From the IMG/VR virus record IMGVR_UViG_3300042914_002219, positions 1 through 24,844 of that record: a stretch of DNA of 24,844 nt; one strand, written 5' to 3'. The position numbers were made by a program, and so were the translations under genes. A model generated the notes under the pieces. The model searched no databases. It was given only the letters and a program-made list of their open reading frames with translations, and had not been told where the DNA came from. The stretch's first letter is position 1, and each line of letters opens with the position of its first letter. This document shows, piece after piece, positions 1 to 24,844 of this stretch. The DNA is from a virus.

Positions 1-602
1 GCGTAGGTGCTGAACCTGTCTGACCCGTACACCTTGCAGCCGGCGACAATCTGCGGTTCGAGTCGCGACGCGGTGCAATAGCTGGCGATCTTGATCGCGG
101 GATGGCCGCTGCGGTTGAGGACGCGCTTGATCGTCGGTTCGCCGACATACTCTCCGGGGCAGGGGACACAGCGGCCCGTCATATAGCCGTCCTCTTCCCG
201 CTCGGATGCGATCTGGCGCAGCTCGACCGTCGCGGCGCCGATCACCCGCGTGACCTCGTAATAGTCGATATTCGTCTGCTCATAGCCCCACATCGCGCGG
301 AAGATGTCGCCGACCGCGACCGACACGGGCGCCCGCGCCTCGGCCTTACGCTGGGCCTTGTAGGCGAGCGACGAGACGCGGGAAGAGACGAGGCCCTCAA
401 CATGGCGATCGACCTCCGCCTGCGACTTGAAAGAGTAGAACCACGCCGGCTTCCCGGCCTTGCCGATGAACGCCTTGGCCATGATGCGGCCGCCCAGCGA
501 CATCTGCCAGACCTCGACCTCAATATCCGGCCGATCGACGGTCAACGTAAAGCCCTGCGTTGCGAGCGCGCGGGCAAAGGCGAGCTTGTCGTTACGGTTC
601 AT
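1..602 (-). CDS. Conserved phage/mobile-element protein of unknown function, C-terminus outside window
   Basis: An open frame runs from an ATG at 602 to the window edge (200 full codons visible, no stop). The start is well supported by the strong ribosome site AAAGGAGG a few bases upstream on the minus strand. The protein begins MNRNDKLAFARALATQGFTL. It has a segment rich in Lys and Arg (residues about 48-80) and then GDIFRAMWGYEQTNIDYYEV (about 95-115). The W-G-Y-[DE]-Q-T-N-x-D motif is one I associate from memory with uncharacterised phage and plasmid proteins. A later stretch, GEYVGEPTIKRV, also fits that family. No catalytic motif, membrane segment or signal peptide is visible. It is the last visible gene of the minus-strand group, 74 bases downstream of its neighbour. 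Function unknown; coding status is fairly sure. Confidence 0.8.
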   Translation of the reverse strand, partial: MNRNDKLAFARALATQGFTLTVDRPDIEVEVWQMSLGGRIMAKAFIGKAGKPAWFYSFKSQAEVDRHVEGLVSSRVSSLAYKAQRKAEARAPVSVAVGDIFRAMWGYEQTNIDYYEVTRVIGAATVELRQIASEREEDGYMTGRCVPCPGEYVGEPTIKRVLNRSGHPAIKIASYCTASRLEPQIVAGCKVYGSDRFSTY

Positions 603-676
603 CTGCTGTTCCTCCTTTGAATGACTGGAGCCTGGCGCTCCCCACTGCCGCCCGCGTGGAGCGGCAGCCGGGACCG

Positions 677-1063
677 TCAGCAATAGCGATCCTGAAGCTC
701 GACGTATTGGGAGCGCAGGCTGTGGAAGCGGCGCCGGTTCAATTCGGCCCGTTGCCGCCAATCGGCGCCCTTGACCTCTTCGCGCTCCAGCGTGGCGGAT
801 TCCGCCCGCATGCAATCCATGGCGCGGAGCAGGGATCGCATCTCCTCGGCGATGTACGCCGGCGGCGCCTTCACATAACCCGCTGCCGGGGTAATGTGGA
901 CGGCCGGCCCGGCACCGCCCTCCAGCGTCGCGAAGCCGCGCGCCCGTATCTGATCGATCACGTCAACCGTGACATCGCCACCGTTGGCCTGGGCGAAGTC
1001 GGGGAAGAAAACCCGGCGCGGCGGGTCGTCGCCGATCGTGACGGTGACGTAGTTCCAAGACAT
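677..1063 (-). CDS. Hypothetical protein, 128 aa
   Basis: The frame starts at ATG 1063 with a strong GAGGAGG ribosome site close upstream and ends at 677. The N-terminal half (MSWNYVTVTIGDDPPRRVFF) looks like a small beta-rich domain. The C-terminal half (residues about 70-128) is charged and helical, rich in Arg, Glu and Leu, and could form a short coiled coil (TLEREEVKGADWRQRAEL). There are no recognisable catalytic residues and I do not recognise the family. It lies between a hairpin-rich intergenic stretch upstream and the WGYEQTN protein downstream, on the same strand. A candidate promoter sits 25-53 bases upstream of the start. Confidence 0.7.
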   Translation of the reverse strand: MSWNYVTVTIGDDPPRRVFFPDFAQANGGDVTVDVIDQIRARGFATLEGGAGPAVHITPAAGYVKAPPAYIAEEMRSLLRAMDCMRAESATLEREEVKGADWRQRAELNRRRFHSLRSQYVELQDRYC

Positions 1064-1087
1064 TTAATCCTCCTCGGTTGCAATTGG

Positions 1088-1116
1088 TACATAAAGAACA
1101 ATCCCCCCTCTTTCAA
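1088..1116 (-). promoter_or_regulatory. Candidate sigma70-like promoter for the 1063 gene
   Basis: Read on the minus strand, TTGAAA (1116-1111) is separated by exactly 17 bases from TATGTA (1093-1088). The -35 matches consensus in five of six places, the -10 in only three. A transcript would start near 1081 and leave a short leader containing the GAGGAGG ribosome site. The weak -10 makes this tentative. Confidence 0.35.
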
Positions 1117-1198
1117 CCCATTCCCCTCCATCCAGCCCTGCGCCCGCGGGAAACCCCATATGCACCTATCGCATGGGTCCTGGATGGGCGGGAACAAG

Positions 1199-1230
1199 GG
1201 CGCCGGTCCTTCTTCCCGGTTGCCGGCGCC
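1199..1230. other. GC-rich hairpin, 8-bp stem
   Basis: GGCGCCGG (1199-1206) and CCGGCGCC (1223-1230) are perfect reverse complements around a 16-base loop. This hairpin lies 15 bases from a second, stronger one at 1246-1274, between the stop of the 1281-1652 gene and the start of the 677-1063 gene. No U-tract follows on either strand, so it could be a factor-dependent terminator, an RNA-processing or stability element, or a protein site. Confidence 0.5.
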
Positions 1231-1245
1231 GCCTGGTGGGAAGAG

Positions 1246-1274
1246 GGGCGCCGCAGCTGGGGACCGCGGCGCCC
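1246..1274 (-). terminator. Strong hairpin just after a gene stop, terminator-like without U-tract
   Basis: GGGCGCCGC (1246-1254) and GCGGCGCCC (1266-1274) form a perfect 9-bp GC-rich stem with an 11-base loop. The stem begins 6 bases beyond the TAG stop (1281-1283) of the minus-strand gene, where a terminator is expected. On the minus strand the stem is followed by CTCTTCCC rather than a run of U, so an intrinsic terminator is uncertain. Confidence 0.45.
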
Positions 1275-1280
1275 GATACG

Positions 1281-1652
1281 CTAGTCGCGAGCGCCATATC
1301 GCTCGGCAATGTCGCCCCAGCATCCGACGCGGTAGTGTCGGCCGACGCGGAGTAGCGTCGGGGCGTAGGTATCGCCGGCGTTGCAGTAGATCACCCGCAG
1401 ATTGCGGCGCTTGGTTCTGAAAGTCTCGACGCCGTGCGTTTCGATCAGCCTGTCTACTGCCGCCATCCGCAGATATTGCGTCGGATGGCCATAACGGACC
1501 TCGTCGGCATCATGGCCGAGGAAGTCCTCGAGGTCGACGCGCGGCGCCAGCAACAGGCGCTTGACGTCGCGCGCAATGGCCATATCCCCCCTCGTTAGCT
1601 CAGACAACGCCCGAACGCTGGGCGTGCGATATGGAAGCGATATGTTCTGCAT
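1281..1652 (-). CDS. Hypothetical phage protein with C-terminal GDTYxPT motif, 123 aa
   Basis: I place the start at ATG 1652 (MQNISLPYRTPSVRAL), two bases after the TGA of the upstream 31-codon gene. A longer upstream extension in the same frame would run antisense to no recognised gene but would overlap the two real upstream genes and looks non-coding. The middle is helical and charged. The C-terminus has YCNAGDTYAPTLLRVG followed by YRVGCWGDIAERYG, a beta-strand pattern common in short uncharacterised phage proteins. No enzymatic motif is visible. The preceding GGGGA is only a modest ribosome site, so translation is probably coupled to the upstream gene. Two strong hairpins follow the stop. 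Confidence 0.7.
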   Translation of the reverse strand: MQNISLPYRTPSVRALSELTRGDMAIARDVKRLLLAPRVDLEDFLGHDADEVRYGHPTQYLRMAAVDRLIETHGVETFRTKRRNLRVIYCNAGDTYAPTLLRVGRHYRVGCWGDIAERYGARD

Positions 1653-1654
1653 GG

Positions 1655-1750
1655 TCACATCCCCGGAGTTGCGGCGAAAATAAAGGCAATGAAAGCCCAC
1701 AAGACAGCGGCGCCAATGACGCCTTTCAGGATCAGCCCGATCAGCGTCAC
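1655..1750 (-). CDS. Tiny single-span membrane protein, 31 aa
   Basis: This very short frame starts at GTG 1750 and ends at TGA 1657-1655. The GTG overlaps the TGA stop of the upstream gene as GTGA, and the next gene starts two bases after its stop, a tightly coupled arrangement. The protein, VTLIGLILKGVIGAAVLWAF followed by IAFIFAATPGM, is almost entirely one hydrophobic helix with a single Lys near the N-terminus. Small inner-membrane phage proteins of this kind can be holin-like, exclusion factors or regulators of host envelope proteins, but nothing here decides between these. A 71-codon ATG-started version of the frame exists, but its first 40 codons are Arg-rich and overlap the upstream gene. 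Confidence 0.55.
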   Translation of the reverse strand: MTLIGLILKGVIGAAVLWAFIAFIFAATPGM

Positions 1751-2496
1751 GACGCCACCACCAGGCTCGATCGGCGGAAGTAATGATCGGCGCCGACGCC
1801 ATGCGCGCGGATTGCGATATCCGCCCGCGCGCGGCTTGAATTGCCGCCGCATGCGAGACAGGCGTCGCATGTCGTCTTATGCCCGGATTCAGCGCTTGCG
1901 GGACACGCAACCTCGTGTCGGTCCAGCGTGTCATGATCGGTCAGAACCCGGAACGTCCGGAACCCCAGCATGCGCGCGGCCGCGCGATCGGCGGCGGAGT
2001 CGGCACTTGCCATGCAATATGAAGAGAACTCGGGGAACCTACGCCATTGATGGGTATATCCGGTGATCCGGCCGGAGTTAACTAGCAGCGCATCCCAGAA
2101 CGAAATCGGCGCCGCTGCAGGGTCTCCGTAGGTCCCAAGCCGAACCCGCCGGCCGCGAAACAAGTCAGCGGCACTTTCAACGTCCAAGTGATCATATCTG
2201 CCGGCAACCATAGTCCGGTAGACCGTCGTCGGGCCCCAAGACAGATTAACGTAGCAGGATCGACCGATCGCGCGCGTACCGTCAGCCTGGCCGCGATGCT
2301 GGCAGTCCCCACAAATCGAAGCATCGGCGCCGCTACGGCTGGCTTCGATCGGCGGTAGATCCGACCGTATGATATATGTCTGGATCAGGCCGGGCCCGGT
2401 TTTCCGGTTTCGGGCGCCGGCAAGTCCGGTCGCAATGATGGCGATTGGCGCGCCGTCTAACTCCGACGGGCCGCGCCATAGGATAGCAGATTGCAT
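1747..2496 (-). CDS. Conserved phage protein with Cys clusters (CGDC, CPAS, CxxCxxC), 249 aa
   Basis: The start is ATG 2496, with a clear GGAGGG ribosome site. An in-frame ATG at 2568 is less likely because it lies upstream of the best promoter. The protein has Cys pairs at C62/C65 (SICGDCQHRG) and C80 (RSCYVN), followed by a central conserved-looking segment with WGPTTVYR and AGRYDH. Near the C-terminus it has ACPASAESGHKTTCDACLAC, with C197, C209, C212 and C215. The spacing suggests metal binding, zinc ribbon or iron-sulfur. I recognise these CPAS...CxxCxxC signatures as recurring in uncharacterised phage proteins but know of no assigned activity. It is the first gene of the minus-strand operon, overlapping the tiny membrane gene by GTGA. 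Nucleic-acid binding is a reasonable guess only. Confidence 0.8.
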   Translation of the reverse strand: MQSAILWRGPSELDGAPIAIIATGLAGARNRKTGPGLIQTYIIRSDLPPIEASRSGADASICGDCQHRGQADGTRAIGRSCYVNLSWGPTTVYRTMVAGRYDHLDVESAADLFRGRRVRLGTYGDPAAAPISFWDALLVNSGRITGYTHQWRRFPEFSSYCMASADSAADRAAARMLGFRTFRVLTDHDTLDRHEVACPASAESGHKTTCDACLACGGNSSRARADIAIRAHGVGADHYFRRSSLVVAS

Positions 2497-2530
2497 GATG
2501 TTCCCTCCGTTGTTCATCGGCGCAATGCCG

Positions 2531-2558
2531 ACAATGGGAGCATATGAGGCACAATGGG
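2531..2558. repeat. Direct repeat ACAATGGG x2, 20 bp apart, at a promoter
   Basis: ACAATGGG occurs at 2531-2538 and 2551-2558, exactly 20 bases (about two helical turns) apart. One copy lies in the promoter spacer and the other just past the -10 element near the expected transcript start. This is the placement expected for a same-face operator pair controlling the minus-strand operon. Confidence 0.45.
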
Positions 2559-2568
2559 CGCGCGTCAA
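2539..2568 (-). promoter_or_regulatory. Sigma70-like promoter of the minus-strand operon
   Basis: On the minus strand TTGACG (2568-2563) and TATGCT (2544-2539) are separated by 18 bases, matching consensus in five and four of six positions. The transcript would begin near 2532, giving a leader of about 36 bases that includes the GGAGGG ribosome site of the 2496 start. It would read the Cys-cluster protein, the tiny membrane protein and the 123-aa protein. Confidence 0.6.
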
Positions 2569-2667
2569 GCGCTATCGATCAATAACGACGCATCGTCGCA
2601 TATGTCGCGACTAGTCGCCCATGATCGGTCCAAAGGCGATCCCAAAAGAGAAGCTCCCCCTTCCATA

Positions 2668-2689
2668 CTCCCATGCCCATAGATGGGAG
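2668..2689. other. Stem-loop, 7-bp stem
   Basis: CTCCCAT (2668-2674) pairs perfectly with ATGGGAG (2683-2689) around an 8-base loop. No U-tract follows on either strand. It sits in the control region upstream of the minus-strand promoter, so it could be a protein site or an element of a transcript crossing the region. Confidence 0.35.
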
Positions 2690-2811
2690 AGTACGTAAGG
2701 AGAGACGCTGCAGCTGATCGGCCGGCCGCTCGATTGCGCCTGCTGCGCCGATCTAGCGGCGCGACAAGCACGACGGCCCAAGGTCACTCCGCCTTCGCCT
2801 GGCAAACGTGA

Positions 2812-2826
2812 TGTTATACTATAACA
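2812..2826. promoter_or_regulatory. Perfect palindrome TGTTATA-C-TATAACA, operator candidate
   Basis: The 15-base sequence has two 7-base arms that are exact reverse complements around one central C. It is AT-rich in a GC-rich region and contains -10-like hexamers in both directions (TATACT on plus, TATAGT on minus), although no good -35 lies at 16-18 bases on either side. The form is typical of a dimeric regulator site that also overlaps a promoter core. Confidence 0.45.
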
Positions 2827-2880
2827 CTCTCGCTGCGACCGACTCGCATCAATCCCCGTGCCAGCTACCGTTGCCGATCG

Positions 2881-2991
2881 GCCACACTCGGCGACTATCC
2901 GCCTAGCGGCCCAGCGTTGCACGGTTGCCACAGTGTGGCGGATCGGCCACAGTGCGGCCGTCTGGGTGTGGCAAGGTCGCCACAGTGTGGC
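2881..2991. repeat. Cluster of GCCACA-n-TGTGGC palindromes upstream of terS
   Basis: Two identical sites GCCACAGTGTGGC lie at 2927-2939 and 2979-2991, with a one-base variant (GTGC) at 2946-2958. Half-sites are GCCACA at 2881-2886 and TGTGGC at 2967-2972. Each full site is a 6+1+6 inverted repeat; the variant has one arm mismatch. Centres of the full sites are 19 and 33 bases apart. An 11-base direct repeat GATCGGCCACA also occurs at 2876 and 2941. The cluster ends about 145 bases before terS. It could be an operator array, the packaging-initiation (pac or cosB-like) site bound by the small terminase, or replication iterons. The sequence cannot decide, but spacing and symmetry argue for dimeric protein binding. 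Confidence 0.65.
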
Positions 2992-3096
2992 GCAGAAGCC
3001 GCGGCGGGCATCGGCGGCGACCCCCTCCCACCGGCAGCGACAACGACAGACCCCCCCCGGCCTTGGGGTTTGCGAAGTCAGCCTGCGCGCGCTACG

Positions 3097-3112
3097 TGCG
3101 TGTTCTCACGCA
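3097..3112 (+). other. Small hairpin in the terS leader
   Basis: TGCGTG (3097-3102) and CACGCA (3107-3112) form a perfect 6-bp stem with loop TTCT, 23 bases before the terS ATG. It is followed by C-rich sequence, not a U-tract. It may influence terS translation, which lacks a visible ribosome site. Confidence 0.3.
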
Positions 3113-3135
3113 ACCCCCTGTCCCCCAATAGAAAA

Positions 3136-3840
3136 ATGCCCATTTTAGAGCCACAACCTCCACGTGTCCCTGCTGATTGGTCTCGTGTTGACTGGGAGGT
3201 GGTGAGGGTGCTTTGGGAGGCTGGGGCATCTATGTCTTGGCTGCATAGGCGGTATGTGTTTACTGATCGGGAGTTTGGTGTGAGGGTAGAGGGGTTTTCT
3301 TCTTTTAGGAGGAGCGAGGCGATGAAGCGTGGTGGTTGGGAGGGACCGAAGGTTGTGGGGGTTGTGGATCCTGGGGGGAGTAGTCTCGAGATGTGGGTGG
3401 ATGGCTTGGCAGCCATTGACTATCCTCGGTTTGACAGGAACTTGTTTCCGTATGGGGAGGTGGCGCAGTTTCTGCATAATGTGGGGGAGGGGATGCCGGT
3501 GGTTTTGGCGGCGCCGGCGGCGGGGATTGACGCGCAGCAGGTGGCGTCGTGGCGGAAGGTGGAGCCGCGGTTTGATCAGTTGATTCGCCGGGCGAGGGCG
3601 TTGGCGGCGAGGAGGTTGGTCAGGAACATCACGCAGTCGGATGATTGGCGGGCGTCGGCCTGGATGCTGGAGCGGAACGTGGCGAGGGAGGAGTTTCGGC
3701 AGGAGGCGGCGCAGGAGAAGCTGGTCATCGAGATCAATGTCAGCCGGGACCAGGCGATCGCGGCGAAGCATGGGGTCATCGATGTGACCCCGGAGGTGGT
3801 GGATGGCCAAGTGGTCCCTGGATTACCTGCCAAGCCCTAA
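3136..3840 (+). CDS. terS: Terminase small subunit, 234 aa
   Basis: This is the DNA-recognition subunit of the packaging motor. The central and C-terminal part has the small-terminase pattern: a helix-turn-helix-like segment (VVLAAPAAGIDAQQVASWRK) followed by the helical oligomerisation region (LIRRARALAARRLVRNI, then DDWRASAWMLERNVAREEF). The position directly before terL, overlapping it by 38 bases, supports the call. I use ATG 3136; the same frame continues upstream through the palindrome cluster, which looks non-coding. No Shine-Dalgarno sequence precedes the ATG (AATAGAAAA). The first 150 or so codons are strikingly poor in C, with T- and G-ending codons, unlike the C-ending codons of terL. 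The N-terminal domain (residues 1-100) is larger than in minimal small terminases, with a WSRVDWEVVRVLWEAGASM segment that may be an extra helical DNA-binding element. Confidence 0.85.
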   Translation: MPILEPQPPRVPADWSRVDWEVVRVLWEAGASMSWLHRRYVFTDREFGVRVEGFSSFRRSEAMKRGGWEGPKVVGVVDPGGSSLEMWVDGLAAIDYPRFDRNLFPYGEVAQFLHNVGEGMPVVLAAPAAGIDAQQVASWRKVEPRFDQLIRRARALAARRLVRNITQSDDWRASAWMLERNVAREEFRQEAAQEKLVIEINVSRDQAIAAKHGVIDVTPEVVDGQVVPGLPAKP

Positions 3841-5296
3841 GCAGCAGGTGCTGCATGCCGTTCGAGCCAGGCAGATCATGTTTGGCGGGGCGGCGGGTGG
3901 GGGGAAGAGCCACGCGCTCAGGATGGACGGCTTGATTGCCTGCCTGGAGAACCCTGGCTTGCAGGCATATCTGTTTCGCCGCACGTACCCGGAGCTGAAG
4001 GACAACCATCTGATTCCGATCCAGCAGATGGGGATACCGCCGGAGGTGGCGGTGTGGAAGGAGACGGATCGGAAGTTGTCGTTCTACAACAACGCCTTCC
4101 TGCAGTTCTGCTTTGCCGAGGATCTGCAGGACATCTTCAAGTACCAGGGCGCGGAGATGCACTGGCTGGGGATCGACGAGGGGGCGTTGTTCCTGCCGGA
4201 GCAGATCAAGTTCCTCAGGACGCGAGTGCGACTGGGCCGGTACGAGGCGACGCAGAAGGACATGTTTCCGCGGATCGTCATCGGGTCCAACCCTGGGGGG
4301 CCGAGCCACAATCTGCTGCGCGAGATCTTCATCGATCAGGCGCCGCCGCTGCAGATGTTCCGGGACCGGACGACCAAGACGAAGAAGAGCGCTGGTTGGA
4401 CGAGCCTCTACATACCCTCCCGCATGGAGGACAACCCTCACCTGGATGTGGACAGCTATGAAGGATCCTTCACCGCCTTGTCTGCCGAGCGAGCCAAGGC
4501 CCTGCGGGATGGCGACTGGGATGTGGTGGCGGGAGCAGCTCTCAGCATGCTCGAACGGGGGAAGCATCTGGTCCGCCCATTCAAGCCCCCAAGACACTGG
4601 ACACACATCATGGCTATGGACTGGGGGACCGCAAAACCCTTCTCCGTCGGCTGGTGGGTCCTGAGCGAAGGAGCTACCCTTGCAGGCAAGGATGGGTTCC
4701 CGGATCGCCACCTGCCGAAGGGGGCGCTGATCCACTTTGCCGAGTGGTACGGCTGGTCGGGGGAGGCGGATACCGGGTGCCGGATGTCGTCCGGCGAGGT
4801 TGCCCGCGAGATCCTGAAGATGGAGAAGGAGATGGATCTGCCGCCGATCGACATCCGGGTGGCGGATCCGCAGATGTGGGCGAGCCAGGACGGGCCGTCG
4901 CCCCAGGAGAACATGCGCCGGGCCACCGATGGGCTGTTCGTGCTGCGGCAGGGGCGCCGGGACAGGAAGGCCAACTACACCGAGTTCGTTGAGCGGCTCA
5001 TTGGCAAGCCAAATGATGACGGCGTCGTGGAGCCTATGCTATACGTCACGGCGAACTGCAGGCACTTCTGGCGCACCGTGCCGGGCCTTGTCCTCGATAC
5101 GCTGGAACCCGACAAGGGACCGGCGACCAGAACCCAAGAGGACCACATCTACGACATGAGCGGCTTCGCGATTGCGACATATGCGAATGTGTCGACAGCG
5201 CGGGACCGTTATGACGAGGAAATGAGGGACTTGGCGCGCCAATTTGGTGGCGGGTCGAGGGATCCATATGCTGTTCGGTCTAGGAGGATGAGATGA
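3803..5296 (+). CDS. terL: Terminase large subunit, 497 aa
   Basis: ATPase and nuclease of the DNA-packaging motor, acting at the portal vertex. The N-terminal ATPase domain has a Walker A loop GGAAGGGKS (residues 28-36), Walker B WLGIDE (121-126, with D125 and E126) and a coupling-type GSNPGG (161-166). The nuclease domain begins near MAMDWGTAKP (D273), the usual first acidic residue of the RNase H-like fold. IRVADPQMW and a C-terminal HIYDMSGFA provide the later acidic positions. Length is normal for the family. The start at 3803 has GGAGG upstream and lies inside the end of terS. The stop overlaps the next start as ATGA. Confidence is high. Confidence 0.96.
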   Translation: MAKWSLDYLPSPKQQVLHAVRARQIMFGGAAGGGKSHALRMDGLIACLENPGLQAYLFRRTYPELKDNHLIPIQQMGIPPEVAVWKETDRKLSFYNNAFLQFCFAEDLQDIFKYQGAEMHWLGIDEGALFLPEQIKFLRTRVRLGRYEATQKDMFPRIVIGSNPGGPSHNLLREIFIDQAPPLQMFRDRTTKTKKSAGWTSLYIPSRMEDNPHLDVDSYEGSFTALSAERAKALRDGDWDVVAGAALSMLERGKHLVRPFKPPRHWTHIMAMDWGTAKPFSVGWWVLSEGATLAGKDGFPDRHLPKGALIHFAEWYGWSGEADTGCRMSSGEVAREILKMEKEMDLPPIDIRVADPQMWASQDGPSPQENMRRATDGLFVLRQGRRDRKANYTEFVERLIGKPNDDGVVEPMLYVTANCRHFWRTVPGLVLDTLEPDKGPATRTQEDHIYDMSGFAIATYANVSTARDRYDEEMRDLARQFGGGSRDPYAVRSRRMR

Positions 5297-5604
5297 CAGA
5301 TACGGCCTACATGCGATTGTTCGAGATCCTGGTTGATCACGGGGATGATTTCACGATCTCGGAACTGGTCAGCGTCTACAGTCTGAACGAAAACAGCACC
5401 CGTCAGGCCATTGCCAAGCTCCAGCGGCTCAATATGGTTGTGCCGACGGGTGAGATTAATGGGCGCGACAAGGTGTACGTCATCGCCAACCAGGCGTCTT
5501 CTGGTGTGGTTGGGAAGGACCCGGAGAAGATTTTTGCCAGGCTGATGCGGCACCGGCGGTACGAGAACTTCACGTTTAAGAAGCCGCAGGTTTTTGCGTC
5601 ATGA
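5293..5604 (+). CDS. Winged-helix DNA-binding protein, 103 aa
   Basis: The small protein has a helix-turn-helix arrangement near residues 20-48 (FTISELVSVYSLNENSTRQ then AIAKLQRLNMV) followed by a beta-wing-like stretch (VVPTGEINGRDKVYVIA). This is the layout of MarR/GntR-like or replication-initiator winged helices. It is coupled to both neighbours by ATGA overlaps (5293 and 5601), so it is co-transcribed with terL and the modification cassette. It could regulate the late operon or the cassette, or act in packaging as an accessory DNA binder; the sequence alone does not choose. The C-terminal 30 residues are basic (FARLMRHRRYENFTFKKP). Confidence 0.75.
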   Translation: MTDTAYMRLFEILVDHGDDFTISELVSVYSLNENSTRQAIAKLQRLNMVVPTGEINGRDKVYVIANQASSGVVGKDPEKIFARLMRHRRYENFTFKKPQVFAS

Positions 5605-6368
5605 TGCTGAACTTCTTCCTGCCGTGGAACCCGCCGCACAAGGATGGTGAGGCGATCGCCAACAGCTTCTTCGGTGCCACCGTTGTCAGGCATGGTCATC
5701 CGCTGGCCGACAACAACATGCACTACGGCATCCTGCACGGCGGGACGGACATCAAGAACCGCTGCCGAGCAGAGAACAAGCACTGGATCCATGTCGACCA
5801 TGGCCAGATCGGCGGCGCTCACGGTCCCGGTGACCTGACGGGGTACTACCGGTTTTCCCGCGGACACCGCAGCAACATCTACCGCGAGCCATCCCCGAGG
5901 GACCGGTATCGACTCAAGAAGCTGCCGGTCAAGCAATTGCCCTGGAGGCAACTGGACAAGCGCCGGTTCATTGCCTACCAGCCGCCGAGCCAGTTCATGG
6001 TCCACTACTGCCGTCTGCCTCCGGACTTCGATGCCAAGTGGCTCAGGGTCGCCCAGGAGTTCTGGCCAGAGCATGAGATCAAGGTCATGGACAAGGGCAA
6101 GAAGGACGAGTCGTTCTTCGAGGCGATCGACGGGTTTGTCTCGTTCGACAGCGGTCTTGCCTGCGAGTGCCTTCAGCGTGGCATCCAGATCCTGATGACG
6201 GCCAGGGACACCTGGTGGCCAAACTTCAAGTTCACGGACGAGAACCGCGAGAAGGTCCTGGCCTATCTTGCCGGCCGAAACTTCACCATCGACGAGATGC
6301 AGACCGGCGAGGCGCTGTTTCATCTGATCGACAACGGCGAGATCGTTGTCAGGAAGGGGGTCGCATAA
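5601..6368 (+). CDS. Putative GT-B-like glycosyltransferase or capsule-type sugar protein, 255 aa
   Basis: The N-terminal half has IHVDHGQIGGAH and DLTGYYRFSRGHRSNIY. The C-terminal half has a Rossmann-like run with FVSFDSGLACECLQRGIQIL (about 179-198), resembling the SxxxxECLxxG nucleotide-sugar-binding signature of capsule and surface-polysaccharide GT-B enzymes. The full two-domain GT-B length (usually above 300 residues) is not reached, so this may be a reduced or divergent enzyme or a non-catalytic relative. It starts with ATGATG overlapping the previous stop, and its TAA overlaps the next ATG. Its final codons (DNGEIVVRKGVA) recur as a fragment after the next gene, evidence of a rearrangement here. 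The link to sugar chemistry rests partly on the neighbouring glycosyltransferases. Confidence 0.55.
   Translation: MMLNFFLPWNPPHKDGEAIANSFFGATVVRHGHPLADNNMHYGILHGGTDIKNRCRAENKHWIHVDHGQIGGAHGPGDLTGYYRFSRGHRSNIYREPSPRDRYRLKKLPVKQLPWRQLDKRRFIAYQPPSQFMVHYCRLPPDFDAKWLRVAQEFWPEHEIKVMDKGKKDESFFEAIDGFVSFDSGLACECLQRGIQILMTARDTWWPNFKFTDENREKVLAYLAGRNFTIDEMQTGEALFHLIDNGEIVVRKGVA
6328..6366 (+). repeat. Direct repeat flanking the XF1762 gene, left copy (39 bp)
   Basis: The end of the 5601-6368 gene, from TCGACAACGGCGAGATCG to GGGGGTCGCAT, recurs at 6845-6880 with one 3-base indel and one substitution. Both copies carry an AAGGGGG ribosome site immediately before the following start codon. The two copies bracket the XF1762 gene almost exactly. 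Confidence 0.8.
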
Positions 6369-6832
6369 TGGAAGGGCGACTTGTTATCGTCCCGGTCAGT
6401 CTAAAAGAAGCCCAAGACTTCATTTTAAGCTACCATCGACACAACAAGCCGCCAGTTGGTCACAAGTTTTCGGTTGGCGTCGCGGGGGCAGATGGTTTGG
6501 TTGGCGTAGCAATTGTTGGGAGGCCGGTTGCTCGTGGTGCTCAAGACGGTTCTACGTTGGAGGTGCTGCGAGTGTGCGTTGCCCCAAATACGCAAAAGGG
6601 CGCTTGCTCAATGCTTTATCAAACGTGTTGGAGAGCCGCGAAGGCAATGGGCTATCAGCGATTGATAACCTACACACTTCAATCCGAAAGCGGCGCTAGC
6701 TTACGGGGCGCGGGGTGGAAGATTGTTGCGGAATTGGCTGCGCGCAACCCAAAGCAATGGCAGAACAGGCAAAACCGAGATTGGCAGTCTGTAGTCGGTC
6801 AATCAAAAATCAGATGGGAGGCAACATCGTGA
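6368..6832 (+). CDS. XF1762-family protein (acetyltransferase-like), 154 aa
   Basis: The sequence has the hallmarks of the phage XF1762 family: VPVSLKEAQDFI near the start, YHRHNKPPVGHKFSVGV (about 22-38), VGVAIVGRPVAR, EVLRVCVAP, ACSMLYQTCWRAAKAMGYQR and a C-terminal SLRGAGW. The fold is predicted to be GNAT-like (the RAAKAMGYQRLITYT and GxSLRxxGW segments fit an N-acetyltransferase core), but the substrate of the family is not known to me. Start ATG 6368 overlaps the upstream TAA. Codon usage is visibly more A/T-rich than its neighbours (many TTA, CAA, GTT, ATT), and it is bracketed by a near-exact repeat, so I infer late acquisition as a moron-like gene. Confidence 0.88.
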   Translation: MEGRLVIVPVSLKEAQDFILSYHRHNKPPVGHKFSVGVAGADGLVGVAIVGRPVARGAQDGSTLEVLRVCVAPNTQKGACSMLYQTCWRAAKAMGYQRLITYTLQSESGASLRGAGWKIVAELAARNPKQWQNRQNRDWQSVVGQSKIRWEATS

Positions 6833-6882
6833 TCTTCTGTGAGGTCGACAACGGCGAGATCGTCAGCAAGGGGGTCGCATGA
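6829..6882 (+). pseudogene. Remnant of the 3' end of the GT-B-like gene (17 codons)
   Basis: After the XF1762 stop, a short frame from GTG 6829 encodes VIFCEVDNGEIVSKGVA and then stops. The last 11 residues match the C-terminus of the 5601-6368 protein (DNGEIVVRKGVA) apart from one gap and one change. It has no function as a protein that I can see, but it retains the AAGGGGG ribosome site that serves the next gene at 6879. Confidence 0.6.
6845..6880 (+). repeat. Direct repeat flanking the XF1762 gene, right copy (36 bp)
   Basis: Partner of the repeat at 6328-6366. It lies between the XF1762 gene and the nuclease gene and supplies the nuclease gene's ribosome site. The pair would allow deletion of XF1762 by recombination. 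Confidence 0.8.
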
Positions 6883-7208
6883 TCAAGGCAAAGTCGGCCA
6901 AGGCCAAAGGCCGGAAGCTGGAGCAATGGATCGTCAAGCAGTTCGAGGCACTCGGCCTGACTGCCCGACGCCAGCCCGGCAGCGGCGCGTTTGACGCCTT
7001 TCCTCACGATGTCGAGGCCCGGCTCAGGGACGGTCAGCCCGTCCTGGTCGAGGCCAAGCAGCGGAAGAAGGACGCCTGGGCAACGGGCGAGCGGTGGATC
7101 GGGAGCGCCGACATCCTGGTGGTCAGAATCGACCCCGAGCCGGGCAAGCAGCTCAACGAGCCGCGCGTCTACATGAAGTGGTCAACCTTCGAAAGGCTGG
7201 TCAGATGA
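6879..7208 (+). CDS. Holliday-junction-resolvase-like PD-(D/E)xK nuclease, 109 aa
   Basis: The small basic protein has the layout of archaeal Hjc-type resolvases found in phages. It has an N-terminal Lys-rich helix with E15 (AKGRKLEQWIVKQF), then RRQPGSGAFDAFPHDVEARL with acidic D39/D44, then the central ExK motif VEAKQRK (E58, K60). In the family these acidic residues and the Lys bind metal and cleave branched DNA. Length is typical (about 110 residues). It could trim branched replication intermediates before packaging, as T4 gp49 and T7 gp3 do, which fits its place next to terminase. Coupled to the next gene by ATGA. Ribosome site AAGGGGG lies in the repeat. Confidence 0.75.
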   Translation: MIKAKSAKAKGRKLEQWIVKQFEALGLTARRQPGSGAFDAFPHDVEARLRDGQPVLVEAKQRKKDAWATGERWIGSADILVVRIDPEPGKQLNEPRVYMKWSTFERLVR

Positions 7209-7786
7209 AGATCAACGACTACGCCAGGGAGCGCAACATCAACCCCATCAGGCTCAACCTTGGATGCGGCGGCCGACTTTTCGACGGGTGGGTCAACATC
7301 GACAAGTACCCGCACAATGCACGGGACACCGCCCGCGGCGCTGGCGAACCCGACATTTACGAAGACATCTGCGACTTGCCAGTCCTGGACGGCACCGTCG
7401 ATCAGATCATGCTGGTTCACGTGGTCGAGCATTTCACCCGCTGGCAGACCATCGACAATCTGAAGCACTGGGCCTGCAAGCTTCGGGATCGTGGCCTGCT
7501 CATTGTCGAGATGCCCGACCTGGACAAGTGCATTGAGTGGTACTTGAAGGGCAAGGAGGCCCCTCACATCGACACCGCCATTGGCAAGCAGAACATGGGC
7601 AAGACCCAGTTCTACGGCAACCAATGGGATCGGCTGGACTACGAGACGCATCGCTACGTCTGGACCGTCAGCGAGTTCATCCGCGAGCTGAACCGTGCCG
7701 GGTTCTGGATCAAGGAAGCCAGCCACGACGCCAGATTTCACCAGAAGGGCCGCGACATGTGGGTCGTGGCGGAGAAGGTCACATGA
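7205..7786 (+). CDS. Class I SAM methyltransferase, COG4627-like, 193 aa
   Basis: Start ATG 7205 overlaps the previous stop (ATGA). Motif I is RLNLGCGG (16-23), followed by FDGWVNIDKYP, where the acidic residue binds the ribose of SAM. IYEDICDLPVLDGTVDQIML and VHVVEHF follow as motifs II-III, then RGLLIVEMPDL. The LNLGCG...GWVNID...DEI...HVLEHF pattern is that of predicted SAM-dependent methyltransferases often found in O-antigen and capsule clusters, acting on sugars or small molecules. No DNA-methyltransferase catalytic motif (DPPY, PCQ) is present. C-terminal residues about 140-193 form the likely substrate cap. Confidence 0.82.
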   Translation: MKINDYARERNINPIRLNLGCGGRLFDGWVNIDKYPHNARDTARGAGEPDIYEDICDLPVLDGTVDQIMLVHVVEHFTRWQTIDNLKHWACKLRDRGLLIVEMPDLDKCIEWYLKGKEAPHIDTAIGKQNMGKTQFYGNQWDRLDYETHRYVWTVSEFIRELNRAGFWIKEASHDARFHQKGRDMWVVAEKVT

Positions 7787-8289
7787 GCAACGTCGAACTC
7801 TACCGCCAGATGCACAGCCAGGGACACTTTCCGGGCCACAGCACCAAGAAATACAGCGGCATCATCAAGGGATTGGTGCAGAAGTACGACGCCAAGACCC
7901 TGCTGGACTTCGGCAGCGGCAAGGGGATGCAGTACGACGAGCAGAAACTGCACGAGGAGTGGGGCATCCCAAAGCCAACCCTGTACGACCCCGCCGTCAA
8001 GGGCATCGAAAGCCTGCCCAACGCGCTCCGGCCGTTCGATGGGGTCATCTGCTGCGACGTTCTGGAGCATCTTGCAGGCAAGGAACTGGCTGCCGCCGTG
8101 TTCGATGCCTCGATCCGGGCCAAAAAGTTCGTGTTCTTCGCGATTTCGACGCGCGCGGCCAAGAAGACGCTTCCGGACGGCCGAAACGCCCATCTGACCA
8201 TCCAGAGTCCTGATTGGTGGCAAGGATTCGTGACCAGTTTGGCCTTTGGAGGACCGGAAATTGTGCTGAACTTTGACCCAGGGGGCTGA
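7783..8289 (+). CDS. Second SAM-dependent methyltransferase, 168 aa
   Basis: This protein, from ATG 7783, has motif I LLDFGSGKG (40-48), an acidic residue in PTLYDPAVKG, and ICCDVLEHL, the post-motif segment. It is shorter and unlike the preceding methyltransferase, so it is not a simple duplicate. No nucleic-acid methylase motif is seen. It begins with EL YRQMHSQGHFPG-like residues that may form a substrate lid. Coupled to the previous gene by ATGA and followed one base later by the glycosyltransferase, it probably decorates the same product. The target is unknown. Confidence 0.78.
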   Translation: MSNVELYRQMHSQGHFPGHSTKKYSGIIKGLVQKYDAKTLLDFGSGKGMQYDEQKLHEEWGIPKPTLYDPAVKGIESLPNALRPFDGVICCDVLEHLAGKELAAAVFDASIRAKKFVFFAISTRAAKKTLPDGRNAHLTIQSPDWWQGFVTSLAFGGPEIVLNFDPGG

Positions 8290-8290
8290 A

Positions 8291-9028
8291 ATGGACCCGT
8301 TTCCGTATTGGATCGGCTACGACAGCAGGGAGAAGGACGCCTTCGATGTCTGTTCCTTCTCCTGTCAGCGAAAATCCTCCGTTCCGCTCTACATCCGCGC
8401 CCTGAAGCACGGCGAACTGAGGCATTCCGGCCTGTTCTACCGGGAATGGCGGGTTGACGGGCAGACGGGGCGCATGTTCGACACCCTGGATGGCAAGCCG
8501 TTCTCGACGGAGTTTGCCTTCACCCGGTTCCTGGTGCCGGCGCTTCAGCGGTACAAGGGTTGGGCGCTGTTCACCGACTGCGACATCCTCTGGCTGGGCG
8601 ATGTGGCCGAGCTGATTGGCCTGGCGGACGACAAGTTCGCCGTGATGGTGGTCAAGCACAACTACGCGCCGCGCAACCAGGTCAAAATGGATGGCCAGGC
8701 CCAGCAGAACTACCCGCGGAAGAACTGGTCGTCCGTGATCCTGTGGAACTGCGGGCATGAGGCGAACAAGAAGCTGTCCGCTCAGTACGTCAACACGGCG
8801 CCGGGATGGGCCTTGCATGGCTTTTCCTGGCTGCAGGACAACGAGATCGGGGCGCTGCCGGAGAGCTGGAACTTCCTGGCAGGCCATAGCAACAGGTCGG
8901 TGTCGCCCAAGGTCATGCACTTCACCGAGGGCGGCCCGTGGTTCGATCACATGAAGGATGTGCCATTTGCCGGCTGGTGGACGAGCGAGTTCGACCACAT
9001 GCTGGCCTCAGAGGGGAAATTCGAATGA
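8291..9028 (+). CDS. GT-A-type glycosyltransferase, 245 aa
   Basis: Chosen start is ATG 8291, preceded by AGGGGGC; an in-frame ATG at 8273 lies inside the previous gene. The GT-A signature is the metal-binding DxD motif FTDCDILWLGD (D96-C97-D98) after TRFLVPALQRYKGWALF. A WNCGHEANKKL-like segment and the C-terminal HFTEGGPWFDHM (a His/acidic pair of the kind that completes metal binding in GT8-like enzymes) support this. I infer transfer of a sugar from a nucleotide-sugar donor. Acceptor unknown. The lack of a signal peptide or transmembrane segment indicates a cytoplasmic enzyme. Confidence 0.78.
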   Translation: MDPFPYWIGYDSREKDAFDVCSFSCQRKSSVPLYIRALKHGELRHSGLFYREWRVDGQTGRMFDTLDGKPFSTEFAFTRFLVPALQRYKGWALFTDCDILWLGDVAELIGLADDKFAVMVVKHNYAPRNQVKMDGQAQQNYPRKNWSSVILWNCGHEANKKLSAQYVNTAPGWALHGFSWLQDNEIGALPESWNFLAGHSNRSVSPKVMHFTEGGPWFDHMKDVPFAGWWTSEFDHMLASEGKFE

Positions 9029-10968
9029 AAATCATGGTCATAACGAGTTGGTCTGATGCTGGTTTTGAACTTTACGGCAGGAGGTTCGCCGAGACCGCGC
9101 ACGAGTTCTTCCATGACAGCATGGACCTGACGATCGTCACGGACGAGGATTTGTCGCAGGACCAGGGGTTCCGCGACTTCATGGCCAGACATGCCAGCAG
9201 GCGCATGGATGCCTCGGCGCCGGGCTACGACTACCGGCAGGACCTGCTCCGGTTTGCCCACAAGATCTTCGCCCTGAAGGTCGGCCTGTCGGCTGCGAGA
9301 GACTACGATTACCTCGTCTGGCTCGACGGCGATATCGAGACCCGAAAGAAGATCAACGCCGAATTTCTGATGCAGATCTGCCCGCAGGACAAGGACGGGG
9401 CGCTTCTGTCTCGGGCCGGATCCGCTCCGCATCCGGAGTGCGGGTTCATGTCCTTCAACCTCCGGCGCAAGGGCGGTCACCTGCTCAGCCGCTACGTCGA
9501 GTTCTACGAAAAGGACGAAGTCCTGAAGCTCTCGGAGCTGCACGACAGCCATGTCTTCATGGCGATGATCGTGGCGCATGTTCAGGCGTTCCAGTCCGAT
9601 TGGCACGATCTTTGCCCGATCGGCGGTGGACCGTATGGCCTGGATGCCTTCGAGAACTCGGTCCTCAACGACTACTTCGTCCACAAGAAGGGCGCCCGCA
9701 AGTCTGCCCTGACGAACGCCGATATCCTCGCCAGACTGCTTGGCGACAAGGTGGCGAAGATCTGCAAGCCGGATGCCATCACCGACGACCCGGTGATCGT
9801 CCTGGACTGCGACATGCAGCCTGTCGAGCTGCTGCGTGAGGCGGTCCAGAAGCTGGCAGGCAGGACGGTGATCTACCGGGGCTGGTACTCGTCCGACGAG
9901 CGTGGCGCGCATGTCGATACCACCCGCTACGGCATCAACACCGTCGTGACCGATCTGGTGGCCTTCGAGAGCATCGAACTGGCCGCCGGTGGCGGGTTCA
10001 TCCACATGGCGGTGGGGAAGGACTATCCGATCCCGGCTGACCTGCCCGTGTTCCGGCAGCGGGAACTTGAGGTCATGACCAAGGAGCAGGCCAAGGCGCT
10101 GACCGGCGGGGCCTACTCGACCAACATGCTGGTCAAGACCCAGAACTGCGTCCCGAACGAGACCATCCAGGCCAACATCCAGGGAAACCTGGGGCTCATC
10201 AAGAAGTGGGTCCGGGCGCTCCTTCCGCATCGCCGCCGGGCGATCATCGTGTCGGCCGGGCCGTCGCTCGATCTGCCCGAGACCATGGACGCCATCAGGA
10301 TGGAACTAAATTCGGGCGCCGTCCTGTTCTGCGTCAAGCACTCCCATGCCAAGCTCCTGGCAGCCGGGATCGTTCCCTTCGGATGCGTCCTGCTGGACCC
10401 GCGCCCGCATGAGGGCATCAGTACCCATGGGGTGCCGCGGGCTGAGCTTCTGCCGGAGGCGCATCCAGAAGTGACCTACTTCGTGGCGTCGATGGTCGAC
10501 CCCTCGACCACCAAGAGGCTTCTGGATACCGGTGGGAAGGTGGTCGGGTGGCATGCGGCGGTCGGGGCCAACGAGGTGGCGGTGTTGCCCGAGGATCACA
10601 AGAAAATGCTCATGGGGGGCGGATCTTCGTCTGCCGGCAGGGCTATGATCCTGGCTTGGCAGTTCCTGGGGTTCTCTTCGATCGGGTTGTATGCCTTCGA
10701 CTCGTGCCATTTCGATGAGGGCAAGCTCGACAAGAACGCCAGGCACCAAGACGGGACGGAGAAGTACTTCGCCATGGAAGTTGGCGTCGGGGACCTGAAG
10801 AAGACGTTCTGGACCGACCGCGACATTCTCTGCCAGGCGCAAGACTTCACCCGGTTCCTGCAAGAGACGCCCTGGATTCCGTGGGACGCGCACGGGCCGG
10901 GGATGGTGGCTTGGGTGTGGCAGTCTTCCAAGGGGCGGTTGCCCCGGTTCGAGGATGAGTTCGCATGA
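9025..10968 (+). CDS. Two-domain GT-A plus DUF115/MptE-like (Maf-type) protein, 647 aa
   Basis: Start ATG 9025 overlaps the previous stop, with GAGGGG upstream. Domain 1 (about 1-300) is a GT-A glycosyltransferase with DxD motif WLDGDIE (D101-G102-D103) and an LSRAG...PECGFMSFN acceptor-side segment. Domain 2 (about 395-620) begins RRRAIIVSAGPSLDLPETMD (G412-P413-S414-L415-D416). VLFCVKHSHAKLLAAGIVPF follows, the nucleotide-sugar binding pattern of the DUF115/MptE-like domain of flagellar Maf proteins, which transfer nonulosonic acids such as pseudaminic acid to flagellin. A later GGGSSSAGRAMILAW and IGLYAFDSCHF fit the same domain. Fusion of the two domains in a phage gene placed before the portal is unusual. 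I infer a protein- or glycan-modifying bifunctional transferase; donor and acceptor cannot be read from sequence. Confidence 0.75.
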   Translation: MKIMVITSWSDAGFELYGRRFAETAHEFFHDSMDLTIVTDEDLSQDQGFRDFMARHASRRMDASAPGYDYRQDLLRFAHKIFALKVGLSAARDYDYLVWLDGDIETRKKINAEFLMQICPQDKDGALLSRAGSAPHPECGFMSFNLRRKGGHLLSRYVEFYEKDEVLKLSELHDSHVFMAMIVAHVQAFQSDWHDLCPIGGGPYGLDAFENSVLNDYFVHKKGARKSALTNADILARLLGDKVAKICKPDAITDDPVIVLDCDMQPVELLREAVQKLAGRTVIYRGWYSSDERGAHVDTTRYGINTVVTDLVAFESIELAAGGGFIHMAVGKDYPIPADLPVFRQRELEVMTKEQAKALTGGAYSTNMLVKTQNCVPNETIQANIQGNLGLIKKWVRALLPHRRRAIIVSAGPSLDLPETMDAIRMELNSGAVLFCVKHSHAKLLAAGIVPFGCVLLDPRPHEGISTHGVPRAELLPEAHPEVTYFVASMVDPSTTKRLLDTGGKVVGWHAAVGANEVAVLPEDHKKMLMGGGSSSAGRAMILAWQFLGFSSIGLYAFDSCHFDEGKLDKNARHQDGTEKYFAMEVGVGDLKKTFWTDRDILCQAQDFTRFLQETPWIPWDAHGPGMVAWVWQSSKGRLPRFEDEFA

Positions 10969-13097
10969 ACGACCGCAAGTGGCGGGGTGACAGCGAGAAG
11001 ATCAAGCCGAAGCGCCGGCAAGCCCTGTCGGCCTTCCTGGTCAACATCGCCGAGTCCCTGGATGCCGAGCAACGGCGCCAGATTGCCGCCATCTGCCTGG
11101 AGGACTTCAAGTCAGACCGCATGTCCCGGTCTGGCTGGGACGCCATGCATGCCGACTGGGTGTCGGTCTACAACCAGCAGGACAGCGCCATCTACAAGCC
11201 CTGGGAAGGCAGTTCGAGCGAGAGCCTGGGCCTGCTGACCGAGGCTTGCAACTCGTTCCAGGCCAGGGCCTACAAGTCGTTCTTCCCGTCTCGGATGCCG
11301 GTCGCGGCCATCCCGGTCGGCCCCCAGGACCCGGAGACGGCGGCGCGGGCCAAGCGGGTCGGTCAGTACCTGCAATGGTCGCTGTTCGTGAAGGACCAGT
11401 CCTACAAGGAGGACAAGGCGGCGATGCTGCTGCGGGTCGCGGTCCACGGCAGCGACTTCAGCAAGACCTACTTCGACCCGGTCCTGAACAAGATCCAGGT
11501 GCGGCCGGTCAAGGCAGAGGACCTCTTCGTCGCCTACTCTGCAGGGCCGGTGAACATCGAGGACGTTCCCCGCAAGACGGAACTGATCCACCTGCAACTG
11601 AACGACGGGCGCATCCGGGCCTCTGAGGGCTACTTCCTGGCAGCCCCCGAGCCGATGATGATCGGCCAGCTTCGGTCGCCCATCCAGGACCAGAACGACC
11701 AGGACAGCGGCATCGTCCAGATCCAGTCCGAGAGCGACGACTACGCCCAGATCATCGAGCAGCACCGGGACCTTGACCTGGACGGTGACGGCATTGCCGA
11801 GCCCTACAAGGTCTGGGTCGATGTAACCTCGGAGGAACTTCTCCGAATCGAGGTGCGCTACGAGGTCGATGAGACCGGCCGCCCAACCAATGGCCGCTTG
11901 CCGATCGAGGAGTACACCCACTACCGCTTCCTGGTGAACCCGGACGGTTTCTACGGCTACGGCCTGGGCTTCATGCTGGGCAACACGAACATCGCCATCA
12001 ACAAGCTTCTGCGGCAGTTCATCGACGCCACGACGCTGTCGATCGCCGGCAACATGTCGGGCTTCATCTCCGAGAGCCTGAACATCAACAAGGGGCCGGT
12101 GAAGATCGAGCTTGGCTCCTTCAAGTCGGTCTCGGCCAGCACGGACGACATCCAGAATGGCATCAAGACGCTGTCGTTCCCGCCGCCCCCGCCGACGGTC
12201 ATGCAGGCGATCGGGATGCTGGAGGCCAGGGCGCAGCGCATCGGCGCCACCACGGACGCGGCATCGGGCGATGTGCAGAAGGTCCTTCAGCCCAACACGG
12301 TCAGCCAGCTCATCGACCAGGCCCTGGTGGTCTTCACCTCGGTCCAAGAGTTCCTGCTGAACAGCTGGTCGAAGGAACTGAACAAGATCTACCGCCTGCA
12401 CGGCCTGTACTTCCGCGGCTACGAGGCGTTTGTCACGTTGACGCCGGACGGGACCGAGCAGAACGAGATCACCGGCGACGACTTCGCGGCCGACATGATG
12501 ATCATGCCGGTAGCCGATCCCCGGCTGGCAAGTCAGCAGGCCAGGGTGCAGAAGGCGCAGTTCCTGTTCGAGTTCGCCACCAAGAACCCGTTGATTGCCA
12601 ACAACCCGCAGGCGCTCCTGGCGGTGTCGCGCAGACTCCTGGAGGAGATGGAGATCGAGCAGATCGACACCCTCCTGCCGCGCAGCCCGGAGGAGATCCC
12701 GCCGTCCCCGCCGGATCCGAAGGTGGTTGCCGAGCAGCAGAAGCTTCAGTTTGAGGCGCAGAAGCTCCAGGCCCAACTGGCCATGGACCAGCAGCGGATG
12801 CAGATCGAAGCGCAGATCAACGCGCAGCGCCTTCAGATGGAACAGGCGATGCAGCAGATGCGGATCGAAAACGAGCGTCTGATCGCCCAGGAGAAGCTGG
12901 CCCTGGAGCGTGAGATCGAGCAGATGAAGCTCGCCCTGAAGGCGGAATTGGACCGGGAGAAGCTTGTCCTGGATGCCCAGACCAAGCGCGAGGAGATGCA
13001 GGCTCGTAATTCCCCGCGCGAGGTGAAGATCACCTCCGAGCCACGGGAGATCAAGGTCATGTCCGAACCGCGCGAAATCGTACTGAGGAGAGGCTGA
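10965..13097 (+). CDS. Portal protein with long C-terminal coiled coil, 710 aa
   Basis: The dodecameric portal through which terminase pumps DNA and to which the tail attaches. The sequence follows the portal pattern: an N-terminal helical region, KPWEGSSSESLGLLTEACNS, then a wing-and-stem central part (VAVHGSDFSKTYFDP, EEYTHYRFLVNPDGFYGYGL, then GNTNIAINKLLRQFIDATTL), and RIGATTDAASGDVQKVLQPN. Residues about 585-676 form a Gln/Glu-rich coiled coil. The extreme C-terminus has three near-copies of a nine-residue unit beginning PRE(V/I): PREVKITSE, PREIKVMSE, PREIVLRRG. The start overlaps the previous stop as ATGA. Large portals of this length are typical of podo- and sipho-like phages. Very likely correct, although the protein is not close to a well-known type. 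Confidence 0.9.
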   Translation: MNDRKWRGDSEKIKPKRRQALSAFLVNIAESLDAEQRRQIAAICLEDFKSDRMSRSGWDAMHADWVSVYNQQDSAIYKPWEGSSSESLGLLTEACNSFQARAYKSFFPSRMPVAAIPVGPQDPETAARAKRVGQYLQWSLFVKDQSYKEDKAAMLLRVAVHGSDFSKTYFDPVLNKIQVRPVKAEDLFVAYSAGPVNIEDVPRKTELIHLQLNDGRIRASEGYFLAAPEPMMIGQLRSPIQDQNDQDSGIVQIQSESDDYAQIIEQHRDLDLDGDGIAEPYKVWVDVTSEELLRIEVRYEVDETGRPTNGRLPIEEYTHYRFLVNPDGFYGYGLGFMLGNTNIAINKLLRQFIDATTLSIAGNMSGFISESLNINKGPVKIELGSFKSVSASTDDIQNGIKTLSFPPPPPTVMQAIGMLEARAQRIGATTDAASGDVQKVLQPNTVSQLIDQALVVFTSVQEFLLNSWSKELNKIYRLHGLYFRGYEAFVTLTPDGTEQNEITGDDFAADMMIMPVADPRLASQQARVQKAQFLFEFATKNPLIANNPQALLAVSRRLLEEMEIEQIDTLLPRSPEEIPPSPPDPKVVAEQQKLQFEAQKLQAQLAMDQQRMQIEAQINAQRLQMEQAMQQMRIENERLIAQEKLALEREIEQMKLALKAELDREKLVLDAQTKREEMQARNSPREVKITSEPREIKVMSEPREIVLRRG

Positions 13098-13098
13098 G

Positions 13099-13530
13099 AT
13101 GCCCAAGGGTCTTACGTTCACCACCGACTTTCTGAAGCTGTTCTTCAATGGCGGCGCAATCGCCAATCTGGCCGACAACGCAGCGGCGGCTCCGTTGACT
13201 GGCTTGTTCCTGGCTCTGCACACGGCTGATCCTGGCTCGTCTGGCAACCAGTCCACGAACGAGATCAGCTACACGTCCTACGCGCGCGTGAGCGTGGCGC
13301 GGACTTCGGCGGCGTTCTTGGTGTCGGCTCGCACGCTCAGCCTGGCGGCGCTTCAGGCGTTCCCAGCTTCGACGGGCGGCGCGGCGACGACGGCGGCGTT
13401 TTTCTCCGTGGGGACGAACCTAAGCGGCACGGGGAAGATCCTCTACTCTGGCACCCTGACGCCGAATATCGCTGTCAGCAACGGTGTGACGCCGCAGATC
13501 AACTCTGGCACGATCATCACGGAGGACTAA
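13099..13530 (+). CDS. Phage structural protein (tail-fibre-associated type), 143 aa
   Basis: The sequence FTTDFLKLFFNGGAIANLADNA, then LTGLFLALHTADPG, SYTSYARVSVARTS and TGKILYSGTLTPNIAVSNGV matches a widespread phage structural family often annotated as tail fibre protein. The beta-rich composition and a Ser/Thr/Gly-rich C-terminus fit a small jelly-roll- or Ig-like domain. It begins two bases after the portal stop, with GAGGAG upstream. Its position after the portal instead of a protease or capsid gene is notable. Its exact virion location (capsid decoration, tail, fibre) is uncertain. Confidence 0.7.
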   Translation: MPKGLTFTTDFLKLFFNGGAIANLADNAAAAPLTGLFLALHTADPGSSGNQSTNEISYTSYARVSVARTSAAFLVSARTLSLAALQAFPASTGGAATTAAFFSVGTNLSGTGKILYSGTLTPNIAVSNGVTPQINSGTIITED

Positions 13531-13533
13531 TCC

Positions 13534-15096
13534 ATGGCCGATAATATCGGCATCACGCCAGGCTCCGGCGCGACAGCGGCTGCCGATGATATCGGCGGCG
13601 TACTGTTTCAGCGAATCAAGGTGGTGATCGGCGCGGATGGCGTGAACAGTGGCGACGTGTCGTCGGCAAACCCGCTGCCGGTCACAGATGCGGGGCTGCC
13701 TCCGCTAACGACTTCGCACCCGCTCTCCACTGCAAGCGGCGCAACGGTTCGGCAGGCGCCAGCGGAGATTTGGTCGGCGTCGTTCTCCAAGGTTGGAACC
13801 GGCCTGCTCGAAACCGACAAATTCACCCAGCGTCGCCTCGGCACCGGCATGGGCGTGTCGCAGGCGTCCGGCAACCTCGTCATCACGACCGGCGCTACAG
13901 CCAACAGCGAATACCTCGCACGTTCGACGCAGTCATTTCGCGGTGCGGCGACGGCGCGATACAAGACAATCCTGTCGCAGCGCATAGCGAACAACAATTT
14001 CGTGATGTTGTTGGCCGACAGTATTGGCGAAGGACTCACCTACACGAACACCGCCACCACATTGACGGTGACCAAGACGGCGCACGGCTTCACTGCCGAT
14101 AATGTCGGGCAGTCCATGTATGTCGGCGCTATCACCGCGACGAGCGGTGTTGGCGTACCGGGGCGCTACGCTATCGCGTCGATTACCAACGCGAACACGT
14201 TCGTTCTGACCGTGTCGGGCTGGACGACCGGCGGCGGCACTTGCGACTTGTTCGGCTGGAACTTCGTTCGCGCCGCCTACAGCGGCACGACCGCAACCAA
14301 TGCGTCGGTCGATGCTCAGCGCAACGGATGGAACAGCGGCGACACGACGGCGACAATCAATACGACCGCGTCGCCCGGTCACATGATGCAAATCTACCTT
14401 GACGGGCGAAACGTCAGCTGGGCCGACGCTCTTGTCGCTAGCTCGACAACGCCATCCGTAACCTCGCGCGCCTCTCGCGTTGAAGCGCTGCCCGATGACG
14501 ATGTCGAACTTTATTGGTTCATCTGGTCATACAATGGCACAACAAACCCAGCGTCGACGACGACCTGGACCATCGGCTTTGTGGCGATCGAAGACAACGC
14601 CAACGTCCCCTATTACATTGCTGGCATCCGTCCGCTTGGTCAGCAAGCGGCACTGCCAGTCGGCGTCGTCGGAACGGTCACGACGAGCTTTACCCAGCCC
14701 GCGCTCGTCGCTGGCACGGCTGCCATTGGCGACGTTGGGCAACAATACCGCGCGAACGCGACGGGCGCGGCGAGCGGAACGCATCTTGTAAGCGGCGCGT
14801 CAACCAACGCGACGGTAGTAAAAGCTGGCGCAGGTCGCCTGCTTGGGTTCGTATTGACCAATAACGCGGCGGCGAAGGTCTACGTCAAGTTTCACAATCA
14901 GACGACCACGCCAACCGCAGGCTCTGGAGTGGTTCGCTCGGTCGGCATTCCGGCCGGAGGTACAATTGCGTTTTCGCTTGAGGGCGGGATTGCTTTTTCG
15001 ACGGGCATCGCCCTGACGACGGTGACCGGTGCCGCTGATGCCGACACGACGGCTGTCGCAGCCAACGATATCGTTGGCGACATTTTCTTCGCGTGA
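13534..15096 (+). CDS. Large beta-rich phage structural protein, 520 aa
   Basis: Starts GITPGSGATAAADDIGGVLFQRIKVVIGADG with GDVSSANPLPV, an N-terminal signature seen in many phage head- or tail-associated structural proteins. The middle is Thr/Ser/Gly-rich and includes TLTVTKTAHGFTADNVGQ followed by YVGAITATSG, an Ig-like or fibre-type domain. The C-terminal domain (about 410-520) is AAKVYVKFHNQTTTPTAGSG, VVRSVGIPAGGTIAF. The high Thr and Gly content and lack of Cys fit an extended surface structure such as a fibre or capsid spike. It is a candidate receptor-interacting or decoration protein. Confidence 0.7.
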   Translation: MADNIGITPGSGATAAADDIGGVLFQRIKVVIGADGVNSGDVSSANPLPVTDAGLPPLTTSHPLSTASGATVRQAPAEIWSASFSKVGTGLLETDKFTQRRLGTGMGVSQASGNLVITTGATANSEYLARSTQSFRGAATARYKTILSQRIANNNFVMLLADSIGEGLTYTNTATTLTVTKTAHGFTADNVGQSMYVGAITATSGVGVPGRYAIASITNANTFVLTVSGWTTGGGTCDLFGWNFVRAAYSGTTATNASVDAQRNGWNSGDTTATINTTASPGHMMQIYLDGRNVSWADALVASSTTPSVTSRASRVEALPDDDVELYWFIWSYNGTTNPASTTTWTIGFVAIEDNANVPYYIAGIRPLGQQAALPVGVVGTVTTSFTQPALVAGTAAIGDVGQQYRANATGAASGTHLVSGASTNATVVKAGAGRLLGFVLTNNAAAKVYVKFHNQTTTPTAGSGVVRSVGIPAGGTIAFSLEGGIAFSTGIALTTVTGAADADTTAVAANDIVGDIFFA

Positions 15097-15317
15097 CGCT
15101 TATGCCGCTGCTTCGCATGACCCGCGCGGTCGAAATCGATGCGGTCCTCTACGCGCAGGACCAAGTTGTCCTGGTTGAGCCACCGCGCAGCGACGACGTT
15201 CTGGATCAAGCGCACGGGATGATTGTTGCATCGGCCGCCGCATGGGTTGAACATGCTTGCCGCCTTGCGACCGAGTTCGGCGGCGAACCGCCATGGTTCG
15301 GCTGCGTAGCCGCGTGA
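15093..15317 (+). CDS. Small hypothetical protein, 74 aa
   Basis: The frame opens with GTG 15093, whose bases overlap the previous stop as GTGA. ATG 15102 is an alternative internal start. The product is acidic and contains VLYAQDQVVLVEPPRSDDV and IVASAAAWVEHACRLATEF. No family recognised. It sits between two structural genes and is likely translated by coupling. A linker to the next start of only 14 bases supports it as a real gene. Confidence 0.5.
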   Translation: MTLMPLLRMTRAVEIDAVLYAQDQVVLVEPPRSDDVLDQAHGMIVASAAAWVEHACRLATEFGGEPPWFGCVAA

Positions 15318-15331
15318 CGAAGGAGAGCAGA

Positions 15332-15769
15332 ATGACGCTTGCAGACCGCCTCACCCAGCCCGACCTCGCGGATCTGCCCGACTGGCAGGCTGCAGCGGCG
15401 CTGAACCAGCCCGACCCGACGTACCCGGCGGTCGAGACCTGGGAGCCGACGAAGATCGGCATTGGCGCGATCCTCGACACGCTCGGGCCATCGGCCGGGG
15501 CGACGTTCCTGGACGGCCTCGAAACGCTGGCCGAGACGACGCCGGTGGTCAAATGGGGTTTGGAGTTGATCCGCGGCCCCGGCCTCGACCTCTCGCGGCC
15601 ATCGGCTCGGTCGCAGCTGGCGACGCTGGTTGCTGGTCGGATCCTGACGCAGGAACAGGGCGAGGCGCTGCTGGCCCTGTCGCGGCGCACCCGGCATCCA
15701 TCCTGGGCCGAGGCCAATGGCGTAGTGGTTGACGCGCGGGCGGTCGGCCTGGCGCGCGGAGGCAAGTGA
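15332..15769 (+). CDS. Phage hypothetical protein of the structural region, 145 aa
   Basis: Start ATG 15332 has GAAGGAGA upstream. The sequence MTLADRLTQPDLADLPDWQA and LNQPDPTYPAVE, with GAILDTLGPSAGATFLDGLE and LVAGRILTQEQGEALLALSR, recalls a family common beside phage structural genes. The final RRTRHPSWAEANGVVVDARA with an SWAExNG signature fits it. Mostly helical, no enzymatic motif. Function unknown; possibly an adaptor or assembly helper. Confidence 0.65.
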   Translation: MTLADRLTQPDLADLPDWQAAAALNQPDPTYPAVETWEPTKIGIGAILDTLGPSAGATFLDGLETLAETTPVVKWGLELIRGPGLDLSRPSARSQLATLVAGRILTQEQGEALLALSRRTRHPSWAEANGVVVDARAVGLARGGK

Positions 15770-15770
15770 C

Positions 15771-16184
15771 ATGGCGGTCGCGAAGTGGTCCAGCAACTCT
15801 GGCCGAAGCTCGAACATCCTGTCCTCGGCAGCCGACAGCCTTGCCAACGGCTCGGAGTCGGCGGTCGTCACCTACGACAACACCTCGCTGCGGAACCTCT
15901 ACGCGGCGGCGACGATCAAGCTTGGGAACTTCAACTCGACCACCGGCGGGTCTGTTTCGCTGCGCCTGACGCTGAACGACGGCACGGACACAAGCAACAA
16001 GGTTGGCGGCGATGTCTACGTCGTGCCGCTGGTTCCTGGGTCTGCCTCCAAGATCAACATCATCCCCATGGTGCGCCTGTACCCGTTCAGCATCCGGTTC
16101 AGCCTCGTGAACAACGCCGGTGCTACCCTGCCTCCCTCGGGCAATGAACTGTACATGATCCCGTACAACGAGGACGTTTCCTGA
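15771..16184 (+). CDS. Beta-rich phage structural protein, 137 aa
   Basis: MAVAKWSSNSGRSSNILSSA then ADSLANGSESAVVTYDNT, LRNLYAAATIKLG and VSLRLTLNDGTDTSNK make a beta-strand-rich, Ser/Thr-rich domain of the kind seen in phage tail or decoration proteins. The N-terminal N-x-x-SLANGSxSA pattern recurs in phage structural proteins. It follows the 145-aa gene by one base and precedes the LamG-like gene by one, suggesting one module. Confidence 0.62.
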   Translation: MAVAKWSSNSGRSSNILSSAADSLANGSESAVVTYDNTSLRNLYAAATIKLGNFNSTTGGSVSLRLTLNDGTDTSNKVGGDVYVVPLVPGSASKINIIPMVRLYPFSIRFSLVNNAGATLPPSGNELYMIPYNEDVS

Positions 16185-16185
16185 C

Positions 16186-16941
16186 ATGCCTCGCGGCATC
16201 AACGATTACGACACCGCCATCCTTCAGCGGCGGCTGTGGACGCCGGCGGTGTTGCGGCCGTTTGGATGGTGGGACGCGGCCGATATCTCGACGATCGCGC
16301 AGTCCGGCGGCGTCATCACCCAGTGGAGCGACAAGAGCGGGAACGGGCGTCACGCTACTGGAGGCGCCGCTACGTATTCAGTCGAGAGCTTCAACGGGCT
16401 GAATGCCGTTTCGTTCAGCGGATCGACCAATATGCTGGTCACCTCGGCAGGAAGCTCTGCCGTCGCTATGGTGGCGGCGGTCAGGCCGACAGCGAGCGGG
16501 GCGGGATCTGGGAGTTACCGCGGGATCTGCGCAACCGATGGCGGATCTGGCGCCGGGTCGATGCTGCTTGCAAAAGTAAATAATGGAGCATGGGGCACAT
16601 TTGGCTCGTCGATAAACAGGCCGAGCAGCGGCGACAACCCGTTGGTGGCAGACAAGAACTACATCCTAGTTATGGACGGCTTGAGTTCGGGCGCTTTTGC
16701 GCAGAACGGGGCTGACGCCGGAACATATTCCGGAACAGAGGGGCAGACTGGGTCTCACATCGGCGGCTTTTCTTCTGCTTCGCAGGGTTTTACCGGGTTC
16801 ATCTGCGAGATTGCTTGGTTTAGTGCCGCCATGTCCCTGGCGTCGCGACGGGCGGTCGAGGGCTACCTCTCCTGGAAATGGGCCATCCCCCTCGCCGCCG
16901 ACCACCCTTTCTCCAACCGCCCGCCGCTGATCGGGGACTGA
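16186..16941 (+). CDS. LamG/concanavalin-like adhesion protein, 251 aa
   Basis: GWWDAADISTIAQSGGVITQ then WSDKSGNGRHATGG is a typical opening of LamG/concanavalin-like lectin domains on phage and bacterial surface proteins. The C-terminal SRRAVEGYLSWKWAIPLAAD with HPFSNRPPL matches the recurring end of such domains. No signal peptide is present, as expected for a virion protein. I infer glycan or host-surface binding, consistent with an adhesion module between portal and tail. Confidence 0.72.
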   Translation: MPRGINDYDTAILQRRLWTPAVLRPFGWWDAADISTIAQSGGVITQWSDKSGNGRHATGGAATYSVESFNGLNAVSFSGSTNMLVTSAGSSAVAMVAAVRPTASGAGSGSYRGICATDGGSGAGSMLLAKVNNGAWGTFGSSINRPSSGDNPLVADKNYILVMDGLSSGAFAQNGADAGTYSGTEGQTGSHIGGFSSASQGFTGFICEIAWFSAAMSLASRRAVEGYLSWKWAIPLAADHPFSNRPPLIGD

Positions 16942-16942
16942 G

Positions 16943-18232
16943 ATGCTGAGGACGCGCGCGCCGGGCTTTGCGGCTCTGTACCCGACGCCCACCACCATCA
17001 ACGTCCCGTCCGCCTCGATCACGATATCCGCGACCGAGCCGCGCGTCAGCGTCGGGCCGTATCCGACAGGCCTGCAGGGCCTTCTCTTCCTCGTCGCTCA
17101 CACATACGGCGCGATCGGCGTCAACGTCGCCTGCCCGACCGCCACGATCTCGCTGGCAGCCAACGCGCCGCAGATCTCGACCGGCAAGTCCATCTCGGTC
17201 CCGGCCGCGGCCATCGCACTCGCCGCGGTGGCGCCCGCCGTCCGGTCGGGCAAGTCCGTTGCGGCGCCTGCCGTCACGATCGCAATCGCCGCCGCCGCGC
17301 CCACCATCCAGGCCGCAACCGGCGCATCCGTTGCCTGCCCTGCGGCCACGATCGCTCTGGCCGCATCTGCGCCGACGCTGGTCGCTGGCAAGTCGATCGC
17401 AGCCCCGGCCGCCGCGATCGCTCTGGCTGCCGCCGCGCCGCTGGTCGGGGGCGGCAAGTCGATCTCGGCTCCGGCCGCGGTCATCGCACTGTCGGCCGCC
17501 GCGCCCACCATCCAAGCCTCCTCTGGCGTCGATCTGCAGGTTCCGACCGCCGCGATCCTGATGGGCGGAGAAACGCCTGCGATCTCGGCGGGCAAGTCCA
17601 TCGCCGCGCCCGGCGCCGCTGTCGTGCTGGCGGCCCTGGCGCCGCAGCTCGCGATGGGCAAGTCGATCCAGGTTCCTGCCGCAGCGGTCACCATCTCGGC
17701 CGCGTCGCCCGCCATCGCGGCAGGCAAGGCGATCGAGGTCGCCGCCGCGGCGATCGCCATCGGGGCGCTGCCGCCGGTCATTGAGCTGGTCGCGCCGCCC
17801 GGAACCCTGCGCGTGATCCGCGACGCCATCAGGACCGCCTGGGATGCGCGCTGGCCGCACGGAAGCGGATACCGGGTGCTCTGGCACCAGAACGACAACG
17901 AGAGCGTCCCAGAGCCCGGAGAAGCCCGCGCATGGCTGCATATCTCGGTCGACTTCGACGTCGAGGACGTCCGCGGCTTCGCTGGCGGTCGCCACGCCGC
18001 TGATCGCGAGTGGCGCGGCACGGTCGAGATCCGCGTCATGGCCGAGACCGGCTACGGCGACGACGACGCGCTCGACCTGCTCGACGACGCGCTGGCCGTG
18101 TTCCGGTCGCGCCGCGAGGCCGGGCTCTCGTTCATCGACGGCGAGGCCGAGCTGTTCGACAGCGCCACCGAAGACGGCGCGTGGATGGTCCGCGGCACCG
18201 CGATCCCCTGGGCCTACGAGTACCGGGCATGA
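16943..18232 (+). CDS. Repeat-rich protein fused to a tail-terminator-like domain, 429 aa
   Basis: Residues about 61-282 consist of ten tandem units with consensus S-I-x-x-P-A-A-x-I-A-L-A-A-x-A-P-x-I-x-x-G-K. The conserved Pro residues (65, 87, 109, 133, 155, 177, 201, 223, 245) are spaced 22, 22, 24, 22, 22, 24, 22, 22. Alternating hydrophobic and small residues suggest a beta-solenoid or fibrous rod. The C-terminal domain (about 287-429, GTLRVIRDAIRTAWDARWPH...) is clearly paralogous to the next protein (18229-18663), which I call a tail terminator; the shared blocks include WPHG, LDLLDDA and GAW. The stop overlaps the next start. It may be a structural repeat protein anchored to the tail-completion position. 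This is a duplication plus fusion. Confidence 0.72.
   Translation: MLRTRAPGFAALYPTPTTINVPSASITISATEPRVSVGPYPTGLQGLLFLVAHTYGAIGVNVACPTATISLAANAPQISTGKSISVPAAAIALAAVAPAVRSGKSVAAPAVTIAIAAAAPTIQAATGASVACPAATIALAASAPTLVAGKSIAAPAAAIALAAAAPLVGGGKSISAPAAVIALSAAAPTIQASSGVDLQVPTAAILMGGETPAISAGKSIAAPGAAVVLAALAPQLAMGKSIQVPAAAVTISAASPAIAAGKAIEVAAAAIAIGALPPVIELVAPPGTLRVIRDAIRTAWDARWPHGSGYRVLWHQNDNESVPEPGEARAWLHISVDFDVEDVRGFAGGRHAADREWRGTVEIRVMAETGYGDDDALDLLDDALAVFRSRREAGLSFIDGEAELFDSATEDGAWMVRGTAIPWAYEYRA
17123..17782 (+). repeat. Tandem repeats, mostly 66 bp, in the 429-aa gene
   Basis: Ten coding repeats of 66 bp (two of 72 bp) encode 22- or 24-residue units. They are imperfect at the DNA level (GGCAAGTCG/CATC and GCCGCCGCGCC-like segments recur), so this is an old protein repeat and not a CRISPR array. 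Recurrence of near-identical stretches would allow copy-number change by recombination. Confidence 0.75.
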
Positions 18233-18663
18233 GCCTGCGCAGCACGATCCGCAACGCGATCAGGGCCGTCTGGGACGCGAATTGGCCGCACGGCGACATC
18301 TACCGCGTGGTCTGGCACGAGAACGCGCATCCGGACACACCGACGCCCGGCGAGGTGCGCCACTGGCTTCATGCTCATGTCGAGTTCGCGCGCGAAGAGA
18401 TGCGCGCATTCGGCGGCGGCTCGCTCGCGAACGACCGCATCTGGATCGGCGCCGTTGCGGTCCGCGTGTTCTCCGAGGCCGGGCTCGGCGAGGACGTGAC
18501 GCTCGACCTTCTCGATGACGCTGTGACCGCACTGCGCGCAAGGCGCGACGGAGATCTGGTATTCGTCGGCCCCATCATCGGCATCGCCGACACCTCCCGC
18601 CTCAACGGCGCATGGTTCATGCGCGGCGCCTCGTTCCCGTTCCAATACCGATTTCAAGCGTAG
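18229..18663 (+). CDS. Tail terminator-like protein (DUF4128-like), 144 aa
   Basis: Starts at ATG 18229, overlapping the previous stop. MSLRSTIRNAIRAVWDANWP then HGDIYRVVWHEN, RHWLHAHVEFAREEM, LDLLDDAVTAL and GAWFMRGASFPFQYRF follow the length and order of small siphophage tail-completion/terminator proteins (about 140 residues), which cap the tail tube at the head end. Position immediately before the tail tube gene matches that role. Its paralogous copy forms the C-terminus of the upstream protein. The family assignment is by pattern and position, not by a search. Confidence 0.68.
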   Translation: MSLRSTIRNAIRAVWDANWPHGDIYRVVWHENAHPDTPTPGEVRHWLHAHVEFAREEMRAFGGGSLANDRIWIGAVAVRVFSEAGLGEDVTLDLLDDAVTALRARRDGDLVFVGPIIGIADTSRLNGAWFMRGASFPFQYRFQA

Positions 18664-18673
18664 GAGATAGAAA

Positions 18674-19930
18674 ATGGCACTGGCCGAAGGCATCCAGGCG
18701 CGCGTCGCCTACAAGGCCTATTCCTCGGGCTCCATCACGGCGAACAGCGAGCCCAGCACCTCGACCGATCCCGGCGCTTCTGGCGGCCAGATCCTCCGCC
18801 GCGTGTCGGCCTCGCTGAACCTCGTCAAGGACGCCTACCAGTCGGAGGAGATCCGCACCGACCGGCAGATCGCCGACTATCGCCACGGCCTGCGCCGCGT
18901 CGAGGGCTCGATCTCGGGCGAGTTGTCGCCGCTGACCTACTTCGACCTGATGGTCGCCGCGCACCGCGACACCGCCGTCAGCGCCCTGTCGCTGGGCAAC
19001 GCGAACTTCACGTCGGTGACCAGCGACGGCAGCGCCTCGACCTTCGTGTTTTCCGCGGGCGACCCGGTGACCTCGGGCCTGCGCGTCGGCGACATCATCC
19101 GCTTCTCGAACCTCGCCACGGCCGCGAACAACGACCGAAACTTCGTCATCCGCGCGTTCGGCGGCACCAGCAACCGCACGGTCACCGTCCACCCGGCGCC
19201 GACCACCGACGCCGTCGCCGACAGCAGCTTCTCCCTTTCGCGGCCGGGCAAGACGACCATCGTTCCGGCGTCCTCGTTCGTGTCGCGCAAGTACGGCTTC
19301 GAGGTCTATTACGAGGATCTCGACCAAGCGCGGCTCTTCACCGAGTGCCGCGTCGCCGGCTATTCGCTGAGCCTGCCCGCGACGGGTCTCTCGACCATCG
19401 AGGTTCCGATCATGGGCCGCAACGTCGCGACGTTCAGCTCCGGCAGCGCGCCCTACTTCACCTCGCCGAGCGCCGCGACCACGACGACGGCCTGCGCGTC
19501 GGCCAATGGCCTGATCCTGTCGCCGGACGCCGGAACGTCGCCGCTCGCAGTCGTGACCGGCCTCGACATCTCGCTCGACCTCGGCCCGGAGATGGGCGCG
19601 GTCATCAACCAGTCGATCGCGCCAGAGATCTTCCTGGGCCGCGCGAACGTGACCGGGACCGTGACGGCATTCCTTGAGGACTTCGCGCTGTTCGACGCAT
19701 TCAACGCGGAGAGCGAGTTGCAGCTTATCGTGCGCGTCGACAGCGGGTCCGCTGCCAACGCGGATGCGATCTGCATCTACCTGCCGCGCGTCAAGTTCGG
19801 CGGCGCCGACATGCCGCTGAGCGGCGCGGGCGGCCAGACGATCACGCTGCCGTTTCAGGCGCTGCGCTACACCGGCGCGGTCGCCGGTCGCGACACGACC
19901 ACCATCCGCATCCACGACACGGCGGCCTGA
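18674..19930 (+). CDS. Major tail tube protein, 418 aa
   Basis: Preceded by GGAGATAG. The sequence starts AEGIQARVAYKAYSSGSITA and continues with LRRVSASLNLVKDAYQSEEI, DYRHGLRRVEGSISGELSP and YFDLMVAAHRD. This is the arrangement of phage tail tube proteins of the Phage_tube_2 type: the RT-x-R-x-x-x-DYRHG-like block with G-S-I-S-G-E-L. The rest is beta-rich with a Ser/Thr/Gly-rich middle, consistent with extra domains. The polymer forms the non-contractile tail tube. Location between terminator and chaperone genes supports the call. Length (418) is longer than minimal tube proteins, so an added surface domain is likely. Confidence 0.82.
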   Translation: MALAEGIQARVAYKAYSSGSITANSEPSTSTDPGASGGQILRRVSASLNLVKDAYQSEEIRTDRQIADYRHGLRRVEGSISGELSPLTYFDLMVAAHRDTAVSALSLGNANFTSVTSDGSASTFVFSAGDPVTSGLRVGDIIRFSNLATAANNDRNFVIRAFGGTSNRTVTVHPAPTTDAVADSSFSLSRPGKTTIVPASSFVSRKYGFEVYYEDLDQARLFTECRVAGYSLSLPATGLSTIEVPIMGRNVATFSSGSAPYFTSPSAATTTTACASANGLILSPDAGTSPLAVVTGLDISLDLGPEMGAVINQSIAPEIFLGRANVTGTVTAFLEDFALFDAFNAESELQLIVRVDSGSAANADAICIYLPRVKFGGADMPLSGAGGQTITLPFQALRYTGAVAGRDTTTIRIHDTAA

Positions 19931-19932
19931 GC

Positions 19933-20352
19933 ATGTCGAAGTTCGCTGGTCTCGCCGCGCCGGTCGACAAGCCGTCGCGGTGCTTCCTCTCGATCCCGAC
20001 AATCGGCCGCCCGGCGCTGGTCTCTCGCGACGGCGAGCCCGCGTGGATCGACGTCCTGTCGCTCGACAGCCGCGCCGCGGCAGCGCAGCGCAGGACGTCG
20101 GCCATCGCGCGCCTGGAGAAGCGCGCCACGCGCCTCACCGCCGACGACATCGAGGCCGAGCAGGTCGAGATGCTCGTCTGCCTGATCGCCGGATGGCGCC
20201 TGTTCTCGCTGGCCGGGGACGCGATGGACGTGCCGTGCGACGACGCCGCCAAGCGCGAGCTGATGACCGACCAGACGTTCGCGTGGATCAGGCGGCAGGT
20301 CGAGGAGCACGTCGGCGACCTGGGAAACTGGCTGCGCGCGACGGCGACCTAA
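19933..20352 (+). CDS. Tail assembly chaperone, G-like, 139 aa
   Basis: MSKFAGLAAPVDKPSRCFLS... has the small helical C-terminal half (RLEKRATRLTADDIEAEQVE, LVCLIAGWRLFSL) of tail-assembly chaperones that bind the tape measure protein. It is the upstream product of a frameshift pair: a slippery heptamer at 20322-20328 lies just before its stop TAA (20350-20352). Position between tube protein and tape measure is the expected one. Confidence 0.8.
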   Translation: MSKFAGLAAPVDKPSRCFLSIPTIGRPALVSRDGEPAWIDVLSLDSRAAAAQRRTSAIARLEKRATRLTADDIEAEQVEMLVCLIAGWRLFSLAGDAMDVPCDDAAKRELMTDQTFAWIRRQVEEHVGDLGNWLRATAT

Positions 20353-20693
20353 TCGCTTTCGCGCGCCATCGCCTCGACCTCGATCTTCCGCGCAAGGGTG
20401 GCCGAAAGCGCGACCACCTCGAAAGCGTGGCGCGCCAGCTTGGCCGCCGACCCGCTGGCCTCGATGGCCCGCCGCTGCCCGCCTGGGGCGAACACCTATG
20501 GGCCGCATGGCTCGACCTCCACCAAGGTCGGCGCGTCGGCTTCAACGGCCCCGAGCCGCTGGCGTGGTCGGATCTCGACGCATGGTCGCGCCTGACCAGC
20601 GCCGAATTGAGGCCGGACGAGGCTCATCTCCTGATGCGGATCGACCGCGAGTTTTTCGCCGTGCGCGGCGAGATTGAGGGCAGCCGGAAATGA
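19933..20693 (+). CDS. Frameshifted chaperone fusion (G-T like), about 253 aa
   Basis: A -1 slip on GGGAAAC joins residues 1-132 of the G-like protein to a downstream frame running from 20328 to the TGA at 20691-20693 (121 codons). The downstream frame is real coding sequence (LAWSDLDAWSRLTSAELRPD, AHLLMRIDREFFAVRGEIEG), with the PLAWSDLDAW...LTSAEL pattern of T-like proteins. It has no convincing start of its own: it enters directly out of the upstream gene. The tape measure gene starts at 20690, overlapping its stop as ATGA. In lambda the minor G-T product is needed in low ratio to G during tail assembly; the same logic is inferred here. Confidence 0.82.
20322..20366 (+). promoter_or_regulatory. 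Programmed -1 frameshift signal: G GGA AAC plus hairpin
   Basis: Codons in the G frame read G GGA AAC at 20322-20328, a canonical X XXY YYZ heptamer close to lambda's G GGA AAG. After a 5-base spacer, GCGCGCGA (20334-20341) pairs perfectly with TCGCGCGC (20359-20366), an 8-bp GC-rich stem with a 17-base loop that contains the zero-frame TAA. The stem position is right to stall the ribosome with GGA and AAC in the P and A sites. In the -1 frame the codons become GGG AAA. Confidence 0.88.
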
Positions 20694-22471
20694 TCAATGC
20701 ACCGAAAGAGTCGATCCTCCGCGCGGGCCTCGATGCGAGCGAGTACACGCGCGGCGCCGCCGAGATCGATCGGGCGAATGAGGGCATGGCCCGCAGCGGC
20801 GAGCAGGTCGAGCAGTCGCAGGCGCGCGTCGGCAGGAGCCTTGTCTCCACCCAATCCAGCATCGACCGCCTCGAGGCCTCGCTCGACAAGGGCTTCGCCG
20901 CGCAACGGCGCTACGAGACCGCCGTCGATCGGGTCAACGCGGCGGTCGAGCGTGGCCGGATCACGCAGGACCGCGGCGCGGAACTGATCTCGCTCGCGCA
21001 GACCAAATACCTCGGCGCTGCGTCTGCCACGGCCGCGCTCGGCGCGGCAACGGCCGCAGCCGCAACGCAGGGCCGCAACTTCGGCGCGGTCGCGCAGCAA
21101 GCCGGTTACCAGATCGGAGACTTTGCCTCGCAGGTCGCCGCGGGCGGCTCCGCGGTGACGGCGTTCGTCCAGCAGGGCTCTCAAATGCTGGGCATGTTCG
21201 GCATGTTCGGTGCCGTGGCCGGTGCGGCGCTGGCGATCGGCGGCGTCGCCTATCAGATGTGGGCCGCGCGCGATGCGGCCAAAGCGACAAAGAGCGAGAT
21301 CGAGACGCTGACGGACGCCATCAAGAAGTTCAACGAAGAGGCCGAGCAGCGCGCGGCCGGCGATCCTGGAGACCGCGCGCGTCGACGCCTCGCAGAGCTT
21401 GAGGGGCAGCTTCGCGAGGCCGAGGCGATCCGCGCCGCGCTTGCGCAGCAGGGCATTGGCGGCCGGGATGATCCGTTCGGCGCTGGCGCTATGGTCGACG
21501 CGGGACGCCCGGCGATCCTCGAAGCGCAGATCAAGGCGCTTCGCGAGCAGATCCCGATCTACGACGCACTGAGGAAGGCGGCCGCGGACAGAACGCAGGA
21601 AGAGCGCGAGCAGGGCTGGCAACTGGATGCGCTGCTCGAAAAGATGCGCGAGCGCAGGCGGCAAGACGATGACGATGCTCGGCAGGCTGAGGAGAACCGA
21701 AAGCGGTTCATGAGCGACGTCGATTCGCTGGTCAATGTTCTCGATCCGGCAGCCGCCGCGACTAGGCGGTGGTTCGATCAGCAGACGCTTCTGAACAAGG
21801 CAGTCGAGCAGGGCATAATGAGCGAAGAGCGGCGAGCCGAGTTGAGGCTTGCCTCCGACGCCGCCTATCGCCGCGCGACCGAGCAGACCGTCCAGGTCAC
21901 CGAGGTTCAGATCCGCGCAACCCGCGAGGCGGACAGCGTCGCCCGCGACCTCGGGCTGACGTTCCAATCCGCATTCGAGGACGCCATCGTGCGCGGCGAG
22001 AAGCTGCGCGGCGTCCTCGGCGGCATCGCGCAGGACATCGCGCGCATCATCGTCCGGCAGACCGTGACCACGCCACTGGCCGGGCTCGCCACGTCGGCCA
22101 TCTCGGGCATCGGCGGCCTCATTAGCGGCCTGCTCGCAGGCCCAGGCGACATTCGCGGCCCGGGCGGCTCGACCTCGGTCCCGTTCGGCGGCCCGCGCGC
22201 GATGGGTGGGCCGGTGAGCGGCGGCACGGCCTATCTGGTCGGCGAGCAGGGGCCGGAATTGTTCATGCCGGGCAGCTCCGGCCGCATCATCCCGAACGGC
22301 CAGACGGGCGGCACCGTGGTCAACCAGACCATCAACATCAGCGTCGGCGTCGCGCAGACCGTCCGCGCCGAGATCGCCGCGCTCATGCCAGCGATCAAGC
22401 GCCAGACCGTCGACGCTGTCGCCGATGCGCGAATGCGCGGCGGCAGCTTCGCCGCTGCGATGGGGACCTGA
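20690..22471 (+). CDS. Tail tape measure protein, 593 aa
   Basis: Sets tail length and is carried in the tube lumen. The N-terminal part is helical and repetitive (SLVSTQSSIDRLEASLDKGF), followed by an Ala-rich stretch and a hydrophobic membrane-active segment (GMFGMFGAVAGAALAIGGVA, about 165-185). A long charged helical region (EIETLTDAIKKFNEEAEQRA and IKALREQIPIYDALRKAAAD) follows. The C-terminus has GGPVSGGTAYLVGEQGPELF, the usual tape-measure ending. With roughly 0.15 nm per residue, 593 residues would predict a tail of about 90 nm; that is an estimate. The start overlaps the chaperone frame stop. No lysozyme domain was recognised. Confidence 0.92.
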   Translation: MINAPKESILRAGLDASEYTRGAAEIDRANEGMARSGEQVEQSQARVGRSLVSTQSSIDRLEASLDKGFAAQRRYETAVDRVNAAVERGRITQDRGAELISLAQTKYLGAASATAALGAATAAAATQGRNFGAVAQQAGYQIGDFASQVAAGGSAVTAFVQQGSQMLGMFGMFGAVAGAALAIGGVAYQMWAARDAAKATKSEIETLTDAIKKFNEEAEQRAAGDPGDRARRRLAELEGQLREAEAIRAALAQQGIGGRDDPFGAGAMVDAGRPAILEAQIKALREQIPIYDALRKAAADRTQEEREQGWQLDALLEKMRERRRQDDDDARQAEENRKRFMSDVDSLVNVLDPAAAATRRWFDQQTLLNKAVEQGIMSEERRAELRLASDAAYRRATEQTVQVTEVQIRATREADSVARDLGLTFQSAFEDAIVRGEKLRGVLGGIAQDIARIIVRQTVTTPLAGLATSAISGIGGLISGLLAGPGDIRGPGGSTSVPFGGPRAMGGPVSGGTAYLVGEQGPELFMPGSSGRIIPNGQTGGTVVNQTINISVGVAQTVRAEIAALMPAIKRQTVDAVADARMRGGSFAAAMGT

Positions 22472-22474
22472 CCG

Positions 22475-23077
22475 ATGCCGATCTCGTATCCGATCGCGCT
22501 CCCGACCTCCGGCGGCTATGCGGCCGTCGAGTTCCGCGCGAGCAACGTCGTGGGCGTCTCGACCTCGCCGTTCACGCTGCAGCAGCAGCTCGTCCGCCAT
22601 CAGGGCGCGCGGTGGGAGGCGGACGTTACGATCGCCGAAATGGAACGTCCGGCGGCCGAGGAATGGATCGCTGCGCTGACCTCGCTCCGCGGCGCCTGGG
22701 GCACGTTCCGGCTGGGCGACCCGGGCGGCGCCACGCCGCGCGGAACCTGGGCCGGAACGCCACTGGTCAAGGGCGGCTCGCAGACCGGCGAGACGCTGCT
22801 CGTTGACGGCTTCTCTGCCGGCGCCACCGTCAAGGCGGGCGACTACCTGCAGGTCGGCGACCGGCTCTACAAGATCCTGGTCGACGCCACCGAGGCCGCC
22901 GGCGAGATCACGCTCGACATCTGGCCGCGCCTGCGCGAGAGCCCCGCCGACAACGCGGTCGTCACCACATCGAACGCCAGGGGCCTTTTCCGGCTCGCTG
23001 GCAATCAAAGCGGCTGGAGCCTTCAGGGCGCTGGCCTCCGCTACTCCATCGCCTTCGGCGCGGTCGAGGCGATCTAA
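22475..23077 (+). CDS. Tail tip/distal tail protein (M-like position), 200 aa
   Basis: MPISYPIALPTSGGYAAVEF with FRASNVVGVSTSPFTLQQQL and WEADVTIAEMERPAAEEWIA is typical of a family in siphophages that follows the tape measure gene and forms part of the tail tip. FRLGDPGGATPRGTW and DYLQVGDRLYKILVD complete the beta-rich domain. By order it occupies the lambda M position. The 3' end overlaps the next start as TAATG. Confidence 0.72.
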   Translation: MPISYPIALPTSGGYAAVEFRASNVVGVSTSPFTLQQQLVRHQGARWEADVTIAEMERPAAEEWIAALTSLRGAWGTFRLGDPGGATPRGTWAGTPLVKGGSQTGETLLVDGFSAGATVKAGDYLQVGDRLYKILVDATEAAGEITLDIWPRLRESPADNAVVTTSNARGLFRLAGNQSGWSLQGAGLRYSIAFGAVEAI

Positions 23078-23631
23078 TGGCGCGCGACCTCACCGCCAGC
23101 GTCATCACGCAGCTGCAGGCCGCCTCCGTCGAAGTCGGCATCCTGTTCGAGGGCGAGTTCGCATCGGGATGGGTCCGGCTCTGGTCCGGCATCGGCACCC
23201 TGTCCTGGGACAGCAAGACCTGGACCGGCACCGGCAATCTGCTGGGCATCAGCGGCATCGACGAGACCGCCGAGGTCCGCGCCTCGGGGATGACGGTCTC
23301 GCTCTCCGGCGTGCCGTCGGACCTCCTGTCCGCCGCGCTTGGCGATGCGCGCTCGGGCCGCATCGGCCGGGTCTACCTCGCGTTCTTCTCCGGCGGCAGC
23401 ATCGTGGCCGATCCGATCCTCCAGTTCGAGGGCCGCCTTGACGTTCCGGCGATCGAGGATGGTCCCGAAACGGCCACGATCTCGATCAGCTACGAGAGCG
23501 AGCTGATCGACCTTGAGCGCGCCCGCGAGCGCCGGTATACGCCCGAGGATCAGGCGATCGACTTCCCGGGCGACCTCGGGTTCGATTACGTGGCAAGCCT
23601 GCAGGATGCGCAGATCACATGGGGCCGCTGA
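23077..23631 (+). CDS. Tail tip/hub protein (L-like position), 184 aa
   Basis: MARDLTASVITQLQAASVEV with LFEGEFASGWVRLWSG and GTLSWDSKTWTGTGNLLGIS fits the beta-rich hub proteins that follow the M-like gene. VRASGMTVSLSGVPSDLLSA and YESELIDLERARERRYTPED (C-terminal) are features I associate with the lambda-L/hub position. Coupled by TAATG upstream and by TGATG to the next gene. Exact role in the tip complex is inferred from order. Confidence 0.68.
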   Translation: MARDLTASVITQLQAASVEVGILFEGEFASGWVRLWSGIGTLSWDSKTWTGTGNLLGISGIDETAEVRASGMTVSLSGVPSDLLSAALGDARSGRIGRVYLAFFSGGSIVADPILQFEGRLDVPAIEDGPETATISISYESELIDLERARERRYTPEDQAIDFPGDLGFDYVASLQDAQITWGR

Positions 23632-24044
23632 TGCTGACCCGCCGCGAAGACTGGCCCTCCCGCCTCGCCGCCGCGCTGGAAGAGGCGCGCGACAAGCCGT
23701 TCAAGTGGGGCTCGCATGACTGCGGCCTGTTCGCCGCGGACTGCGTGCTGGCCATGACCGACACCGACCCGGCAGCGCTCTACCGCGGCCAATACGTCGA
23801 CGAGGCCGGAGCACGCGACACGCTGTGGCTGATCTCCGGCGGCGGCCTGCGCGCTGCGTGGACGAAGGCGCTCGGCCCGGCGATGAACAACGTCCGCATG
23901 GCGAAGCGCGGCGATGTCGTGCTGGTGGAGGTCGGCGGCGTCGAGGCGACCGGCGTGGTCGTGGGGTCGCGCGTGGCGTGCCTGAGCGAAGCGGGCCTTG
24001 CCATGGTGCCCGCGCACCGCATCGTCGCTGCGTGGAGCGTCTGA
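23631..24044 (+). CDS. NlpC/P60-like tail protein (DUF6950-like, K-like position), 137 aa
   Basis: The N-terminal FKWGSHDCGLFAADCVLA has the WGxHDC block with candidate catalytic C31, as in cysteine peptidase-like tail proteins. AKRGDVVLVEVGGVEATGVV follows, with His126 (ALAMVPAHRIVAAW) as the likely partner. In lambda this position (gpK) is a peptidoglycan-cleaving or tail-tip peptidase, and a similar role in cell-wall penetration is inferred. I prefer ATG 23631 (TGATG with the previous stop); ATG 23619 gives four more residues (MGPL). Confidence 0.76.
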   Translation: MLTRREDWPSRLAAALEEARDKPFKWGSHDCGLFAADCVLAMTDTDPAALYRGQYVDEAGARDTLWLISGGGLRAAWTKALGPAMNNVRMAKRGDVVLVEVGGVEATGVVVGSRVACLSEAGLAMVPAHRIVAAWSV

Positions 24045-24045
24045 A

Positions 24046-24844
24046 ATGGCATTCATCGCGCCGGTGATCGCAGCCGCAGTGACGGGCGGCAGCCTCGGGT
24101 CGGCGCTGATCTCTGCTGGCATCGGGCTCGTCGCGTCGATCACGCTGACCTCGATTGCCGGGTCCGTGTTCCGCCCGAAACAGCCAAAGCTCTCCGACCC
24201 GTTCGCAGGCGCGCAGCGCACGCAGTCCGTGAGGCAAGCGATCACGCCGTGGCGCGTCGTCTACGGCCAAGTCCGCACCGGCGGCGCCATCACCTTCCTG
24301 CACACGACCGACGGCAATTCGCGCCTGCATCTCATCATCACGCTGGCCGGTCACGAGGTCGAGGAGATCGGAGACATCTACTTCGATGACGAGGTCGTGC
24401 CGCTCGACGTGAACGGCAACGCCACCGGCCGGTATGCGGGCTATGTGCGGATCAAGAAGGCCCTCGGCACCGACGCGCAGACCGCATTCGCAGACCTGAT
24501 CGCCGAGGCGTCCGACAAATGGACCGCCGACCACCGGCAGCGCGGCAGGGCCTGCATCTATGTCCGGCTGACCCACAATTCAGATCTGTTCGCATCCGGC
24601 ATTCCGAACATCACGGCCATCGTGAAGGGCAAGAAGGTCTACGATCCTCGGACCGCGACAACGGCTTGGAGCGCCAACGCGGCGCTCTGCCTGGCCGACT
24701 ACCTAACCGACCCGATACGCGGCCTGGGCGTGGACTACGCGACGCGCATCGACGAAGCCGATCTGATCGCCGCCGCGAATGTGTGCGACGAGAACGTGAC
24801 GCTGGCGGCAGGCGGGACCGAAGACCGCTACACGATGAACGGTA
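24046..24844 (+). CDS. gpJ-like central tail fibre/host-specificity protein, 3' end outside window
   Basis: Starts at ATG 24046 one base after the previous stop. The N-terminus has a hydrophobic segment (about 12-43, VTGGSLGSALISAGIGLVAS then ITLTSIAGSVF). Next come RQAITPWRVVYGQVRTGGAI with HTTDGNSRLHLIITLAGHEV, and GDIYFDDEVVPLDVNGNATG and YVRIKKALG. Then come RACIYVRLTHNSDLF, ITAIVKGKKVYDPR and ALCLADYLTDPIRGLG, the familiar order of lambda gpJ/tail-tip attachment proteins. It is truncated at 24844 after 266 codons; the receptor-binding C-terminus lies beyond the window. Confidence 0.82.
   Translation, partial: MAFIAPVIAAAVTGGSLGSALISAGIGLVASITLTSIAGSVFRPKQPKLSDPFAGAQRTQSVRQAITPWRVVYGQVRTGGAITFLHTTDGNSRLHLIITLAGHEVEEIGDIYFDDEVVPLDVNGNATGRYAGYVRIKKALGTDAQTAFADLIAEASDKWTADHRQRGRACIYVRLTHNSDLFASGIPNITAIVKGKKVYDPRTATTAWSANAALCLADYLTDPIRGLGVDYATRIDEADLIAAANVCDENVTLAAGGTEDRYTMNG

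Follow-up and report, generated by a model that had tools for sequence, protein, structure and literature searches.

The leftward genes of this probably lytic phage would be started by an ordinary sigma70-type promoter, here P1, read by the host RNA polymerase, and the two copies of CCCATTGT around its core are most likely a product of chance, one lying in a drifting spacer and the other in the start region, rather than a tandem operator. We give this explanation as a whole a probability of roughly 0.68. Transcription from P1 would begin near position 2532 and run through a short leader that forms a stem-loop, then through a good ribosome binding site (RBS), to cover a gene of the phrog_2554 family, a gene for a 31-amino-acid hydrophobic peptide and further small genes. 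Selection would keep the hexamers and the start region, even though one lineage has a different gene behind them from another.

The window, as we call the whole stretch of DNA analysed, is the 24,844-base virus record IMGVR_UViG_3300042914_002219 and belongs to a tailed phage. Portal, head, tail and tape-measure genes lie to the right of the terminase genes. To the left of the 639-bp intergenic region (2497-3135) the genes are on the minus strand, in the order phrog_2554-family gene, 31-amino-acid peptide, and then genes from 1652, 1063 and 602; a hairpin-rich stretch at 607-679, just before the RBS of the last of these, is 88% identical in the record of relative L021 and 74% in that of L017. 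Coordinates of the features discussed are collected in Table 1. Megablast of the window against the phage collection gave no match, two other leftward genes used as queries for relatives found none, and neither a tRNA nor an Rfam RNA was detected in the window at gathering score; one hit below that threshold, covering minus-strand positions 1198-1253, was judged to be chance. The large terminase of L017 is 84% identical to that of the window. Tyrosine integrase (PF00589) and HTH_3 repressor (PF01381), the recombinase and repressor families covered, were found in 0 of 14 related records, some of which may be fragments, in searches that detected both families in 14 of 14 control genomes, and this suggests a lytic group. 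Bacterial genomes searched with the large terminase yielded seven loci, which we read from their titles as clostridial genomes or MAGs, at 28-30% identity.

Table 1. Coordinates of features in the window
Feature	Position	Strand	Remark
P2, promoter-like TTGAAA-17-TATGTA before ATG 1063	1088..1116	-	weight matrix; shares TATGNNCCNATTG with P1
Gene for 31-aa hydrophobic peptide	1655..1750	-	start overlaps preceding stop by 4 bp
phrog_2554-family gene, first behind P1, 249 aa	1747..2496	-	profile match
RBS GGAGGG	2503..2508	-	sequence
5'-leader stem-loop TCGGC-ATTGC-GCCGA	2517..2531	-	11/15 identical in L017
Repeat copy 2 CCCATTGT, directly after putative -10	2531..2538	-	5/8 identical in L017, one gap
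P1 putative -10 hexamer TATGCT	2539..2544	-	18-bp spacer; 5/6 identical in L017
Repeat copy 1 CCCATTGT (ACAATGGG on plus strand), within spacer	2551..2558	-	4/8 identical in L017
P1 putative -35 hexamer TTGACG	2563..2568	-	6/6 identical in L017
Palindrome TGTTATACTATAACA	2812..2826	.	kept at corresponding place in some relatives
Terminase small subunit (phrog_4102)	3136-3838		
Terminase large subunit	3803-5296		

P1 is TTGACG-18-TATGCT on the minus strand, exactly as the sequence-only reading had it in hexamers, spacer length, coordinates and orientation. It matches the consensus at 9 of 12 positions, with just 4 of 6 in the -10 hexamer, and its spacing falls within the 16-18 bp criterion. A simple weight matrix placed it second among the sigma70-like matches of the whole window, with the two strands taken together. 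The -10 hexamer ends 42 bases upstream of the ATG at 2496.

The intergenic regions of the window and of L017 could be aligned, and at the matching place L017 carries TTGACG-18-TATGCA in front of a gene for a 32-amino-acid hydrophobic product, not in front of a phrog_2554 gene. Identity between the two is complete for TTGACGCG (8/8) and stands at 5/6 for the -10 hexamer and 11/12 for both hexamers together, against 5/16 for the inner spacer; for hexamers plus flanks (16/17) against inner spacer, Fisher's test gave a P of 2e-4 on columns picked once the alignment was known. Over the 100 bases upstream of P1, 41 are identical in L017 and 24 are gapped. The skeleton TTGACGCG-N16-TATGC-N-CCC matched four times in viral_contigs, three of the matches being the corresponding promoter of L017, L018 and L087, which count as about one independent lineage since L017 and L087 show 2 differences in 700 bases at the promoter region. 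We judged the fourth, L088, to be non-corresponding; blastn did not match it to the window, and tblastx gave 73 scattered segments at 1e-4, the two printed being of 26 and 36 residues with an E value of 5e-9. A second pattern, combining the -10 hexamer with the leader hairpin, again retrieved L017, L018 and L087, together with two contigs that have no tblastx match.

More widely, six of nine relatives scanned (L017, L019, L021, L028, L025 and L032) have a promoter-like site (scores 6.1-12.7) in front of a leftward gene close to the same edge, presumably the first gene of its operon; no such promoter was assigned in L023, L026 or L036. Judged by their N-termini these presumed first genes differ, being small and hydrophobic in L017, L019 and L028 (32, 64 and 61 amino acids, directly behind the corresponding promoter) and of other kinds in L021, L025 and L032. 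In L021 (about 3590-3623) and L028 (about 4780-4813) the spacer of the corresponding leftward promoter contains a palindrome, TTGTGAATCACAA. Among homologues of the phrog_2554 gene, L002-L004 have a TTGACA-17-TAAATG site upstream, read by eye.

P1 is probably a real promoter: it lies in front of an RBS and ATG, it ranks high among the promoter matches of the window, and one related lineage conserves its hexamers. The sequence-only reading of a promoter serving the minus-strand genes is thus supported, and its proposal of a tandem operator is not. Its designation as early would follow from the layout alone.

The 36-base leader of P1 has a predicted fold of -8.9 kcal/mol, and the stem-loop in L017, TGGGC-ATTTA-GCCCA, shows one compensatory pair change relative to the window. 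Since homologues of the phrog_2554 protein align from about ATG 2496, the part of the long open frame that lies upstream of it is probably noncoding. The protein covers positions 285-519 of the 529-position profile, and its family matches 147 phage records with hosts from Mycobacterium to Klebsiella, all at less than 60% identity. An alignment of 12 sequences has seven invariant cysteines. The predicted structure is confident (mean pLDDT 84.1) and had no match in the PDB at an E value of 0.001; bacterial genomes contained no homologue of the protein. The gene was found in 0 of 17 terminase-related records, L017 included, in a search run with no positive control, and a separate search with the same query recovered its known homologues and no terminase loci.

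The repeat was described in the sequence-only reading as two copies exactly two helical turns apart. The copies are indeed exact and 20 bp apart, a distance slightly short of two turns of 10.5 bp. Besides these two, the window has no other copy of ACAATGGG, and at least two copies appeared in 11 of 100 whole-window shuffles; when the pair is extended, 10 of 11 positions agree. Within 61 bp, a pair exactly 20 bp apart arose in 0.0011 of 20,000 shuffles and one at any spacing of 9-31 bp in 0.029. Over the 639-bp intergenic region the corresponding fractions were 0.0145 for exactly 20 bp and 0.243 of 2,000 shuffles for any such pair. When the bases of the 65-bp region around the promoter were shuffled 1,000 times, a fraction of 0.006 equalled the repeat, and across the window a direct repeat of at least 8 bp at 9-31 bp was present in 101 of 1,907 sliding 65-bp segments. 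Counting overlapping pairs separately, the whole window has 55 8-mer pairs at that spacing, where 19.9 would be expected. The repeat is therefore unusual locally but not globally; its chance value depends on the frame chosen, and as weak evidence it only mildly stands out.

Conservation gave no support to the tandem operator layout. The sequence-only reading had named a lack of conservation of the repeats, in relatives that share the gene, as an outcome that would refute it, and this is what we observed: not even one exact copy occurs within 260 bases upstream of the gene in any of the 14 phrog_2554 homologues L002-L015 (11 distinct upstream sequences), whose proteins are at most 56% identical and whose upstream DNA is too diverged for alignment. 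The one test in an alignable promoter comes from the L017 lineage, which lacks the phrog_2554 gene; the 60 bases around the promoter contain no exact copy in L017, L018 or L087, and the two copies are reduced to 4/8 and 5/8 in L017. A further relative, L016, is 97.6% identical over 548 bases but begins at 3353, beyond the promoter. The exact pair with its spacing occurred nine times in viral_contigs, in no recognisable relative (best blastn E value against the window, 0.18), and eight of these nine had no tblastx match to the window at 1e-4. The other, L076, gave 14 tblastx segments, the two printed being of 17 and 43 residues with an E value of 3e-5, and was taken as noise.

A lineage-specific operator could nevertheless be imagined, in which a phage regulator binds both CCCATTGT copies from the same side of the helix, covering spacer and start site, and shuts off P1; relatives would have the core promoter in common but a different operator, much as phages of different immunity types do. 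We consider this unlikely. Exact 8-bp copies around the -10 hexamer, with local P values of 0.001-0.03, are what it would predict, and the TTGTGAATCACAA palindromes of the L021 and L028 promoters fit an exchanged operator, as does the imperfect repeat CACTATTGACG/CCCTATTCACG in the L017 promoter itself, where the copies lie 17 bp apart and agree at 9 of 11 positions. That repeat, however, is not significant (P 0.09), and the promoters of L019, L021, L028, L025 and L032 and P2 have no notable direct repeat. The spacing short of two turns and the lack of the HTH_3 repressor and tyrosine integrase families in the 14 related records also argue against it, and none of the window's leftward genes, many of which have no known family, could be identified as coding for a regulator.

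The second copy of the repeat could instead matter for another reason. The CC-ATTG stretch behind the -10 hexamer might be a start-region element of P1 and P2, used by an altered polymerase or affecting the efficiency of the start, with the copy in the spacer incidental. The window matches TATGNNCCNATTG exactly at just two places, the -10 hexamers of P1 and of P2 (P2 region 1081-1116), the latter ranking fourth among promoter matches of the window; this sharing hints that the stretch may be more than chance. L017 keeps TATGC-N-CCC. The motif was, however, derived from P1 and P2 themselves, which makes the count circular, and a copy with one mismatch lies at 1159-1171 on the plus strand. L017 has CCCGCTTG rather than CCCATTG, and the other exact match among the fetched loci falls in L025/L038/L042, in sequence that reads as coding; we regard a start-region element as quite improbable.

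It is likewise rather doubtful that P1 is no promoter at all, its hexamers having arisen by chance and leftward transcription starting further up, for example at the palindrome 2812-2826. A fixed-rule scan over 6 kb found three promoter-like sites where about 1.6 are expected by chance, and the palindrome, kept in some relatives, contains a -10-like TATACT/TATAGT; against this stand the position of P1 before an RBS and ATG and the L017 hexamers that are kept while the spacer drifts.

The palindrome, TGTTATACTATAACA, is the sole match in the window, and 100 shuffles contained none within three mismatches. Among 18 sequences, several of them near-identical, only L019 shares it exactly with the window, while L025, L038, L042, L032 and L033 differ from it by three mismatches. 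The intergenic region that corresponds in L028 and L021 contains other palindromes, CGTGATAATATCACG and CGTGATAACATCACG, with four and five mismatches; four-mismatch sites number 188 in 846 kb, so by sequence these two are at chance level and count only for their position and symmetry. No palindrome was found in L017, L018, L020, L023, L024, L026, L027, L029 or L036, in some perhaps through a short contig. The distance from palindrome to large terminase gene is 931-1070 bp, except for 2077 bp in L021, a relative in which an additional stretch of over 1 kb separates the large terminase gene from the small-terminase region. At the palindrome position L017 is identical at 5 of 15 bases, and since it keeps P1 and has no palindrome, the two elements do not go together.

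The gammaproteobacterial Zur box is a 19-bp element, AATGTTATANTATAACATT, and alphaproteobacterial boxes differ from it, according to PMC2706843. TGTTATACTATAACA is exactly the 15-bp core of that box; over its full length the window agrees at 17 of 19 positions, two of the four outer bases differing. The Zur-like candidate of the window differs in setting, lying in a phage intergenic region, and some relatives have GTGATA-type palindromes instead. No title among the literature matches listed dealt with a Zur box in a phage. The palindrome is a better candidate operator than the repeat, and its likeness to a Zur box is a lead and no more. We find it very unlikely that leftward control is modular, with a fixed core promoter, an operator and first gene exchanged between lineages and a conserved palindrome equal to the Zur-box core, through which a metal-sensing regulator of the Fur family, provided by the host, would adjust the divergent transcription of the phage.

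Further to the right, three near-identical palindromes GCCACAGTGTGGC lie in 65 bp (2927-2939, 2946-2958 and 2979-2991). At two mismatches or fewer there are seven matches, each palindrome counted on both strands plus one at 23817, and 0 of 100 shuffles reached seven; the array region is identical at 56 of 121 positions in L017. Regulator, origin or packaging sites are possible roles for this array. A block at 3043-3109, before the small terminase gene, is 79-85% identical in L017, L019, L021 and L028 and may act in packaging or as a promoter for the rightward genes.

Direct-repeat operators at phage early promoters, such as the sites of Apl in phage 186, resemble the CCCATTGT pair in being short direct repeats around a phage promoter (PMC7498355). 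As described there, Apl sites are spaced by one helix turn and bound by a known protein, whereas here we have one pair about two turns apart, unconserved and with no known binder.

The ordinary promoter that we favor is an ordinary finding, one more phage promoter. It would nonetheless fix the probable beginning of the leftward operon of an uncultured phage, and it offers an example of a promoter that is retained in front of different genes. Attention shifts from an unconserved repeat to a palindrome kept in some relatives. The closest parallel to P1 is, as a class, the early promoters through which lytic tailed phages use the sigma70 of their host. P1 departs from them in its four-of-six -10 hexamer TATGCT and in being a promoter predicted from sequence; it shares with them a TTGAC-type -35 hexamer, an 18-bp spacer, a -10 hexamer, a short leader and an RBS, in front of a leftward operon that diverges from the packaging genes.

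Follow-up and report, generated by a model that had tools for sequence, protein, structure and literature searches.

A lineage-specific palindrome array and a conserved terS-linked block in a candidate packaging-start and late-control region of an uncultured phage

What is the function of a cluster of GCCACA palindromes in the non-coding DNA upstream of a viral small terminase gene, and is it the terminase that reads it? The window analyzed here, 24,844 bases long, comprises the whole of one virus record, which is a linear fragment. GCCACA occurs in it 14 times, counting both strands, and seven of these half-sites fall within positions 2881–2991, arranged as follows.

2881–2886, plus strand: lone half-site GCCACA, whose context GATCGGCCACA is found again at 2941–2951
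2927–2939: perfect 13-bp palindrome GCCACA-G-TGTGGC
2946–2958: palindrome with one mismatch, GCCACAGTGCGGC
2967–2972, minus strand: lone half-site (TGTGGC on the plus strand)
2979–2991: perfect 13-bp palindrome GCCACA-G-TGTGGC
2927–2991: interrupted 65-bp dyad centered on 2959, with six mirror-placed half-sites and 19 of 25 arm positions paired

This cluster is real and non-random. Among 1000 dinucleotide-preserving shuffles of positions 2569–3135, none contained three alike odd palindromes (the largest family had two members) and none had one hexamer seven times within 120 bp (maximum six, in 3 of the 1000), which rules out a chance origin. The initial annotation, which had described three full and two half sites here, was therefore correct that the cluster is genuine and correct on the half-sites, but its full sites comprise two perfect palindromes and one with a mismatch. 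The search for further copies that it proposed found no exact GCCACA-G-TGTGGC elsewhere in the window, and none with fewer than two mismatches; at two mismatches there are two more matches, approximately the number expected by chance. The half-sites at 2927, 2934 and 2946 mirror those at 2967, 2979 and 2986 about position 2959, and the resulting dyad folds better than 200 of 200 shuffles on either strand (z −3.5 and −4.0), as repeated palindromes must. Both perfect palindromes lie inside a 25-nt direct repeat that is 88% alike, with identical cores and differing flanks.

The array is located between divergent genes, in an intergenic region spanning 2569–3135. The other elements of this region, and the genes to its right, are listed below.

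2813–2825: 13-bp AT palindrome GTTATA-C-TATAAC, single-copy in each genome
2832–3042: repeat-rich, fast-changing spacer, of which the array is the version carried by the window lineage
3043–3111, plus strand: conserved 70-bp block (C-run, GGCCTTGGGGTTT, GCGCGCTACGTG..TGTTCTCACGC), from DNA search and alignment
3136–3840, plus strand: terS, small terminase subunit (phrog_4102, E 8e-10, and alignment)
3803–5296, plus strand: terL, large terminase subunit (phrog_979, E 7e-32)
5293–5604, plus strand: small, lineage-restricted protein with weak similarity (E 0.03) to a family of transcription regulators

The assignment of the neighboring gene as a small terminase holds, given its family match and the large terminase next to it. 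The array had also been placed just upstream of terS; it is upstream, but 144 bp separate its end from the terS start at 3136, and the conserved block lies in between. TerS is predicted, at low-to-moderate confidence (mean pLDDT 64), to be helical with two three-helix, HTH-like stretches. This model found no match in the PDB; among viral models it weakly matched small subunits of terminases or phage proteins without a name. On its other side, the array is bordered by a divergent leftward gene of family phrog_2554. Four leftward genes (window 1–2568) were sought in related phages and gave no relatives, while the remaining genome has them; a mosaic boundary thus lies immediately left of the terS module. 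The left-flank gene family was rejected as carrier of the module, since it is common yet its loci lack the module. Further to the right, positions 6879–7208 encode a 109-aa protein that is 79%–99% identical in all relatives, above the conservation of terS, and that by eye looks like a nuclease or resolvase.

Searches with TerL and the portal protein returned 42 and 37 viral loci, respectively, the nearer ones 66%–100% identical. Among cultured phages TerL has distant matches only (best ∼33% identity), and its relatives in bacterial genomes are likewise distant and found in Clostridia. The closest relative (G001, 99%–100%) starts at about window position 3353, short of the array, so only a single genome is known to carry the array, and an assembly error in this repeat-rich stretch may have contributed to it. 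The palindromes are absent from ten representative metagenomic relatives that cover the region. Nor is the motif widespread: the paired GCCACA pattern had no match in 2.9 million viral contigs, the window's own record excluded, and BLAST gave no meaningful relatives in cultured phages or plasmids.

The spacer that holds the array cannot be aligned between lineages, with the window 51%–57% identical to the others and shuffled means of 54%–56%. Every relative retains ∼200 bp at this position. Counting the window, 8 of the 10 genomes have more direct 8-mer repeats here than their shuffles do, and the words differ each time (GCGCCTGCCC in L006, CCATCTCGGCGGATC in L019, CGGTGCGGTCC in L012). Inverted repeats are not generally enriched in the spacers, and the palindromes are peculiar to the window's phage. 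Where strains of one species differ, the spacer has changed most (97.6%–99.5% identity, compared with 99.7%–100% for left flank, block and terS). The AT palindrome at the left of the spacer is identical in one relative (L006) and present in altered forms at the same place in L011, L019, L008 and L013, the relatives' versions including GTTACACTATAAC and GTGATAATATCAC. It matches GCCACA-n-TGTGGC in length and in purine/pyrimidine pattern (GYYAYA-n-TRTRRC).

Two pairs of relatives, L011/L019 and L008/L013, bear directly on whether TerS reads the repeats. Within each pair, TerS residues 1–100 are 98%–100% identical and the blocks 97%–99%, but the spacers are only 66%–67% identical (shuffled, 53%–57%). 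Because equal TerS N-termini accompany differing spacers, TerS in these phages is not reading words base by base. By extension from these relatives, base-by-base reading of GCCACA by TerS is disfavored, and with it the base-specific form of the TerS recognition site that was one of the initial suggestions.

The block behaves differently from the spacer. A DNA search with positions 2560–3140 recovered it at 79%–85% identity in four relatives and, besides the short AT palindrome, it is the only clearly conserved non-coding stretch detected there. An alignment of 13 sequences retains the C-run, TTGGG-TTT, GCTACGTGTATGTCCCCACGC or GCGAAGGCCATGCCCCCACGC, and then an A-run before the terS start; in the window, the stretch between array and terS has the C-run, GGCCTTGGGGTTT and a GC-rich tail. 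The block lies 24 bp upstream of terS and is single-copy in every genome checked, with one short sub-pattern matching twice in G008. In L008, a methyltransferase gene separates terS from terL and the block still precedes terS. Since the block stays with terS in this genome, and the left-hand genes are unshared, the module belongs to terS. The gene itself, for a DNA methyltransferase (L008 positions 8794–10038), encodes a product that starts and ends with words of the terS/terL junction, MA(N)KWSLDYLPSP and GLPAKP, as if it had been inserted via duplication of that junction.

The terS-linked block could be the core of a packaging site (cos/pac) or the start of the late operon. A single copy per genome is what one packaging site would show, and a promoter in repeated use would not. 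Because the block is conserved and unique per genome and the array is unshared, the block is the better candidate for a terS-linked packaging signal, if there is one. The packaging, operator and iteron roles first offered for the cluster all stay live, consistent with non-coding DNA between divergent genes, but as packaging signal of terS the cluster ranks behind the block. Two other observations on the block were set aside. A covariation analysis gave seven weak pairs with an unfavorable covariation term, and an RNA fold was rejected; L207 and L210, which matched the block pattern and had no terminase in the stretch checked, were dropped.

Plus-strand GC skew jumps at the block in all contigs examined. 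Over the 500–1000 bases to its right, the skew is positive and at or near the top of each contig (0.21–0.51; window 3001–4000 and the corresponding stretch in G002, G003, G004, G005, G008 and G010). This stretch has GGGG runs, and the skew fades over 1–2 kb. The pattern looks like a strand-specific mutation bias beginning at the block, as from a transcription start, an R-loop or a displaced strand. Two contigs also have an end close to the block: the start of L030 lies 16 bp ahead of the C-run, and G011 (L048) stops ∼50 bp beyond it. These ends, ∼66 bases apart, disagree with one cut and were rejected as physical DNA ends; they are more likely assembly branches at the conserved stretch.

The reading that we favor, tentatively, is that 2569–3135 is a pac- or cos-like packaging-start and late-control region, with the block as its core and the array as a lineage-specific accessory in the position of pacL. 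The region directly precedes terS and terL. In the mechanism we envisage, a packaging-start and late-gene control region would travel with terS, its core being 3043–3111, and the array would be an accessory segment at the place of SPP1 pacL (box A). A TerS ring might be loaded or wrapped on the array mainly through DNA shape and the number of protein copies rather than an exact word, and shape-based loading would let each lineage retain its own repeats. We infer that the block would be the packaging signal, that TerS would touch the array, and that the repeats would help by their shape. A sequence-specific contact would tie TerS to the repeat word and, because the two are untied in the relatives, a shape-dependent accessory array is preferred.

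The closest precedent is the pac region of SPP1 and SF6 (pacL box A, pacC box B and pacR box C). In these phages the cleavage boxes are 90% alike, but the SPP1 box A repeats are absent from SF6, which has others instead (PMC4737164). Their TerS proteins are interchangeable, bind DNA with little sequence preference, and are thought to choose DNA by conformation (PMC4737164; review, PMC9611059). As here, repeats lie to the left of a conserved stretch that precedes terS, and the repeats vary between related phages while terS and the conserved region stay alike. In contrast, the SPP1 boxes are direct repeats, whereas the window array is palindromic and lies in 70% GC DNA; and whereas SPP1, a distant phage, has demonstrated cleavage and TerS binding, the likeness of the window to it is one of layout only. 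How small terminases recognize their own genomes is still unsettled in general (PMC9611059).

The lambda cos site resembles the window in having several copies of a candidate terminase-binding word beside terS and next to a putative cutting site. Its arrangement is different. In lambda, cosB sits between cosN and terS and the R sites are not palindromes; if the block were the cut site here, the array (2927–2991) would lie on its far side from terS. Retention of the binding word, as for a lambda-type cosB, is also unlikely for the window lineage, to judge from the two pairs of relatives above that keep the TerS N-terminus and not the spacer.

Our preferred reading has points against it besides the disagreeing contig ends and the distance of SPP1. 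Where palindromes are perfect and their flanks have diverged, binding by a dimeric regulator is a more natural reading than recognition by shape alone, and the block could instead be the start of the late operon, given the jump in plus-strand skew. Nearly as likely is an operator array, in which a dimeric regulator, either the lineage's own or the host's, would bind the 13-bp palindromes and control divergent promoters for the rightward terS operon and the leftward genes. Exact 6-1-6 dyads with conserved cores are the classic mark of such a regulator, and the window has three in 65 bp, in 19-bp steps and mirror-symmetric, with identical cores and differing flanks. Like the operator arrays of dimeric phage repressors and activators, these are exact short dyads in several copies within a divergent intergenic region. 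The winged-helix gene at 5293–5604 is as lineage-restricted as the motif (the closest relative has it at 96% identity, one other has a 27% homologue, and none was found in the rest), making its product a candidate reader of the palindromes. Operators often recur, but a second place for the motif was found neither in the window nor in the close relatives G001, G012 and G013; no sigma-70-like promoter was found beside the array; and the repeats of other lineages at the same spot are non-palindromic.

Repeat turnover in an unconstrained spacer is a more doubtful explanation. Here a chance dyad in GC-rich DNA would have been multiplied through short duplications and would have no sequence-specific reader. 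The lineage-specific expansions of direct repeats that most relatives have at this position, the placement of both perfect palindromes within a direct repeat, and the faster change of the spacer between strains are all as this would predict. However, duplications would copy the flanks along with the core, the palindromic symmetry is peculiar to the window's phage, and phages seldom keep idle DNA such as the ∼200 bp retained in every relative.

Replication iterons, with the dyads bound by a phage initiator and unwinding starting at the AT palindrome, are improbable. Dyad-symmetric units in ∼19-bp steps are shared with lambda-type iterons; the spacing of 19–33 bp between dyads, together with an AT-rich patch at a distance of ∼100 bp, is reminiscent of the lambda origin, and strand bias shifts at the adjoining block. 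Against this, the neighbors are terS and the phrog_2554 gene, and no initiator gene was identified beside the array or elsewhere in the window; the AT patch of 13–15 bp is no proper AT-rich unwinding region; and in near-complete relatives the minimum of cumulative skew does not usually coincide with the array. An RNA element, in which the array is transcribed and acts as a hairpin leader, is very improbable: the array does fold better than its shuffles on both strands, but any repeated palindrome folds likewise, and it has no Rfam match, no terminator-like site within it and no conservation.

Should the array be an operator, it would mark the late-gene switch of one lineage. Returning to the packaging-start reading, we propose, with rather less confidence than for the region as a whole, that the terS-linked module combines a fixed cutting block with an exchangeable repeat segment that TerS picks through shape, the words being unrelated from lineage to lineage and palindromic in that of the window. 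If true, the SPP1/SF6 idea would reach beyond those two phages to a large, uncultured, GC-rich group in which natural variants form a series. With terS and the 70-bp block near-constant and the adjoining repeats swapped, these phages offer a naturally occurring test of whether it is sequence or shape that TerS reads.
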